From the NCBI GenBank assembly GCA_009846685.1, contig VWVY01000006.1, forward strand, positions 124,001 to 188,000: a stretch of DNA of 64,000 bases, given 5' to 3'. The DNA comes from Rhizobiales bacterium SYSU XM002 (GTDB lineage: Bacteria > Pseudomonadota > Alphaproteobacteria > Rhizobiales > Beijerinckiaceae). The notes beneath the pieces were generated by a model. The model was given only the letters and a program-made list of their open reading frames with translations. It did not search any database and was not told where the DNA came from. The position numbers and the translations under genes are program-made. Shown one piece after another: positions 1 through 64,000 of the stretch; within the stretch, counting starts at the first letter, position 1, and every line of letters starts with the position of its first letter.

Positions 1-157
1 GCGGACGCTCACGCTGTCGGGCGCCATCGTTGATGGCGTCGGCCAGGTCCGTATGGATGACACGGTCTGGCGCGTTGCCGGTCCTGAACTTCCGGTTGGT
101 GCCAAGGTGCGGATCAAGGCGCTTGACGGTTCAACGCTTATCGTCGAAGCGGTCTGA
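1..157 (+). CDS. NfeD family protein, C-terminal fragment (partial)
   Basis: The window opens inside a gene whose last 51 codons are readable from base 2 to a TGA at 155-157. The residues form a short beta-rich domain with the pattern GVGQVRMDDTVWRV followed by LPVGAKVRIKALDG, which resembles the OB-fold tail of NfeD proteins. NfeD proteins are membrane partners of SPFH/stomatin-like proteins. The N-terminal membrane part lies outside the window, so the assignment rests on this short domain alone. The gene is convergent with kdsD, with 12 bases between the two stops. Confidence 0.55.
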   Translation, partial: RTLTLSGAIVDGVGQVRMDDTVWRVAGPELPVGAKVRIKALDGSTLIVEAV

Positions 158-169
158 CCTCGGCTTCTG

Positions 170-1153
170 TCAGGCAACGCCGATCCTGAGGAGATCGTGA
201 ATATGCACAATGCCTGCGGGCTGCCCCGCAGCATCGAGCACGAACAGTGCAGTGATCTTGGACCGGTTGATCAGTTCAAGCGCCTCGACAGCGAGAGCCG
301 TCTCGCGAACGGTCTTCGGGCTACGAGTCATGATTGATTCGGCCGTCTGAGTCAGGAGATCGGGGCGCATGTGGCGCCGGAGATCACCGTCGCTCACGAT
401 TCCCGCCAGCCGACCATCCGCATCCACCACGCCGACGCAGCCGAAACCCTTGCCACTCATCACGACAATCGCCTCGCCCATGGCCGCGCCAGCCGGCACG
501 ACCGGCATCGCTTCACCGCGATGCATGATGTCGCGCACGAAGGTCAGCTTCGCGCCGAGTTTGCCGCCGGGGTGGAATGCGCGGAAATCCTCCGGCGTGA
601 AACCACGCGCTTCCAGAAGCGCGACCGCCAGCGCGTCGCCGAGCGTGATCTGCATGGTCGTTGATGTCGTCGGCGCGAGGCCATTCGGGCAAGCCTCCTC
701 TGCTTTCGGCAGCAGGAGCGCCACATCGGCCTCGGTTGCGAGCGTGGAAGCCGGGTTCGAGGTTACCGCGATCAACCCGACCCGATAGCGGCGCGAGTAG
801 GCGATGATATCGGAGAGTTCCGCCGTCTCGCCGGACCAAGACAGGGCAAGGATCACGTCTTCGGAGCGGATCATCCCGAGATCGCCGTGGCTCGCCTCGC
901 CCGGATGAACGAAATGCGCAGGCGTGCCGGTGGAGGCGAAGGTTGCCGCGATCTTGCGGCCAATATGACCCGATTTTCCCATCCCGGTCACGATTACCCG
1001 ACCGCTCGCGGCCTTGATCAGCGCAACCGCCTCCGCGAAAGCCGCACCGAGGCCGTTACCGAGCGCATCGCGCAACATCCCGAGGCCAGCCATCTCGGTG
1101 CCGATCGAACGCCGCGCGCTTTCGATTGCTGCCTTGTTTTCCGGTTGCGCCAT
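170..1153 (-). CDS. kdsD: KpsF/GutQ family arabinose-5-phosphate isomerase
   Basis: This 327-residue enzyme is expected to interconvert ribulose-5-phosphate and arabinose-5-phosphate, the first step toward KDO for lipopolysaccharide. An N-terminal SIS sugar-isomerase domain (about residues 45-180) carries GMGKSGHIG at 57-65 and HGDLG at 89-93. Two CBS domains follow, beginning near IMHRGE and IMTRSP. Length and domain order match the family. The ATG at 1151-1153 is chosen because a strong GAGGAG Shine-Dalgarno lies 7-8 bases upstream; the frame stays open further upstream but that extension looks non-coding. No capsule genes are adjacent, which favours the housekeeping KdsD role over KpsF. 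Confidence 0.9.
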   Translation of the reverse strand: MAQPENKAAIESARRSIGTEMAGLGMLRDALGNGLGAAFAEAVALIKAASGRVIVTGMGKSGHIGRKIAATFASTGTPAHFVHPGEASHGDLGMIRSEDVILALSWSGETAELSDIIAYSRRYRVGLIAVTSNPASTLATEADVALLLPKAEEACPNGLAPTTSTTMQITLGDALAVALLEARGFTPEDFRAFHPGGKLGAKLTFVRDIMHRGEAMPVVPAGAAMGEAIVVMSGKGFGCVGVVDADGRLAGIVSDGDLRRHMRPDLLTQTAESIMTRSPKTVRETALAVEALELINRSKITALFVLDAAGQPAGIVHIHDLLRIGVA

Positions 1154-1318
1154 CCGCACTCTCCTCGGCCTGCCCGGAAAGCCGTGCCGGCAGAAAATGC
1201 CGGGGAAGCAACCAAGCGTTAACCCTCGATCTTTACATATCGTCAACAGTTCGGGCCAAGACGGCCCGGCTTCGCGACGGTGCTCTCGACTTAGAGCGCC
1301 GAAAAACCGGTCCTTCTT

Positions 1319-2995
1319 TTGACGAGACGCCCTGATACTTGCTTCGGGAGTTTCTGGATAGCCCGTCTTGGCCCGGCGGCGCTGATCGGGATCGGTTTGT
1401 CCGCGATGATCGCCTCGCGCGGCGAAGCGCAGATTCTCGGCCCGCAAACGCCGGGCACACCGGGCGCCATTGATGGCGAATTGCGGACCGGACGCCCGAC
1501 GACATCGCCATCCTCGAGCGGAAGCGCACCGATCCTGCGCGGTGCCGACGCCGACGAGGACACGACGCGCCCCGCTCGCTTCGGTCTCAAGCGCAGCCCG
1601 AACACGGCAGCCCGTCGCACGCTTAATTCCGGCCAGAACCGCAACAGCGGCTTCGCCGGCGCGTCGCCATCAGGCTCCGGGATCAATCAGCCGCAGAACA
1701 ACCTGCGTCGCCCTCGCGACACAACCGGCGCCCGCTTTGGCAATGCAGCGGATGCGGAAGCCGGTGCGCCGCCACTCGGCCGCCCGACACGGCAGCATTC
1801 CGTCGCGCCGGGCCTGCCGCCCGTGGCCGAACCACGCCGGGCCCTGCCCCGCCGTGAGGACGATCCCTACGCACCGCTCGGGATTCGCGCTGGCACCATG
1901 ATCCTGCGACCCGCGATCGAGGCCGGCGGCGGCTACGACACCAACGCCGCCCGTTCCGGCACCAACCGCAAGGGCTCGGCATTCTACCGTACCGAGGCCG
2001 AACTCAACGCGACCTCGGATTGGAGCCGTCATCAACTCGATGTAGGCCTGCGCGGCGCCTATACCGGCTACACCGCACTCTCCAACGCCAACCGGCCCGA
2101 AGGCGATGCCCGCATCGCGCTGCGCCTCGATGCCACTCGGGATCTGACACTGGATTCCATCCTGTCAGCAAGGATCGACACGGAAAATCCAAGTTCCGTA
2201 AACCTGCCCGGAGGTGTGTCGAAGCGCGTGCCCTTCGTCACGACGGGCGCGGCTCTCGGCGCGACGCAGCGGTTCGGGCGTCTCAGCGTAGGCCTGCGCG
2301 GGACGCTTGACCGTGTCGACTACGCAGATGCGGAAGCTGGCGGCGTCACGGTTAGCCAACGCGCGCGCAACCTGACGACCTATGGCATGCGTCTGCGTGC
2401 CGGTTACGAGATCACGCCCGGCATTTCACCTTTCGCCGAAGCCAGTATCGACCGGCGCGTGCACGACCTAGCCGCCGACACCAACGGCTACCGCCGCGAT
2501 TCGACCGGTGGCGGGCTGCGGCTCGGCTCCACCTTCGAACTCGCCCGAAATCTCACGGGCGAAGCCTCCGCCGGCTACATCTTCCGCGCCTATGAAGACG
2601 CCCGCCTCGCCCATCTCAGATCACCGGCAGTCGATGCCGCTCTCACCTGGTCGATCTCGCCGCTCACCACGTTGAACCTTCGTGCCCAGACCGAAATTGC
2701 CGAAACGACGATCGCCAACTCGGCCGGGGCCCGTGCCGTGCGCGGCACCGCGACGCTGACCCATGCCTTCCTTCGGAACTTCACCGCCACCGCCACGCTC
2801 GGCTTCTCACGCGCCGATTATGACGGGGTGAACCGGCAGGAAAACACGCTGACGGCCGGCGCGCGGCTCGAATACAAGTTCAACCGGATGCTCGCCCTGC
2901 GCGGTTCCTACGCCTTCGAGAAGCTCAGCGTGAACAGCGCCGGCGAGAGCTACAACGCCCACACCTTCATGCTCGGCCTCAGGTACACGCCATGA
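1319..2995 (+). CDS. outer-membrane beta-barrel protein (BBP2_2-like)
   Basis: This 558-residue exported protein starts at a TTG that brings in a plausible signal peptide (hydrophobic stretch about residues 16-32, cleavage after GEAQ near residue 38). A low-complexity linker rich in Pro, Arg, Ser and Gly runs to about residue 190. The remaining ~365 residues alternate polar and hydrophobic positions with many Gly/Thr/Arg strands (GLRGAYTGYTAL, LRLRAGYEITPG, LGLRYTP), as in a transmembrane barrel. This resembles the BBP2-type outer-membrane proteins of Rhizobiales, whose role is unclear. An internal ATG at codon 30 would destroy the signal peptide. The last residue is Pro rather than the usual Phe. 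The next gene, galE, begins 25 bases downstream and may be cotranscribed. Confidence 0.7.
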   Translation: MTRRPDTCFGSFWIARLGPAALIGIGLSAMIASRGEAQILGPQTPGTPGAIDGELRTGRPTTSPSSSGSAPILRGADADEDTTRPARFGLKRSPNTAARRTLNSGQNRNSGFAGASPSGSGINQPQNNLRRPRDTTGARFGNAADAEAGAPPLGRPTRQHSVAPGLPPVAEPRRALPRREDDPYAPLGIRAGTMILRPAIEAGGGYDTNAARSGTNRKGSAFYRTEAELNATSDWSRHQLDVGLRGAYTGYTALSNANRPEGDARIALRLDATRDLTLDSILSARIDTENPSSVNLPGGVSKRVPFVTTGAALGATQRFGRLSVGLRGTLDRVDYADAEAGGVTVSQRARNLTTYGMRLRAGYEITPGISPFAEASIDRRVHDLAADTNGYRRDSTGGGLRLGSTFELARNLTGEASAGYIFRAYEDARLAHLRSPAVDAALTWSISPLTTLNLRAQTEIAETTIANSAGARAVRGTATLTHAFLRNFTATATLGFSRADYDGVNRQENTLTAGARLEYKFNRMLALRGSYAFEKLSVNSAGESYNAHTFMLGLRYTP

Positions 2996-3020
2996 CGCGC
3001 CCGACAACAGGGGGAAGACC

Positions 3021-4007
3021 ATGCCCATCCTCGTGACCGGCGGCGCCGGCTATATCGGCTCCCATATGGTGCTCGCACTGCGCGATCGGGGCGAGCAGGT
3101 TGTGGTCATCGACAATCTCGTGACCGGCGCGCCCTGGGTTCTGCCACCCGACGTGGCACTTCGCGGCGGCGATGTCGGCGACCAGCGCTTCGTCGAGGGC
3201 GTGATGCAGGAGTTCGGTATCACCGAGATCGCCCATTTCGCCGCGAAAATCGTGGTTCCCGAATCCGTCTCCGATCCGCTGGGCTATTACCGCAACAATA
3301 CCGTTCGCACCCGCAACCTGATCGAGAGCGCGGTGCGCTGCGGGGTCGAGCGGTTCATCTTTTCCTCGACGGCGGCGGTCTATGGCGATGTGAGCGGCGA
3401 ACCGGTGAGCGAGGACGCCTCGCTCAACCCGGTCTCGCCCTATGGCCGCTCGAAGCTGATGAGCGAGTGGATGCTGGAGGATGCCGCCAAGGCCCATCCG
3501 ATGAAGTATGTCGCGCTGCGCTATTTCAACGTCGCTGGCGCGGACCCGGCCGGGCGCTCGGGTCAATCTTTCCCGAATGCGACCCATCTCATCAAGGTCG
3601 CGGTGCAGACGGCACTCGGCCAGCGCTCGCGCATGGATATCTACGGCACGGATTATCCGACGCGGGATGGTTCGTGCGTCCGCGATTACATTCACGTGAC
3701 CGACCTTGCCAACGCCCATGTCGACGCGCTCGCCTACCTGCGCAAAGGCGGTGAAAGCGCGGTCTTCAACTGCGGCTACGGACTCGGCTTTTCGGTGCTG
3801 GAGGTGGTCGAGGTGGTCCGCAAGGTGACGGGCGTCAACTTCAAGGCCGAAATCGGCCCGCGTCGCGCAGGCGATCCGGCGACCATCGTCGCGAAATCCG
3901 ACAAGATCCGGCAGATGCTGGGCTGGAAACCGGCGCATGATGATCTCGAGGAAATCGTCGGCGCCGCGTTTTCGTGGGAGAAAAAGCTCAAGGCCCGCAA
4001 TGCTTGA
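3021..4007 (+). CDS. galE: UDP-glucose 4-epimerase
   Basis: GalE interconverts UDP-glucose and UDP-galactose with tightly bound NAD+, feeding exopolysaccharide and lipopolysaccharide synthesis. The 328-residue protein opens with the Rossmann motif GGAGYIGSH (residues 7-15). It has the catalytic Ser-Thr pair in FSSTAAVYG (about 114-122) and the YxxxK pair Tyr141/Lys145 in YGRSK, as expected for extended short-chain dehydrogenases. Length is typical. The ATG follows a GGGGGAAG Shine-Dalgarno. Its position after an outer-membrane protein and before a murein transglycosylase and an SGNH hydrolase suggests an envelope-related cluster. Confidence 0.92.
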   Translation: MPILVTGGAGYIGSHMVLALRDRGEQVVVIDNLVTGAPWVLPPDVALRGGDVGDQRFVEGVMQEFGITEIAHFAAKIVVPESVSDPLGYYRNNTVRTRNLIESAVRCGVERFIFSSTAAVYGDVSGEPVSEDASLNPVSPYGRSKLMSEWMLEDAAKAHPMKYVALRYFNVAGADPAGRSGQSFPNATHLIKVAVQTALGQRSRMDIYGTDYPTRDGSCVRDYIHVTDLANAHVDALAYLRKGGESAVFNCGYGLGFSVLEVVEVVRKVTGVNFKAEIGPRRAGDPATIVAKSDKIRQMLGWKPAHDDLEEIVGAAFSWEKKLKARNA

Positions 4008-4074
4008 CGACGACGCGACCTCGCCACACGATTCCATCCGGGGATGCGGGGCGGTACACGCACGAGGGTTCACG

Positions 4075-5316
4075 ATGCGGTTTTCAACACTGATCCGGCT
4101 TGGCGTGTTGGCCTGCCTCGCAGCGGTTTCGCTCACATCGGTGCAGCCGGTGCTGGCGACACCGGCCAAGAAGGAAAAACCGACGAAAACCCAATCTGAT
4201 GGAGGATTTCAGCAATTCCTCCAACGCCTCTGGGTCGATGCGCAGGCGCGTGGCATCTCGCGCAAGACATTCGATCTCGCCTTCGCCGGCGTCACGCCCA
4301 ATCCGGCGATCATCAAGCTGACGGTCAAGCAGAGCGAATTCGTCAAACCGATCTGGAGCTACCTCGACGGGGCAATCTCGCAAGCGCGTCTCCAGCGCGG
4401 TGCGGCGATGGCGGAGCGCTATGCCACACATCTGGCGGCACTCGAGCGCAAGTACGGCGTCGATCGCCGCGCGATCCTCGGCGTCTGGGGCATGGAGACA
4501 AATTTCGGCTCCTATACCGGCGACATGGACGTCATCCGTTCGCTGGCGACCCTCGCCTTCAAGCGCTATCGCGGCGATTTTTTTCGTGACGAACTGCTCG
4601 TCGCACTCAAGATCATCGAGGACGGCGAGGCTGAGCGTTCGGCGCTGCGCGGCTCCTGGGCCGGCGCGATGGGTCAGACGCAGTTCATGCCCTCGAGTTT
4701 CCTGAAATATGCCGTCGACGGCGATGGTGACGGCATACGGGACATCTGGGGCAATGTGCCGGACGCCTTGGCCTCGACCGCCAATTACCTTGCGAGCTTC
4801 GGTTGGCAGGCGGGCGTGCCTTGGGGTGTCGAAGTCACGCTGCCGGCCAATTTCGATCTTGCCAGTGCCGGTGGCAGCCACGCCTTCTCCCGCTGGGCCT
4901 CCGCAGGCCTGACACGCACCGATGGCGAGGACATGCCGCGCAAGGGCGAGGCGTTCCTCTATCTTCCCGCCGGTGTTCGCGGCCCGGCCCTGCTGGTGAC
5001 CGAGAATTATCGTGTCATCAAGAAATACAATTCGTCGGACGCCTACGCTCTCGCCGTCGCCCATCTCGGCGACCGCCTGCTCGGCGGCGATCCCCTGCGC
5101 AAGAGCTGGCCACGGGCGGACAAGCGTCTGTCGATGAATGAGGTAAAGGAGGTGCAGCGTCACCTCCAGTCGATGGGGCTCCAGGTCGGCAAGATCGACG
5201 GGCGTATCGGCGAGATCAGCCGCGAATCGGTCAAGAAGGCACAGATTCGCCACGGTCTTCCGGCAGACGGATATCCGACGCTTGCGCTGCTGGAGCGCCT
5301 GCGCGAAAAACGCTGA
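4075..5316 (+). CDS. lytic murein transglycosylase, MltB family, with peptidoglycan-binding domain
   Basis: This 413-residue exported enzyme should cleave the MurNAc-GlcNAc bond and release anhydro-muropeptides. A Sec signal peptide covers about residues 1-29, ending at VLATP. The SLT_2/MltB catalytic domain spans about 43-340 with the likely catalytic Glu141 in GMETNFG, the GSWAGAMGQTQFMPS segment, and DGDGDGIRDIW. A PG_binding_1 domain closes the protein (about 355-413). The ATG at 4075 follows GAGGG and gives a clean signal peptide; the frame is open 46 codons further upstream, into galE, without signal-peptide character. A second MltB-type gene lies at 20216-21382. Confidence 0.88.
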   Translation: MRFSTLIRLGVLACLAAVSLTSVQPVLATPAKKEKPTKTQSDGGFQQFLQRLWVDAQARGISRKTFDLAFAGVTPNPAIIKLTVKQSEFVKPIWSYLDGAISQARLQRGAAMAERYATHLAALERKYGVDRRAILGVWGMETNFGSYTGDMDVIRSLATLAFKRYRGDFFRDELLVALKIIEDGEAERSALRGSWAGAMGQTQFMPSSFLKYAVDGDGDGIRDIWGNVPDALASTANYLASFGWQAGVPWGVEVTLPANFDLASAGGSHAFSRWASAGLTRTDGEDMPRKGEAFLYLPAGVRGPALLVTENYRVIKKYNSSDAYALAVAHLGDRLLGGDPLRKSWPRADKRLSMNEVKEVQRHLQSMGLQVGKIDGRIGEISRESVKKAQIRHGLPADGYPTLALLERLREKR

Positions 5317-5358
5317 CATGCGCGGGGGCCGCCCGCGCTTCATGCGGGAGAGCCGGCC

Positions 5359-6549
5359 GTGGGCCTGATCCGGAAACTCGTCATCGCCGTAGCCCTGGTG
5401 GCAGCCTCCGCGCTAGCGCAGAGCGCACGCGGTGAAGGCGATGCCTCGGTCATGAGCTGGCGCGTGGGGGGAGCGCCCACAAGAGCGGCACCCGCACCTC
5501 GCGCGCCACAGACCTATCGTGCCCGCCGGCGCTACGATGCGCCACGCGAGAAATCGGATGACGCCTCGCTGGGGCTTCACCTTCCGGATTTCGCAATCGC
5601 TCCCGCTGCCCAGCCTGAGTCTGCGAAATTGCGGATCGCTGTCATCGGCGATTCGCTTGCGGAAGCGCTCGGCACCGGCATGGAAGCCGATCCCGCGAAC
5701 CAGAACGATTTCGTGATCGTCAAGAAAACGGTCAGTGCATCCGGGCTCGTTCGATCCGATTTTCATGACTGGGCCGCGCAGATGACGGCAATGGCGCGCG
5801 AGCAAGCCAATCTGGGCGCCTTCGTCGTCATGCTTGGGCTCAACGACCGGCAGGCACTGCGAATTGGTGCGGAAGCACTGGAGCCCCTGAGTGAACCTTG
5901 GAAAGACGCTTACCGAAAGCGGATCGACGCGGTGATCATCGCAGGCCAGACAGCCAAAGTTCCGCTGGTCTGGGTCGGCCTGCCGGTCGTGCGCGCACCG
6001 AAGCTTTCAACCGATCTCGCGGCCATCAACACGCTCATTCGCGAGCGCGTCACCGCTGCGGGCGAGACCTTCGTCGAGACCTATGAGAACTTTTCCGACG
6101 AAAGCGGTGCCTTCACAGCGACCGGGCCGGACATCATCGGCGACAATGTCCGCCTGCGCGGACCGGACGGCATCCACTTCACCCCGGCCGGTCAGCGCAA
6201 GCTCGCCTTCTTCATCGACAAGCCGCTCCGCAAGCGCGTCGGCGATCGCATCACACGCCCTGAAGCCCCTGCTCTGGCGGCCTTGCCAACCGATTCACGC
6301 GAGTCGCCGCGCCGGACACCGGGCGAGATAACGATTCCCTTGCCCGGTCCGGCTTCGGTGTCGCTACCCAAGGTCCGTCCCGAGGTTGGCGAAATCCGGC
6401 CGCTCGGCGAAACGAACCCGGCTGCGACGCTGTTGATCCGCTCAAACCAGCCGCCGCAAGACCCCGCGACGCGCAATCTGTTCGATCGCGGCCTTTCGCC
6501 GGACGCGCGCATGGGGCGCGCCGACGATTTCCGCTGGAAAGACCGCTAG
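5359..6549 (+). CDS. SGNH/GDSL hydrolase family protein (DUF459)
   Basis: This 396-residue exported protein has a GTG start preceded by GGAG. A signal peptide covers about residues 1-25. A Pro/Arg-rich spacer leads into an SGNH fold: block I is IAVIGDSLAEAL with nucleophile Ser99, GLNDRQ carries the block III Asn, and the DxxH pair Asp270/His273 lies in DGIHFTPAG. The ~95-residue C-terminus is Pro-rich and probably disordered. DUF459 members are presumed periplasmic esterases or O-acyl transfer enzymes acting on cell-wall or surface glycans, but the substrate is unknown. The neighbouring transglycosylase and galE support an envelope role. The gene converges on the peptide transporter operon. 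Confidence 0.8.
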   Translation: MGLIRKLVIAVALVAASALAQSARGEGDASVMSWRVGGAPTRAAPAPRAPQTYRARRRYDAPREKSDDASLGLHLPDFAIAPAAQPESAKLRIAVIGDSLAEALGTGMEADPANQNDFVIVKKTVSASGLVRSDFHDWAAQMTAMAREQANLGAFVVMLGLNDRQALRIGAEALEPLSEPWKDAYRKRIDAVIIAGQTAKVPLVWVGLPVVRAPKLSTDLAAINTLIRERVTAAGETFVETYENFSDESGAFTATGPDIIGDNVRLRGPDGIHFTPAGQRKLAFFIDKPLRKRVGDRITRPEAPALAALPTDSRESPRRTPGEITIPLPGPASVSLPKVRPEVGEIRPLGETNPAATLLIRSNQPPQDPATRNLFDRGLSPDARMGRADDFRWKDR

Positions 6550-6557
6550 TCCCGACT

Positions 6558-7568
6558 TCAGGTCACCCCGCCGGAAACGAGGTGACACGCTGCCATCCGC
6601 CCATCGGGCGTTTCCGTCCGCACTGGCACCTCACGCGCGCAGCGCGGCCCGGCCACCGGGCAGCGCGGATGGAAATGGCATCCGCTTGGCGGATGGAGCG
6701 GCGAGGGGATCTCCCCCTTCACGGTGGTGAAGCTGCGCTTGCGTGCGTCGAGCCGCGGCACGTTATCGAGCAGCGCCTGCGTATAGGGGTGGCGGGGCGC
6801 GGCGAAGATTGCCTCGCTCGGGCCGCTCTCGATCACCCGTCCAAGATACATCACGAAAATGCGGTCGGAAATATGCCGGACCACGCCGAGATCGTGGCTG
6901 ATGAACACATAGGCGAGGCCGAGTTGCTCCCGCAAATCCATGAAGAGGTTCAACACCTGCGCCTGGATCGAGACATCGAGCGCCGCGACGCTTTCATCGC
7001 AAACGAGAAGGTCCGGTTTCACCGCAAGCGCCCGCGCGATACCGATGCGAGCGCGCTGCCCGCCGGAAAACTGGTGCGGGAACCGCCGCCGGTAATCAGG
7101 GTCGAGGCCTACCTGCCGGAACAGCCCGGCGACATAATCGTCTTCGTCTTTCGCGTCGAAAAGACCGTGCACACGCGGTGCCTCGCCGACGATCTCGCCG
7201 GCGCGGATGCGCGGATTGAGCGAGGACATCGGATCTTGGAAGATCATCTGTGCCCCGAGAGTGAATGCTTGCCGCGCCGCCCGATCCATCGTGGCTATAT
7301 TATCGCCGCGCCAGAAAACCTCGCCCTCGGTGGGATCGTGGATGCCGGCGATCACGCGCCCGAGCGTCGATTTGCCGCAGCCGGATTCGCCGACGAGCGC
7401 CACCACCTCGCCCGGCGCGACCGAAAGATCGACGTTGTCCACCGCATGGACCACCGTTTCCCGGTTGTCGGCGCCGAGCTTGTTGGCAATCCGTCCCGCG
7501 AGATCGACCGATTTGACAAAGCGCTTCGAGACATGCGCTACGCGCAGCAATTCGCCTGACGCGATCAT
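6558..7568 (-). CDS. oligopeptide/dipeptide ABC transporter ATP-binding protein (OppF/DppF type)
   Basis: This 336-residue ATPase is the second nucleotide-binding subunit of a five-gene importer. It has Walker [10 protein letters not shown] (about 60-68), signature [10 protein letters not shown], and Walker [13 protein letters not shown]. The Opp-specific C-terminal extension contains the Cys-rich [10 protein letters not shown]. Its ATG overlaps the stop of the upstream ATPase gene by four bases (ATGA), so translation is probably coupled. It is the last gene of the operon. Substrate cannot be deduced from the ATPase; see the binding protein and the agmatinase nearby. Confidence 0.9.
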
Positions 7569-8566
7569 CGGGCAACCTCCTCGATCAACATCGGACGGTG
7601 GCAGCGATAGGCGCGACCATCAGGCGCGGCCGCGATCGACGGCGCATGTTCCGCGCATGCCGCATCGGCACGCGGGCACCGCGGTGCAAAGGCGCAGCCC
7701 GGCGGCAGGCGGCCCAGCGAGGGCGTCGAGCCAGGAATCTGCGCAAGCCGCGCGCCGTGCATTCTCGCACCGGGCACCGAGCCGATCAGCCCATGCGTAT
7801 AGGGATGGATTGGCCGGTCGAGCACGTCGTCGACCTTGCCCTGCTCGGCGATGCGGCCCGCATACATCACGGCGACCCGGTCCGCGAGACCGGCAACAAC
7901 CGCAAGATCATGCGTGATCCACACGAGGGCGGTGCCGCTCTCGGCGCACAGGCGCTGCATCTCCGCAAGGATCTGGCTTTGGATCGTCACGTCGAGCGCG
8001 GTCGTCGGCTCGTCGGCGATGATCAGCGCCGGACGGTGGATCAACGCGATGGCAATAGCGACGCGCTGCCGCATCCCGCCGGAAAACTGATGCGGATAGG
8101 CGGAGAGCCGCTCCTCCGGCGAGGGAATACCCACCATCGCCAGCACCTCGGCCGACCGCGCGCGCGCCGCCTTGTCCGATACCGCCTCGTGCGCCTGAAC
8201 CGCTTCCATCATCTGCGTATCGATGCGGAGGACGGGATTGAGCGTCATCATCGGATCCTGGAAGACCATCGCCAGCGAACGACCGCGAAACCGGCGCATC
8301 GCCCGGTCATCGAGGCCGACGAGTTCCTCGCCGTTAAGCCGGATCGAACCGGAGACGATGCGCCCCGGCGGGTCGATCAGACCCATGATCGAGAAACCGG
8401 TGATCGATTTGCCGGAGCCCGATTCGCCGACAAGACCAAGCACCTCGCCGGGCATCACCTCGAAGGAGATGCCATCGACCGCCTTCACCACGCCATCTCG
8501 GGTGAAGAAATGCGTCGAGAGGTTTTCGACCGCGAGCACGGGGCGGGTTGAACCGGATGTCGCCAT
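7565..8566 (-). CDS. oligopeptide/dipeptide ABC transporter ATP-binding protein (OppD/DppD type)
   Basis: This 333-residue ATPase is the first nucleotide-binding subunit of the importer. Walker A is GESGSGKS (about 47-54), the signature is FSGGMRQRVAIA, Walker B is LIIADEPTTALD, and the C-terminal oligopeptide-ABC domain ends with PRCPRADAAC. The ATG at 8566 sits one base past the stop of the permease gene and four bases of its own 3' end overlap the next ATPase, showing a tightly packed operon. A frame extension upstream to 8650 reads through the permease gene and was discarded. Confidence 0.9.
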   Translation of the reverse strand: MATSGSTRPVLAVENLSTHFFTRDGVVKAVDGISFEVMPGEVLGLVGESGSGKSITGFSIMGLIDPPGRIVSGSIRLNGEELVGLDDRAMRRFRGRSLAMVFQDPMMTLNPVLRIDTQMMEAVQAHEAVSDKAARARSAEVLAMVGIPSPEERLSAYPHQFSGGMRQRVAIAIALIHRPALIIADEPTTALDVTIQSQILAEMQRLCAESGTALVWITHDLAVVAGLADRVAVMYAGRIAEQGKVDDVLDRPIHPYTHGLIGSVPGARMHGARLAQIPGSTPSLGRLPPGCAFAPRCPRADAACAEHAPSIAAAPDGRAYRCHRPMLIEEVAR

Positions 8567-8567
8567 C

Positions 8568-9473
8568 TCACTTCTCCAGCCGCGGGTTGAGAACGTCGCG
8601 CAGCCGGTCACCGACGAGGTTGATCGCGACGATGGTGACGAGCAGCGCAAGGCCGGGGAAGAACGAGATCCAGTATTTGCCCGAGAGCATGTACTGGAAC
8701 CCGTTGGCGATCAGCACGCCGAGCGAGGGCTCGGTCTGCGGCAGGCCGACGCCGAGGAATGAGAGCGTCGCTTCGAGCGAGATCGCATGCGCGGTCTGCA
8801 CTGTCGCGATGACGATCACCGGCGCGAGGCAGTTCGGCAGGATATGCCTGAACATGGTCCGCGCGTGGGAAAGTCCCAGCGAGCGCGCGGCCTCGACGTA
8901 TTCCTTCCGCCGCTCGACGAGCGCCGAGCCACGCACAGTTCGGGCGTAATAGGCCCATTGCACGACGACGAGCGCGAGGATGATCTTGTCCACGCCCTTG
9001 CCCATCAACGCGACAAGGATCAGCGCGACGAGCACCGACGGCAGCGAGAGCTGGAGATCGACAATGCGCATAATGAAGTTCTCGATCCGGCCGCCGGCAT
9101 AAGCTGCCGTCAGTCCCATCACAAGGCCGATCGTCGCGGCAATGACGCCGCTCAGAACGCCGACGATCAACGAGATGCGCAGGCCATAGAGAATACCGGA
9201 AACGAGATCGCGTCCGACGCCGTCGGAGCCGAGCCACATCTTGAACCCCTCACCCGCGACCGCGCCGGGCGGCTGGCGCGAGTCCATGATGTCGACGCGG
9301 GCGAGATCGTAAGGGTTTTGCGGGGCGATGAAGGGAGCCAGCGCGGCGAGCGCGATGATGATCGCCAGCAATGCAAGGCCGATCATGGCGATGCGGTCCT
9401 CGGCGAAGCGGCTGGCAAAACGGCGGAACGGGCTCTGTTCCGGTGCGAGGGCGGCGGGTGCGGTCGTGCTCAT
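8568..9473 (-). CDS. ABC transporter permease (OppC/DppC type)
   Basis: This 301-residue inner-membrane permease starts at MSTTAPAALAPEQ. It has an N-terminal cytoplasmic stretch, a first membrane helix near 30-55, then a periplasmic loop and a BPD_transp_1 domain with five further helices. The EAA-like cytoplasmic loop reads EAARSLGLSHARTMFRHILP. It overlaps the upstream permease by four bases (ATGA). OppC-type permeases pair with an OppB-type subunit to form the channel, matching the order here (A, B, C, D, F). Confidence 0.9.
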   Translation of the reverse strand: MSTTAPAALAPEQSPFRRFASRFAEDRIAMIGLALLAIIIALAALAPFIAPQNPYDLARVDIMDSRQPPGAVAGEGFKMWLGSDGVGRDLVSGILYGLRISLIVGVLSGVIAATIGLVMGLTAAYAGGRIENFIMRIVDLQLSLPSVLVALILVALMGKGVDKIILALVVVQWAYYARTVRGSALVERRKEYVEAARSLGLSHARTMFRHILPNCLAPVIVIATVQTAHAISLEATLSFLGVGLPQTEPSLGVLIANGFQYMLSGKYWISFFPGLALLVTIVAINLVGDRLRDVLNPRLEK

Positions 9474-10447
9474 GCCTGGCTCCCCGTGAGACGGACGCGC
9501 GGATCGAGCGCGGAGTAAAGGATGTCGACGATGAGGTTGATGGTGACGAACAGCAGCACGACCACCATCACGTAGGCGACGATGAGCGGCCGATCGAGCC
9601 GCTGGATCGCTTCCAGCAGCAGCTTGCCCATCCCCGGCCAAGCGAAGATCGTTTCCGTGACGACCGAGAACGCGACAAGCGAACCGAACTCCAGCCCCAG
9701 CACGGTGACGATCGGGATGAGGATATTCTTGAGGATATGCACGCCAACGATGCGCGCGGGCGAAAGCCCCTTGGCGCGTGCGAACTTGACGTAATCCTGC
9801 AAGCTCGCCTCGCGGGCGCCGGAGCGGGTCAGCCGGATGACGAGGCTGACCTTGAGGAGCGCGAGGTTCACCGCCGGCAGGAACAGATGCTTCCAGCCAT
9901 CAAGCGTGAAGAGCGAAGTGCGGATGCCGAAAATCTCGACCGTTGTGCCCTGCCCGGTTGCCGGGAGCCATCCCAGCATCACCGAGAACAGCATGATGAG
10001 CATCAGCCCGACCCAGAAAGTCGGCAGCGAGAACCCGAGGATCGACGCCGCCATGATGCCGCGCGAAAGCGGATGATCCGGCTTCAGGCCCGCGAAAAGC
10101 CCCAGCGGAATGCCGATCACCACCGCCAGAACCAACGCCGCGAAGGCGAGTTCCATCGTCGCCGGCATCCGCTCCAGAATAAGTGTGATCGCGGATTCGC
10201 CATGCACGTAGGAACGGCCGAATTCGCCTTGCATCACATCCCCGAGGAATCGGAAGAACTGGATATAGGCCGGCTGGTCAAAACCGAATTCACGCCGCAC
10301 CTGTTCGATCTGTTCCTGCGTTGCGTCTCCCGGCACCATCATCCACACGGGATCGCCGATCACGTGGGTGCCGAAGAAGACGAGGACGACCATGGCGACG
10401 ATAACGACCAGCGCCTGCGCCAATCGTCGGATGATGAAGGCAAGCAT
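9470..10447 (-). CDS. ABC transporter permease (OppB/DppB type)
   Basis: This 325-residue inner-membrane permease begins MLAFIIRRLAQALVV, the typical OppB/DppB opening of a single membrane helix followed by a long periplasmic loop with a GDPVWMMVPGDAT-like stretch. A BPD_transp_1 domain of five helices follows, with the EAA loop at VKFARAKGLSPARIVG. It sits about 80 bases after the binding-protein gene and overlaps the next permease by four bases. It forms the translocation pore with the OppC-type subunit. Confidence 0.9.
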   Translation of the reverse strand: MLAFIIRRLAQALVVIVAMVVLVFFGTHVIGDPVWMMVPGDATQEQIEQVRREFGFDQPAYIQFFRFLGDVMQGEFGRSYVHGESAITLILERMPATMELAFAALVLAVVIGIPLGLFAGLKPDHPLSRGIMAASILGFSLPTFWVGLMLIMLFSVMLGWLPATGQGTTVEIFGIRTSLFTLDGWKHLFLPAVNLALLKVSLVIRLTRSGAREASLQDYVKFARAKGLSPARIVGVHILKNILIPIVTVLGLEFGSLVAFSVVTETIFAWPGMGKLLLEAIQRLDRPLIVAYVMVVVLLFVTINLIVDILYSALDPRVRLTGSQA

Positions 10448-10526
10448 CAGGCTCTCCCGGACATGGGCAGCGGCATCAGCAGGAAAAACGGGAGCGGCGT
10501 CTCGCCGCCCCCGGGTCCGGCACGGA

Positions 10527-12110
10527 TTATGGCCGCACCGACATGGCCAGCGTGTATTCGTCCGTACGCGGTTCGACCTTCAGACCCTTCTTCGCCGCCC
10601 AGGTGTTCTTCTGGTAGTGGATCGGGATCAGGCCGACATCGTTCATCGCGAGCTCCGAAGCCGCAGCAAGCAGCGCCGCCCGCTTGTCGGCATCGACGGT
10701 CGCGAACGCCTTGCTGATGAGAGCGTCGAGTTCCGCGTTGGAATAGCGACCGCGGTTGGCAGAACCGCTGCCCGCCTTCGGATCGTTCGTGCCGAGGAGC
10801 GCGCGCAGTGAATCACCGGGCTCGCCCGTGCCCGCGCTCCATCCCGCGAGGATCATCGAGAACTCGGGCGTCTTGTCCGGCCCGCCACTCGAAGCACGCG
10901 AGAAGAACACCGACGGCGGCATGGTCTCCACGCCGGTCTCGATCCCGATACGGGTGAACATCTGCGCGACCGCCTCGATGATCTTGGTATCGTTGGTGTA
11001 GCGGCCGTTCGGGCCGTGGATCGTCAGCTTGAAGCCGTTCGGATAGCCGGCTTCCGTCAGGAGCTTCTTGGCGCCGTTGACGTCATAGGCGACCGGCTTG
11101 AGGTTCTTCGACGTGCCGGCATAGGTGTCAGGGAGAAGCTGGCTCGCCGGCGTCGCTTCGCCCTCCATGATGCGGTCGACGATCGCGGGGCGATTGATCG
11201 CCATCGACAGCGCCTGCCGGACCTTGAGGTTGTTGAGCGGATTTGGAATATCGGCGCCGTCCTTGCCCTTGATGAAGGGCGATGCTTCCTTCCGCAGTCG
11301 GTCGAGGTGGAGGTAGATGACGCGGTTCGAGAATTCGCTCGACAGCGAGACCTTTGGCTCCTTCGCGAGCTTCTGCGCATCGGCGGTCGGCACGCCTTCG
11401 ATCACATCGACACCACCGGAGAGCAGGGCCGCCACCCGCGTCGGGTCGGACTTGATGAACTTGAAGGTCACCGTCGCCCAGGGCTCCTTGGCGCCCCAGT
11501 AGGCATCGTTGCGTTTCACGACCATCCGGTCGCCCGGCACGAACTCGACGAACTGGTATGGCCCGGTGCCCACCGTGCCCTTGCCGGCATTGAGGTCCTG
11601 CGTCGTCACATCCTTCGCCGCCTTGGCCGACATGATCTCGATCTGCGCGAGGTGGTTCAGCATCAAGGCTTCGGGTTTCACGGTCTTGATTCGGATCGTG
11701 TGATCGTCGACCTTCTCGATGTATTTGCCGCGCACATAGCTCGTTTTCGGCGCCGGCGACTTCGGCACATTCGGCACGCGCTCGAACGAGAAAATCACGT
11801 CATCGGCCGTGAACGGTGTGCCGTCATGGAACTTGACGTTCTTGCGCAGCTTGAATTCCCAAGTGAGGTCATCGACCGTCTTCCAGGATTCCGCCAGGCC
11901 CGGATGCATTGCCTGAAGCCTGTCCATCGTGACGAGCGTATCGAAGATATGCCGCGCAACCGCGTTGTTCGGCGTCAGGTTGTGATAGTGCGGGTCGGCC
12001 GCGCTCGGCTCGGAGGAAAGCGCGATCTTCAGTTCCTGCGCGCTGAGCATGGCCGGCGCCGTCAGTGCCGTCGCCAAGGCCAGTGTTACGGTTTTCAGCG
12101 TTTTACGCAT
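10527..12110 (-). CDS. ABC transporter substrate-binding protein, family 5 (OppA/DppA type)
   Basis: This 527-residue periplasmic protein leads the transporter operon. A signal peptide covers about residues 1-24 (cleavage near LSAQE). The SBP_bac_5 domain fills the rest, with the family landmarks EPSAADPHYHN, KFHDGTPFTADDVIFSFER and VRQALSMAINRPAIVDRI. The ATG at 12110 follows a GGGAGA Shine-Dalgarno and gives a good signal peptide; the upstream open frame is non-coding. Family members bind peptides but also opines, glutathione, nickel or guanidino compounds, so the ligand is open. A divergent LysR gene starts 174 bases away and probably regulates it. Confidence 0.9.
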   Translation of the reverse strand: MRKTLKTVTLALATALTAPAMLSAQELKIALSSEPSAADPHYHNLTPNNAVARHIFDTLVTMDRLQAMHPGLAESWKTVDDLTWEFKLRKNVKFHDGTPFTADDVIFSFERVPNVPKSPAPKTSYVRGKYIEKVDDHTIRIKTVKPEALMLNHLAQIEIMSAKAAKDVTTQDLNAGKGTVGTGPYQFVEFVPGDRMVVKRNDAYWGAKEPWATVTFKFIKSDPTRVAALLSGGVDVIEGVPTADAQKLAKEPKVSLSSEFSNRVIYLHLDRLRKEASPFIKGKDGADIPNPLNNLKVRQALSMAINRPAIVDRIMEGEATPASQLLPDTYAGTSKNLKPVAYDVNGAKKLLTEAGYPNGFKLTIHGPNGRYTNDTKIIEAVAQMFTRIGIETGVETMPPSVFFSRASSGGPDKTPEFSMILAGWSAGTGEPGDSLRALLGTNDPKAGSGSANRGRYSNAELDALISKAFATVDADKRAALLAAASELAMNDVGLIPIHYQKNTWAAKKGLKVEPRTDEYTLAMSVRP

Positions 12111-12214
12111 GTTGGTCTCCCGGTTTTCGTTCGATCGGATTTCTCTGCCCCGTCGCGTGCAGGACGGCATCTTGGCGACAAGCACCCCGGATGCCAATGC
12201 CCATACGCATCGAA

Positions 12215-12242
12215 AGTATGATGACACTAGTATTCATATCAA
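12215..12242 (-). promoter_or_regulatory. candidate promoter of the peptide ABC transporter operon with overlapping inverted repeat
   Basis: On the minus strand TTGATA (12242-12237) and CATACT (12220-12215) are separated by 16 bases, a plausible sigma70 promoter for the binding-protein gene. The region is strikingly AT-rich for this genome. An inverted repeat, ATGACA at 12221-12226 and TGTCAT at 12247-12252, brackets the -35 element and may be the site of the divergent LysR regulator. This is inference from spacing and symmetry only. Confidence 0.45.
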
Positions 12243-12284
12243 TTATTGTCATTTAAATCTGCATAACCAAAAAGGCATAATCCT

Positions 12285-13226
12285 ATGCAGGAAATGCGGG
12301 AACCGTCGGAACGCCGCCCGACCCTGCGCGAGCTCGAAGTGCTCCGAACCTTGATCGCTTACGGCAAGGCGACCGCCGCCGCGCGCAAGCTCGGCATTTC
12401 CCAGCCTGCCGTTTCGCGCGCGATCCACCAACTGGAGAAGCGCACCGGGCTGACGCTGTTCCGCCGCGAGGGTGGGCGCCTCGTGCCCACCGCTGATGCA
12501 CTGGCCCTGCACAAGGAGAGCGAGGCGATTTTCCTGACGTTCGATCGGTTGGAGCGCGTCCGCTGGCGACCGGAGGAGGCGCGCCCTACCCTTCGTTTCG
12601 GGGCACCGCCAACTCTCGCGCAGTGGTTCTTCAATCATCTGCTTGCGGATTTTTCGCGCAGTGAGCCCGATACGCGCATCTACGTCGAGATCGGCTCAGG
12701 CCAGAGCGTGCTGTCGATGGTAGCGAACGGCGACATGGATCTCGGTGTCGTCGATGCGCTGCAGGCGCATATCGGCGTGCAATACAACGTCTTCCGGTCA
12801 TCTTACGCCCACGCGATCGTGCCGCGGAACTCCCCTCTCGCGGACGAGCCGGAAATCACGCCGCGCCACCTCGACGATGTTCCCTTCGTCGCGCTGCTGC
12901 GGCGCTTCCCCACCCGAACACAACTCGACAGGCTGTTTCTCGGTGCAAACGTTTCACCGCGCATCGTGATCGAAGTCTCGACAGCGGGGGCCGCATACGA
13001 GTTCGTCCGAGCCGGCGTCGGCATTGCGATCACCAATCCGTTCCCGATGAGCCTCCGGCAGGACGATGATGTGAGGCTCATTCCCTTCCGCCCCGCCATT
13101 GCCTATGAAACCTCCTTCGTGCTTCCTTCGCTGACGCCGCCTTCGCCTGTCGCGCGCCGATTCATCGATTTCGTGCTCGAACGACAACCCGAAGACGGCT
13201 ATTCGCAAGCCATCCGGGCAAAGTGA
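12285..13226 (+). CDS. LysR family transcriptional regulator
   Basis: This 313-residue regulator has an N-terminal winged helix-turn-helix (about residues 12-70) with TAAARKLGISQPAVSRAIHQ as the recognition region, and a LysR substrate-binding domain from about 95 onward. It is divergent from the peptide ABC transporter operon and is followed after six bases by an alpha/beta hydrolase gene. It therefore most likely controls transport and breakdown of one compound in response to that compound or a derivative. The ATG is preceded by AAAAAGG. Confidence 0.9.
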   Translation: MQEMREPSERRPTLRELEVLRTLIAYGKATAAARKLGISQPAVSRAIHQLEKRTGLTLFRREGGRLVPTADALALHKESEAIFLTFDRLERVRWRPEEARPTLRFGAPPTLAQWFFNHLLADFSRSEPDTRIYVEIGSGQSVLSMVANGDMDLGVVDALQAHIGVQYNVFRSSYAHAIVPRNSPLADEPEITPRHLDDVPFVALLRRFPTRTQLDRLFLGANVSPRIVIEVSTAGAAYEFVRAGVGIAITNPFPMSLRQDDDVRLIPFRPAIAYETSFVLPSLTPPSPVARRFIDFVLERQPEDGYSQAIRAK

Positions 13227-13232
13227 GCCGTC

Positions 13233-14057
13233 ATGCCTCTCGATCTTGAAGCGGAATACAACAACCGGGCCCGCGTGCCGGAACATCCGGCGATCATGTC
13301 CGGCTGGGCGCGCGATGCCGCCGCCTACCGCGCGGCGCAGGCTCATGACGCGGATGTCGCTTATGGGTCCTTGAGGCGCGAAAAGTACGATTTCTTTCCT
13401 GCCGGCGCGGACGCCCCGATCGTCCTCTTCATCCACGGCGGCTATTGGCAGGCGCTCGACAAGTCGTTTTTCAGCCATATCGCCAAGGGGCCGAATACGC
13501 TGGGGATCGCCGTCGCGGTGATGAGCTACGATCTCTGCCCGGAGGTGACGCTCGCGCGCATTGTCGATCAGGTCCGTGCCTGCGCGCTGGCACTTTGGCG
13601 ACAAACCGGTCGCAGGGTCACGGCTTGCGGCCATTCCGCCGGCGGCCATCTCACGGCGATGTTGCTGGCAACCAACTGGAAGGCGCTCGACCCCGCCGCG
13701 CCAGCCGATCTCGTCAGCGCCGGGCTCGCGATTTCCGGCCTCTTCGACCTGCCGCCGCTGGTACCGACCTCCGTGAACCTCAAGCTGGGGCTGGACGAAG
13801 CGGAAGCGAAACGCCTCTCACCCGCATTCATGCACCCGAATGCGGGCACGCGCCTGATCGCCGCAGTCGGCGGTGATGAGAGCGGCGAATACCTTCGTCA
13901 ATCGCGCCTCATTGCCGAAAACTGGACACCGCTTGGCTGCGCGACCCGCGATCACCCTCTCGCCGGCGAGAACCATTTCACCGTGATCGCCAGCCTCGCC
14001 GAAGCAAATGGCGAACTCACAGGAATGCTCTCCGATCTCGTCAGGCCCGGCCCTTGA
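13233..14057 (+). CDS. alpha/beta hydrolase, kynurenine formamidase-like
   Basis: This 274-residue hydrolase has the oxyanion motif HGGYW (68-72) of the esterase/kynurenine-formamidase (BD-FAE) branch, a nucleophile Ser135 in GHSAGG, and a likely catalytic His in GENHFTV near residue 250. HGGxW is typical of arylformamidases that hydrolyse N-formylkynurenine, but the same fold also covers other amide and ester substrates. No kynurenine pathway gene is nearby. It follows the LysR gene by six bases and overlaps the convergent agmatinase-like gene by 17 bases at the 3' ends, so it more likely acts with the transporter and the ureohydrolase. Confidence 0.75.
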   Translation: MPLDLEAEYNNRARVPEHPAIMSGWARDAAAYRAAQAHDADVAYGSLRREKYDFFPAGADAPIVLFIHGGYWQALDKSFFSHIAKGPNTLGIAVAVMSYDLCPEVTLARIVDQVRACALALWRQTGRRVTACGHSAGGHLTAMLLATNWKALDPAAPADLVSAGLAISGLFDLPPLVPTSVNLKLGLDEAEAKRLSPAFMHPNAGTRLIAAVGGDESGEYLRQSRLIAENWTPLGCATRDHPLAGENHFTVIASLAEANGELTGMLSDLVRPGP

Positions 14058-15084
14058 TCGCCAGCGCGACGACGCTGACAATCTCGAACAACATCTGCGC
14101 CCCGGCTTGCGCGGTATTGGTCGTCGCATCGTATTGCGGGGCCACCTCGACGACATCGCCGCCGATGATATCGAGCCCCGCCGCGCCTCGGATCAGCGCC
14201 ATGGCCTCGCGCGAAGAAATCCCACCCACTTCCGGCGTGCCGGTTCCCGGCGCGAAAGCGGGGTCGAGACTGTCGATATCGAAGGAGAGATAGGTTGGGC
14301 CGTCGCCTACCACCTCCCGCATCCGCGCGATCGCGGCATCGACACCCATCCGCATGAATTCCTCGGCGTGGATGACTGTCATCCCGCTCTCGTAGGAGAA
14401 CTCCCAGAGGTATTCGGCGTTGCCGCGAATGCCGATCTGGATCACCCGCTCGGGATCGAGCACGCCCTGTAACACGGCCTCCCGGAACGGTCCGCCGTGG
14501 TGGAACTTGGTATCCTCGAAGGGTCCGCCCGTGTCGCAATGCGCGTCGATATGGATCATGCCCACGGGGCGCTTGCGTCCTAAAGCCTTGAGGATCGGTA
14601 GCGTCATCGAATGATCGCCACCGACCGAGACAGGGCGCAGGCCGGCATCCGCGATCACGTCGAAATAGGTTTCGATGTCGGCGTGGCAATCTGCCAGGGA
14701 ATAACGCGAACGGAACGGGATATCGCCGATATCCGCCACGCCCACTTCCGCGACCGGTACGATGCGGTGGACTTCATGATAGGGCCCGACGCGCTCGACC
14801 TGCCGGACCGCGCGCGGGCCGAGCCGCGATCCGGCCCGGTTCGAGACACCGAGGTCCATCGGCACGCCGACGAGCGGGATATCGATGCCCGAGAACGCCC
14901 GCTTCGCATGGGCTTCAAGCCGCATCGGCGCGTCGAGGAAGGTGGAGATGCCCTCGAAGGGCTTGAAGCGGCGCGTGCCGGTGAAGAGAAGGTCGGTTAC
15001 CTTCCGGAAGACCGGGTCTTTGACGTCCGCCGCGCCGGTTCCGCTGAACCTCTGGCGCAAGGCCTCGAGTTTTTTCGCATCCAT
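14041..15084 (-). CDS. speB: agmatinase/ureohydrolase family enzyme
   Basis: This 347-residue enzyme belongs to the arginase/agmatinase/formimidoylglutamase superfamily, which splits guanidino compounds into an amine and urea with a dinuclear Mn centre. Metal-ligand motifs are all present: GGDHS with His158, DAHCD with Asp180/His182/Asp184, and SFDIDSLDP. The N-terminal extension of ~60 residues is longer than in E. coli SpeB and fits proteobacterial agmatinase paralogues, some of which act on guanidinobutyrate or guanidinopropionate. Its 3' end overlaps the hydrolase gene by 17 bases. The adjacent peptide-type transporter suggests catabolism of an imported guanidino compound, so the symbol names only the family. 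Confidence 0.8.
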   Translation of the reverse strand: MDAKKLEALRQRFSGTGAADVKDPVFRKVTDLLFTGTRRFKPFEGISTFLDAPMRLEAHAKRAFSGIDIPLVGVPMDLGVSNRAGSRLGPRAVRQVERVGPYHEVHRIVPVAEVGVADIGDIPFRSRYSLADCHADIETYFDVIADAGLRPVSVGGDHSMTLPILKALGRKRPVGMIHIDAHCDTGGPFEDTKFHHGGPFREAVLQGVLDPERVIQIGIRGNAEYLWEFSYESGMTVIHAEEFMRMGVDAAIARMREVVGDGPTYLSFDIDSLDPAFAPGTGTPEVGGISSREAMALIRGAAGLDIIGGDVVEVAPQYDATTNTAQAGAQMLFEIVSVVALAIKGRA

Positions 15085-15146
15085 GTTCGCCTCCCGCGAA
15101 TCCCTGGAGGCGAGAGTGGCAACCGCTCAGAAAAAGCGCAACACCA

Positions 15147-17090
15147 CTAGACCGTCACCTGCGCGCCAAGTTCCACCACGCGGCCGGAGGGGATGTGGAA
15201 GAAGTCGGTCGCATTGGCTGCCGTACGCGACAGGAAAATGAAGAGGTTGTCCTGCCAGAGCGGCATACCCGATGTAGCGGCGGCCTTGATCGTGCGTTTA
15301 CCGAGGAAGAACGAGGTCTGCATGATGTCGAAGTCGAGACCGCGTCGACGCGCGAGCGCAAGGAAATGCGGCACACGTGGGCTTTCCATATAGCCGACGT
15401 TGACGCGGATACGCTTCACATCCTCGGAGAGGTCGTCGACCACCAGTTTGTCGGCATCGGGCACGCGCGGCGCATCCGCTGTCTTGATGGTCATGACGAT
15501 ATTGCGCTTATGCAGCACCTTGTTGTGCTTGAGGTTGTGCAGCAGCGCGCCCGGTGCGGTATCGGGGTCGGAGGAGAGGAACACGGCCGTTCCGGCCACG
15601 CGGACGGGCTTGGATTTCTCGAGCATCTTGATGAGATCGGCCAGCGGCACGGAATCGCGCCGGGACTTCTCATAGACGATGCGCGTGCCGCGCACCCAGG
15701 TCCACATCATCACGATCAGCATCGCGCCGAAGAGGAGCGGCATATAGGCGCCCTCGGGAATCTTGAGGCAGTTCGCGCCGAAGAAGATGAGGTCGATCGC
15801 GAGGAACGGAATGCCGAACAGTGCCACACGCCAGCCCTGCCATTTCCAGACATGGAGCGCGACGATGAAGAACAGGCCTGTGTCGGCCAGCATCGCACCG
15901 GTCACGGCAATGCCATAGGCCGAGGCGAGCGAGGAGGAGGTCTTGAACGCCAGCACCAGCGCGATGACGCCGACAGCCAGCATCCGATTGACCTGCGGAA
16001 TGTAGATCTGGCCGAGCGTCGTTTCGGAGGTGTGGCGAATGTCGATGCGCGGCAGGAGACCGAGCTGCACCGCCTGCTGCGTCAGCGAGAAGGCGCCAGT
16101 GATGACCGCCTGGCTAGCGATGATCGTCGCAAGGCCCGAGAGGATGACGAGCGGCAGGACCGCCCATTCCGGCGCCATCAGGAAGAACGGATCGGCGATC
16201 ACGCGCGCATCGCCGATGTATTTCAGCACGAACGCGCCCTGCCCGAGATAGTTGAGCGTGAGACACGGAAAGACGAAGAACAGCCAGGCAGCGCGGATCG
16301 GGAAGCGGCCGAAATGACCCATATCGGCGTAAAGCGCTTCGGCGCCGGTGACGGCAAGGAACACCGAACCCAGCACCAGAAGACCGATCACGCCGTGTCC
16401 GGCGACAAAATTGATCGCGTAATACGGGTTGAAAGCGGCGAGAATGCCGAGATCGTCCGAGATATGGATGATGCCGAGCAGCGCCAGCACCGAGAACCAG
16501 ATCACCATGATCGGGCCGAAGAAGCTCGCGACCCGCTCCGTCCCGCGGCTTTGAACGAAGAAAAGCCCGAGCAGGATTGTAATCGCGAGCAGGATCACAT
16601 TCCACTGATCGGCGAAGACGGGTGTCACCAGCTTAAGCCCCTCGACCGCCGAGAGGACCGAAATTGCCGGGGTGATGATCGAGTCGCCGTAAAATAGCGC
16701 GGCGCCCAGCACTCCGAGAAAGAAGATCGGCAGAGACCGGCGGCCGACGGCCTGCTGCGCCAGCGCCATCAGCGAGAGTGTGCCGCCCTCGCCCTTGTTG
16801 TCCGCACGCATGATGAAGACGACGTATTTGAGCGTGACGACAATCACCACCGCCCAGATCAGCAGAGAGACGATGCCGATCACCTCCGACCGGACGAGCC
16901 CGTCCTTCGCGGCGTGATGGATCGATTCCTTGAGCGCATAGAGCGGCGAGGTGCCGATATCGCCATAGACGACACCGACAGAGCCAACGGCCAACGCGAG
17001 ATTGCGCCCGAAACCCTTTGGTTCGTGCCCGTGACCTTGCACGACCGACTCAGCATCGGATGACGAAAGGGGGCTACCGGAATGCGACAT
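15147..17090 (-). CDS. kup: KUP-type potassium:proton symporter
   Basis: This 647-residue inner-membrane protein takes up K+ with protons. It begins with a ~25-residue cytoplasmic tail, then the KUP hallmark VGVVYGDIGTSPLYALKE, about twelve membrane helices to roughly residue 465, and a soluble C-terminal domain (about 490-647). Further family motifs include GGTLSLMALAQ and FYGDSIITPAISVL. The ATG at 17090 follows TTGGAGCTCT; an in-frame TTG six codons upstream is less likely because it lies inside that Shine-Dalgarno region. It stands alone with no partner genes. Confidence 0.92.
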   Translation of the reverse strand: MSHSGSPLSSSDAESVVQGHGHEPKGFGRNLALAVGSVGVVYGDIGTSPLYALKESIHHAAKDGLVRSEVIGIVSLLIWAVVIVVTLKYVVFIMRADNKGEGGTLSLMALAQQAVGRRSLPIFFLGVLGAALFYGDSIITPAISVLSAVEGLKLVTPVFADQWNVILLAITILLGLFFVQSRGTERVASFFGPIMVIWFSVLALLGIIHISDDLGILAAFNPYYAINFVAGHGVIGLLVLGSVFLAVTGAEALYADMGHFGRFPIRAAWLFFVFPCLTLNYLGQGAFVLKYIGDARVIADPFFLMAPEWAVLPLVILSGLATIIASQAVITGAFSLTQQAVQLGLLPRIDIRHTSETTLGQIYIPQVNRMLAVGVIALVLAFKTSSSLASAYGIAVTGAMLADTGLFFIVALHVWKWQGWRVALFGIPFLAIDLIFFGANCLKIPEGAYMPLLFGAMLIVMMWTWVRGTRIVYEKSRRDSVPLADLIKMLEKSKPVRVAGTAVFLSSDPDTAPGALLHNLKHNKVLHKRNIVMTIKTADAPRVPDADKLVVDDLSEDVKRIRVNVGYMESPRVPHFLALARRRGLDFDIMQTSFFLGKRTIKAAATSGMPLWQDNLFIFLSRTAANATDFFHIPSGRVVELGAQVTV

Positions 17091-17422
17091 GATAGAGCTC
17101 CAACGCAACGCCCGCTTCGGGGTTGCAGCTTCCCGCGCCTGAACCGCTCCAGATCTTCACCGTCCACCACAAGATAGGGGGCGGGAGCGGCGGGCTTATA
17201 CACTGATCCCGATGCAGCGAATAGCCATGAATTCGCCAAATTTTGCACAGCAGCAACCGGGCAACACCGTCGGGGCTGCGATGAGACGCCAGCCTTGCCA
17301 ACAAGAGACTGGAAAGCCTCGCCTCTTTCGCATAAACGGGCTTTCTCGAATGTCGGCGGCAGCCGGCGACCCGGCTGTGGATACCGGTATGCAACCCGGC
17401 CGGATCTCAGGAGATGTGAAGC
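17091..17422. other. kup-leuC divergent intergenic region
   Basis: These 332 bases separate divergent kup and leuC. No credible gene is seen. Near leuC there is a perfect 10-base palindrome, ATACCGGTAT at 17381-17390, and a small hairpin AGCCGG-CGAC-CCGGCT at 17361-17376, followed by the leuC Shine-Dalgarno CAGGAGAT. I saw no convincing leucine-rich leader peptide or terminator/antiterminator pair, so attenuation is not supported. Confidence 0.4.
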
Positions 17423-18832
17423 ATGAGCGCGCCCAAGACCCTTTACGACAAGATTTTCGACGATCACGTGGTCGATCGTCAGGCGGATGGGACGTGCCTG
17501 CTCTATATTGACCGCCACCTCGTCCACGAAGTCACCTCGCCGCAGGCGTTCGAAGGCCTGCGCATGACCAATCGCAAGGTCCGCGCGCCGGAAAAGACCC
17601 TCGCCGTGGTGGATCACAACGTGCCGACCTCGGATCGCTCGAAGGGCATCCAGGAAGAGGAAAGCCGCATCCAGGTCGAGACGCTGGCGAAGAACGCCGC
17701 CGATTTCGGCATCGAATACTACTCCGAGCGCGACAAGCGACAGGGCGTCGTCCACGTCATCGGGCCGGAGCAGGGCTTTACGCTGCCGGGCACGACGATC
17801 GTCTGCGGCGACAGCCACACCTCGACGCATGGCGCCTTCGGCGCGCTTGCGCATGGCATCGGCACCTCCGAGGTCGAGCATGTGCTGGCGACCCAGACGC
17901 TGATCCAGAAGAAGGCCAAAAACATGCTCATCCAGGTGGATGGCACGTTGCAGAACGGCGTCACCGGCAAGGATATCGCGCTCGCGATCATCGGCGAGAT
18001 CGGCACCGCCGGCGGCACCGGCTCGGTGATGGAATACGCCGGATCGGCGATCCGCGAACTGACGATGGAAGGCCGCATGACGGTCTGCAACATGTCGATC
18101 GAAGGCGGCGCGCGCGCCGGTCTCGTCGCACCGGATGAGAAAACCTACGCCTATCTCGCAGGCCGCCCGAAGGCGCCGCAGGGGGCGAACTGGGATGCCG
18201 CCCGCCGCTACTGGGATACGCTGAACACGGACGAGGGCGCGCATTTCGACCGCATCGTGAAGCTCGACGCCAACAACCTGCCGCCGATCGTCTCCTGGGG
18301 CACCTCGCCAGAGGATGTCGTCTCGGTCAACGGCATCGTGCCGGACCCGTCCGCGATCGCTGACGAGGTGAAGCGTGAATCGAAAATCCGTGCGCTTTCC
18401 TACATGGGCCTTACCGCCGGCACGAAGATGACCGACATCGAACTCGACGTCGTCTGGATCGGCTCCTGCACCAACGGCCGCATCGAGGATCTGCGCGCCG
18501 CCGCCGATATCCTCAAGGGCAAGAAGATCTCGGATCGCCTCGCCTACATGATGGTTGTGCCGGGTTCGGGCCTCGTAAAGGAACAGGCGGAAGCGGAAGG
18601 TCTCGACAAGATCTTCATCGAGGCCGGCGCGCAGTGGCGCGAGCCGGGCTGCTCGATGTGCCTGGGCATGAACCCGGATCAGCTCCTGCCGGGCCAGCGC
18701 TGCGCCTCGACCTCAAACCGCAATTTCGAGGGCCGTCAGGGCTTCAAGGGCCGCACGCACCTCGTTTCGCCGAAGATGGCCGCTGCCGCCGCGCTCGCCG
18801 GACGCTTCGTCGACGTGCGGACGATGAACTGA
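17423..18832 (+). CDS. leuC: 3-isopropylmalate dehydratase large subunit
   Basis: LeuC with LeuD isomerises 2- to 3-isopropylmalate in leucine synthesis. The 469-residue protein has normal length and the aconitase-family [4Fe-4S] ligands: a Cys in GSCTNGR and the CSMCLG pair near the C-terminus. [14 protein letters not shown] is also present. The start ATG follows AGGAGATG. Its TGA stop overlaps the ATG of a small membrane-protein gene (TGATG), and leuD follows two genes later, so the operon is probably leuC-small protein-zincin-leuD. Confidence 0.95.
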
Positions 18833-19035
18833 TGACGGAGAAGCCCCCGCGTCACGACGATTCCGGGGGCTTCCTCTCCTCGAACCTCGCGCGCGCGGGC
18901 GAGCATTTCGCCGCGAAGGATCGCGAGGACGAGGACAACGTCACGCGTTGGGCGACGCGCATTGGCCGCATGCTTTCGCTTGTCGCCTTTATCGGCCTCG
19001 CATGGTATTTCGGCCATCAGTTGAAGTGGTGGTGA
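18832..19035 (+). CDS. small single-pass membrane protein of unknown function
   Basis: This 67-residue protein begins at an ATG sharing one base with the leuC stop, a TGATG arrangement that suggests translational coupling. The first ~45 residues are highly charged ([25 protein letters not shown]). One hydrophobic segment, MLSLVAFIGLAWYFG, lies near the C-terminus and ends in WW. I do not recognise a family. Its place between leuC and leuD suggests conservation in synteny rather than a role in leucine synthesis. Confidence 0.65.
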   Translation: MTEKPPRHDDSGGFLSSNLARAGEHFAAKDREDEDNVTRWATRIGRMLSLVAFIGLAWYFGHQLKWW

Positions 19036-19045
19036 GCCCTAGAGC

Positions 19046-19477
19046 ATGAGTGCGACGTCGCGTTTTCCGGCCGGTTCCTGGGCGCCGATGCAGGCCCCCA
19101 GCCTCGACGATTTCGAGGCGATGGCGGATGACGCCTTCAAGGGTCTGCCGGAAGGCTTCCGCAAGCTCTGCGGCGAGGTCATCATCCGCATCGAGGATTT
19201 CCCGGATGAGGACGTCATCGAGGCGATGGAACTCGAAACCCCGTTCGATATTCTCGGCCTGTTCTCCGGCATCGGCATGACGGAAGCCGGCGCGGTGCGC
19301 GAGACGGGGCAGCAGCCCAACATGGTCTGGCTCTATCGCCGCCCCATTCTCGATTACTGGGCCGAGCACGAGGAAACGCTCGGCACCGTCATTACCCATG
19401 TCCTCGTGCACGAAATCGGCCACCACTTCGGCCTCTCCGACGCCGATATGGAAAAGATCGAGGCCGAGGCGGGTTGA
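19046..19477 (+). CDS. metallopeptidase family protein (zincin, DUF1025-like)
   Basis: This 143-residue soluble protein has the zincin motif HEIGHHFG, with His122, Glu123 and His126, followed by SDADM that could supply the third zinc ligand, as in the minimal zincin family once called DUF1025. The fold lacks a signal peptide, so it should be cytoplasmic. Substrates of this family are not established. The gene starts ten bases after the small membrane-protein gene and ends 45 bases before leuD, within the same probable operon. The Shine-Dalgarno is poor, consistent with coupling. Confidence 0.78.
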   Translation: MSATSRFPAGSWAPMQAPSLDDFEAMADDAFKGLPEGFRKLCGEVIIRIEDFPDEDVIEAMELETPFDILGLFSGIGMTEAGAVRETGQQPNMVWLYRRPILDYWAEHEETLGTVITHVLVHEIGHHFGLSDADMEKIEAEAG

Positions 19478-19522
19478 TCCCGATCCGCATTCGGCTAGAA
19501 GTCCTCCCCAAGGAGAATTCCC

Positions 19523-20128
19523 ATGCAGCCCTTCACCAAGCTCACCTCCACCCCCGCGCCGCTCAAGGTGGTCAACGTCGATACCGACATGATCATCCCC
19601 AAGCAGTTCCTCAAGACGATCAAGCGCACCGGCCTCGGCACCGCGCTGTTCTCGGAAATGCGCTACAAGGAAGATGGCTCGGAGAACCCCGATTTCGTGC
19701 TCAACAAGCCGGCCTACCGCAAGAGCGAGATCCTGATCGCGGGCGATAATTTCGGCTGCGGCTCGTCCCGCGAGCATGCACCCTGGGCGCTCCTCGATTT
19801 CGGTATCCGCTGCGTGATCTCCACGAGCTTCGCCGATATTTTCTACAACAACTGCTTCAAGAACGGCATCCTGCCGATTACCGTTTCGCCGGAAGATCTC
19901 GACAAGCTGTTCGACGATGCCGACCGCGGCTCGAACGCGACGCTCACCGTCGATCTCGAGAAGCAGGAGATCACCGGGCCGGATGGCGGCACGGTAAAGT
20001 TCGATATCGACCCCTTCCGCAAGAAGTGCCTGATCGAGGGCCTCGACGATATCGGCCTGACGATGGAAAAGGCGCCGAAGATCGCTGGCTACGAGACCAA
20101 GGCCAAGGCGGACCGCCCCTGGCTGTGA
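19523..20128 (+). CDS. leuD: 3-isopropylmalate dehydratase small subunit
   Basis: LeuD is the swivel-domain partner of LeuC. The 201-residue length is typical, with the diagnostic [14 protein letters not shown] near the N-terminus and [15 protein letters not shown] around residue 75. The ATG follows a strong AAGGAGAATTCCC Shine-Dalgarno. A gap of 87 bases to the next gene includes a stretch of TTAA-containing sequence but no obvious terminator. Confidence 0.95.
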
Positions 20129-20215
20129 TGGCTCCTTTTGATGCGAGCCGGGATGGTTAATCTTCGTTAACCCTCCCGCCTTAATCTCGCGCGCATTGCG
20201 AAGGAGAGTTCCCTC

Positions 20216-21382
20216 ATGCGCGCGCTTCTTGCCTCCACCCTGATGCTCTTCGCGGCTTTGCCAGCCCGCGCGGATTTTACCTCCTGCGTCGCGGGCCTCA
20301 GGAGCCATGCGCTCGGGCAGGGCATTTCCGCCTCCGTCTTCGATCACGCGATGTCCGGCGTCCAGCCCGACATGAAGATCATCGAGGCGATGGGCGCCCA
20401 GCCCGAATTCAAGACGCCGATCTGGGATTATCTCGCGACGCTGGTGGATGACGAGAAGGTCGCGCAGGGCCGCGCGCTGCTGCGCCAGCATGCCTCGACG
20501 CTCGCGCGCATCGAACAGGCCTACGGCGTCGATCGCCATGCGGTCGTCGCGGTCTGGGGCGTCGAGAGCGATTTCGGGCAGGTGCCGGGGCGCTGGTATC
20601 TGCCGCAGGCGCTCTCCACCGCCGCCTGCTTCGGCACCCGCCGCCGCGAGTTTTTCCGGGGCGAACTGGTCTCCACGCTGAAAATCATCCAGCGCGGCGA
20701 TCTCTCGCAGGACAAGCTCAAGGGCTCCTGGGCCGGCGCGTTCGGCCATACCCAGTTCATCCCCTCGACCTACCTGCGCCTCGCGGTCGATTTCGACGGC
20801 GACGGGCGGCGCGACCTCGTCGATTCCATTCCCGATGCGTTGGCCTCGACAGCGAATTACCTGAAGAAATCCGGCTGGATTCCCGGCGCGCGCTGGGGCT
20901 ACGAGGTTGCGATCCCCAGCGGCTACTCCGGCCCGTCGGGTCGTACCGGCAAGCAGGCGGTCGGCTTCTGGTCCGGCAAGGGAATTACCAAGATCGATGG
21001 CTCGGCGCTGACGTCCCTGCCTGCCGCTGGGCTGCTGCTACCGGCGGGGCGCAACGGACCAGCGTTCCTCGTGACGAAGAATTTCGACGCCGCCTATGCC
21101 TACAACGCCGCCGAGAGCTACGCACTGGCGATCTCCGTGCTCTCCGACCGGCTGCGCGGCGGCCCCGGCGTGCAGGGTGACTGGCCGACCGACGATCGCG
21201 GCCTCTCGCGCGCCGAGCGCAAGCAGCTTCAGGAGCGCCTTACAGCGCGCGGCTATGACGTCGGAAAGCCCGATGGCGCGATCGGCGCTCTGACTCGCGC
21301 CGCGATCAAGGATGTGGAAGCCAAGCTCGGCATGCCGCAGACCGGCCGCGCCGGCGGCAAGGTGTTCGACGCACTCAGGTAA
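20216..21382 (+). CDS. lytic murein transglycosylase, MltB family, with peptidoglycan-binding domain
   Basis: This 388-residue exported enzyme has a signal peptide (about residues 1-19, ending PARAD) and an SLT_2/MltB domain with likely catalytic Glu117 in GVESDFG. It also carries the motifs GSWAGAFGHTQFIPS and DFDGDGRRDL, and a C-terminal PG_binding_1 domain (about 325-388). It is a paralogue of the protein at 4075-5316, with the same architecture and similar motifs but clear divergence. The ATG is preceded by GAAGGAGA. Neither paralogue shows a lipobox, so both are soluble periplasmic forms rather than lipoproteins. Confidence 0.88.
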   Translation: MRALLASTLMLFAALPARADFTSCVAGLRSHALGQGISASVFDHAMSGVQPDMKIIEAMGAQPEFKTPIWDYLATLVDDEKVAQGRALLRQHASTLARIEQAYGVDRHAVVAVWGVESDFGQVPGRWYLPQALSTAACFGTRRREFFRGELVSTLKIIQRGDLSQDKLKGSWAGAFGHTQFIPSTYLRLAVDFDGDGRRDLVDSIPDALASTANYLKKSGWIPGARWGYEVAIPSGYSGPSGRTGKQAVGFWSGKGITKIDGSALTSLPAAGLLLPAGRNGPAFLVTKNFDAAYAYNAAESYALAISVLSDRLRGGPGVQGDWPTDDRGLSRAERKQLQERLTARGYDVGKPDGAIGALTRAAIKDVEAKLGMPQTGRAGGKVFDALR

Positions 21383-21411
21383 CCTTTCGGCTGCGCCGTC
21401 GAAACCGCACC

Positions 21412-21960
21412 TCAGAACTTGATGTAGCTGAAGCCCTTCTGCTGGAGGCGGACGAATTCCGCCACCGCTGCCTGCACAAGATCCTGCTCCTTAACCCCGT
21501 GCAGCGTTTCGAGGCTCATGTGGTAGGCCTCGAGTGTATTGGCGCAGACGGCGATGCTGACACCGCGCTTCCTGAGGTTGTCGAAGGCCGCCGCGAGCTT
21601 GGGATTTCCCTTGGCGCGGCGCAGCGCGTCGATTCCATCACCCTGAAACACGATCCGCAACTCGATCGGGTCAGGTTCGACCGCATTGATGTGGTTGTTC
21701 ACCACCGCGATCAGCCGCCAGGCCTCGCTCTCACGGTCGCGCCACGAGCCGCGCGTCGAGACGTGATAGACGACTTTCTGCGGCCCATATTCCGTAGCGG
21801 GCGCACGCACCGACGCCAGAACCGCGGCTTTCTTGTCGTTCGCCTGTGGCGCTGTCAGTGACAGCGCGGCACCAGCCCCACCGAGCCCGAGAACAACCGC
21901 CGTACCAAATCCGGCCAGAAAAGCCCGCCGGGAGGATGTCGTCACGCGCTGCGCTGCCAT
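21412..21960 (-). CDS. DsrE-like protein with Tat signal
   Basis: This 182-residue protein has a twin-arginine signal (SSRRAFLAGFG, Arg11-Arg12) followed by a hydrophobic stretch to about residue 35. The mature part resembles DsrE/DsrF-like sulfur-relay folds: YHVSTRG, AVVNNHINAV, LRIVFQGDGIDAL, and FDNLRKRGVSIAVCANTLEAY with a Cys at the position used in such proteins. Periplasmic DsrE-like proteins are poorly characterised, and Tat export suggests folding before translocation. It converges on the transglycosylase gene. Confidence 0.68.
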   Translation of the reverse strand: MAAQRVTTSSRRAFLAGFGTAVVLGLGGAGAALSLTAPQANDKKAAVLASVRAPATEYGPQKVVYHVSTRGSWRDRESEAWRLIAVVNNHINAVEPDPIELRIVFQGDGIDALRRAKGNPKLAAAFDNLRKRGVSIAVCANTLEAYHMSLETLHGVKEQDLVQAAVAEFVRLQQKGFSYIKF

Positions 21961-22112
21961 GCCCTGATGCCTCTGCCCCGCTCTTCACGTTTCATTTACC
22001 CAATCGTATCGCCAGCGCCGAATGAAACCTCTGAACGCAGTTAATCGTGGCGGCACCGCCGCCGCCCCGCGCAGATCGGGAAAGCTCTTGCCGAGCGGGA
22101 TACCCTTCTGTA

Positions 22113-22142
22113 GTCAACGCCATCATTCCCCCAGGCGTTGAC
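22113..22142 (+). promoter_or_regulatory. perfect stem-loop upstream of leuB
   Basis: GTCAACGCC (22113-22121) and GGCGTTGAC (22134-22142) form a perfect 9-bp stem with a 12-base loop containing CCCCC. It ends only 16 bases before the leuB ATG and just ahead of its AAAAGG Shine-Dalgarno. It could be an mRNA hairpin modulating leuB translation or stability, or a DNA operator; the sequence alone does not decide. Confidence 0.5.
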
Positions 22143-22158
22143 CAGAAAAGGTATTCCC

Positions 22159-23268
22159 ATGGCGTCCTTCAACCTCCTCCTCCTCCCCGGCGACGGCATC
22201 GGCCCTGAAGTGATGACCGAGGTGAAGAAGGTCGCCGATTTCCTTGGCCAAGCCGGTCTCGCCAGGTTCGAAACGGAAACTGATCTCGTCGGCGGCGCGG
22301 CCTTTGATGCGCATGGCAAGGCGATCTCGGAAGATGCGATGAAGCGCGCTCTCGCGGCGGACGCGGTACTGTTCGGCGCGGTGGGTGGCCCGAAGTGGGC
22401 CAAGGTGCCCTACGAGCATCGCCCGGAGGCAGGCCTGCTTCGCCTGCGCAAGGACCTTCAGCTCTTCGCGAACCTCCGCCCGGCTGTGTGCTATCCCGCG
22501 CTCGCGGATTCATCGTCGCTCAAGCGCGAGATCATCGAGGGGCTCGATATCATGATCGTCCGCGAGTTGACGGGCGGCGTCTATTTCGGCGAGCCGAAAG
22601 AAATTGTGACGCTCGAAAATGGCGAGAAGCGCGCAGTCGATACGCAGGTCTACACCACGCACGAGATCGAGCGCATCGCCCGTGTCGCTTTTGACCTCGC
22701 CAAGGTCCGCCGCAACAAGGTCACCTCCTCCGAGAAGCATAACGTCATGCGTTCGGGCGTCCTGTGGAAGGAGGTCGTCTCGAAGATCGGCGCCAGCGAA
22801 TACCCGGATGTCGAACTCGACCATCACCTCGCCGATGCCTGCGGCATGCAGCTCGTGCGCTGGCCCAAGCAGTACGACGTTATCGTCTGTGACAACCTCT
22901 TCGGTGACATGCTCTCCGACATCGCGGCGATGCTCACCGGCTCGCTCGGCATGCTGCCGTCTGCCTCACTTGGCGCGCCGGACGAGAAAACCGGCCAGCG
23001 CAAGGCGCTCTACGAACCAGTGCATGGCTCGGCGCCCGACATCGCGGGGCAGGGCCTTGCGAACCCGATTGCGATGATCGGTTCGTTCGGCATGTGCCTG
23101 CGCTATTCCTTCGGCCTCGTTCAGGCGGCGGATCTCGTCGAGCGCGCGATCGCCGATGTGCTCGCCTCGGGCACACGCACGCGCGACATCGCCGACAAGG
23201 GCGGCAACGCCGTTGGCACGAAAGAGATGGGCGATGCCATCGTCGGCGCGCTCAAGCGCCTAGCCTGA
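22159..23268 (+). CDS. leuB: 3-isopropylmalate dehydrogenase
   Basis: LeuB oxidatively decarboxylates 3-isopropylmalate to 2-oxoisocaproate with NAD+. The 369-residue protein has the family signatures [11 protein letters not shown] at the N-terminus, [10 protein letters not shown], and [20 protein letters not shown], the metal and substrate binding region. The ATG at 22159 follows AAAAGG; an in-frame TTG seven codons upstream falls inside the hairpin described above and is less likely. It is separated from leuCD by an MltB and a DsrE-like gene and ends at a strong intrinsic terminator. Confidence 0.95.
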
Positions 23269-23289
23269 CCGGGCAAGAGCATAAAAAAC

Positions 23290-23314
23290 AAAGGGCGCCG
23301 AGGGCGCCCTTTTT
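23290..23314 (+). terminator. intrinsic terminator after leuB (bidirectional)
   Basis: AAAGGGCGCC (23290-23299), loop GAG, and GGCGCCCTTT (23303-23312) form a perfect 10-bp stem ending in a run of five T. On the minus strand the same stem is followed by TTTGTTTTTTAT, so it can also end the convergent gene at 23337-23621. Confidence 0.9.
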
Positions 23315-23336
23315 CATGCCCGGTCTATCGGGAAAA

Positions 23337-23621
23337 TCAATCGAGGCCCCGGAAGTGCGGTGTCTCGAACACGAAGCCACGCCCCGCCTCGAAGCGGTCC
23401 GGCAACTGGTTCGTGAAACCCCCGCGGGAACCGAAGCGCGAGTTATCCGCATAGCTGCCGGTATCATACATGTAATTCTGCATCGAACCGACCGGCACCA
23501 CCGGCCCGGCGTCGAGCCAGGAGCGCGGCTTGACGCGGATAGTGAGCCGATCCTGCGCCGTGGCGGCGCTGATCGTCGAGAGCGAAAGGCCACAAAGGGC
23601 AGCAAGGACAAGCGCGCGCAT
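23337..23621 (-). CDS. small exported protein of unknown function
   Basis: This 94-residue protein has a clear signal peptide (MRALVLAALCGLSLSTISA, cleavage near ATAQ). The mature ~70 residues are rich in Gly, Arg, Tyr and Phe and contain no Cys. The segment PRSWLDAGPVVPVGSMQNYM and the C-terminal RGFVFETPHFRGLD show no family I know. The start at 23621 is chosen for its GGAGACTCCC upstream and for the signal peptide; the longer open frame is not convincing. It ends at the terminator shared with leuB. Confidence 0.65.
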   Translation of the reverse strand: MRALVLAALCGLSLSTISAATAQDRLTIRVKPRSWLDAGPVVPVGSMQNYMYDTGSYADNSRFGSRGGFTNQLPDRFEAGRGFVFETPHFRGLD

Positions 23622-23754
23622 GGGAGTCTCCGGCGATTCAACCGCGTTAACCATATCCATAAACTGCTTAACGCTCCGTAACCGCAAGGCAAGGCGCAAC
23701 CGGGCCACACACGCGGCTTTTCATCGGTTCAGCGCCGAAGGCGCGGCTTTCCAC

Positions 23755-24672
23755 CTATCGCCGCGCCGCCTGCGAGAGCTTGAGCGGCGGCACGGGCGCC
23801 TCATGGTCGAGCCATGTCATCTTGCGACCAGCCTGACGCGCCGAACGGCACCCCTGCCGTCGCAGTTCGGCTTCCGAAAACAGGCGTTTAAGCACCTTGT
23901 CCTGTCCCGCGCTGACGAGATCGAGGCGATTGACGAAGCAGCCGAGACTGACCCGATCCGCGGGCCGTTCCGCCGAACCGCAATACCAGCCGGCAATGGT
24001 GAGACCGATCGTATCAATCCGCCGGAAGACGAGGCAGGCGAGTGCCCCGGTCTCGAAGGTGACGACCGCATCTGCAACCTCAAAGCCACCGAACTTTGTC
24101 GCCAGCTCCTCTGCAGGACTCATCCGCTGAATCGAGGCTCCCGCATCGGCGGCCCTGAGAGCAATGTCGGCAAAGAGCGGGCGATGGGTCGGGCGGTCCT
24201 TTTCGAATCGTTCGACAACGAGGCGAATCTCGGGGCGTGTCGATGCCGCGCGACGTTCGCCCTCGACGCGCCAGGTCAGCACATCCTGGCGGCTGAATCG
24301 CCCCTTTGCGAAGACCTGAAGCGAAAAGGCAGCACCATCCGTTTCCGGCCCTTCAAGATTAAAAACGGCGACCGGCTTCTTCACCGGCATCCATCCCTCC
24401 GCGACGCTTGCCGGGCGTAGCTCGAGCGGTACGGGCGTCGCAATCGGCCCCGGTCTGGGCGGTGTTACAACAGGTTGGGCAATGCCATGCGAGACAGCAT
24501 CACCCTGCCCCTCGCCATCGGGTGTTGATATCAGGGCACCAGCGAGCGCAACTCCCGCCAGCACGACGAGGCCGATCGCCCCCTTGCGCAGGAGGCGCTG
24601 CTTGCGATCCAGACCGACAATGTCGTCGATGCGCAGGCCCGCCGCTGGCAAGGCCTCCATCTCCCCGTGCAT
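23755..24672 (-). CDS. membrane-anchored protein of unknown function
   Basis: This 305-residue protein has a ~30-residue cytoplasmic N-terminus, one membrane helix (AIGLVVLAGVALAGALI, about 32-48), a Pro-rich linker (TPPRPGPIATPVPLELRP) and a periplasmic domain of about 200 residues. That domain holds only two or three Cys (ACLVF, WYCGS, LGCFVN). I do not recognise a family. The divergent neighbour is asd, 401 bases away. The start ATG at 24672 is the first that gives an N-terminus without a long Arg-rich extension. Confidence 0.65.
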   Translation of the reverse strand: MHGEMEALPAAGLRIDDIVGLDRKQRLLRKGAIGLVVLAGVALAGALISTPDGEGQGDAVSHGIAQPVVTPPRPGPIATPVPLELRPASVAEGWMPVKKPVAVFNLEGPETDGAAFSLQVFAKGRFSRQDVLTWRVEGERRAASTRPEIRLVVERFEKDRPTHRPLFADIALRAADAGASIQRMSPAEELATKFGGFEVADAVVTFETGALACLVFRRIDTIGLTIAGWYCGSAERPADRVSLGCFVNRLDLVSAGQDKVLKRLFSEAELRRQGCRSARQAGRKMTWLDHEAPVPPLKLSQAARR

Positions 24673-24935
24673 GTTTCGATCCCGGCGGTTTGACCGCCTC
24701 CCCTCACGTCCCACGCGCACCTTGCCGGGGTAAAGGTGGCTCCGCGGTTACCGGACACCGACGACTTCCGGGCAGGGTAAAGAAAGGGTTTCAGGGTGCA
24801 GTGCCGACCCTGCCTATCCCAAAGCAGAGATTGACTTTTCGGCGATTTCGGTGTTTTCACGGAGCCATCGGCACTCCCGCCGAGGAAAGCGTCGCATGTC
24901 AGTCCGGCTCACTACCAAACCGACGACAAAAACCG

Positions 24936-25073
24936 CGAAAGCCAAAACGGCTTTCGTGCGCTGACGGCTATCCTCGCTCTCGGGTCCTCCCCCGGCGGGG
25001 GAAGGGCAAACCCGGAAACCTCTCCGGGTCAGGTTCCCGGGGGAGAAAAATCGATCAGAACAGGAATTCGATC
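24936..25073 (+). promoter_or_regulatory. structured leader of asd with alternative stems and a possible pseudoknot
   Basis: The 401 bases before asd hold no gene. The last ~140 bases can fold extensively: an 8-bp hairpin CGAAAGCC/GGCTTTCG (24936-24943/24949-24956); hairpin TCCCCC/GGGGGA (24988-24993/24997-25002); hairpin ACCCGGA/TCCGGGT (25010-25016/25023-25029) whose loop AACCT can pair with AGGTT at 25031-25035; and a 9-bp long-range stem CTCCCCCGG/CCGGGGGAG (24987-24995/25037-25045) exclusive with the second hairpin. Mutually exclusive stems suggest a regulatory leader. I recognise no known riboswitch consensus. The Shine-Dalgarno CAGGAA lies at 25061-25066, outside the stems. Confidence 0.5.
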
Positions 25074-26108
25074 ATGGGCTACAAGGTCGCAATCGCGGGT
25101 GCCACGGGCAATGTGGGCCGGGAAATGCTCAACATCCTCGCCGAACGCGCCTTCCCGGTGAGCGAGGTCGTCCCGCTCGCTTCTTCACGCTCCATCGGGC
25201 AGGAAGTTTCGTTCGGCGACAAGACGCTCAAGGTCAAGGCGCTTGAGAACTACGATTTCTCCGACACAGACATCTGTCTGATGTCGGCCGGCGGTGAGGT
25301 TTCGAAGGCATGGTCGCCCCGGATCGGTGCCCAGGGCTGCGTGGTGATCGACAACTCCTCGGCCTGGCGTTACGACGCCGACGTTCCGCTGATCGTGCCG
25401 GAAGTGAATGCCGAAGCCGTACGCGGTTTTTCGAAGAAGAACATCATCGCCAATCCGAACTGCTCGACGGCCCAGCTCGTCGTCGCTCTGAAGCCGCTGC
25501 ATGACGCCTTCGGCATCAAGCGCGTCGTCGTTTCGACCTATCAGTCGGTCTCCGGCGCCGGCAAGGACGGCATGGATGAGCTCTTCGACCAGACCCGCTC
25601 GATCTTCTCCGCGACGGACCTCAAGCAGAAGAAGTTCACCAAGCGCATCGCCTTCAACGTCATCCCGCACATCGATGTGTTCATGGAGGATGGCTTCACG
25701 AAGGAAGAGTGGAAGATGACGGTCGAGACCAAGAAGATTCTCGACCCGAAGATCAAGCTCACCGCCACCTGCGTCCGCGTGCCGGTCTTCATCGGCCATT
25801 CCGAGGCCGTGAACATCGAGTGCGAGAAGCCCATCACGGCCGACGAGGCGCGCGATATCCTGCGCTCGGCGCCGGGCATCCTCGTGATCGACAAGCGCGA
25901 GAACGGCGGCTACATCACCCCGCACGAAGCGGCGGGCGAGGATGCGACCTACATCTCGCGCATCCGCGAAGACATCACGGTCGAGAACGGTCTGGCGTTC
26001 TGGTGCGTCTCGGACAACCTGCGCAAGGGCGCGGCGCTCAATGCCGTGCAGATCGCGGAATGCCTGATGAACCGGGGGCTTCTCAAGCCGAAGGCGAAGG
26101 CGGCCTGA
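25074..26108 (+). CDS. asd: aspartate-semialdehyde dehydrogenase
   Basis: Asd reduces aspartyl phosphate to the semialdehyde, the branch point to lysine/diaminopimelate, threonine and methionine. The 344-residue protein begins GYKVAIAGATGNVGREM (NADP-binding). It has the catalytic Cys in the NPNCST motif near residue 130, and the substrate-binding segment TYQSVSGAG. The frame is open 222 codons upstream, but that part is non-coding in character and the ATG at 25074 matches the family start. The structured leader immediately upstream may control it. Confidence 0.95.
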   Translation: MGYKVAIAGATGNVGREMLNILAERAFPVSEVVPLASSRSIGQEVSFGDKTLKVKALENYDFSDTDICLMSAGGEVSKAWSPRIGAQGCVVIDNSSAWRYDADVPLIVPEVNAEAVRGFSKKNIIANPNCSTAQLVVALKPLHDAFGIKRVVVSTYQSVSGAGKDGMDELFDQTRSIFSATDLKQKKFTKRIAFNVIPHIDVFMEDGFTKEEWKMTVETKKILDPKIKLTATCVRVPVFIGHSEAVNIECEKPITADEARDILRSAPGILVIDKRENGGYITPHEAAGEDATYISRIREDITVENGLAFWCVSDNLRKGAALNAVQIAECLMNRGLLKPKAKAA

Positions 26109-26132
26109 TCGACCTCCACCGCGTAAACATCG

Positions 26133-26750
26133 TCAAAGGGCCCTCGCGCGGGGCCCTATTTCCTGTCCCGCGGGAGGCGCGGGCCTGAGTCGCTCGACGA
26201 AGAGCATTGCGCCGGCAAGCACCTCACGCATCCGCGCCTCGTCCCAATGCGCGCGGGCGAGCACAAAGCCGCCCTCGACGATCGCCATCAGCGTCGCCCC
26301 GACCTGCCGGGCGTCGATATCCGGCACGATTTCCCCGCGCGCCTGCGCTTCCGCGAGGCTCGCGCCGATCAGCCCGGTGATATGATCAAGATAGGCCGCG
26401 ACCGGCGCGCGCAGGTCCTCGTTCTCGATCGCTCCTTCATTCGCGATGCGTGCAAGACGGCACCCGCGCAGCATTCTGCGTTCCCGCGTGAGATAACGCC
26501 CGATCCGTTCGAGCGGCGGCACGGCAGGATCGAAAATCGTATCGACGGTAGCCATTTCCTCCGCCTTCATCTCGTCGAGCGCCGCAACCGCGAGCGCCTG
26601 CTTCGAGCGGAAATGATGGTAGAGGCTGCCCTGTCCCGCGCCGGAACGATCCATCACGTCGCGCGGGCTCATGTTCTCGAACCCGCGCTCCCAGATGAGA
26701 TCCTTGGTCGCCGCCACGATGCGGTCGCGAAGCGAATGCGTGCGTTTCAT
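26133..26750 (-). CDS. TetR family transcriptional regulator
   Basis: This 205-residue regulator has an N-terminal TetR helix-turn-helix (about residues 8-55; MDRSGAGQGSLYHHFRSKQA contains the recognition helix) and an all-helical ligand domain. It resembles the group with a TetR_C-type domain found in reductase-linked repressors. It starts ten bases after the tautomerase gene in the same direction, so both probably form one autoregulated unit. Its last codons overlap the hairpin that can terminate asd from the opposite strand. Confidence 0.85.
   Translation of the reverse strand: MKRTHSLRDRIVAATKDLIWERGFENMSPRDVMDRSGAGQGSLYHHFRSKQALAVAALDEMKAEEMATVDTIFDPAVPPLERIGRYLTRERRMLRGCRLARIANEGAIENEDLRAPVAAYLDHITGLIGASLAEAQARGEIVPDIDARQVGATLMAIVEGGFVLARAHWDEARMREVLAGAMLFVERLRPAPPAGQEIGPRARAL
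26137..26162 (+). terminator. probable intrinsic terminator after asd
   Basis: AGGGCCC (26137-26143) and GGGCCCT (26151-26157) form a perfect 7-bp stem with a seven-base loop, followed by the weak tract ATTTC. It lies 28 bases after the asd stop and overlaps the 3' end of the convergent TetR gene. The short T tract makes it less certain. Confidence 0.5.
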
Positions 26751-26760
26751 GCCACCTGTA

Positions 26761-27165
26761 TCATTGCGCCGGAATATGCGTCGGCGGGTTGAGCACATAT
26801 TGCGCGATTCCCTTGCCGAAGGACCAGTTCTCGCGCGTCGTCTCAACAAGATGGATGAAGAGGTCGTCGGCACGCAAGCCAAGCGCCACGATCTTTTCCG
26901 CAAGCGTGGCATAGAACGCCTGCTTGATCGCCACCGTTCGGCCCGGCGAGAGGTGAACCTCCACCATCACCATCGTCTCCGAGCGGTCCACACCAAGAAA
27001 GCTGCGGTCATAGATCATGCCCGTCTGGCGGGATGCGACAATCTGGAAACGGTCGTCGGGCGGAATGCCAACGGCCTCGATCAGCGCGTTGTGGGCGGCA
27101 TCGGCGATAGGTCGGGCGAGGGTTTCCGGCACCGAAGGCGCAAGGTCGATACGGACGAAAGGCAT
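26761..27165 (-). CDS. tautomerase family protein
   Basis: This 134-residue protein starts MPFVRIDL, leaving the N-terminal Pro that acts as the catalytic base in the 4-oxalocrotonate tautomerase superfamily. Its length is about twice that of the small 4-OT subunit and fits the fused, two-repeat type (Tautomerase_2/MSAD-like). An AAGGAG Shine-Dalgarno precedes the ATG. The substrate is unknown. It is the first gene of a pair with a TetR regulator, suggesting induction by an aromatic or electrophilic compound. Confidence 0.75.
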   Translation of the reverse strand: MPFVRIDLAPSVPETLARPIADAAHNALIEAVGIPPDDRFQIVASRQTGMIYDRSFLGVDRSETMVMVEVHLSPGRTVAIKQAFYATLAEKIVALGLRADDLFIHLVETTRENWSFGKGIAQYVLNPPTHIPAQ

Positions 27166-27192
27166 GAGCCACTCCTTGAGTTATAATTTTAC

Positions 27193-27220
27193 ATACTAGT
27201 TGTTACAATTCATTCGTCAA
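27193..27220 (-). promoter_or_regulatory. promoter and putative operator of the tautomerase-tetR pair
   Basis: On the minus strand TTGACG (27220-27215) and TAGTAT (27198-27193) are spaced by 16 bases. The AT-rich spacer holds the short dyad TTGT-A-ACAA, and the -10 overlaps the palindromic core ACTAGT. This is a plausible site for autoregulation by the TetR protein encoded downstream. The motif match is good; the operator is inference. Confidence 0.5.
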
Positions 27221-27273
27221 GCAGCTTGCACGTTTTTCATCCTACGTCAGAATGCGCCGGAGGAGACGGACCG

Positions 27274-27519
27274 ATGCTGCAATTGCGCCCAAACTGCGAG
27301 AGCTGTGACCGCGACCTCGCGCCCCCCACAGACCAAGCCTTCATATGTTCATTCGAATGCACGTTTTGCATTGACTGCGCTGATGGGAAGTTCGGCTTCA
27401 CCTGTCCCAACTGCGGCGGTGAACTGCTGCGACGTCCGATTCGCCCCGCCGAGAAACTCAAGCGCTTTCCCGCGAGCACCAAGCGAATCGTGAAGAACCA
27501 TCCGCCGCGCGAAACCTGA
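27274..27519 (+). CDS. DUF1272 family zinc-ribbon-like protein
   Basis: This 81-residue protein contains three pairs of Cys in the order CESCDR, CSFECTFCIDCA and CPNCGGE. This dense pattern is typical of DUF1272 proteins and implies two bound zinc ions. The C-terminus is basic (AEKLKRFPASTKRIVKNH). The ATG follows AGGAGACGGACCG. Function of the family is unknown. It diverges from the tautomerase/TetR pair, sharing an AT-rich intergenic region of about 110 bases. Confidence 0.8.
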   Translation: MLQLRPNCESCDRDLAPPTDQAFICSFECTFCIDCADGKFGFTCPNCGGELLRRPIRPAEKLKRFPASTKRIVKNHPPRET

Positions 27520-27745
27520 AATTGCAGCTTTTCTCCAGAAAACCGCCATTGCATCGCCTTTTATCGGGTTAATCACAGCGAAATTTGTCATCCCGGCAAT
27601 TTCGGCCATGAAGCAGCTGGACCAAGCCCGCCTTCCCGGTAATGTCGCGCCCACGAAAAACGTGGAATTCCCACGTTTTCGGGCCGATTTCTGGCCGTAT
27701 TCGCCCAAAATGGGCAAGATTGACAGAGCTGGAGGAAACACCGAA

Positions 27746-27997
27746 ATGGCTACCCAGGCCGAATTCATCGACGCCCTTGCCAAGGCCGCAGGGATCACGA
27801 AAGCGGAAGCTGACCGGATCTCGCGTGCCTATGCGGCAGCGGCCATCGCCCAGGCGAAGACCGGCTTCGCAGCGCTGCCGGATCTCGGCCGCTTCAAGTC
27901 CGTCACCCGCCCGGCACGCAAGGCCCGCAACCCGCGCGACGGCAAGATGGTCGATGTCCCGGCCAAGACCTCACTGGTGCTCAAGATCAACCTCTGA
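27746..27997 (+). CDS. short HU/IHF-like DNA-binding protein
   Basis: This 83-residue protein resembles the bacterial histone-like fold: an N-terminal helical dimerisation segment ([20 protein letters not shown]) and a beta-arm region with the basic, Pro-containing sequence [20 protein letters not shown], close to the RxxRxxRNPxTG signature of HU. It is slightly shorter than HU (~90 residues). The ATG follows GGAGGA. Upstream lies a near-perfect hairpin at 27654-27681. It is probably a nucleoid-associated paralogue rather than the main HU. Confidence 0.75.
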
Positions 27998-28018
27998 GCC
28001 ACAGGGCACGTCGAAAGC

Positions 28019-28046
28019 AAAAGCCGGACTCTCGTCCGGCTTTTTT
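28019..28046 (+). terminator. intrinsic terminator after the HU-like gene
   Basis: AAAAGCCGGA (28019-28028) and TCCGGCTTTT (28035-28044) form a perfect 10-bp stem with loop CTCTCG and a T6 tract. On the minus strand the stem is followed by CTTTTG, so it may also end the gltD transcript. Confidence 0.9.
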
Positions 28047-28082
28047 CATGTCTGAAGAACGAGGAAACAATCCTCGCCCAGA

Positions 28083-29504
28083 TCATCTCGGCAGGACGCT
28101 GGCCCCGGTCAGGAATTCGTCGATGGCGCGCGCAGCCTGCCGCCCCTCGCGGATTGCCCAGACGACGAGGCTCTGGCCGCGCCGCATATCCCCCGCCGCG
28201 AAGACCTTGTCGCGGCTGGTGCGGTAGTCCTCCTCGCTGGCGACGACATTGCCGCGCCGGTCGAGCGAGACCTTCGACTGCTCGATCATGCCTTCCTTGA
28301 GTGGCCCGGCGAAGCCGATAGCGAGGAAGACGAGATCGGCCTTGATGATGAACTCCGTGCCGGCGATCGGCACGCGCTTCTCGTCAACGCGCGCGCATTG
28401 CACACCGGTGACCCGGCCGTTCTTGCCGACGATGCCGAGCGTCGCGGCCTGGAACTCGCGGTCGGCGCCTTCCGCCTGACTGGATGAGGTACGGAACTTC
28501 GTCGGCCAATAGGGCCAGATCACCAGCTTGTCCTCAATCTCGGGCGGGCGCGGGCGAATGTCGAGCTGCGTCACGGCCATCGCGCCCTGCCGGAACGCGG
28601 TGCCGACACAGTCCGACGCCGTATCGCCGCCGCCGATCACGACGACGTCCTTGGCATTGGCAAGGATCGGCACCTCGATCTCCGGCTCGCCGCCGACGCG
28701 CCGGTTCGACTGGACGAGATAGGGCATCGCGAAATGCACGCCCTCAAGCTCCTGCCCCGGAAGCTGCGGATCGCGCGGGGCCTCGGCGCCGCCGGTCATC
28801 AGCACGGCATCAAACTGGGCTGCGAGGTCGTCGACCGATTTATCGACACCGATGTTGACGCCGTAGTGGAAGATCACACCCTCCGCCGTCATCTGGCCGA
28901 CGCGGCGATCGATGTGATGCTTCTCCATCTTGAAATCGGGGATGCCGTAGCGCAGAAGCCCGCCAGCCTTGGGCTCGCGCTCGAAGACGTGGACCTCATG
29001 CCCGGCGCGCGCAAGCTGCTGCGCGGCGGCAAGGCCTGCCGGCCCGGAACCGACAACGGCGACACGCTTTCCGGTAAGCTTTTCCGCCGGCTCGGGCTTG
29101 ATCCAGCCGTTCTTCCAGCCGTGATCGGCGATCGCCTGCTCGACTGTCTTGATCGCGACCGGCATGTTCTCGAGGTTGAGCGTGCAGGCTTCCTCGCAGG
29201 GCGCGGGACATATGCGGCCGGTGAACTCCGGAAAATTGTTGGTGGACTGGAGGTTCTCCAGCGCGAGTTGCCAATCGTCGTTGTAGACGAGGTCGTTCCA
29301 GTCCGGGATCTGGTTGTGCACGGGGCAGCCGTTCGGCCCGTGGCAATAGGGGATGCCGCAATCCATGCAGCGCGAGGCCTGCTCGCGCACGTCCTTGTCG
29401 TCCATCGGCAGCGTGAATTCGCGGAAATGGCGAATGCGGTCGGACGCGGGCTGATACTTCGCCTCGCGCCGGTCGATCTCAAGAAAACCCGTAACCTTGC
29501 CCAT
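28083..29504 (-). CDS. gltD: glutamate synthase (NADPH) small subunit
   Basis: GltD transfers electrons from NADPH via FAD and iron-sulfur clusters to GltB for conversion of glutamine plus 2-oxoglutarate to two glutamates. The 473-residue protein has N-terminal Cys clusters for two [4Fe-4S] centres ([18 protein letters not shown]), an FAD-binding [17 protein letters not shown], and an NADPH-binding GGGDTASD. The ATG at 29504 begins GKVTGFLEI, the usual start. It lies 14 bases after the GST gene in the same operon as gltB. Confidence 0.94.
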
Positions 29505-29518
29505 AGTCCGAACCCCGA

Positions 29519-30115
29519 TCAGGCGTGCCGCAGCGGCGGCAGGGCGAGCGCAAGCTCGCAAGCTGAAATCCAAGCCGAAATGTTCGGCCGCTTCGATAGA
29601 TCGAACCCGCCCTCATGGGCAAGTCGCGTATAGCCGAAAAGCGCGATATCGGCGATCGACAAGGCCTCGCCGACGAAAAAACGGCGGCCTTCGAGGCGCT
29701 TTTCCATGAAGTCGAGCGCCTTCTCGCCGCGTTTCACCTTGTCGGGATCGCGTTCGTCAGCGCTCTTGCCGAGATAGACCATCTGGAACCGGCACACCGC
29801 GACATAAGGCTCGTGGCTGTATTGCTCCCAGAACAGTAGCTCGTCGACCTTGCCCTGAAGATAAGGGTCTTCCGGAAGAAGTTTCGTGCCACGCGCGAGA
29901 TAGCGCAGGATCGCGTTTGACTGCGCGAGCGTTCGCCCGTCGTCGAGCCGCACGACCGGCACCTGCCCCATATCGTTGAGGGCAAGAAATTCGGCTGTCC
30001 GCGTCTCGCCCTTCATCAGATCGACCGGCACGAACGTGTAGTCGAGACCGAGAACGTCGGCGGCATACTTCACCTTCAGGCAGTTGCCTGAGTTCAGATC
30101 ACCATAGATCTGCAT
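29519..30115 (-). CDS. glutathione S-transferase family protein
   Basis: This 198-residue protein has a thioredoxin-like N-terminal domain (about 1-78) with GQVPVVRLDDGRTLAQSNAI, where the Val-Pro turn and the Gln-Ser pair bind glutathione. A helical C-terminal domain contains GEALSIADIALFGY, the N-capping box. The likely catalytic residue near the N-terminus is Tyr4 or Ser9/Asn11 in IYGDLNSGNCLK. It lies between gltB (60 bases upstream) and gltD (14 bases downstream) on the same strand, an unusual interruption of the GOGAT operon. Confidence 0.85.
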   Translation of the reverse strand: MQIYGDLNSGNCLKVKYAADVLGLDYTFVPVDLMKGETRTAEFLALNDMGQVPVVRLDDGRTLAQSNAILRYLARGTKLLPEDPYLQGKVDELLFWEQYSHEPYVAVCRFQMVYLGKSADERDPDKVKRGEKALDFMEKRLEGRRFFVGEALSIADIALFGYTRLAHEGGFDLSKRPNISAWISACELALALPPLRHA

Positions 30116-30175
30116 GGAACTCTCCAATCTTGCGCCGGGCTGCGGCGGCACCTGGCCGCCGCGCCGGTTCGGGGC

Positions 30176-34927
<4,752 letters not shown>

Positions 34928-35121
34928 CTTCCGCTCCTCAAAAGCTGGAATTCCAGGTCTGGCCGCTTTCCGAAGACTTCCGGAACCGGCCGGCTTATCC
35001 GACAAAACAGGTCACTACAGACACTCCGAGCCCGGTTTCCGGCCAGAGCCTCGGGGAGATGAGGTCTTGCCGGAAGTCGGGCTCTTCGAGTAGGTCAGCA
35101 ACACTGTCCTATCGGGAGGGC

Positions 35122-35197
35122 ACATAACCAGAAATGCGGCAGGGACACAAGGCCTGATTCAAGGAAATTTATTCCTTTTGTTGCCTGAAGCAGGCAA
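35122..35197 (-). promoter_or_regulatory. candidate gltB promoter with two phased inverted repeats upstream
   Basis: The 442 bases between gltB and the divergent aldolase gene hold no gene. On the minus strand TTGTGT (35150-35145) and TTATGT (35127-35122) are 17 bases apart. Upstream of this lie two perfect inverted repeats, AAGGAA-N5-TTCCTT (35161-35177) and TTGCCTG-N3-CAGGCAA (35181-35197), whose centres are 20 bases apart, about two helical turns. They are well placed for an activator such as an Lrp- or nitrogen-type regulator. This is inference from spacing. Confidence 0.4.
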
Positions 35198-35369
35198 AAA
35201 TGCGCAATAAAATTGCTATAAGGCCATTTTAGTCGAAAGAAAGCGTCCCCCTCGCTTTTCTTAACGACCCGAATGCCGAAGCGCCGCCGGGGGAAGGAGA
35301 ACAGCGCCGGTTGCCATCGTCCGAAAATCATTCTTCAGTGCCCACTCCTTCCACTGGACGCCTATCACC

Positions 35370-36437
35370 ATGAACTTCATTTCGGACAACGTCGTCGGCG
35401 CGAGCGACAAGATTCTCGCGGCGATCGCCGCAGCAAATGCAGGCACAGCCGGCTCCTATGGCGCCGATGAATGGACTGCGCGGGTCGAACAGCAGCTCAA
35501 CGCCTTCTTCGAGCGCGAGGTTACGGTCTTCATGGTGACGACCGGTACGGCTGCCAACGCGCTCGCCGCCGCTGCGATCTGCCCGCCCTGGGGCGCTCTG
35601 CTCACGCATCGCGAGAGCCATGTAATCGACGACGAATGCGGCGCACCGGAATTCTACATGGGCGGCGCGAAACTCACCGGCCTTCCCGGAACCGGCGGCA
35701 AGCTGACCCCCGAGATCATCGAAGCCCATATCGCCAACGAACCGGGCGGCACCCGTCGCCCGCCGATCAAGGGTCTTTCGATCGCGCAAGGAACGGAATT
35801 CGGGCTTGTTTATTCGGCTGCCGAAATCGCGGCGCTTACGGCCGCCGCGAAAGCGCATGGCCTCCGGGTTCACATGGACGGCGCCCGATTCTCGAACGCG
35901 CTGGTCGCGCTCGGCTGCACCCCGGCGGAGATGACCTGGAAGGCGGGGATCGATGTCCTCTCGCTCGGCGGCACCAAGAACGGCTGCCTTATGGCCGAAG
36001 CGGTTGTGTTTTTCGATCCCGCGCTCGCCGAGGATTTTCGCTTCAAGCGCAAACGCGCCGGGCAGACCCTCTCCAAGCAGCGCCTGATCTCGGCGCAGTT
36101 CGAAGCCTTTCTCGATGGCGACCACTGGCGCGATCTCGCGCGCCATTCCAACGCGATGGCCGCACGCCTCACCGCCGGGCTCGCACCTCTCCCGCATGTA
36201 CGGCTCGGCTGGCCGCAGCAGATCAACCAGGTGTTTCCGATCGTCAGTCAAGGGCTCTGGGCGCACCTCACGGATGCCGGCGTCAAATGCATCGATTGGT
36301 CGGAAACCTCGCTGTCACCGGATAATCCGGCGGGTGCGGATGAGGTGGTGCTGCGCCTCGTCACTTCGTTCCGCACTACGACCGATGACATCGACCGGCT
36401 GGTTTCTCTTATGGCCGGCTATCGCGGAAATTCGTGA
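35370..36437 (+). CDS. threonine aldolase family / beta-eliminating lyase
   Basis: This 355-residue PLP enzyme of fold type I probably cleaves L-threonine or L-allo-threonine to glycine and acetaldehyde. It begins FISDNVVGAS, has THRESHVIDDECGAPEF near residue 80-95, the PLP-pyridine Asp170 in HMDGARF, and the Schiff-base Lys203 in SLGGTKNG. Length is normal for low-specificity threonine aldolases (LtaE type). It stands alone, divergent from gltB. Confidence 0.85.
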   Translation: MNFISDNVVGASDKILAAIAAANAGTAGSYGADEWTARVEQQLNAFFEREVTVFMVTTGTAANALAAAAICPPWGALLTHRESHVIDDECGAPEFYMGGAKLTGLPGTGGKLTPEIIEAHIANEPGGTRRPPIKGLSIAQGTEFGLVYSAAEIAALTAAAKAHGLRVHMDGARFSNALVALGCTPAEMTWKAGIDVLSLGGTKNGCLMAEAVVFFDPALAEDFRFKRKRAGQTLSKQRLISAQFEAFLDGDHWRDLARHSNAMAARLTAGLAPLPHVRLGWPQQINQVFPIVSQGLWAHLTDAGVKCIDWSETSLSPDNPAGADEVVLRLVTSFRTTTDDIDRLVSLMAGYRGNS

Positions 36438-36567
36438 ATTCGCGGCATTTTCCATCTTTTTGCCCCAAAAGGCAGGCCTGTTCTGCACTCATTAATCTGG
36501 CATGAACCATGTTCGGCGCCAGATGACGAAGCACGGGCGCTCGGCCCGGCCAACTGGAGAACCGATC

Positions 36568-37128
36568 ATGGCTTCGGTGCGTTCCCTGTTTCTCTTCGCT
36601 GGCGGACTGCTCGTTGCTGCGACCGTCGCCGACGTGGCCTCAGCTCAGGTCTACATCCGGCCTTTCGGCTATGGCGGCGTCTGGCGCGGCGATGTCGTGC
36701 TGCCGCCGGTGCCACGCGCACCGGTCGGAATGCACCCCTCGGATCTGATCCTCGATCTTGAGGAGCGTGGTTATCATTCGATGACGGTCTCCGGGCGCCG
36801 GAGCGATGTCTACATCATCGACGGCATGACCCGCCGCAACGAACCGGTGCGGCTGGTCGTTGACCGGTTCGACGGCGAGATCCTCGAGCGCTTCTCGCGT
36901 CGAACCGACGCCGCCCGCCGACCGCCGATGCCTGATATCATCGAGCCGAAGCGCGAGGGCGAACGCTCGAAGAAATCCGGGGCGGTTGCGGAAATCCCCG
37001 CACCGCCGCGCCGTCCTGCAGAACCGGACGCCGCGCCGGCGGATCCGCCGGGAACGGATCTGCCGGCCCGCAGGCCGCAACCGGTTGCCCCCGCTCGCGA
37101 TCCTTCACTCTGGGCGCCAAAATCCTGA
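36568..37128 (+). CDS. exported protein with PepSY-like domain
   Basis: This 186-residue protein has a signal peptide (about 1-26, ending VASAQ). A small domain at about 45-110 has the pattern LILDLEERGYHSMTVSGRR, VYIIDG and VRLVVDRFDGEILERF, which resembles PepSY-type inhibitory domains. A long Pro/Ala/Arg-rich tail (about 115-186) is probably disordered. The ATG follows TGGAGAACC. I do not recognise a specific family. A terminator lies beyond it, shared with hsp20 on the other strand. Confidence 0.65.
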   Translation: MASVRSLFLFAGGLLVAATVADVASAQVYIRPFGYGGVWRGDVVLPPVPRAPVGMHPSDLILDLEERGYHSMTVSGRRSDVYIIDGMTRRNEPVRLVVDRFDGEILERFSRRTDAARRPPMPDIIEPKREGERSKKSGAVAEIPAPPRRPAEPDAAPADPPGTDLPARRPQPVAPARDPSLWAPKS

Positions 37129-37150
37129 CATCCAGCGAAACAGGACAATG

Positions 37151-37178
37151 AAAAAGGGGCACCTCACGGGTGCCCCTT
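37151..37178 (-). terminator. intrinsic terminator after hsp20 (probably bidirectional)
   Basis: AAGGGGCACC (37154-37163) and GGTGCCCCTT (37169-37178) form a perfect 10-bp stem with a five-base loop. Read on the minus strand it ends in five T (the A run at 37151-37155), so it best serves hsp20, but it can also stop the plus-strand gene ending at 37128. Confidence 0.85.
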
Positions 37179-37240
37179 CGATTTCCAAGGTCTCTTTCCG
37201 TCGGAGATCGGCGCCGGGGGGAATTGCGCCGAAGACGACG

Positions 37241-37705
37241 TCAGGCTGCGATGTGCTCCACCGTCTTGAGAGGGGCGCTCTCACCGATCGGAATCACGCG
37301 CGGCTTCTTGGCTTCGGGAACCTCGCGGACGAGATCGACATGCAGGAGGCCGTTCTCGAGGCGCGCTGCCGTCACCGAAACATAATCGGCAAGCTGGAAG
37401 CGACGCTCGAACTGGCGCGCGGCGATACCCTGGAACAGGAAATCACGTTCGGCGCGTTCGGCATCGACCTTCTTCTCGCCGCGGATGACGAGCGAATTCT
37501 CTTCCGCCTGGATCGTGAGATCGGCCTCGGTGAAGCCGGCAACGGCGAGCGAGATCCGATAGGCGTTATCGCCGGTCTTCTCGATGTTGTAGGGCGGGTA
37601 GCTCTGGGTCGGCTGCTCGAAACCGCCGATCTGATCCATCAGCGAGAACAGACGGTCGAAACCCACGGTCGAGCGATAAAGGGGGGCAAGATCAAAAGAA
37701 CGCAT
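37241..37705 (-). CDS. small heat-shock protein, Hsp20/IbpA family
   Basis: This 154-residue chaperone holds unfolding proteins in a refoldable state. The N-terminal arm (MRSFDLAPLYRSTVGFDRLF) is typical of the IbpA-type class A proteins of rhizobia. The alpha-crystallin domain covers about 35-135 (YRISLAVAGF, LVIRGEKK, ENGLLHVDL), and the C-terminal IxI anchor is in RVIPIG. The ATG at 37705 follows an AAGGAGGAT Shine-Dalgarno that is part of a ROSE RNA thermometer; the upstream open frame reads through that element and is not coding. Confidence 0.93.
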   Translation of the reverse strand: MRSFDLAPLYRSTVGFDRLFSLMDQIGGFEQPTQSYPPYNIEKTGDNAYRISLAVAGFTEADLTIQAEENSLVIRGEKKVDAERAERDFLFQGIAARQFERRFQLADYVSVTAARLENGLLHVDLVREVPEAKKPRVIPIGESAPLKTVEHIAA

Positions 37706-37790
37706 GGCATATCCTCCTTGAAGCGACATGCAGTGGGACCCGCCATCTGGCCGGATCCTCGGGTGAATGCAGCCGGTATTGGCCTGCACG
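37706..37790 (-). promoter_or_regulatory. ROSE-type RNA thermometer in the hsp20 5' UTR
   Basis: In ROSE elements a UYGCU motif pairs with the Shine-Dalgarno through a stem containing a G-G mismatch and melts on heating. Here the minus strand reads TCGCT-TCAA-GGAGGAT (37726-37712), the exact layout. Two further hairpins precede it: GGATCC/GGGTCC enclosing GCC-AGAT-GGC (37758-37736) and a TGCA..TGCA-based stem (37789-37763). Upstream on the minus strand CTTGAAA (37826-37820) resembles a sigma32 -35 element. The multi-hairpin order matches rhizobial ROSE leaders. Confidence 0.8.
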
Positions 37791-37978
37791 AAGACAGAGT
37801 TGGGAAGGGGGGCGCAGCGTTTCAAGAGGGCCTCCGCGCATTCCGCTCCGGCCGCCCATGCTGCACTGCAATGAACGCGGGATGAACGCCCCGGCCCGGC
37901 GAAGTTCAGGCTCGCTTTGCTAGAGAAAGAGCGTCGGGCCCGCGTTATCGCCAGCCCGGAGAGTTGAGCAGCAAGCGA

Positions 37979-38377
37979 ATGTCACCGCAATTGCCCCTTC
38001 CCGAACCGGCCTCCGCCGCGCTGTCGCGTCGGCGCATGCTGACTGTCGGCGCCCTGGTGCTCGGGGCGTTCGCCTTGCCGATGGCGGCCTTCTCCGCAAG
38101 CCTGTCCGACCGGGTCGCGGAACGTCTCGGCCTGAAGCCATCCGCGCAACAGGTCGCGGCTTCGCCCGCGCATCTCCCTGGCTTTCGCAAGCAGGGCACA
38201 TTGCTTGTCGGCACGATACGTGCGGAGGACGGCTCGACCTTGCGCATGGTTTTCGATGCGCGGACGATGACCCTCGTCGGCCTCAAACAAGTTGAGCCGG
38301 CGAGCCCCTCGACGTCTGGCTGTGTCAGCTTCGCGCCGGAAGCCCCCTTGCCCTTCCGACGGCAGGCTGCAAACTAG
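37979..38377 (+). CDS. exported or membrane-anchored protein of unknown function
   Basis: This 132-residue protein has a basic SRRRML motif followed by a hydrophobic stretch (LTVGALVLGAFALPMAAFSA, about 22-41), which could be a Tat or Sec signal or an anchor. The mature part holds FRKQGTLLVGTIRAEDGSTLRMVFDARTMTLVGLK (split here for length: beta-rich, about 70-105), reminiscent of small PepSY-like beta domains. The ATG at 37979 is preferred over an in-frame TTG 15 bases upstream. It starts divergently from hsp20. Confidence 0.6.
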   Translation: MSPQLPLPEPASAALSRRRMLTVGALVLGAFALPMAAFSASLSDRVAERLGLKPSAQQVAASPAHLPGFRKQGTLLVGTIRAEDGSTLRMVFDARTMTLVGLKQVEPASPSTSGCVSFAPEAPLPFRRQAAN

Positions 38378-38402
38378 GCCGGTTCGCCGGAGTTCCTGCC
38401 CG

Positions 38403-39362
38403 ATGCTCGATCGTCTTGTCCCGCCACCCGACGGAATCGCCTTTCCGGCGGGCATGACGTGCACGCTTGTTGCGGCACCCGACGGCCTCCGGCTGCGCCT
38501 CGCCTTCCTGCCGGCGAGGGAGCAAGGGAAGGGCACGGTCTTCGTCTTGCAGGGGCGCGCGGAGTTCATCGAGAAATACGGTGAGGTTTTCGCCGAACTG
38601 CACGCGCGCGGTTTTGCTGTCGCGACGCTCGACTGGCGGGGTCAGGGAGGCTCCGAACGGCAACTGCGCAACCCACGCAAAGGACACGTCGAGGACTTCG
38701 ATGACTATCTCCTCGATCTCGACACGCTGGTTGCCGAGGCCGAGAAGCAGGGCATGCCGAAACCTTTCGGCGTGCTCGCTCATTCGACCGGTGCCTGCAT
38801 CGCCCTGATGGCGGCCGGGCGCGGCGAAACACGCTTCCGCCGCATGGTGATGACGGCGCCGCTAACGGGCATCGCCGGCCTGAAATTCCCCGGCGCTGCG
38901 CGCGTTCTTGCCCGCACGCTCACCAGCCTCGGCCTGGCGACTTTCTTCGTTCCCGGCGGCAATAACCAATCCGTTTCGGAAAAGCCGTTCGAGGGCAATG
39001 TCCTGACGAGCGATCCCGATCGTTTTGCTACGGCGCACCGATGGCTGGAAGTGGAGCCATCCCTCGCGATCGGCGATCCGACCATCGGCTGGACCGATGC
39101 CGCTTTCGATGCGATGGCCGATTTTCAGGAAGAGGACTTCGGCCGCGAGAACCGCGCACCGATCCTGATGTTGCTGGCCGGAGCCGATCAGGTTGTCGAC
39201 ACCGCCGCCAGCGAGGCACTGGCCCGCCGGATGCGCGAAGCGAGCGCAGTTATCCTGCCCGGCGCACAGCACGAAATCCTGATGGAGAACGATTCGATCC
39301 GCATGCGCTTCTGGGCAGCGTTCGACGCCTTCATGCGGCTTGAGGTAGAGGTTGAGCCCTAG
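38403..39362 (+). CDS. alpha/beta hydrolase, lysophospholipase-like
   Basis: This 319-residue hydrolase matches the serine aminopeptidase S33/lysophospholipase (PldB-like) type. It has LQGRAEFIEKYGE, the DWRGQGGS strand-loop and nucleophile Ser128 in AHSTGA. The acid residue Asp is likely in AGADQVV, and the catalytic His in GAQHEIL near the C-terminus. No signal peptide is seen, so it is cytoplasmic. It starts 25 bases after the preceding gene and overlaps the convergent hisN gene by four bases at their 3' ends. Confidence 0.85.
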   Translation: MLDRLVPPPDGIAFPAGMTCTLVAAPDGLRLRLAFLPAREQGKGTVFVLQGRAEFIEKYGEVFAELHARGFAVATLDWRGQGGSERQLRNPRKGHVEDFDDYLLDLDTLVAEAEKQGMPKPFGVLAHSTGACIALMAAGRGETRFRRMVMTAPLTGIAGLKFPGAARVLARTLTSLGLATFFVPGGNNQSVSEKPFEGNVLTSDPDRFATAHRWLEVEPSLAIGDPTIGWTDAAFDAMADFQEEDFGRENRAPILMLLAGADQVVDTAASEALARRMREASAVILPGAQHEILMENDSIRMRFWAAFDAFMRLEVEVEP

Positions 39363-40138
39363 CCCTTCAGCGCCCTGAGCGCTTGCTCGTGCAACTCCGG
39401 CGTCGCAGCGGCGAGAATCCGCCCCCCGTCCTTGGCGCTCTGGCCCTCCCAGGTGGTGACGACGCCACCAGCGCCTTCGATGATCGGGATCAGCGCGACG
39501 ATGTCGTAGGCCTTGAGCCCGGTCTCTATCACGAGGTCGACCTGCCCGGATGCAAGCATCGCGTAGGCATAGCAATCCGTGCCGTAACGCGCGAGCCGGA
39601 CCTTGCTTTCAACCCGTGCATAGGCCGGTCCGTCACCATCGCGGAACAGACGCGGATCGGTCGTCATCAGATAGGCATCCGCCAGCGCCTTGCACTGGCT
39701 CGCCTGCAACTCACGCCGTCCACGCGGCCCTTTGAGCCAAGCCTTACCGCCATCGCCGACGAACATTTCCCCAGTGTACGGCTGGTTCATGAGCCCCATC
39801 GCCGGCTTACCGCCGCGCATCAGCCCGATCAGCGTCCCCCATACGGGCAACCCGCAAATGAACGAGCGTGTGCCGTCGATCGGATCAACCACCCAGAGAT
39901 ACTCGGCGTCCGGCCTTTCCGCTTCGAATTCCTCACCGAGGATACCGTGCGTCGGAAAGGCCGCGTTGATGGCCCGGCGGATGACGATCTCAGCCGCACG
40001 ATCTGCTTCGGTCACCGGGTCGAAGCGATGCCCGTCCTTGTCATCGACCCGCATCTGCGTGCGGAAGAAGGGCAGGATCGCCTCGCCCGATTGGCGGGCA
40101 AGCGTCTCGATGAAAGCGGAAAGATCGACCGGTCGCAT
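39359..40138 (-). CDS. hisN: inositol monophosphatase family protein, HisN-type histidinol-phosphatase
   Basis: This 259-residue Mg-dependent phosphatase carries the IMPase metal site: Glu69/Glu70 in LGEEFE, Asp85 and Asp88 in WVVDPIDGTRSF, and a final Asp in KAYDIVALIPIIEGAGG. The FICGLP variant after the DPIDGT motif and the length fit the histidinol-phosphatase (HisN) group of alphaproteobacteria rather than SuhB of E. coli. It would dephosphorylate histidinol phosphate. The plus-strand suhB/MmgR-type sRNA starts about 220 bases away in the divergent direction. Confidence 0.85.
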   Translation of the reverse strand: MRPVDLSAFIETLARQSGEAILPFFRTQMRVDDKDGHRFDPVTEADRAAEIVIRRAINAAFPTHGILGEEFEAERPDAEYLWVVDPIDGTRSFICGLPVWGTLIGLMRGGKPAMGLMNQPYTGEMFVGDGGKAWLKGPRGRRELQASQCKALADAYLMTTDPRLFRDGDGPAYARVESKVRLARYGTDCYAYAMLASGQVDLVIETGLKAYDIVALIPIIEGAGGVVTTWEGQSAKDGGRILAAATPELHEQALRALKG

Positions 40139-40323
40139 GAATTCCCCTGCTTTGGCTCACGCGAAAAGAGCCGTCATCCCTATGACTGAGCCGCGCTCTT
40201 GCCGCAAGCTGCGCAAGGCCAGACAACCGACTGCAATTAAATAAGAATTTTCCCTGTTCCCAAAATTATCGGCTTTTCGGGGTTCGTTGGCTCAAAAAAA
40301 ATGCCTACCGCGAGCGATAGGAC

Positions 40324-40351
40324 TTGTTTTTTGTGCGCCGCAATATATATT
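40324..40351 (+). promoter_or_regulatory. promoter of the MmgR-type sRNA
   Basis: TTGTTT (40324-40329) and TATATT (40346-40351) are spaced by 16 bases and would place the start near 40358, at the 5' base of the sRNA's first hairpin. The AT-rich segment stands out from its surroundings. Confidence 0.7.
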
Positions 40352-40357
40352 CAGGTT

Positions 40358-40442
40358 GTCACGACGGTTCGCCCTCGTGACATGCCCTCCTTGGGCGTTT
40401 CCTCCCTAGACTTTTAAGGCCGCTTCGTGCGGCCTTTTTTTT
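40358..40442 (+). ncRNA. small RNA of the suhB / MmgR (alpha-r8) family
   Basis: This ~85-base RNA lies in the 409-base gap between divergent hisN and the N-formylglutamate amidohydrolase. Hairpin 1 is GTCACGA/TCGTGAC (40358-40364/40375-40381). Hairpin 2 is GCCC-TCCTT-GGGC (40384-40396). A single-stranded CCTCCCT follows (40401-40407). The terminator is AAGGCCGC/GCGGCCTT with a T8 tract (40416-40442). Two exposed CU-rich segments can bind Shine-Dalgarno sequences, as in the rhizobial MmgR RNA, which affects storage granules and depends on Hfq. From memory, S. meliloti mmgR lies in the same gene context. The rest of the gap holds a second stem, GCCGG/CCGGC with a T6 run (40444-40471), perhaps a backup terminator. 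Confidence 0.82.
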
Positions 40443-40547
40443 GGCCGGAATTCAAAACCGGCTCCTTTTTTGGGCTCGCTCCCAATCTGCTGCGGGTTTT
40501 CGAGCCTCGGCCTGCCACTTTCCGTGGAGCGCCTCCCTGATTTGCCC

Positions 40548-41462
40548 TTATTCAGCAGCCTTCTGCAAAAATTGCAAGGCCGTTTTGTGAAAATCGAATA
40601 GCTTGGTTTCCGCGACCGAGACGACGAGATCGGCTATCGCGCCGGATAACGCCTCGGCAACGCCGACAAATCCGGCATTCATCTCAAGGCGCGCCTCGTC
40701 CATGTAGAGCGCCCGGCTCACCTCGATCTGCAACGCGTGCCAGCCAAGGTCCGGCCGCCCGTAGTGCTCGGTGATATAGCCGCCGGCGTAGGGCTGGTTG
40801 CGCTCGACGCGGAAGCCGGCGCCGCGGAACGCCTTTTCGGCCGCCACCATCAGTGGCGCAGCGCAACTTCCGCCGAACCGGTCGCCCAGCACGATATCCG
40901 GCATGACCCGCGACACCGACTGTGACGGCATGGAATGCAGGTCGAGCAATACGACCGCACCGTGGCGTGCGTGCCGCAACGCGAGTTCGCGATGGAGACG
41001 CATGTGGTAGGGCACATAGGCCTGGTCGATCCGCGTCAGCGCTTCCTCGAGGCTGATCTTGCCGGCATAGATCTCGATCTGATCACCGATGACGCGCGGC
41101 ACCGTGCCGAGCCCGCCGGCGACACGCAGCGAGCGCGTGTTGGCCTCTGCCGGCAAGACGCCCGCAATCAGTCGCGGATCGAGTTCAAGCGGTTCACGGT
41201 TGAGATCGAGATAGGACCGGGGCAGCCGCGCACGCATCAGCGGCAACCCCGCTGCAACCGCCGGCGCGAACAGCCGTTCGACATAAAGATCCGACGCCTT
41301 GCGCAGCACCTCACGTCGCAACTGGCTGCGCGCAAGAAAATCGGGTGGGAACATATCGCCCGAGTGCGGCGAGTTGAGGAAAAACGGCGTTTCCAGCGAC
41401 GTCGCATTCTCGATCGTATAGACGCCTTCCGCTGACGATTCGGATTTCGGCGTCGCCGCCAT
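40548..41462 (-). CDS. N-formylglutamate amidohydrolase family protein
   Basis: This 304-residue enzyme belongs to the FGase family, which hydrolyses N-formylglutamate to glutamate and formate at the end of one histidine degradation route. Recognisable motifs are SPHSGDMFP near residue 31, RSYLDLNREPLELDP, VLLDLHSMPS, and YAGGYITEHYG, with conserved His and Glu residues that bind the metal. No hut genes are in the window, so its real substrate may differ. It lies between the MmgR-type sRNA and cpdR, as in other Rhizobiales. A paralogue lies at 46633-47451. Confidence 0.85.
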   Translation of the reverse strand: MAATPKSESSAEGVYTIENATSLETPFFLNSPHSGDMFPPDFLARSQLRREVLRKASDLYVERLFAPAVAAGLPLMRARLPRSYLDLNREPLELDPRLIAGVLPAEANTRSLRVAGGLGTVPRVIGDQIEIYAGKISLEEALTRIDQAYVPYHMRLHRELALRHARHGAVVLLDLHSMPSQSVSRVMPDIVLGDRFGGSCAAPLMVAAEKAFRGAGFRVERNQPYAGGYITEHYGRPDLGWHALQIEVSRALYMDEARLEMNAGFVGVAEALSGAIADLVVSVAETKLFDFHKTALQFLQKAAE

Positions 41463-41664
41463 GCAGGACCTCGGCTCGGAAATTCACCCTTGGGCGCATA
41501 TCATGGTGCGCGATAGCGGTCGGGTCCAGCCGAGTTTTAACCCTGTGCCGTAAAAATACACGCCTTATTTACCATAATTCCATAACGATCGTTGCGGTTA
41601 CTGCTTCAAGGCCCGACAACGCCGCCCCCGAGAGAACGCCGCTCAAGAGCCCGACGAGATTCGA

Positions 41665-42024
41665 ATGACCAAGATCCTTCTTGCCGAAGACGACAACGAC
41701 ATGCGGCGTTTCCTGGTCCGCGCGCTTCAGAACGCGGGCTATGACGTTGCCTCCTTCGACAACGGGCGTTCGGCATATCATCGCTTGCGTGAGGAGCCGT
41801 TCGAACTGCTCCTGACTGACATCGTCATGCCGGAAATGGATGGAATCGAACTCGCGCGCCGCGCGACCGAACTCGACCCCGACATCAAGGTGATGTTCAT
41901 CACCGGTTTCGCCGCTGTGGCGCTCAATCCGGAATCGAATGCGCCGAAGGATGCGCGCGTCCTCTCCAAGCCGTTCCACCTTAAGGACCTTGTCAATCAG
42001 GTGAAGCAAATGCTCGCCGCCTGA
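41665..42024 (+). CDS. cpdR: single-domain response regulator CpdR
   Basis: CpdR in its unphosphorylated form brings ClpXP to the pole and primes it to degrade cell-cycle substrates; the CckA-ChpT phosphorelay switches it off. The 119-residue protein is only a receiver domain, with acidic pocket Asp9/Asp10, phospho-acceptor Asp52 in LTDIVMPEMDG, Thr80 in FITGFAA, and Lys102 in SKPF. The ending VNQVKQMLAA is typical of CpdR. A perfect palindrome, CGGGAAATTTCCCG (42051-42064), lies 27 bases after the stop. Confidence 0.92.
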   Translation: MTKILLAEDDNDMRRFLVRALQNAGYDVASFDNGRSAYHRLREEPFELLLTDIVMPEMDGIELARRATELDPDIKVMFITGFAAVALNPESNAPKDARVLSKPFHLKDLVNQVKQMLAA

Positions 42025-42084
42025 GTGGCGCAGCAAGGCGCAGAATCCAGCGGGAAATTTCCCGAAAAACTTCAGGAAAAATTC

Positions 42085-42113
42085 TTGCCCTTTGGCGCCG
42101 GGGTGACTATACG
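42085..42113 (+). promoter_or_regulatory. promoter of tRNA-Val
   Basis: TTGCCC (42085-42090) and TATACG (42108-42113) are spaced by 17 bases, with a GC-rich discriminator (GGCGC) downstream, as usual for stable-RNA promoters. The mature tRNA starts 46 bases further on. Confidence 0.65.
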
Positions 42114-42158
42114 GGCGCTTCCCTTTTCTGCGGGGCGGGCATCGCCAGGCCGCGCGAA

Positions 42159-42233
<75 letters not shown>

Positions 42234-42303
42234 TTTTATGCCGTTCCGACGGAGTTTCTCCGCAGGAACTGAATTTTCCGGGCAACCGGGTGGAGTAAAG
42301 ACG

Positions 42304-42429
42304 ATGAAGATCCGTAACTCGCTCAAGGCGCTCATGAAGCGTCACCGCGACAATCAGATGGTCCGCCGCCGTGGCCGTCTCTACATCATCAACAAGACCC
42401 AGAAGCGCTACAAGGCGCGTCAGGGCTGA
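42304..42429 (+). CDS. rpmJ: 50S ribosomal protein L36
   Basis: This 41-residue basic protein begins [20 protein letters not shown] and ends [12 protein letters not shown], matching the zinc-free (type B) L36 of alphaproteobacteria; no Cys residues are present. It sits at the peptidyl-transferase periphery of the large subunit. The start ATG follows GGTGGAGTAAAGACG. It begins 70 bases after the tRNA-Val 3' end with no visible terminator between, so the two may share a transcript. Confidence 0.95.
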
Positions 42430-42591
42430 GCATCGGCTGAGCGGGCGCACGCGTCCCGCCGATTTCCTTCTTTCGCGGATGTTCGAGGCGCCTTTTCGCG
42501 TCTGACTGCACTTTTGCAATTCACCGTTCAATTCTCGTGTGAACCACGCAGGGCGGCTTGACGCATCCTACGCGCGGCGTAGCATTCCCCC

Positions 42592-43188
42592 ATGCGCGCG
42601 ATGATCCTCGCTCTCCTGCTTCTGGTATTGCCTGCCGGCGGGCCGGCATCGGCGCAGCAGCAGGCCATGCCGCAGAAGCCGAAATCCGCCTCGCCCGAAC
42701 AACGCAGCACCGAGCGGCTCGACCGGCTGTTCGATCAGTTGAAGAACGCCGGATCAGCCGAAGCGGCAAAACCCGTCGCGGCGGATATCGAACGCGCGCT
42801 CGAACGCTCGGGTAGCGCAACGACGGACCTGTTGTTCACCCGCGCCAAGGAGGCGATGGCGGCGAAGGATTTCGATCTTGCGATCGACCTTCTCGATTAC
42901 ATCACCCAGCTGCGTCCCGAATGGGCGGAGCCCTATCACCGCCGCGCGATCATCCATTTTCTGCGGCAGGATCAGGATGCCGCCTTCCGCGACATCCGCG
43001 AAACGTTGGCCCGCGAGCCGCGGCACTTCCACGCGCTCGCAAGCCTCGGCGGCCTGTTGCGTGGCTTCGGAGACAAGAAGGGCGCTTTCCGTGCCTTCTC
43101 GAAGGCGCTGGAAATCAACCCGCATTTCCCCGATCTCAAGGAAAGCCTCGAAAAACTCCGGGTAGATGCTGAAGGCCAGCCGATCTGA
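42592..43188 (+). CDS. exported TPR protein
   Basis: This 198-residue protein has a signal peptide (about 1-22, ending PASAQ). At least two to three tetratricopeptide repeats cover about 80-185 (AKDFDLAIDLLDYITQLRPE, EPYHRRAIIHFLRQDQDAAF, HALASLGGLLRGFGDKKGAF). Such periplasmic TPR proteins mediate protein contacts. The 3' end stops at the base before the stop codon of convergent pyk, with no gap. The partner is unknown. Confidence 0.82.
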   Translation: MRAMILALLLLVLPAGGPASAQQQAMPQKPKSASPEQRSTERLDRLFDQLKNAGSAEAAKPVAADIERALERSGSATTDLLFTRAKEAMAAKDFDLAIDLLDYITQLRPEWAEPYHRRAIIHFLRQDQDAAFRDIRETLAREPRHFHALASLGGLLRGFGDKKGAFRAFSKALEINPHFPDLKESLEKLRVDAEGQPI

Positions 43189-44610
43189 TCAGCCCGCCCC
43201 AACGAAAGCGATACGCAGCATGTTGGTCGCGCCCGGCGTGCCGAAGGGAACGCCGGCCACGAGGATGACGCGCTGGCCGGGGTTGGCGAATTCCTGCTCG
43301 CGTGCGATGCGGGCACCGAGCCGAGCCATGTCGTCCACATCCTTGGGGTCGTCGCCGAAAACGGCGTGCACGCCCCAGACAAGCGCAAGCCGACGGGCTG
43401 TGTGCCGGCTCGTCGTCAGTGTCAGGATCGGCGGATAAGGCCGCTCGCGCGCGATCCGCAGGGCCGTGGCGCCGGAGGCCGTCCAGGCGACGATAACCTT
43501 GAGATCGAGCGTCTCGGCGACGGAGCGGGCGGCGGAGGCGATGGCATCCGCGCCGGTCGATTCCGGCGGGGAGCGTTGGCCGGCCAGCAGCACGGTATAG
43601 TTCGGATCGCGCTCGACCGCCTCGGCGATGCGGTTCATCGTCTCGACCGCCTGAATCGGGAATTTGCCCGCCGCGCTTTCAGCTGAAAGCATCACCGCAT
43701 CCGCGCCTTCGAACACGGCGGTCGCGACGTCGGACACCTCGGCTCGGGTCGGCATTGGCGAGGTGATCATCGATTCCAGCATCTGCGTCGCAACGACCAC
43801 CGGCTTGCCGAGCTTGCGTGCGAGGCGCGTGATGCGCTTCTGGAGGCCAGGCACCACCTCCAGCGGCATCTCGACGCCAAGATCGCCACGCGCGACCATC
43901 AGCGCGTCCGAAAGCTCCATGATTTCTTCCAGCCGGTCGATCGCCTGCGGCTTTTCGAGCTTCGACATCACCAGCGCCCTGCCACGCGCGATTTTCCGCA
44001 CCTCGGCGACATCCTCCGGCCGTTGCACGAAGGAAAGCGCAATCCAATCGACACCCGCGTCGAGGGCAGCGAGTAAATCCGCCCGATCCTTGTCGGTGAG
44101 CGCGGAACTTGGCAGCAGGGTATCCGGCAGCGAGACTCCCTTCTTGTTGGAGATCGCCCCCGGAACCTCGACGCGGATGACCGCGCGATCCGGCGTGGCT
44201 TCTGTGACAACGAACAGGAGCTTGCCGTCATCGATCAACACGCGATGGCCCGGCCTCAAGGCTTCGAGGATTTCCGGATGCGGCAACTGGACACGCGAAG
44301 CATCGCCCGGCGCGGGATTGGAATCGAGCACGAAGCTCTGCCCGGCTTCGAGCATCACCGGTGGTGCGGCGAAGGTGCCGACCCGGAGCTTTGGCCCCTG
44401 GAGATCGGCGAGAATACCGATCGGCCGGTCGAGTTCGGCTTCGATCCGGCGGATCTGCGCCACACGGTCATTAAGCACCTGATGGCTCGAATGGCTCATG
44501 TTGATGCGAAACACATCGGCCCCGGCGCGGAAGAGATCGCGCACGGTCGCGTCGTCCTGTGAAGCCGGCCCGAGGGTGGCAATCAGTTTCGTCCGTCTGT
44601 TGCGCCGCAT
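43189..44610 (-). CDS. pyk: pyruvate kinase
   Basis: Pyruvate kinase transfers phosphate from phosphoenolpyruvate to ADP. The 473-residue protein begins RRNRRTKLIATLGPAS and has the RINMSHSS segment. The catalytic Lys region is LVMSKLEKPQAIDRLEEI, the metal/PEP motif is MVARGDLGVEMPLE, and TRAEVSDVATAVFEGADAVM holds the potassium-dependence region. The C-terminal allosteric domain is present. Length is normal. A DUF1036 gene lies just upstream in the same direction. Confidence 0.95.
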   Translation of the reverse strand: MRRNRRTKLIATLGPASQDDATVRDLFRAGADVFRINMSHSSHQVLNDRVAQIRRIEAELDRPIGILADLQGPKLRVGTFAAPPVMLEAGQSFVLDSNPAPGDASRVQLPHPEILEALRPGHRVLIDDGKLLFVVTEATPDRAVIRVEVPGAISNKKGVSLPDTLLPSSALTDKDRADLLAALDAGVDWIALSFVQRPEDVAEVRKIARGRALVMSKLEKPQAIDRLEEIMELSDALMVARGDLGVEMPLEVVPGLQKRITRLARKLGKPVVVATQMLESMITSPMPTRAEVSDVATAVFEGADAVMLSAESAAGKFPIQAVETMNRIAEAVERDPNYTVLLAGQRSPPESTGADAIASAARSVAETLDLKVIVAWTASGATALRIARERPYPPILTLTTSRHTARRLALVWGVHAVFGDDPKDVDDMARLGARIAREQEFANPGQRVILVAGVPFGTPGATNMLRIAFVGAG

Positions 44611-44674
44611 TCCCCTGCCCGCCTTTACGTTTTTTGTCCGCCTCGGATCGGGCGAATCTTGTCACATGCTCATA

Positions 44675-45160
44675 TCACCGCCCGGTGACGAGACCGCCAT
44701 CGCCGAGTTCGACTGTCCAGTCCGCCTGCTGCCCGGTATCGATTTCGATGAAACCGGCCCTGTCATAGCCCCGCGCGTAACAATCGAGCGGCCCCCGGAT
44801 CGAGAACTCGACGTCGCGCGTGCACAGGATGTTGGCCCCGCTCCAATCGCCTCCCCGATCATAATCGACTGCATGAACATAGAAATAACGCGACGCCAGC
44901 CGCCCCTTGACGATCGTCTCGCAGCGGTTCGGCTTAAGATTGAACCATCCCTCGGTTACCCAGACCGGCCCATCGAGATAACCGATCGCAAGCCCGACGC
45001 GCCCCGTCGTCGCATTGCAGACACGCAGGTCTGCGCGCGCCGGTACGCCGCCTGCCAGAAACACCGCCACAACCAAACCGGCCAGCACCATCGGGACACC
45101 GGTCTTGCGTCCGAGAACGCTGCGCGAGGATGAAGGCCCGCCGGCCAGGAGAAGTTTCAT
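44675..45160 (-). CDS. DUF1036 family exported protein
   Basis: This 161-residue protein has an N-terminal basic segment and a hydrophobic signal or anchor (MVLAGLVVAVFLAGGVPARA, about 24-43). The DUF1036 domain follows, with LRVCNATTGRVGLAIGY, WFNLKPNRCETIVKG, YFYVHAVDYDRGGDW and two further Cys (ILCTRD, LDCYARG), probably forming disulfides in the periplasm. Function is unknown, but the gene is often next to pyk in Rhizobiales, as here (64 bases). Confidence 0.85.
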   Translation of the reverse strand: MKLLLAGGPSSSRSVLGRKTGVPMVLAGLVVAVFLAGGVPARADLRVCNATTGRVGLAIGYLDGPVWVTEGWFNLKPNRCETIVKGRLASRYFYVHAVDYDRGGDWSGANILCTRDVEFSIRGPLDCYARGYDRAGFIEIDTGQQADWTVELGDGGLVTGR

Positions 45161-45191
45161 GGTCGTTCTATCGCGTTCGCGACATCGCCGG

Positions 45192-46496
45192 TCAATCGCC
45201 GATCAGGATCACCCGGAGATCGTTCGCATTGGTCAAGGTCGGTCCGGTCTGATGAAGATCGTCCAATACGGCAAAAAAGCGGGTGGAATCATTGTTTTCC
45301 AGAAAGCGGGCCGGATCAAGCCCGTGTTCTGCGGCACGTTTGAGCGTCGTCGGATCGACGAAGGCACCGGCAGGGTCGGTCGGTTTGCCCGCGCCGCCAT
45401 CGGTGCCGTCGGTATCGGCGGCACAGGCAACGATGCCGCTCGCTCCGCCAAGTCCGATGGCCAGCGCCAACGCATATTCCTGATTGGGTCCGCCGATCCC
45501 GTCGCCCTTGATCGTAACGGTCAGTTCGCCGCCGGAGATCAGCGCGACCTTGCCACCCTCCTCCATCGCCCGCAGGGCGGCGGCCGCGTGCTGCACGCCG
45601 ATCGCCCGTGCCTCCCCCTCCAGTTCGCTCCCGAGATTGACGACACGATACCCGAGTTTTTCCGCCGCAATGCAGGCCATGGCGAAGGCATCAGCCGGGC
45701 GCGCAGCGATGATGGCGGTCGCCCTGTCAAAGGCCGGATCGCCGGGCTTGACGGATTCGTTGTCGGGATCGTCGAGCGCGGCGGCGATCGCGGGCGGAAC
45801 GGCGATGCCATAGCGCGCGATCACGCCCCGTGCATCCGCCAGCGTCGTAACGTCCGGGATGGTCGGACCAGAGCCGATGGTCGAGAAGTCATCGTTCGGT
45901 ACATCCGAAAGCGCCAGCGTCACGAGCTGCGCCGGCGCGACATGCTGCGCGAGCCGCCCACCCTTGATCCGGCTCAGATGCTTGCGGATCGCGTTCATCC
46001 CATCGATCGGCACGCCCGAACGCAACAAGATTTTGGTGAAGGCCTGCTTCTCCGCAAGTGTGATATTGCCCGCCGGCGCGACGAGGTTGGCGGAAGCCCC
46101 GCCTGAAAGGAGAAACACGACCAGATCATCAGCCCCGGCAAGATCCGCGAGCGCCATCATGCGGCGCGCGCCCTCGATGCTGGCCTCGTCCGGAACGGGA
46201 TGACCCGATTCAATCATCTCGACGACACGCATCGACACGCCGTAGCCGTGCCGCGCGACAGCGAGCCCCACCAAGCGTTCCGCCGGAAAGCCAAGCGCAT
46301 CAAGATAATGGGTTTCCGCCGCTGCCGCCATCGAACCGGCCGCCTTGCCTGCAGCCAGGATGAAAAGGCGCCCTTTCTCAGGCGGTGCCGGCAGGTGTGC
46401 AGGGAGAAAATTAGCCGGCAGGACCGCCGAAACCGCCGCGTTGAAAATTTCCAGACAATGGCTACGGCGGGCGCGGATTTTCATCGAATCGAACAT
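45192..46496 (-). CDS. glycerate 2-kinase / hydroxypyruvate reductase family (MOFRL)
   Basis: This 434-residue protein matches the GckA/TtuD family, phosphorylating D-glycerate to 2-phosphoglycerate. The N-terminal DUF4147 domain has LFILAAGKAAGSMAAAAE and VFLLSGGASANLVAPAG, and the C-terminal MOFRL domain has GGELTVTIKGDGIGGPNQE and ACAADTDGTDGGAGKPTDPAG. Older annotation calls this family hydroxypyruvate reductase. The start at 46496 is tentative because no strong Shine-Dalgarno is visible. It may feed pyk through 2-phosphoglycerate and enolase. Confidence 0.85.
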   Translation of the reverse strand: MFDSMKIRARRSHCLEIFNAAVSAVLPANFLPAHLPAPPEKGRLFILAAGKAAGSMAAAAETHYLDALGFPAERLVGLAVARHGYGVSMRVVEMIESGHPVPDEASIEGARRMMALADLAGADDLVVFLLSGGASANLVAPAGNITLAEKQAFTKILLRSGVPIDGMNAIRKHLSRIKGGRLAQHVAPAQLVTLALSDVPNDDFSTIGSGPTIPDVTTLADARGVIARYGIAVPPAIAAALDDPDNESVKPGDPAFDRATAIIAARPADAFAMACIAAEKLGYRVVNLGSELEGEARAIGVQHAAAALRAMEEGGKVALISGGELTVTIKGDGIGGPNQEYALALAIGLGGASGIVACAADTDGTDGGAGKPTDPAGAFVDPTTLKRAAEHGLDPARFLENNDSTRFFAVLDDLHQTGPTLTNANDLRVILIGD

Positions 46497-46632
46497 GGCG
46501 GGAAACCTAACCCATTTGCGCAAGAATGAAATTCCATCCTCGCGATATCACCCATCAACATCGCAAAGCCTTGCTCTCCAGCTGATTCCGGCGCTAGAAA
46601 CCGCGTTGCTGCCGAAGTGCTGGAGTCCCGGC

Positions 46633-47451
46633 TTGTCCGATCGCATCCCCCCGCAGGATCATCCCGCCTACGAGATTATTGGCGGTGCGACCCGTTCTGG
46701 CCTCGTGATCCTTTGCGATCATGCGCAGGCCTCTATACCGGCGGAATATGGCAATCTCGGGCTCCCGCCGGAACAGCTGGCCCGGCATATCGCCTACGAC
46801 ATCGGCGTCGAGACGGTCTCGCGCACGCTCGCAGCTGCGCTTGATGCCCCGGCGGTGATAAGCCGGTTCTCGCGCCTCCTCATCGACCCCAATCGCGGCC
46901 GCGACGATCCAACGCTGGTGATGCGGATCGCCGACGGCGCGCTGGTGCCGGGCAATGCGCGGATTGGTGAGAACGAGATCCGCGAGCGGATCGAGCGTTT
47001 CTACGTCCCCTATGACAGCGCCATCGAATCGACGCTAGCCGGAGTCGCGGCCACGCGTGTGCCCGTCGTGCTTGCGGTGCATTCCTTCACCCCCGAAATG
47101 AAGGGGATCGCCCGCCCGTGGCATGCAACGGTGATCTGGGATTTCGACCCCCGCTTCAATCTCGCTGTGCTCCGCGCGCTGGAGAGTGAGCCGGGGTTGA
47201 TCGTCGGTGAGAATGAGCCCTACCAGGGCGGTTATCAGGGCGATACGATGGATCGGCACTGCCTCGCACATGGCTATCCCCACGCGCTTGTCGAAATCCG
47301 GCAGGATCTGATCGCGACCGAAACCGACGCGAAGGGCTGGGGTGAGCGTCTCGCGCACCTCGTCCGGCCACTTCTGGACGATCCGGCCTTACGCGAACGA
47401 GCCTGGTTCGGCGCTCACCCGCCCCCACGCACCCGACGTCAGATCGCCTGA
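46633..47451 (+). CDS. N-formylglutamate amidohydrolase family protein (second copy)
   Basis: This 272-residue member of the FGase family has the motifs LILCDHAQASIP (split as VILCDHAQ and ASIPAEYG), SRLLIDPNRGRDDPT, AVHSFTPEM and GENEPYQGG. A TTG start at 46633 after CTGGAG is preferred; the next upstream ATG (46495) overlaps the start codon of the divergent kinase gene and would leave no promoter space. It differs clearly from the copy at 40548-41462, whose motif layout is SPHSGD and DLHSMPS, so the two likely have different substrates. Confidence 0.82.
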   Translation: MSDRIPPQDHPAYEIIGGATRSGLVILCDHAQASIPAEYGNLGLPPEQLARHIAYDIGVETVSRTLAAALDAPAVISRFSRLLIDPNRGRDDPTLVMRIADGALVPGNARIGENEIRERIERFYVPYDSAIESTLAGVAATRVPVVLAVHSFTPEMKGIARPWHATVIWDFDPRFNLAVLRALESEPGLIVGENEPYQGGYQGDTMDRHCLAHGYPHALVEIRQDLIATETDAKGWGERLAHLVRPLLDDPALRERAWFGAHPPPRTRRQIA

Positions 47452-47547
47452 GTTGAACCAAGGCCCTTGACGCTTCGCGCCGGTTCTGGTGTTCCGGTGC
47501 TCCAGATCACACGCGGCCCCGCCGCCCTTCCGAACGGAGTTTCCCCG

Positions 47548-47793
47548 ATGGATGACATCAACGCCTCGACCGCCGGACAGCTCAAGGCTTTCATCGAGCG
47601 CATTGAGCGGCTGGAGGAAGAGAAACGCAACATCGCGGGTGACATCAAGGACGTTTATGCCGAGGCCAAGGGCAACGGCTTCGACGTGAAGACCCTGCGT
47701 AAGATCGTCTCGTTGCGTCGGCAGGAACCCGCAGAACGCCACGAGCAGGAAGAACTGCTCGAGGTCTATCTCCGCGCGATTGGCATGGAATAA
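47548..47793 (+). CDS. gapR: GapR family nucleoid-associated protein (DUF2312)
   Basis: This 81-residue protein is almost entirely helical with a coiled-coil ([20 protein letters not shown]) and the conserved [18 protein letters not shown], the hallmark of DUF2312. In Caulobacter, GapR binds overtwisted AT-rich DNA ahead of replication forks and stimulates topoisomerases. The ATG follows CGGAGTTTCCCCG. It is 96 bases after the second FGase gene and convergent with the DUF882 gene. Confidence 0.93.
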
Positions 47794-47820
47794 AGGCGAA
47801 GGGCGCACCCGCGCCGCGCC

Positions 47821-49665
47821 TCACTCGCCGTTGTTCGAGAAACTCAGGCCCATCGGGCGGATAAACGAGCCCGTAAAGCCGCCACTGCCCGAACCACCCC
47901 GCGCGGGCGGCTGCGAGAAGGTCATCGCCGTGACCGGGCGCCGAACCTCGCGCTCGACCGGTGGTTCCGCGACGTTCGTCACCTGAGCGGGACGCGCCTG
48001 CGCAGTCGGCCGGGCGCCGACGAGTGCGGTCGGGTCCGTGCGCCGGGCCGCGACGGCAGGGCGCGGCGGCACGACGGGGGCCGAAGCAGGCACGACGGCA
48101 ACCGGCGAGGCAGGGGGCGAAGGTTGGGTCACGGGACGCGGCACGGCCGGGCGCGTCGGCGGTGACGGCGCCTGCACCGCGGCATAGGCGCGCACGGCAC
48201 CGGGTTCAGCCCGATTGTCGTCGCCGCGCGCGAGAATTCCCGGCAAGGCGGCAACAGCCTGCGGCTCGGCAGGTCGGCTCGGCGGCACCGGCATATCGAC
48301 CGGCCGCGCAGCGACGATGGCCTGGGGCGCAGGCTCGGCTGTTGTTGCGTTCGAGGCAAGCGTGGGGCGGGCCGGCGGAACCGGCATTCCCGAGACGGCG
48401 GCCAAGGCTTGCGGCGGCGGCGTCGCGGGCGTCTCCGCAATTTTTGGTTCGGATTGCGGCGCTGAAAGCGGCAGCCCGAGTGCGCCGGGACGAATGGGCG
48501 GCAAGGGCTCGGCGGACGCGACCAACGCATCGAACCGCGCGCCGCGCGGCCGGATCGGCGGAACAGGGAGGGAGGCTATCTCGATCGCCTTCGGATCCGG
48601 CAGCGGCTTGGGTTCGGGCTGCTTCTGCGGCGCCGGATTGGCCGGCAGCGCTGCAACCGCGACAGGCGCGGCGGCCGTCGGGACAGGGCGGGCCTCGGTT
48701 ACAATCGGAACGCTGTCGACGCGCCCTGCGCCCACGCCCCAAGCATTGACGGCATCGCCGGACGAAGGCGCGGCGGCAACCTGTGGCACATTGCCACGCC
48801 CGCGGGCCGCGACGCGGTTGCGTCCACCCCGCCCAATCGCCTCGCGCGTATCGTCGTCCTCGTCGCCGCCGAACAGCAGCGCCCACAGGCTCTTGCCGCG
48901 ATTGGTCGTGACGGTCGCATAGTCGAGCGCCGAGCCGCCGCGCGCCTGCACCTCGGCGAGCGCGGCTTCGTAGTTGGCAAGCGGAACACCATCCGCCGGC
49001 AAATGCACGGTCTTGCCGTCCGGGAAAAGGCGCTCAAGTTGTGGACGCGGCATGCGCGGCCAAGACCGGACCGAGCCGACATCGAGATGCACGAAGGGCG
49101 ATCCGGCCGACGGGTAATAGCCGACCCCGCCGCGCTGGAGCCGCATGCCGATCTCGCGCACACGCGCCATGGAGACGCCGGGGATATGGACATCCATCGC
49201 GTTGCCGCGCATGTGCTGGCTTTCTTTCGCGACAGCGCGCGACCGACGGCGCAGCATCGCGTTGGTGCCCGGAGAACGATAGGCGGACATGATGCGGATC
49301 GGCGCGTCTGCCCCGACCTCGCGATAGACATACCAGATGATGTCGAACAGATGCGGCGACATCGACGTCGGCTCGTCGATCCGCCAGTCGCGCAGGAACC
49401 AGTTCAGCTTCTGGAGAGACTCAGAAACGAACGAGCCGTCCTGCTTGTAGGTGATGGTGATCGTCTCGTTGGTATGCGCGTGCAGCATCGTCAGCGAGCG
49501 CGTTTCGCCGTTCGCGTTAGCGTCCTGCGTGCCCTTGGAACTGATAAAGGTTGCCGCCAGCGCCACAAGCGTTGCGGTGAAAAGACGGGCCGAACGTCCG
49601 GCAAACCGGGCGCGCGAAAGGAGATCGGCAAAACGACCGGAACTCACCGCACTCCCCTCCGGCAT
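47821..49665 (-). CDS. DUF882 / peptidase M15-like exported protein with Pro-rich tail
   Basis: This 614-residue protein has an N-terminal membrane or signal segment (LFTATLVALAATFISS, about 28-43). A DUF882 (YcbK-like) domain covers about 55-215, with likely zinc ligands His151 and Asp158 in SQHMRGNAMDV and His193 in FVHLDVG, the pattern of M15 D,D- or L,D-endopeptidases. Residues 280-600 are a long repetitive Pro/Ala/Val linker (many PVPPxRP motifs), probably spanning the periplasm or binding SH3-like partners. It sits next to an L,D-transpeptidase gene, as the related genes ycbK and ycbB do in E. coli. Confidence 0.82.
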   Translation of the reverse strand: MPEGSAVSSGRFADLLSRARFAGRSARLFTATLVALAATFISSKGTQDANANGETRSLTMLHAHTNETITITYKQDGSFVSESLQKLNWFLRDWRIDEPTSMSPHLFDIIWYVYREVGADAPIRIMSAYRSPGTNAMLRRRSRAVAKESQHMRGNAMDVHIPGVSMARVREIGMRLQRGGVGYYPSAGSPFVHLDVGSVRSWPRMPRPQLERLFPDGKTVHLPADGVPLANYEAALAEVQARGGSALDYATVTTNRGKSLWALLFGGDEDDDTREAIGRGGRNRVAARGRGNVPQVAAAPSSGDAVNAWGVGAGRVDSVPIVTEARPVPTAAAPVAVAALPANPAPQKQPEPKPLPDPKAIEIASLPVPPIRPRGARFDALVASAEPLPPIRPGALGLPLSAPQSEPKIAETPATPPPQALAAVSGMPVPPARPTLASNATTAEPAPQAIVAARPVDMPVPPSRPAEPQAVAALPGILARGDDNRAEPGAVRAYAAVQAPSPPTRPAVPRPVTQPSPPASPVAVVPASAPVVPPRPAVAARRTDPTALVGARPTAQARPAQVTNVAEPPVEREVRRPVTAMTFSQPPARGGSGSGGFTGSFIRPMGLSFSNNGE

Positions 49666-49772
49666 GATGACGATTGGCCTGACTGCTTCACGAACGTGGC
49701 GAAAAAATGCCGTAACGCACCCTTGGTGCAGGATTCCTTAGCCAAATGCTGATTCGACGGCAATGATCTCGA

Positions 49773-51785
49773 TCAGAGGCGAAGGGCGGTCCGCATCCGG
49801 GCGTCGTGCCCGTAGATGTCCTTATGCTGCTCGATCTCGCCCGCCTCGTTCACGCTGAGCGTGAAATACGTCAGGTGAACCGGGATCTTCTCCTTGAGCT
49901 TGATCATGCGCTCACCGCGCCCGATCATGCCCTTGAGGTCCGCCTCGGAATAGCCGAGCGACGGCTGGAGCAGCTTTTCTGCCAGTGAGAATGGCTGATG
50001 GACGCGCACGCAGCCATGGCTGAAGGCCCGCGCCTCGGCCTGGAACAGGTTCCGGTTCGGCGTATCGTGCAGATAGACCGAGTGCTGGTTCGGGAAGATG
50101 AACTTGATGTAGCCGAGTGCATTCCTCGCGCCCGGCGGCTGCCGGATCGATATCTGGTTGCCGCGCCGCACCACCGTATAGCCGCGCTTGGCGGCATATT
50201 CCGGATCGGCAGCCATCTTGGGCAGGAACTCCTTCTTGATAATCGACGGCGGCACGCCCCACGAGGGGTTGACGATCACATGCTCCATCGCATCGGAGAA
50301 GATCGGCGTCTGTGTCTGCGGGCGGCCGACGATCACACGCGTCTCGTGAATCGCCTTGCCCTCATCGAACACCTTGAGATCGTAGTCCGCGACATTGACG
50401 AAGACATGAAGCTTGCCGAGGTCGGCCGGCAGCCAGCGCCAGCGCTCCATGTTGGCGAGGATCGCCACGAGCTTGGCGTTGTTGTCGGGTTTGCGCTCGC
50501 TCTCGTTGATTGCCGAGGCCGGGTTTTCAAGCGCCGCACGGGTCTTCGGCGTCAGGACGCCGTTTGCCTTGAGCCCGTTCGCGCGCTGGAAGCCCATCAC
50601 CGCCTTGCGGAGATCCGAGTCGTAGACATCCCCTGCATCCGGCGCGAGACCGAGGCGCTGGCGCAGCATCGGCACGCGCGCGTCAGGCTTGTCGAAGGCG
50701 AGTTGCGGGCCGTCGAGCCAATGCGCCGGCAGGGCTGGCTTCGTCTGCGGCGCATCGCCGATGCCGGCGACCGAACCGGTCAGCACCGGCGCGGCCAGTT
50801 CCTCGCGCAGCTTGGCGAGCGCACTCTTGAGACGCTGATAACCCGCATGCTGCGGTTCGAAGGCAAGAACAGCTTCGCCAACCGACGCCGGCTCGGCAGC
50901 AGCGACCTTGAGCAGGACCTCTCGCGCTAGCGGCAATTCGAGCGACGGCGTGGTGAGCGACGAGAGCCGCGAGGGTTCGACCCGCCCGCCACGCAGATCA
51001 CGGGCGTAAAGGAAAGCGGCGAGGCTGAAACCGATATCGGTCTCGACATGCTTTTCCGTGGGCACCTTGCCCGACCGGATTTCCGGCAGGACAGCGAGCA
51101 ACCGGCTTGCGTCGAGCCCGCTCCGGTCCGCGCCCGTCAACGCCTCGCGCAGGGCTGCGGCCTTAGCCGACACCGCGAGATCGGCACCTTCGCCCTTGAG
51201 CCAGAGCGCGTGAAAATCGCGCGCGGCATAGGCGGCGGCAAAACTTTCGAGTTCAGCCGGCTTGAGATTGAATTTCTGCCGTGCAGGCTGGAGCAGCGCA
51301 ACGAGCTTCTCTTCGGTGAGATCGAGACGCAACGGGGCCAGCGCAAGATCAACCTTCGGCAGTTCCGGCAGATCAAGCACCATCTCCGGCGCGCCCGGTT
51401 TGGCGGCAATGCCGGCGAGCTCGGTCGCGGAGTCGGGCTGGGGCAATTCAGGCAAAGCCAGATCGACGGGCGCTTCCGGCTGGTCGAACCGCGCCACGGC
51501 TTCCGGCGGCTCCGGAAGATCGAGTTTCAGATCCGGCTCGGGCTTGCTGACGACAGCCTCCTCGCGAACAGGAGCGCCATCCACGGCGTTCGCCGCGAGA
51601 TCGCGCATCGTCGTTTCGGCGGTATCGGGCAGGGCCGGAAGATCGAGATTCTGCGCAAGGCTCGCGGTCGACGCAAGAAGCGCCGCGCCCAGCGCGATGG
51701 CCGCGAGCGAGCAAACGGGTGAGCGCCTGTGCCCCGGAAGTCGCGGAAACGTCAACGGAAAAGCGGTCTTGCCAGCCACGTTCAA
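49773..51785 (-). CDS. L,D-transpeptidase, YcbB/LdtD family
   Basis: This 670-residue enzyme should make 3-3 crosslinks in peptidoglycan. It has an N-terminal signal/anchor (about 30-45), a ~130-residue acidic, Pro-rich region with repeated LPELP/LDLPE elements, a scaffold domain, and a PG_binding_1 domain near 375-410 (MLRQRLGLAPDAGDVYDSDL). The YkuD catalytic domain holds Cys592 in SHGCVRVHQP and the upstream ARAFSHG His. The acidic repeats are longer than in E. coli LdtD. A DUF882 gene follows 107 bases downstream on the same strand. Confidence 0.9.
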   Translation of the reverse strand: MNVAGKTAFPLTFPRLPGHRRSPVCSLAAIALGAALLASTASLAQNLDLPALPDTAETTMRDLAANAVDGAPVREEAVVSKPEPDLKLDLPEPPEAVARFDQPEAPVDLALPELPQPDSATELAGIAAKPGAPEMVLDLPELPKVDLALAPLRLDLTEEKLVALLQPARQKFNLKPAELESFAAAYAARDFHALWLKGEGADLAVSAKAAALREALTGADRSGLDASRLLAVLPEIRSGKVPTEKHVETDIGFSLAAFLYARDLRGGRVEPSRLSSLTTPSLELPLAREVLLKVAAAEPASVGEAVLAFEPQHAGYQRLKSALAKLREELAAPVLTGSVAGIGDAPQTKPALPAHWLDGPQLAFDKPDARVPMLRQRLGLAPDAGDVYDSDLRKAVMGFQRANGLKANGVLTPKTRAALENPASAINESERKPDNNAKLVAILANMERWRWLPADLGKLHVFVNVADYDLKVFDEGKAIHETRVIVGRPQTQTPIFSDAMEHVIVNPSWGVPPSIIKKEFLPKMAADPEYAAKRGYTVVRRGNQISIRQPPGARNALGYIKFIFPNQHSVYLHDTPNRNLFQAEARAFSHGCVRVHQPFSLAEKLLQPSLGYSEADLKGMIGRGERMIKLKEKIPVHLTYFTLSVNEAGEIEQHKDIYGHDARMRTALRL

Positions 51786-51890
51786 GTGCCCCCTCGTTCT
51801 CCTGCTTGGATCATCGAAACCCGCCGAACGTCAAGTGCGTTCGCGCACAAGTGAACAGAGCGAACCTCGGAAAATCCGCGTGCGTTGTCG

Positions 51891-53384
51891 TTACGCCACG
51901 CGCGATTCCTCCTGGGTCTCACTCTCGGCCTCGTCGGCCTCGATTCCGAGATCCTTGAGTTTGCGGTAGAGTGTCGAGCGACCGATGCCGAGCTTGCGGG
52001 CAACCTTCGACATCTGGCCGCGATAATGTTCGAGTGCGAAGCGGATCGTGTCCCCTTCGACCTGTTCGAGCGGACGCACGTCGCCGGTCTGGTCGAGCAG
52101 CGTGAGCGCGGAAGGATCCTTGATCTCGACGCGGACAATCTCGCGCTCGGGCGGCGTCGGCACCGTGGCATTGATCGGCGGGATGCGCACGTCGAAACCC
52201 TCGACCGCCTGCGCCACCTGCGGAAAATCGGTAACGGTGATCTCGTCGCCCTCGCAGAGAATGACCGCGCGGAACATCGCGTTCTCAAGCTGACGGACGT
52301 TGCCCGGCCAGTCGAAACGCGAAATCAGCGCCAGAGCCTCGTTCGAGATCGAGCGGACGTTCCGCCCCTCCTCAGCGGCGATGCGGGCGAGGAACCGCCG
52401 CGCAAGCGCCGGAATGTCTTCCTTGCGATTGCGCAAGGCGGGAATCGAAATCGGAAAAACGTTCAGTCGGTAATAAAGGTCCTCGCGAAAACGCCCCTGC
52501 CGCACGGCCTGGATGAGGTCGCGGTTGGTCGCGGAAATCAGGCGGATATCAACCTTCACGGTCTTACGTCCGCCGACCGGATCGACCTCGCCTTCCTGGA
52601 TCGCGCGCAGCAGTTTCACCTGCGCGTCGAGCGGCAGTTCGGACACCTCGTCGAGGAACAGGGTGCCGCCGTTCGCTTCGACAAATTTGCCGGCGTGCTT
52701 CTCGGTCGCGCCAGTAAACGCACCCTTCTCGTGACCGAACAGGATGCTCTCGACGAGATTGGCGGGAATCGCGCCGCAGTTGACCGTCACGAACGGCTTG
52801 CCGCGCCGGTCGCTCGCGCCTTGCAGCGCGCGGGCGAAGACCTCCTTGCCGACACCGGATTCGCCTTCGAGCAGCACCGGAATACCGGATTTCGCTGCGC
52901 GTTCGCCGAGGCGGACGGCGCGCGACATCTCGGGCGAGGACGAGGCGAGATCGGAAAAGGCCAGCGAGCCGGAGCCGCGCTTGGCGAGGCGACGCACCTC
53001 GCCCTCAAGTGCATCGACGCGCATCGCGTTCTTGATCGAGATCGAAAGTCGCTCGGCCCCGACCGGTTTGACGACGAAATCGACCGCGCCGGCGCGCATC
53101 GCGCTGATCACGGTCTCGATCGAGCCATGCGCCGTCTGGACGATGACAGGCGGGTGCTCCGCCATCGCACCGAGGCGTTCGAGCACGGCCATGCCGTCGA
53201 GATCCGGCATCACGAGATCGAGAACGAGGAGGTCCACCGTCGGCTTTTGGCGGTCGGCAATACGATCGAGCGCTTCCGCGCCGCTTTCCACGGCCTCGGG
53301 CTCATAGCCGAAACGCCGGATCATCTCCGTGAGGAGGCGGCGCTGGACGGGGTCGTCATCGACAACGAGGATCGTGGCGGACAT
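51891..53384 (-). CDS. sigma54-dependent response regulator, NtrC family
   Basis: This 497-residue activator has a receiver domain (about 1-120, acceptor Asp56 in LLVLDLVMPD). The AAA+ domain (about 145-375) has Walker A GESGVGKE and the GAFTGA loop that contacts sigma54. A Fis-type helix-turn-helix closes it (GQMSKVARKLGIGRSTLYRK). All elements needed for open-complex formation by RpoN polymerase are intact. No histidine kinase gene is adjacent, so it is an orphan. The neighbouring L,D-transpeptidase gene (105 bases downstream) is a possible but unproven target. Confidence 0.92.
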   Translation of the reverse strand: MSATILVVDDDPVQRRLLTEMIRRFGYEPEAVESGAEALDRIADRQKPTVDLLVLDLVMPDLDGMAVLERLGAMAEHPPVIVQTAHGSIETVISAMRAGAVDFVVKPVGAERLSISIKNAMRVDALEGEVRRLAKRGSGSLAFSDLASSSPEMSRAVRLGERAAKSGIPVLLEGESGVGKEVFARALQGASDRRGKPFVTVNCGAIPANLVESILFGHEKGAFTGATEKHAGKFVEANGGTLFLDEVSELPLDAQVKLLRAIQEGEVDPVGGRKTVKVDIRLISATNRDLIQAVRQGRFREDLYYRLNVFPISIPALRNRKEDIPALARRFLARIAAEEGRNVRSISNEALALISRFDWPGNVRQLENAMFRAVILCEGDEITVTDFPQVAQAVEGFDVRIPPINATVPTPPEREIVRVEIKDPSALTLLDQTGDVRPLEQVEGDTIRFALEHYRGQMSKVARKLGIGRSTLYRKLKDLGIEADEAESETQEESRVA

Positions 53385-53592
53385 CAGGACTCTTCTTGTT
53401 CACGGGATCAGGGCCGCGATTCGCCCCTGTTGTTCCGTTTCGAGCCAGTGTCGCCAATTGACGTAAACAGGTTGTAAATCCTGATTGAACTTTTCAGGGT
53501 GCGCTAAAATCTATCATCCCGATGCTCGCGAAGATTGAATAGCGGCGCGAACTGGCCCAATGAGAGAGTGATCCACGCCGCCAACCTCGAAA

Positions 53593-55443
53593 GTGCCCGC
53601 CACCATGATCGCGCTACGCCTTCCCGCTCCCTGCTTCGCATCAGAGGCCAATGCCGGGCAGGCCGATCTCGGCACTTTGCCGGAATGGCGGCTCGAGGAT
53701 CTCTATCCCGGAATGGAGTCGTCCGCCTTCAAGGCCGACCTCGATCTCATGGCAAAGGAATCGAAAGCCTTCGCCGAGGATTATCGCGGCAAGCTCGCCG
53801 GACTCGCCGGGAGCAAGGAGGGCGTGGTCGCGCTCCACGAGGCGATCCGTCGCTACGAGGTGATCGAGGACCGAATGGGCCGCATCATCTCCTACGCGGG
53901 CCTGATCTACTCGACCGACACCACCAACCCGGTGAACGGCAAGTTCTACGGCGACACGCAGGAGAAGGTGACGAACGCCTCGTCCGACCTGCTGTTCTTC
54001 ACGCTTGAACTCAACCTTGTCGATGACGCGCTGATCGACCGGTTGATGGAGGCGGCCCCGCTCAGCCATTACAAGCCCTGGATCGTCGATCTCCGCAAGG
54101 AGAAGCCCTTCCAGCTTGAAGACCGGATCGAGCAGCTCTTCCACGAGAAATCGACGACCGGCCGCTCGGCCTGGAACCGCCTCTTTGACGAGACGATGGC
54201 CTCGCTCCGGTTCGACGTTGACGGCGAGACCATGACGCTGGAACCCACTCTCACGCGCCTTCAGGATGCTGACGGGAACAAGCGCAAGTCCGCCGGGCTC
54301 GCGCTCGCGAAAACTCTCACTGACAACACCCGGCTCTTCACGCTCATCACGAACACACTCGCCAAGGACAAGGAAATCTCCGATCGCTGGCGCGGCTTCG
54401 AAGATGTCGCCGACAGCCGCCATCTCGCCAACCGCGTCGAGCGCGAGGTGGTCGATGCGATGGTGAGCGCGGTCGAAACCGCGCATCCGCGCCTCTCGCA
54501 CCGCTATTACGCTTTGAAGGCGAAGTGGTTCGGCAAGAACAAGCTCGAATTCTGGGATCGCAACGCGCCGCTGCCGAAGGTTCCACAGCGTACAATTCCA
54601 TGGACCGAGGCACGCGACACCGTGCTCGACGCCTATCGCGGCTTCTCACCGAAGATGGCGGATATCGCCCGGAGATTCTTCGACGAGGGCTGGATCGACG
54701 CCCCCACCCGTCCCGGCAAGGCACCGGGCGCCTTCGCGCACCCGACTGTGCCTTCCGCCCATCCCTACGTGCTCGTCAATTATCTTGGCAAGCCGCGCGA
54801 CGTGATGACGCTGGCGCACGAGCTCGGCCACGGCGTGCATCAGGTGCTCGCCGGGCCGAATGGCGCGCTGATGGCCCCGACGCCGCTGACGCTCGCCGAA
54901 ACAGCCTCCGTTTTCGGCGAAATGCTGACATTCCGCAAATTGCTCGCCGCGACCGCCGATCCCGTCCAGCGCAAGGCGCTGCTCGCCTCCAAGGTCGAGG
55001 ACATGATCAACACGGTCGTACGACAGATCGCGTTCTACTCCTTCGAGCGCCGGGTCCATGCAGAGCGCCGCAACGGCGAATTGACCACCGACCGCCTCAA
55101 CGAAATCTGGATGGAAGTGCAGGCAAAAAGCCTCGGCCCGGCGATCAATCTCTCGGCGGGCTACGAGGTCTTCTGGGCCTATATCCCGCATTTCATCCAC
55201 TCACCCTTCTATGTCTATGCCTATTCCTTCGGCGATTGCCTCGTGAACTCGCTCTACGGCGTCTATCAAAAGGCCGACCCGAAGTTCGTCGACAACTATT
55301 TCGCCCTGCTGGCAGCAGGCGGCACCAAGCACCATTCGGAATTGCTGGCCCCATTCGGGCTCGACGCGCGCGATCCCGCCTTCTGGCAGATCGGCCTCAA
55401 GGTGATCGACGGCATGATCACCGAACTGGAAAGCATGGACTGA
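53593..55443 (+). CDS. pepF: oligoendopeptidase F (M3 family)
   Basis: This 616-residue zinc peptidase cleaves small peptides in the cytoplasm. The N-terminal oligopeptidase-F domain begins LPEWRLEDLYPGMES, and the catalytic M3 domain has HELGHGVHQ (His409, Glu410, His413) with a third ligand Glu in LAETASVFGE. Length is normal. The GTG at 53593 or the ATG at 53605 could be the start; neither has a strong Shine-Dalgarno. It precedes a BKACE gene by 12 bases. Confidence 0.92.
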   Translation: MPATMIALRLPAPCFASEANAGQADLGTLPEWRLEDLYPGMESSAFKADLDLMAKESKAFAEDYRGKLAGLAGSKEGVVALHEAIRRYEVIEDRMGRIISYAGLIYSTDTTNPVNGKFYGDTQEKVTNASSDLLFFTLELNLVDDALIDRLMEAAPLSHYKPWIVDLRKEKPFQLEDRIEQLFHEKSTTGRSAWNRLFDETMASLRFDVDGETMTLEPTLTRLQDADGNKRKSAGLALAKTLTDNTRLFTLITNTLAKDKEISDRWRGFEDVADSRHLANRVEREVVDAMVSAVETAHPRLSHRYYALKAKWFGKNKLEFWDRNAPLPKVPQRTIPWTEARDTVLDAYRGFSPKMADIARRFFDEGWIDAPTRPGKAPGAFAHPTVPSAHPYVLVNYLGKPRDVMTLAHELGHGVHQVLAGPNGALMAPTPLTLAETASVFGEMLTFRKLLAATADPVQRKALLASKVEDMINTVVRQIAFYSFERRVHAERRNGELTTDRLNEIWMEVQAKSLGPAINLSAGYEVFWAYIPHFIHSPFYVYAYSFGDCLVNSLYGVYQKADPKFVDNYFALLAAGGTKHHSELLAPFGLDARDPAFWQIGLKVIDGMITELESMD

Positions 55444-55455
55444 GCGAGATCGGGG

Positions 55456-56370
55456 ATGGGCAAGGTCTGGATCGAGGCGGCGCTGAACGGGGCTTGGACG
55501 CGCGAGCGCCAGCCCGCGATCCCGATCACCATTCCGGAGATCATCGAGGATGGTGTCGCCGCGGCGAAAGCCGGCGCGGCGATCCTCCATCTTCACGCCT
55601 ACGACGTGACCACCGGCCGCCAGCGTGACGCCTATGAGATCTATGCCCCGATCATCGAGGGCATCCGCGCGCAGTGCGACGCCATCGTCTATCCCACGCT
55701 CCCGATCGCCGGCTCAGGTTACGCCGGCGATCTGCGCAGCGCGGGCGAGCGCTATGAGCAAGTGGAGAAACTCGCGCAGGCGGGCCTTCTGGAATGGGCG
55801 GTGATCGACCCCGGGTCGGCGATTTTCACTCGGTTCGAGGAGGTCGCGCGCGGCGAATGCGGCTTCACCTATCTCAACCCCGACGATCATTTCCGTGAGG
55901 GCATGCGGATCGCGGCGCAATACGGCGTGCGCCCGAGCTACGCGATCTACGAAGCCGGCTGCACGCGACTCGGGGCTGCGACGGCACGGGCCATGTTACG
56001 CGTGCCGACCCCGATCTACCGTATGATGTTCTCCGAGGAGTTCTGCTACGGTTTCCCACCCAAGGAACGCTATCTCGACGCGCATCTCGCGCTGATCGAG
56101 GAGATGGCACCAGGTGCACCGTGGATGATCGCCGGGCTTGGTCTCGACATCAGGCCACTGATCGCTCCGGCGGTGGCACGCGGCGGGCATATCCGTGTCG
56201 GTCTGGAGGATCGTCCGTTCGGAGTAGCGGAAACCAATCGCGGGCTTGTCGAGGAAGCGGTCCGCCTCATCCGCGTGGCAGGCGGTGAACCGGCAACACC
56301 TGCCGGGGTCCGTGACGCCTGTGCCAAGGTTGATGCCACGCTCAAGCGCGGTAAATACGCCTCGGCATGA
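55456..56370 (+). CDS. BKACE family beta-keto acid cleavage enzyme (DUF849)
   Basis: This 304-residue TIM-barrel enzyme belongs to the beta-keto acid cleavage enzymes, which condense a beta-keto acid with acetyl-CoA to form acetoacetate and a CoA ester. Zinc ligands are the two His of LHLHAYD and those of GGHIRVGLED. The substrate-specificity region differs from 3-keto-5-aminohexanoate cleavage enzymes of lysine fermentation and I cannot assign a substrate. It starts 12 bases after pepF and its stop overlaps the next ATG by four bases. Confidence 0.85.
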   Translation: MGKVWIEAALNGAWTRERQPAIPITIPEIIEDGVAAAKAGAAILHLHAYDVTTGRQRDAYEIYAPIIEGIRAQCDAIVYPTLPIAGSGYAGDLRSAGERYEQVEKLAQAGLLEWAVIDPGSAIFTRFEEVARGECGFTYLNPDDHFREGMRIAAQYGVRPSYAIYEAGCTRLGAATARAMLRVPTPIYRMMFSEEFCYGFPPKERYLDAHLALIEEMAPGAPWMIAGLGLDIRPLIAPAVARGGHIRVGLEDRPFGVAETNRGLVEEAVRLIRVAGGEPATPAGVRDACAKVDATLKRGKYASA

Positions 56371-57734
56371 CCGACCCGACCGACCCCGAAAAGAACCGCT
56401 TCACAGCCCGCGCATCGCGTTACGCCAAGGCCGGCACCTCGCTCGGCGGCGTTGCGGCGCGCATGGCCGGCAGCCTTATCACCGGGCGTTCGTCGACCGG
56501 CGACCGCGCCAATGCCGCCGCGCTCACCCGCGCGCTCGGTTCGCTCAAGGGGCCCTTGATGAAGGTCGCGCAACTGCTCGCGACTATTCCGGAAGCGGTC
56601 CCCGCCGAATATGCGGAGGAACTGCGGCAGTTGCAGTCCGAAGCGCCACCGATGCCCTATGTCTTCGTGCGTCGCCGTATGGCGGCCGAACTCGGGCCGG
56701 ACTGGCTGACGAAGTTCGCCACCTTCGAGAAGGAGCCCGCCGCCGCCGCCTCGCTTGGGCAGGTCCACCGGGCAAGCGGACATGACGGGCGGGCGCTCGC
56801 CTGCAAGCTGCAATACCCGGACATGGAATCGGCGGTCGAGGCGGATCTGAAGCAGCTCAACCTCATCTTTGCGGTGCACGGCCAGTTCGGCGGTGTCATC
56901 GACACGTCCGAGATCAGGAAGGAAATCGGCGAGCGCATCCGCGAGGAGCTGGATTACGTCCGCGAGGCCCGCAACGCCGCGCTCTATCGCCATATGCTCG
57001 CTGGCGACCCACTGGTGCGGGTGCCGGAGGTGATCCCGAACCTCTCCTCCAGACGTCTCCTGACCCTGGAATGGCTGGAGGGCGAGAAGCTGCTTGCCTT
57101 CAAGGAAGCGCCGCTCGTGACCCGCAACCGCATCGCCACCGCGATGTTCAGGGCCTGGTGGCACCCCTTCAGCCATTTCGGAGTGATCCACGGCGATCCC
57201 CATCTCGGTAATTATACCGTGTTCCGTGGCGAGGATGGCGAGCCGGGCGGCATCAACCTTCTGGATTACGGCTGCATTCGCATTTTCCCGCCGCACTTTG
57301 TTGCGGGCGTCGTCGATCTCTATCGCGGGCTTCAGCAAGGAGACGAGGCCCGCACCATTCATGCCTATGAAACATGGGGTTTCCGGAACCTCTCGCGCGA
57401 ACTTGTCGACATTCTCAACATCTGGGCGCGCTTCATCTATGGCCCGCTGCTCGATGATCGGGTGCGCACCATCGCCGACGGGATTTCGCCGGGACAGTAT
57501 GGTCGCGCCGAGGCGGCGCGGGTCCATCGCGCCCTCAAGGAAAAGGGACCAGTCACCATTCCGCGCGAATTCGTGTTCATGGACCGCGCAGCCATCGGCC
57601 TTGGCGGCGTCTTCCTGCACCTTTCGGCGGAGTTGAATTTTTTCGCGCTGTTCAATGCCGAGATCGAGCGCTTCTCAGCGGAAAAAATCGCGAAAAGCCA
57701 GCGCAACGCCCTCGAAATCGCGGGCCTTGCATAA
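56367..57734 (+). CDS. AarF/ABC1/UbiB kinase-like family protein
   Basis: This 455-residue protein has the atypical kinase fold of the UbiB/COQ8 family. Motifs are the family's KxGQ region, here altered to KVAQ in LKGPLMKVAQLLATIP, the Ala-rich nucleotide loop AAAASLGQVHRA, the invariant Lys in LACKLQYP, the catalytic loop HGDPHLGN, and the metal-binding LDYG in place of DFG. No transmembrane helices are obvious at the C-terminus, unlike UbiB itself. It is translationally coupled to the BKACE gene (ATGA). A role in quinone or lipid metabolism is expected from the family. Confidence 0.87.
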   Translation: MTDPTDPEKNRFTARASRYAKAGTSLGGVAARMAGSLITGRSSTGDRANAAALTRALGSLKGPLMKVAQLLATIPEAVPAEYAEELRQLQSEAPPMPYVFVRRRMAAELGPDWLTKFATFEKEPAAAASLGQVHRASGHDGRALACKLQYPDMESAVEADLKQLNLIFAVHGQFGGVIDTSEIRKEIGERIREELDYVREARNAALYRHMLAGDPLVRVPEVIPNLSSRRLLTLEWLEGEKLLAFKEAPLVTRNRIATAMFRAWWHPFSHFGVIHGDPHLGNYTVFRGEDGEPGGINLLDYGCIRIFPPHFVAGVVDLYRGLQQGDEARTIHAYETWGFRNLSRELVDILNIWARFIYGPLLDDRVRTIADGISPGQYGRAEAARVHRALKEKGPVTIPREFVFMDRAAIGLGGVFLHLSAELNFFALFNAEIERFSAEKIAKSQRNALEIAGLA

Positions 57735-57864
57735 GGCATATGCTTATATTGCATAGCGGCGCGCAATCCGGCGTCGAAGCATGCGCGCCCGAGCAATTGC
57801 GCGATGCGCGCCTTTCCGCTAGACCCAAAAAAACGGGTCTGGAAGCTGCTACTAAGAGGAAAAA

Positions 57865-58077
57865 ATGGCCAGCGAATCTCACCATCACGATGTTCCTGCG
57901 ATGGATTATGCCGAGCACGACAAGACCTTTGGCCTGTTCGCGACGCTCATCAAGTGGGGCACTGTCCTCTCGCTGACCATCACGATCCTGGCCGGCACTT
58001 TCACCGGCACGATTCCCTGGCTCTTTGGCCTCGCCGTGATCGTCGCGCTCACCGCGATCACCGCCAAGTTCTTCTGA
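57865..58077 (+). CDS. ctaF: aa3-type cytochrome c oxidase subunit IV
   Basis: This 70-residue protein has a His-rich start (MASESHHHDVPAMDYAEHDK) followed by one or two membrane segments (TFGLFATLIKWGTVLSLTITI and GLAVIVALTAITA), the pattern of the small bacterial aa3-oxidase subunit IV (COX4_pro_2). It does not sit with cta genes here, which is common. Just upstream is a hairpin CTAGACCC/GGGTCTGG with an A7C loop (57819-57842) and an AAGAGG Shine-Dalgarno. Confidence 0.85.
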   Translation: MASESHHHDVPAMDYAEHDKTFGLFATLIKWGTVLSLTITILAGTFTGTIPWLFGLAVIVALTAITAKFF

Positions 58078-58100
58078 AGAACGACCGAACAAGGAAACCG

Positions 58101-58143
58101 CCCGGACCAGCCTGATCTCTTCGCGCTGGTCCGCCGGGCTTTA
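58101..58143 (+). terminator. probable terminator after ctaF
   Basis: GGACCAGC (58104-58111) and GCTGGTCC (58125-58132) form an 8-bp stem, extended by CCC/GGG pairs (58101-58103/58136-58138), followed by a short CTTTA. It lies 24 bases after the ctaF stop and before pntAA. The T tract is weak. Confidence 0.5.
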
Positions 58144-58182
58144 CCTGCCGATCTGGCGGGAGATCAGTGAACGGGGGCCGGC

Positions 58183-59319
58183 ATGCGTATTGCTGTTCTG
58201 GACGAGACCAAAAACGGGGAACCGCGCGTCGCGGCGACGCCGGAAACCATCAAGAAGCTGATGGCGCTCGGCGCGGAATTCGCGATCGAGAAGGGCGCCG
58301 GCTCGGGCGCTTCGATCGCCGATGCTGATTTCGAGGCCGCCGGTGCGAAAATCGCCAAGAATGCGGCGGACGCACTGAAGGATGCCGATATCGTCCTCGG
58401 CGTGCGTCGCCCCAAGGGCGAGTTGGCCGCCAAGATGAAGAAGGGCGCGCTCGTCCTCTCGATCATGGATCCTTACGGCAATGCCGAAGCGCTGCAGCCC
58501 TTCGCCGATCAGGGTGTCGCCACCTTCGCGATGGAACTGATGCCGCGCATCACCCGCGCGCAGGTGATGGACGTGCTCTCGTCCCAGGCAAACCTCGCCG
58601 GTTACCGCGCCGTGCTGGACGCTGCGGAAGTCTATGGCCGCGCCTTCCCGATGATGATGACCGCCGCCGGCACCGTGCCCGCCGCCAAGGTCTTCATCAT
58701 GGGTGCAGGCGTTGCCGGCCTTCAGGCGATCGCGACTGCGCGCCGCCTCGGTGCCGTCGTCACTGCGACGGACGTCCGCCCCGCCGCGAAAGAGCAGGTC
58801 GCTTCTCTTGGCGCAAAGTTCGTCGCGATCGAGGACGAGGAGTTCAAGCAGGCCGAGACCGCCGCCGGCTACGCCAAGCCGATGTCGCCGGAATATCAGG
58901 CGAAGCAGGCCGCGCTCGTCGCCGAGCATATCGCCAAGCAGGACATTGTCATCACCACGGCGCTCATTCCGGGTCGCCCGGCGCCAAAGCTCGTCTCCAA
59001 GGCGATGGTCGAATCGATGCGCATGGGCTCGATCATCGTCGATCTTGCGGTCGAGCGCGGTGGCAACTGCGAACTCTCGCAGGCCGACAAGATCGTCGAT
59101 CACAAGGGCGTCAAGATCATTGCCTGGTCGAATACGGCGGGCCGCCTCGCGCCGACTGCCTCGGCGCTCTACGCGAAGAACCTCTTCGCCTTCCTCGAAA
59201 CCATGATCGACAAGGGCGAGAAGAAAATCGCCGTCAACTGGGACGACGAACTCGTCAAGGCCACCTGCCTGACGAAGGACGGTGCGCTCGTCCATCCGAT
59301 CTTCGCTCCCAAATCCTGA
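58183..59319 (+). CDS. pntAA: NAD(P) transhydrogenase alpha subunit 1 (domain I)
   Basis: This 378-residue soluble subunit binds NAD(H) for proton-driven hydride transfer to NADP+. It begins [20 protein letters not shown], has [20 protein letters not shown] (Rossmann motif) and the mobile loop around [20 protein letters not shown]. The alpha chain is split into PntAA and PntAB, as in Rhodospirillum and other alphaproteobacteria. It is followed after 28 bases by pntAB and then pntB, giving a complete enzyme. A GGGGGCCGGC sequence precedes the ATG. Confidence 0.94.
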
Positions 59320-59347
59320 CCTGCGCTGGACCGCTGGAGGAAACCCG

Positions 59348-59794
59348 ATGGCCAACACCCCCCAACAGCTTCTCGATCAGGCGAAGGCAGCGCAGGCCGC
59401 TGCTGATGCCGCGCTCGCCAAGGCGCAGGCTGCGTTGAACGCCGCCGAACACCTGGCGGATGCCGGTGGCGCCGCCGCTGCCGCCGCAACCGGTGGCATG
59501 GTCGATCCCACGATCTTCCGTTTCGCGATCTTCGTGATGGCGATCTTCGTCGGCTACTACGTGGTGTGGTCGGTGACCCCGGCGCTGCATACGCCGCTGA
59601 TGTCGGTCACCAACGCGATTTCATCGGTCATCGTTGTCGGTGCGCTTCTCGCAGTCGGCGTACCGCTGATGTCGGAGGGCACTGGCTGGGCGCGCGGTTT
59701 CGGCTTCCTCGGCCTCGTGCTCGCCTCCGTGAACATCTTCGGCGGCTTCCTCGTGACCCAGCGCATGCTCGCCATGTACAAGAAGAAGGGCTGA
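59348..59794 (+). CDS. pntAB: NAD(P) transhydrogenase alpha subunit 2 (membrane part)
   Basis: This 148-residue subunit has an unusually long Ala/Gln-rich N-terminal segment (about 1-50, helical, with [20 protein letters not shown]) before the membrane helices [37 protein letters not shown] and the final [19 protein letters not shown]. These helices match the PNTB_4TM family. The ATG follows TGGAGGAAACCCG, a strong Shine-Dalgarno. Most homologues of the split type lack so long an Ala-rich extension. Confidence 0.93.
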
Positions 59795-59798
59795 GCCG

Positions 59799-61202
59799 AT
59801 GAACGCCAACCTCGCGAACCTTCTCTATCTCGTCTCGGGCGTGCTGTTCATTCTCGCGCTGCGCGGCCTTTCGCATCCCTCGACCTCGCGCCAGGGCAAC
59901 ATGTTCGGCATGGTCGGCATGGGTATCGCCGGCGTGACTACATTGCTGCTTTCGCCACCCGCCGGTTTTTCGGGCTGGGGCCTTGCCATCCTTGGTCTCG
60001 GCATCGGTGGCGGCATCGGCGCCTACATGGCGAAAAAGGTCGAGATGACCAAGATGCCGCAGCTCGTGGCGTTCTTCCACGCGCTCGTCGGCCTTTCTGC
60101 GGTGTTCGTCGCCGCCGCCGCGCTCTACGCGCCGCAGGCCTTCGGCATCGCGATCGCCGGCAAGATCAAGGGCGGCTCGCTGTTCGAGATGGCGCTCGGC
60201 GTCGCGATCGGCGCGATCACGTTCACCGGTTCGGTCATCGCCTTCCTCAAGCTCGATGGGCGCATGAGCGGCAAGCCGATCATGCTGCCCCAGCGCCATG
60301 CCATCAACATCGCGCTCGGCGTGTTGCTGGTGGTGCTGATCGGCATCTTCATCGGCACCCAGAGCCAGGTCGTATTCTGGATGATCACACTCGTCGCGCT
60401 GGCGCTCGGCGTGCTGCTGATCATCCCGATCGGCGGCGCGGATATGCCGGTCGTCGTCTCGATGCTCAACTCCTATTCGGGTTGGGCAGCGGCGGGCATC
60501 GGCTTCACGCTCGGCAACCTCGCGCTTATCATCACTGGCGCCCTCGTGGGCTCCTCGGGCGCGATCCTCTCCTACATCATGTGCAAGGGCATGAACCGCT
60601 CGTTCTTCTCGGTCATCCTCGGCGGCTTCGGCGGCGATACCGCCGCGGCGGCGGGCGGCGAGAAGGAAAACCGCCCGGTCAAGCAGGGCTCGGCGGATGA
60701 CGCGGCCTTCATCATGAAGAACGCCTCCAAGGTCATCATCGTGCCGGGCTACGGCATGGCGCAGGCGCAGGCGCAGCACGCGCTGCGTGAGATGGCCGAT
60801 ACGCTCAAGAAGGAAGGCGTCGAGGTCAAATATGCGATCCACCCGGTCGCGGGCCGCATGCCGGGTCATATGAACGTGCTGCTCGCCGAGGCCAATGTGC
60901 CTTACGATGAGGTGTTCGAGCTTGAGGACATCAACAACGAGTTCGCGCAGGCCGATGTCGCCTTCGTCATCGGTGCGAACGACGTCACCAACCCCGCCGC
61001 CAAGACCGATCCGCAGTCGCCGATCTTCGGCATGCCGATCCTCGATGTCGAGAAAGCCAAGACCGTTCTGTTTATCAAGCGCGGTATGGGTTCGGGCTAC
61101 GCGGGCGTCGAGAACGAGCTGTTCTTCATGGACAACACCATGATGCTGTTCGGCGACGCGAAGAAGATGACCGAGGAAATCGTCAAGGGCCTCGCGCACT
61201 GA
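59799..61202 (+). CDS. pntB: NAD(P) transhydrogenase beta subunit
   Basis: This 467-residue subunit has eight or nine membrane helices forming the proton channel (about 1-260) with GVTFT-like GAITFTGSVIAFLKL and NSYSGWAAAGIGF. The NADP(H)-binding domain III (about 290-467) has VPGYGMAQAQAQHALREM, HPVAGRMPGHMNVLLAEANV, GANDVTNPAA, and KRGMGSGYAGVEN. It starts four bases after pntAB. A 16-bp hairpin without a T tract lies beyond the stop. Confidence 0.95.
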   Translation: MNANLANLLYLVSGVLFILALRGLSHPSTSRQGNMFGMVGMGIAGVTTLLLSPPAGFSGWGLAILGLGIGGGIGAYMAKKVEMTKMPQLVAFFHALVGLSAVFVAAAALYAPQAFGIAIAGKIKGGSLFEMALGVAIGAITFTGSVIAFLKLDGRMSGKPIMLPQRHAINIALGVLLVVLIGIFIGTQSQVVFWMITLVALALGVLLIIPIGGADMPVVVSMLNSYSGWAAAGIGFTLGNLALIITGALVGSSGAILSYIMCKGMNRSFFSVILGGFGGDTAAAAGGEKENRPVKQGSADDAAFIMKNASKVIIVPGYGMAQAQAQHALREMADTLKKEGVEVKYAIHPVAGRMPGHMNVLLAEANVPYDEVFELEDINNEFAQADVAFVIGANDVTNPAAKTDPQSPIFGMPILDVEKAKTVLFIKRGMGSGYAGVENELFFMDNTMMLFGDAKKMTEEIVKGLAH

Positions 61203-61228
61203 CATTTCCGGCGTCGGCACTAGATTGA

Positions 61229-61264
61229 GAGGGGCGTCAATCATGCATATGATTGGCGCCCCTC
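61229..61264 (+). terminator. long hairpin between pntB and the hydrolase gene
   Basis: GAGGGGCG-t-CAATCAT (61229-61244) pairs with ATGATTG-g-CGCCCCTC (61249-61264), 16 bp with one G-U pair and a GCAT loop. No T tract follows, so it is not a clean intrinsic terminator. It may protect the pnt mRNA 3' end or act as a processing site. It ends 16 bases before the next ATG. Confidence 0.45.
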
Positions 61265-61280
61265 GCATTTCGGAGGCCCG

Positions 61281-62117
61281 ATGAACCTGCCGCTCCCACG
61301 AGCCTTGCGGATTGTCCGCTGGCCGCTTGCCCTCGCGGCGGTTCTCTACCTGTCGGCGGCGACCTACATGGCCGTCAACCAGCGCGCTTTCCTCTATCGG
61401 GTCGCACCGGTATGGATCGAACCCGAGGGTCAGAATATTCCTCGCGCCGAAGCCTATGCCCTGACGATGTCCGATGGTGTGACGCTTCGTGGCTGGCGCG
61501 TTCCGGCAACCGGCCCGGAAGCCATCACCTTCCTCTATTTTCACGGCAACGCGAACGGGCTCGATCGTCGGGCAGGACGCTTCCGGCTGATGACCGCTGA
61601 TGGCTCGGGCCTCGTCGCCCTCTCCTATCGCGGCTATGGCGGCTCGGGCGGCACCCCGACGGAGACGTCGCTTTTGTCCGACGCGACAGCAATCTATGCC
61701 GAGTTGAAAAAGACCGTGCCGGAAAGCCGGATCGTAATCTTCGGTGAATCGCTTGGCTCCGGCGTCGCGCTCGATCTCGCGCAGCGGGTTCAGGCAAAGG
61801 CAGTCATTCTCGACAGTCCCTACTTCTCCGTGCTCGCGCGCGGGCAGGAGAGCTATCCCTGGTTGCCGGTGTCGCTGCTGCTGGTCGACCAGTTCCGCTC
61901 CGATCTCAAGATCGGCACGGTTTCATCGCCCGTCTTCATCATGCACGGGACGGCGGACCGCACGATTCCGTACACGGATTCGGAAAAGCTGGCCGCACTC
62001 GGCAGGCCCGGAAACGTCACCCGTAAAATCTATCCGGGCGAGCCGCACGTCGTGCCGTATGACAAGGGACCGAATGTCGATATCCCGGCCTTCCTCGGCC
62101 GGATTGCACGGCAATAG
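61281..62117 (+). CDS. membrane-anchored alpha/beta hydrolase
   Basis: This 278-residue protein has one N-terminal membrane helix (about 12-32, LALAAVLYLSAATYMAV) and an alpha/beta hydrolase domain. It contains YFHGNANGLDRR (oxyanion), SYRGYGGSGG, nucleophile Ser in FGESLGSG near residue 156, acid Asp in GTADRTIP and His in GEPHVVP. This is the BEM46/ABHD13-like group. Its substrate is unknown. The ATG follows CGGAGG. It converges on the TPR lipoprotein gene with ten bases between stops. Confidence 0.82.
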   Translation: MNLPLPRALRIVRWPLALAAVLYLSAATYMAVNQRAFLYRVAPVWIEPEGQNIPRAEAYALTMSDGVTLRGWRVPATGPEAITFLYFHGNANGLDRRAGRFRLMTADGSGLVALSYRGYGGSGGTPTETSLLSDATAIYAELKKTVPESRIVIFGESLGSGVALDLAQRVQAKAVILDSPYFSVLARGQESYPWLPVSLLLVDQFRSDLKIGTVSSPVFIMHGTADRTIPYTDSEKLAALGRPGNVTRKIYPGEPHVVPYDKGPNVDIPAFLGRIARQ

Positions 62118-62127
62118 CCGGCGGCCG

Positions 62128-63021
62128 TCAGAACAACCCGCCGCCGCGCGTGCCGGAAAGACCTTGCTTGGCGATCCTGTTCGAGCCGTCGATCACCAGC
62201 GCACGCTGGAAGCTCTCCTGCGCCTCGGTCTTCTTGCCGGCGCGATCAAGCGCGATGCCACGCAGCGCCCAAGTGTCCGCGTTCTTGTTGTCGACATTGA
62301 GCGCGGCATTGAAGTCCTCAAGCGCAGCATCGTATTTGCCGACCGCGATCAGGCTCTGGCCGCGCGCCTGATAGGGCGGTGCGACGTAGGGATTGCGATC
62401 GATCGCCGCATCGAAATCGCCGATGGCGAGCGGATGCTGGCCCTGCGCCTGATAGACGAGACCACGCCCGTGATAGGCTTCGGCGCCCGCAGGATTGAGC
62501 TGCACGACGCGCCCAAGATCGGCGATCGCCTCAGCGAGATTGCCTTGGGCACGGTAGAGGTTGCCACGACCGAGATAGGCCGGATGATAATTCGCATCGG
62601 CCGTGATGGCGCGGTTGAAATCCGCCAGCGCCGCGTCGTTCCGGCCGATCTGCCGGAAGGCCAGCGCGCGATTGTTGTAGGCCGCCGCGTAGTTTGAATT
62701 GAGCTGGACGGCCTTGTTGAAATCCGCAATCGCGTCCTGAAACTTCCCCGCGCGCGCATAGGCAGCGCCACGTGTGTTGTAAGCTTGCGGATCATTCGGA
62801 TTGGCGCGGATCACCTCTGAGAGCGAGGCAATATTGGTCGCCGCGGCCTGGCTGTTCGCCGCATCATCAACCTCGGCGATGCCGGTGGGATTGAGGCTGC
62901 TGACCGTCTCGCAGGCGGCAAGCGCTCCGGCCAACACCACGGCGAGAACAACGGGCTTCATGGAAGAAACACGCATCGAACCCATTCCAACGAACCGGCC
63001 ATAACCCGAGACCCTGTTCAT
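62128..63021 (-). CDS. TPR lipoprotein
   Basis: This protein of about 297 residues has a signal peptide with a lipobox (VLAGALAAC, Cys at about residue 37), so it is probably lipid-anchored in the outer or inner membrane. Six tetratricopeptide repeats fill about 70-275 (AYNTRGAAYARAGKFQDAI, AYNNRALAFRQIGRNDAAL, AYLGRGNLYRAQGNLAEAI and so on, spaced by 34 residues). This resembles NlpI-type scaffold proteins. The ATG at 63021 follows GAGGGGCGCAGG; ATGs at 62976 or 62961 would give a more compact signal peptide. Confidence 0.82.
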   Translation of the reverse strand: MNRVSGYGRFVGMGSMRVSSMKPVVLAVVLAGALAACETVSSLNPTGIAEVDDAANSQAAATNIASLSEVIRANPNDPQAYNTRGAAYARAGKFQDAIADFNKAVQLNSNYAAAYNNRALAFRQIGRNDAALADFNRAITADANYHPAYLGRGNLYRAQGNLAEAIADLGRVVQLNPAGAEAYHGRGLVYQAQGQHPLAIGDFDAAIDRNPYVAPPYQARGQSLIAVGKYDAALEDFNAALNVDNKNADTWALRGIALDRAGKKTEAQESFQRALVIDGSNRIAKQGLSGTRGGGLF

Positions 63022-63132
63022 CCTGCGCCCCTCAATTCTCCGCCGCGACAGGCAGCCTACGCGAGACTTGCGGCAGGATTGTAGCATATCGGCTCACCGA
63101 TACGACCCCGCCCGTGACTTCCATTTCAAGAC

Positions 63133-63159
63133 AAAAAGCGCCCCGGGACAGGGCGCTTT
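63133..63159 (-). terminator. intrinsic terminator after rpsU
   Basis: AAAGCGCCC (63135-63143) and GGGCGCTTT (63151-63159) form a perfect 9-bp stem with a seven-base loop. On the minus strand it ends in five T (A run at 63133-63137), 54 bases after the rpsU stop. Confidence 0.85.
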
Positions 63160-63212
63160 CAAAGAAACCGGCGAACGAGCCGGAAACGACACGATCCCTG
63201 CGGATCGTTACG

Positions 63213-63440
63213 TTACTTCTTCTTCACCGGCATCGGCAGCACGCCCTCGCGCTGCAGGCGCTTGCGAGCAAGCTTGCGGGAGCGACGAACGGCTTCCGCC
63301 TTCTCGCGCGCCTTCTTCTCGGAGGGCTTCTCGTAATGGCCGCGCAGCTTCATTTCACGGAAAATGCCTTCACGCTGCATCTTCTTCTTGAGGGCGCGGA
63401 GGGCTTGATCGACGTTGTTGTCGCGGACGAGAACCTGCAC
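63213..63440 (-). CDS. rpsU: 30S ribosomal protein S21
   Basis: This 75-residue basic protein begins [20 protein letters not shown] and has [20 protein letters not shown], the S21 signature. It helps the 30S subunit engage the Shine-Dalgarno helix. It ends in the basic tail LPMPVKKK. The start codon is GTG, after CGGAGCACAC. A strong promoter lies about 90 bases upstream, leaving a leader that can fold into a hairpin. Confidence 0.95.
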
Positions 63441-63527
63441 GTGTGCTCCGATTGATCGTTAAACGGATGATTTTCTGAATTCGGTTCGAAGGAACCTTGA
63501 TCTGGTAAGGCCCTTCGGAAGTGCGCG

Positions 63528-63556
63528 CGTATAACAAAGAGAAGACGGCTTGTCCA
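63528..63556 (-). promoter_or_regulatory. promoter of rpsU
   Basis: On the minus strand TGGACA (63556-63551) and TATACG (63533-63528) are spaced by 17 bases. It lies between the purK stop and rpsU. The transcript would start near 63521 with a ~80-base leader that includes the stem CGAAGG/CCTTCG (63517-63512/63492-63487), a possible site of autoregulation. Confidence 0.7.
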
Positions 63557-63593
63557 CCTGTCTCGCGCCTGCGTGGCGGAAATTCGTCCCTGG

Positions 63594-64000
63594 TCAACCG
63601 AGGATGCGGTTGACGTGCCCCATCTTCCGCCCGGCGCGGATCTCGGCCTTGCCGTAGAGATGGAGATGAGCCCGGCCATCCCCAAGGATCTCGCGCCAGC
63701 CGGCGGCATCCTCGCCGATGAGGTTGATCATTTCGACCACACCGAGGCGCGCAGGATCGCCGAGCGGCCAGCCCGCAACCGCGCGGATATGCTGCTCGAA
63801 CTGGCAGGTGAACGCACCATCCATCGTCCAATGGCCGGAATTATGGACGCGCGGCGCGATCTCGTTGACGATCACCTGCCCGCCTGCGGCATCGTCGATA
63901 AGGAAGAACTCGACCGCGAAGGTGCCGACATAATCAAGCGCCTCGGCGATGCGCCGGGCAATGGAAACCGCCTCCGCCGCAGCCTTGGCACCGATCCTCG
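63594..64000 (-). CDS. purK: 5-(carboxyamino)imidazole ribonucleotide synthase, C-terminal part (partial)
   Basis: The last 134 codons of PurK run off the right edge of the window. PurK makes N5-carboxyaminoimidazole ribonucleotide from AIR, ATP and bicarbonate in purine synthesis. The ATP-grasp core is recognised by YVGTFAVEFFLIDDAAGG and the metal-binding VNEIAPRVHNSGHWT, followed by SQFEQHxR-like TCQFEQHIRAVAGWPLG. The C-terminal rudiment domain ends at HVNRILG. A GTG inside the sequence (63875) could be misread as a start but sits in the middle of the conserved core. Confidence 0.93.
   Translation of the reverse strand, partial: RIGAKAAAEAVSIARRIAEALDYVGTFAVEFFLIDDAAGGQVIVNEIAPRVHNSGHWTMDGAFTCQFEQHIRAVAGWPLGDPARLGVVEMINLIGEDAAGWREILGDGRAHLHLYGKAEIRAGRKMGHVNRILG

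Follow-up and report, generated by a model that had tools for sequence, protein, structure and literature searches.

An MmgR-type small RNA of a Rhizobiales bacterium with a putative operator for the PHB sensor PhaR in its promoter, a pattern that recurs in relatives across the order

Sinorhizobium meliloti accumulates more PHB and phasins when its small RNA MmgR loses the conserved core, and its mmgR gene is repressed by AniA (PhaR) (PMC8401924, PMC7143759, PMC12542648). PhaR binds the S. meliloti mmgR promoter efficiently in EMSA; one PhaR site, CAATTGTGCACCGCAGCATTA, is listed for this promoter, and a 21-bp PhaR consensus, WNWDDNYGCRNYGCRNHHWNW, has been published (PMC12542648). In Caulobacter, the Hfq-associated RNA SisA uses its 10-mer to pair with the mRNA of a TonB-dependent receptor immediately before the start codon, as compensatory mutants showed (PMC12559287). 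MmgR as a kind of RNA and the control of mmgR by PhaR in S. meliloti are thus already known. In the available text of the literature searched, neither an order-wide conservation of this control nor a second operator is mentioned; the original papers on MmgR (Lagares 2016, Lagares 2017, Ceizel Borella 2018) lie outside that search.

The window, i.e. the whole 64,000-nucleotide stretch of DNA analysed here, carries an RNA gene that the first-pass annotation had assigned to the suhB/MmgR (alpha-r8) family, and a covariance-model search with the Rfam suhB model bore this out. RF00519 (suhB), whose Rfam description line reads 'Makes More Granules Regulator RNA (mmgR)', matches positions 40377-40449 of the plus strand over the full model length (1-77) with 63.8 bits against a cutoff of 41 (E 8.1e-11 in the 64-kb search), and it is the single match in the genome. 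No other Rfam family came near its own cutoff in 40150-40550; RyhB, BjrC1505 and others were rejected as identities of the RNA, with Rfam scores far under cutoff. Since the E value of this match is joined by a core that is near-invariant in 63 aligned copies, a chance resemblance is excluded. The family is widespread: 259 of the 297 genomes of the order have at least one suhB match with an E value of 0.001 or lower (235 of them above the cutoff), each such genome having between one and ten, and a sample of the window's own family has a match in 58 of 60 genomes, with up to 14 matches.

The predicted transcript of 85 nt (40358-40442, plus strand), whose start is inferred and which overlaps the Rfam match, folds into three hairpins at the expected places (-37.5 kcal/mol, z = -5.5, with none of 200 shuffles as good). 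The 7-bp 5' hairpin (40358-40381) is formed by GTCACGA and TCGTGAC, 40358-40364 pairing with 40375-40381. It lies outside the helices of the Rfam model, a circumstance absent from the first-pass annotation, as is its recurrence with different sequences in relatives. Of 110 syntenic copies, 88% have a 5' stem of at least 6 bp, the corresponding figure for shuffles being 47%, and the 107 syntenic copies with a stem of 5 bp or more have 83 distinct 5' arms. In a covariation test on the alignment, RNAalifold left the 5' region unpaired; this hairpin varies in length and is poorly aligned by MAFFT, so that beyond the fold itself the shuffle test is its sole support. The second hairpin (40384-40396), a GCCC/GGGC stem, exposes the loop TCCTT (40388-40392), the first anti-Shine-Dalgarno segment. 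All four of its pairs are unchanged in 63 of 63 aligned copies, and the stem therefore gives no covariation evidence either way; the loop is largely conserved, with one position C or T and two more nearly invariant.

Directly behind this hairpin lies the conserved 10-mer TTTCCTCCCT (40398-40407), the alpha-r8 core and second anti-Shine-Dalgarno segment. As UUUCCUCCCU it is invariant in 63 of 63 aligned copies and unpaired in the fold, and the unit formed by GCCC, loop, GGGC and 10-mer is nearly invariant across the same alignment. A single-stranded 10-mer after a weak hairpin is what characterizes the alpha-r8 RNAs in the available text of PMC12559287, and this arrangement is found here. An intrinsic, Rho-independent terminator as expected in the family closes the RNA (40416-40442, plus strand); its 8-bp stem (40416-40436) shows compensatory changes in the 63-copy alignment, and its T run ends at 40442. 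A further hairpin (GCCGG...CCGGC) with a T run follows directly at 40444-40471 on the plus strand and is perhaps a back-up terminator. The 7-bp hairpin, the TCCTT loop, the unpaired CCTCCCT and the T8 terminator are thus present and folded just as first described.

The RNA gene is preceded by hisN (39359-40138, minus strand; histidinol-phosphatase, TIGR02067 above cutoff) and followed by an N-formylglutamate amidohydrolase-like gene (FGase; 40548-41462, minus strand) and cpdR (41665-42024, plus strand; NF046022 above cutoff). These are the neighbours that had been named from the sequence, and the order hisN - mmgR - FGase - cpdR recurs in many relatives. For all three neighbours, locus L085 of genome G272, which belongs to the genus of the window, gave BLAST values equal to those of L034 from Rhabdaerophilum calidifontis; judged by this protein similarity, the window would come from a Rhabdaerophilum-like species. 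Linkage to an N-formylglutamate amidohydrolase gene, another mark of alpha-r8 RNAs, is therefore found here. The FGase-like protein itself is an N-formylglutamate amidohydrolase relative and not clearly a histidine-degradation enzyme, because its 96.6 bits are far under the TIGR02017 (HutG) cutoff of 278.75. With Rfam match, anatomy, fold and gene order all confirmed, the element joins the alpha-r8/MmgR family as a new but ordinary member. It resembles S. meliloti MmgR in Rfam family, core, terminator, PhaR dyad in the promoter (PMC12542648) and single copy (PMC12559287), and differs from it in the predicted length (about 85 nt against 77) and in the more AT-rich flanks of the operator. With SisA-SisD of Caulobacter crescentus it shares the same 10-mer next to a weak hairpin and, with SisA, the FGase neighbour (PMC12559287); unlike the single gene found here, Caulobacter has four copies, and the available text of PMC12559287 reports that the regions upstream of sisA-D yielded no common motif.

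A terminator-like site on the minus strand (40294-40321; stem from 40321 to 40304, then a T run) stands just before the mmgR -35 box. If it works, the FGase mRNA may cross mmgR in antisense in the window's clade, and the main action of the RNA could then be that of an antisense partner, or go by way of one, with FGase transcripts reading through to 40304 and the two RNAs silencing each other in cis. The position of the site, the absence of any detected opposite-strand terminator in the interval from mmgR to FGase across 88 syntenic copies, and, by eye, an A-run with a hairpin of different sequence in close relatives (clear in L033 and in L034 of Rhabdaerophilum calidifontis, less marked in L032 and L035, lacking in L036) would agree with such a role. 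However, an opposite-strand terminator is present in just 13 of the 88 syntenic copies (7 of 88 on the control strand) and may merely insulate hisN. It was accordingly rejected as a family feature, antisense action is not the general mechanism of the family, and we regard it as quite improbable that it is the main one here.

The promoter first proposed, TTGTTT-N16-TATATT, is present with its -35 box at 40324-40329, its -10 box at 40346-40351 and a spacing of 16 nt. TTGTTT agrees with TTGACA at 3 of 6 positions, and a generic sigma-70 scan of 39800-41000 returned no promoter at all, missing that of mmgR as well. An alternative -35 box, CTTGTT (40323-40328, spacer 17 nt), would correspond to the rhizobial type of start with CTTG. 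Relatives argue for the promoter: among 174 copies examined, 137 bear a dyad, and in 86 of these a TTG begins at the same distance from the first dyad as it does in the window, exactly 10 nt ahead of it. The failed scan could be taken to mean that the locus is a decayed relic that still matches Rfam but no longer works as a gene. The conserved promoter elements, the intact helices and a core identical to that of distant relatives all contradict this, and a relic is hardly conceivable.

Between the two boxes of this promoter, at 40328-40348, lies a putative PhaR (AniA)-type operator that the first-pass annotation had passed over. It agrees with the published consensus at 21 of 21 positions, is the single match of that consensus in the window, and carries its core dyad TGC-GCC-GCA at 40334-40342. 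The full consensus occurs at 18 sites in the 3.46-Mb genome and a backwards-pattern control also at 18, so that the match by itself is weak, most of the 18 sites may be due to chance, and position and conservation carry the operator claim.

The same genome contains phaR (TIGR01848, 150.8 bits against a cutoff of 109.45) and hfq, also above cutoff. In front of a phasin gene on C14, a full-consensus site stands 117 nt from the likely ATG, with a second dyad beside it, and another lies 144 nt before a PHB depolymerase gene (L082). A second phasin gene has two core dyads around a TTGACA box, the two phasin loci with paired dyads being L037 and L173. Upstream of the third of the phasin genes over the Pfam cutoff there is only the GC-rich, chance-like CGCGGCGCG, which was left uncounted as a dyad. 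No PHB link was seen among the neighbours looked at for the other full-consensus sites, and these may be chance occurrences. The picture is similar to the S. meliloti PhaR (AniA) regulon, with dyads at phasin, PHB depolymerase and mmgR promoters and with two dyads at two phasin promoters, as at phaP1 and phaP2 (PMC12542648); it differs from that regulon in that the sites here are putative and the third phasin gene is without a convincing dyad.

Could the RNA be a true MmgR orthologue whose promoter dyad is read by another regulator such as NtrC, with PhaR playing no role here? NtrC activates S. meliloti mmgR, and one review ties the control by NtrC and AniA to a dyadic motif between -35 and -10 (PMC8401924, PMC7143759). 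The lack of enrichment of the PhaR pattern over the backwards control would fit such a regulator as well. However, the dyad TGC-N3-GCA agrees throughout with the PhaR consensus as published, and the same dyad stands before two phasin genes and the PHB depolymerase gene. The NtrC site, moreover, is a longer dyad. Together with the scarcity of the dyad among copies of phaR-less genomes, given below, these points make another regulator unlikely, and we retain PhaR as the candidate reader of the operator.

Conservation was followed in 127 copies from 117 sources (the window, five named relatives and further genomes). The core dyad YGCRNYGCR occurs 28-70 nt before the core in 111 of them, 72 copies having two dyads, 39 one and 16 none; about 0.07 dyads per copy would be expected by chance, and the reversed pattern was met once in the same interval. 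These counts are not independent, because the copies were chosen as best-scoring or related and share ancestry. Where two dyads are present, they are mostly 21 bp apart (46 of 76 pairs in the 127-copy set), usually around the -10 box, and 62 pairs with this distance give the consensus CTTGcttTTTGTGCggcGCannngCATaTTnTTGCagtGCGgcA, in which -35, dyad, -10 and a dyad over the expected start follow one another. The window and the five named relatives have the first dyad only. Tandem arrays of three and five MmgR copies, each with its own dyad or dyads, were observed at two hisN-FGase loci (L125 and L131).

When the comparison was widened by phaR-less genomes and their relatives to 174 copies from 116 genomes, 137 copies had a dyad and 92 two or more. 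The 37 copies without one comprise 26 of the 62 located away from the hisN/FGase locus and 11 of the 112 located at it. By family, a dyad is present in 83 of 98 copies in the window's own family (f1), 11 of 12 in f16, 15 of 26 in f35 and 1 of 10 in f23, and every one of the 12 sampled families of the order whose core could be read has it before at least one copy. In family f23, which possesses phaR, the dyad is mostly imperfect (for example GCACTGCC) and was scored as absent; the family accounts for 7 of the 10 syntenic exceptions among the genomes classed as phaR-bearing. At seven f23 loci (L012, L216, L221, L222, L224, L226 and L228) the dyad is imperfect, and in five of them GCACTGCC lies next to the -10 box; a shift of operator specificity is possible there. 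As far as such sequence comparisons go, the distribution suggests an order-wide control of MmgR by the PHB sensor.

Genomes lacking phaR point in the same direction. Among the 297 genomes of the order, a suhB match is absent from 25 of the 49 without phaR and from 13 of the 248 with it (Fisher p 7e-14, uncorrected for kinship, some of the genomes without a match being identified by elimination). The 24 further phaR-less genomes keep a match, 15 of these only below the Rfam cutoff. A dyad is found in 1 of 7 copies of phaR-less genomes that are at least 90% complete and in 130 of the 161 remaining copies (p 0.0005), where copies share ancestry, six of the seven phaR-less copies lie away from the hisN locus, and the group of 161 includes copies of two genomes (G343 and G346) from outside the phaR survey. 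Set apart from this comparison were G302 (93% complete, with two dyads, its congener G337 having phaR) and four genomes under 90% complete, whose five copies all have a dyad. Six loci in which no core was found (L182, L229-L232 of family f34, and L249) were dropped; L182, from the phaR-less G214, showed no dyad as read. When 30 loci were read for phaR loss, 20 were below the Rfam cutoff, two of these 20 being without CCTCC and 18 without a dyad, with at least three of the 18 anchored on a CCTCC far from the suhB match. Because of the exceptions, the incomplete genomes and the lost gene order, the idea that loss of phaR is followed by loss of the RNA and its dyad is a lead only.

Taken jointly, these comparisons would allow MmgR to belong to the core of the PhaR regulon in the whole order. 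Its ancestral promoter would have carried a pair of PhaR operators separated by roughly two helical turns, the first in the gap from -35 to -10 and the second covering the transcription start, with the PHB granule sensor clamping the start site. Lineages that lose phaR would lose the operators, and the window's clade would have shed the second operator and gained the opposite-strand terminator before the promoter, leaving the FGase mRNA antisense across the whole small RNA. We consider this composite history evenly balanced between true and false.

As to what the RNA does, the first-pass annotation had proposed that its two exposed CU-rich segments block ribosome binding on target mRNAs. Such pairing is published for the SisA 10-mer, with which that of the window RNA is identical; the published pairing uses the 10-mer and not the segment in the TCCTT loop (PMC12559287), and for S. 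meliloti MmgR the available text of PMC7143759 and PMC12559287 states that neither a direct target nor a pairing had yet been found. The proposal thus has direct published backing from Caulobacter SisA and not from MmgR. The MmgR copy of the window probably blocks the translation of other messages. Complements of 40396-40407 (12 bases, at most one mismatch) occur at 27 places in the genome, mmgR itself included, against 11 for the backwards pattern. At eight of the 26 other places a start codon follows no more than 27 nt from where the match begins, with an open frame of at least 100 codons, and seven of the eight matched Pfam: two DctP binding proteins and NMT1-like, vanillate demethylase-like oxygenase, FAA hydrolase-related, cupin and Mpo1-like proteins. 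These candidate targets would fit a carbon-uptake regulon; the list is weak, because purine-rich ribosome sites would give such matches anyway. Direct targeting of phasins through pairing at the ribosome-binding site is not supported: their best start reaches no higher than the top 18% among 84 starts used for comparison, which belong to mechanical ORFs of the window and not to curated genes.

We put the probability of the following explanation as a whole at about 0.85: the locus encodes an MmgR small RNA with a sigma-70-type promoter that represses mRNAs through its 10-mer and Hfq, is itself repressed by PhaR, and is relieved by PHB in a feedback. By analogy with S. meliloti and Caulobacter, the promoter would be expressed to give an RNA of about 85 nt, whose unpaired 10-mer, assisted by Hfq, would pair with purine-rich ribosome-binding sites, the CUCCUU of the hairpin loop perhaps helping. 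The paired mRNAs, probably those of uptake and carbon-use genes, would be repressed. PhaR bound between -35 and -10 would repress mmgR transcription; PHB granules would draw PhaR away, MmgR would rise, and further storage and uptake would be limited. It is from the SisA pairing and the MmgR and AniA phenotypes of S. meliloti that a feedback among PHB, PhaR and MmgR would be expected here. For the biology of the family, the pattern in the promoter outweighs the gene itself, which is one more MmgR: if that pattern holds order-wide, MmgR would generally serve as an output of the PHB sensor, and not just in rhizobia.
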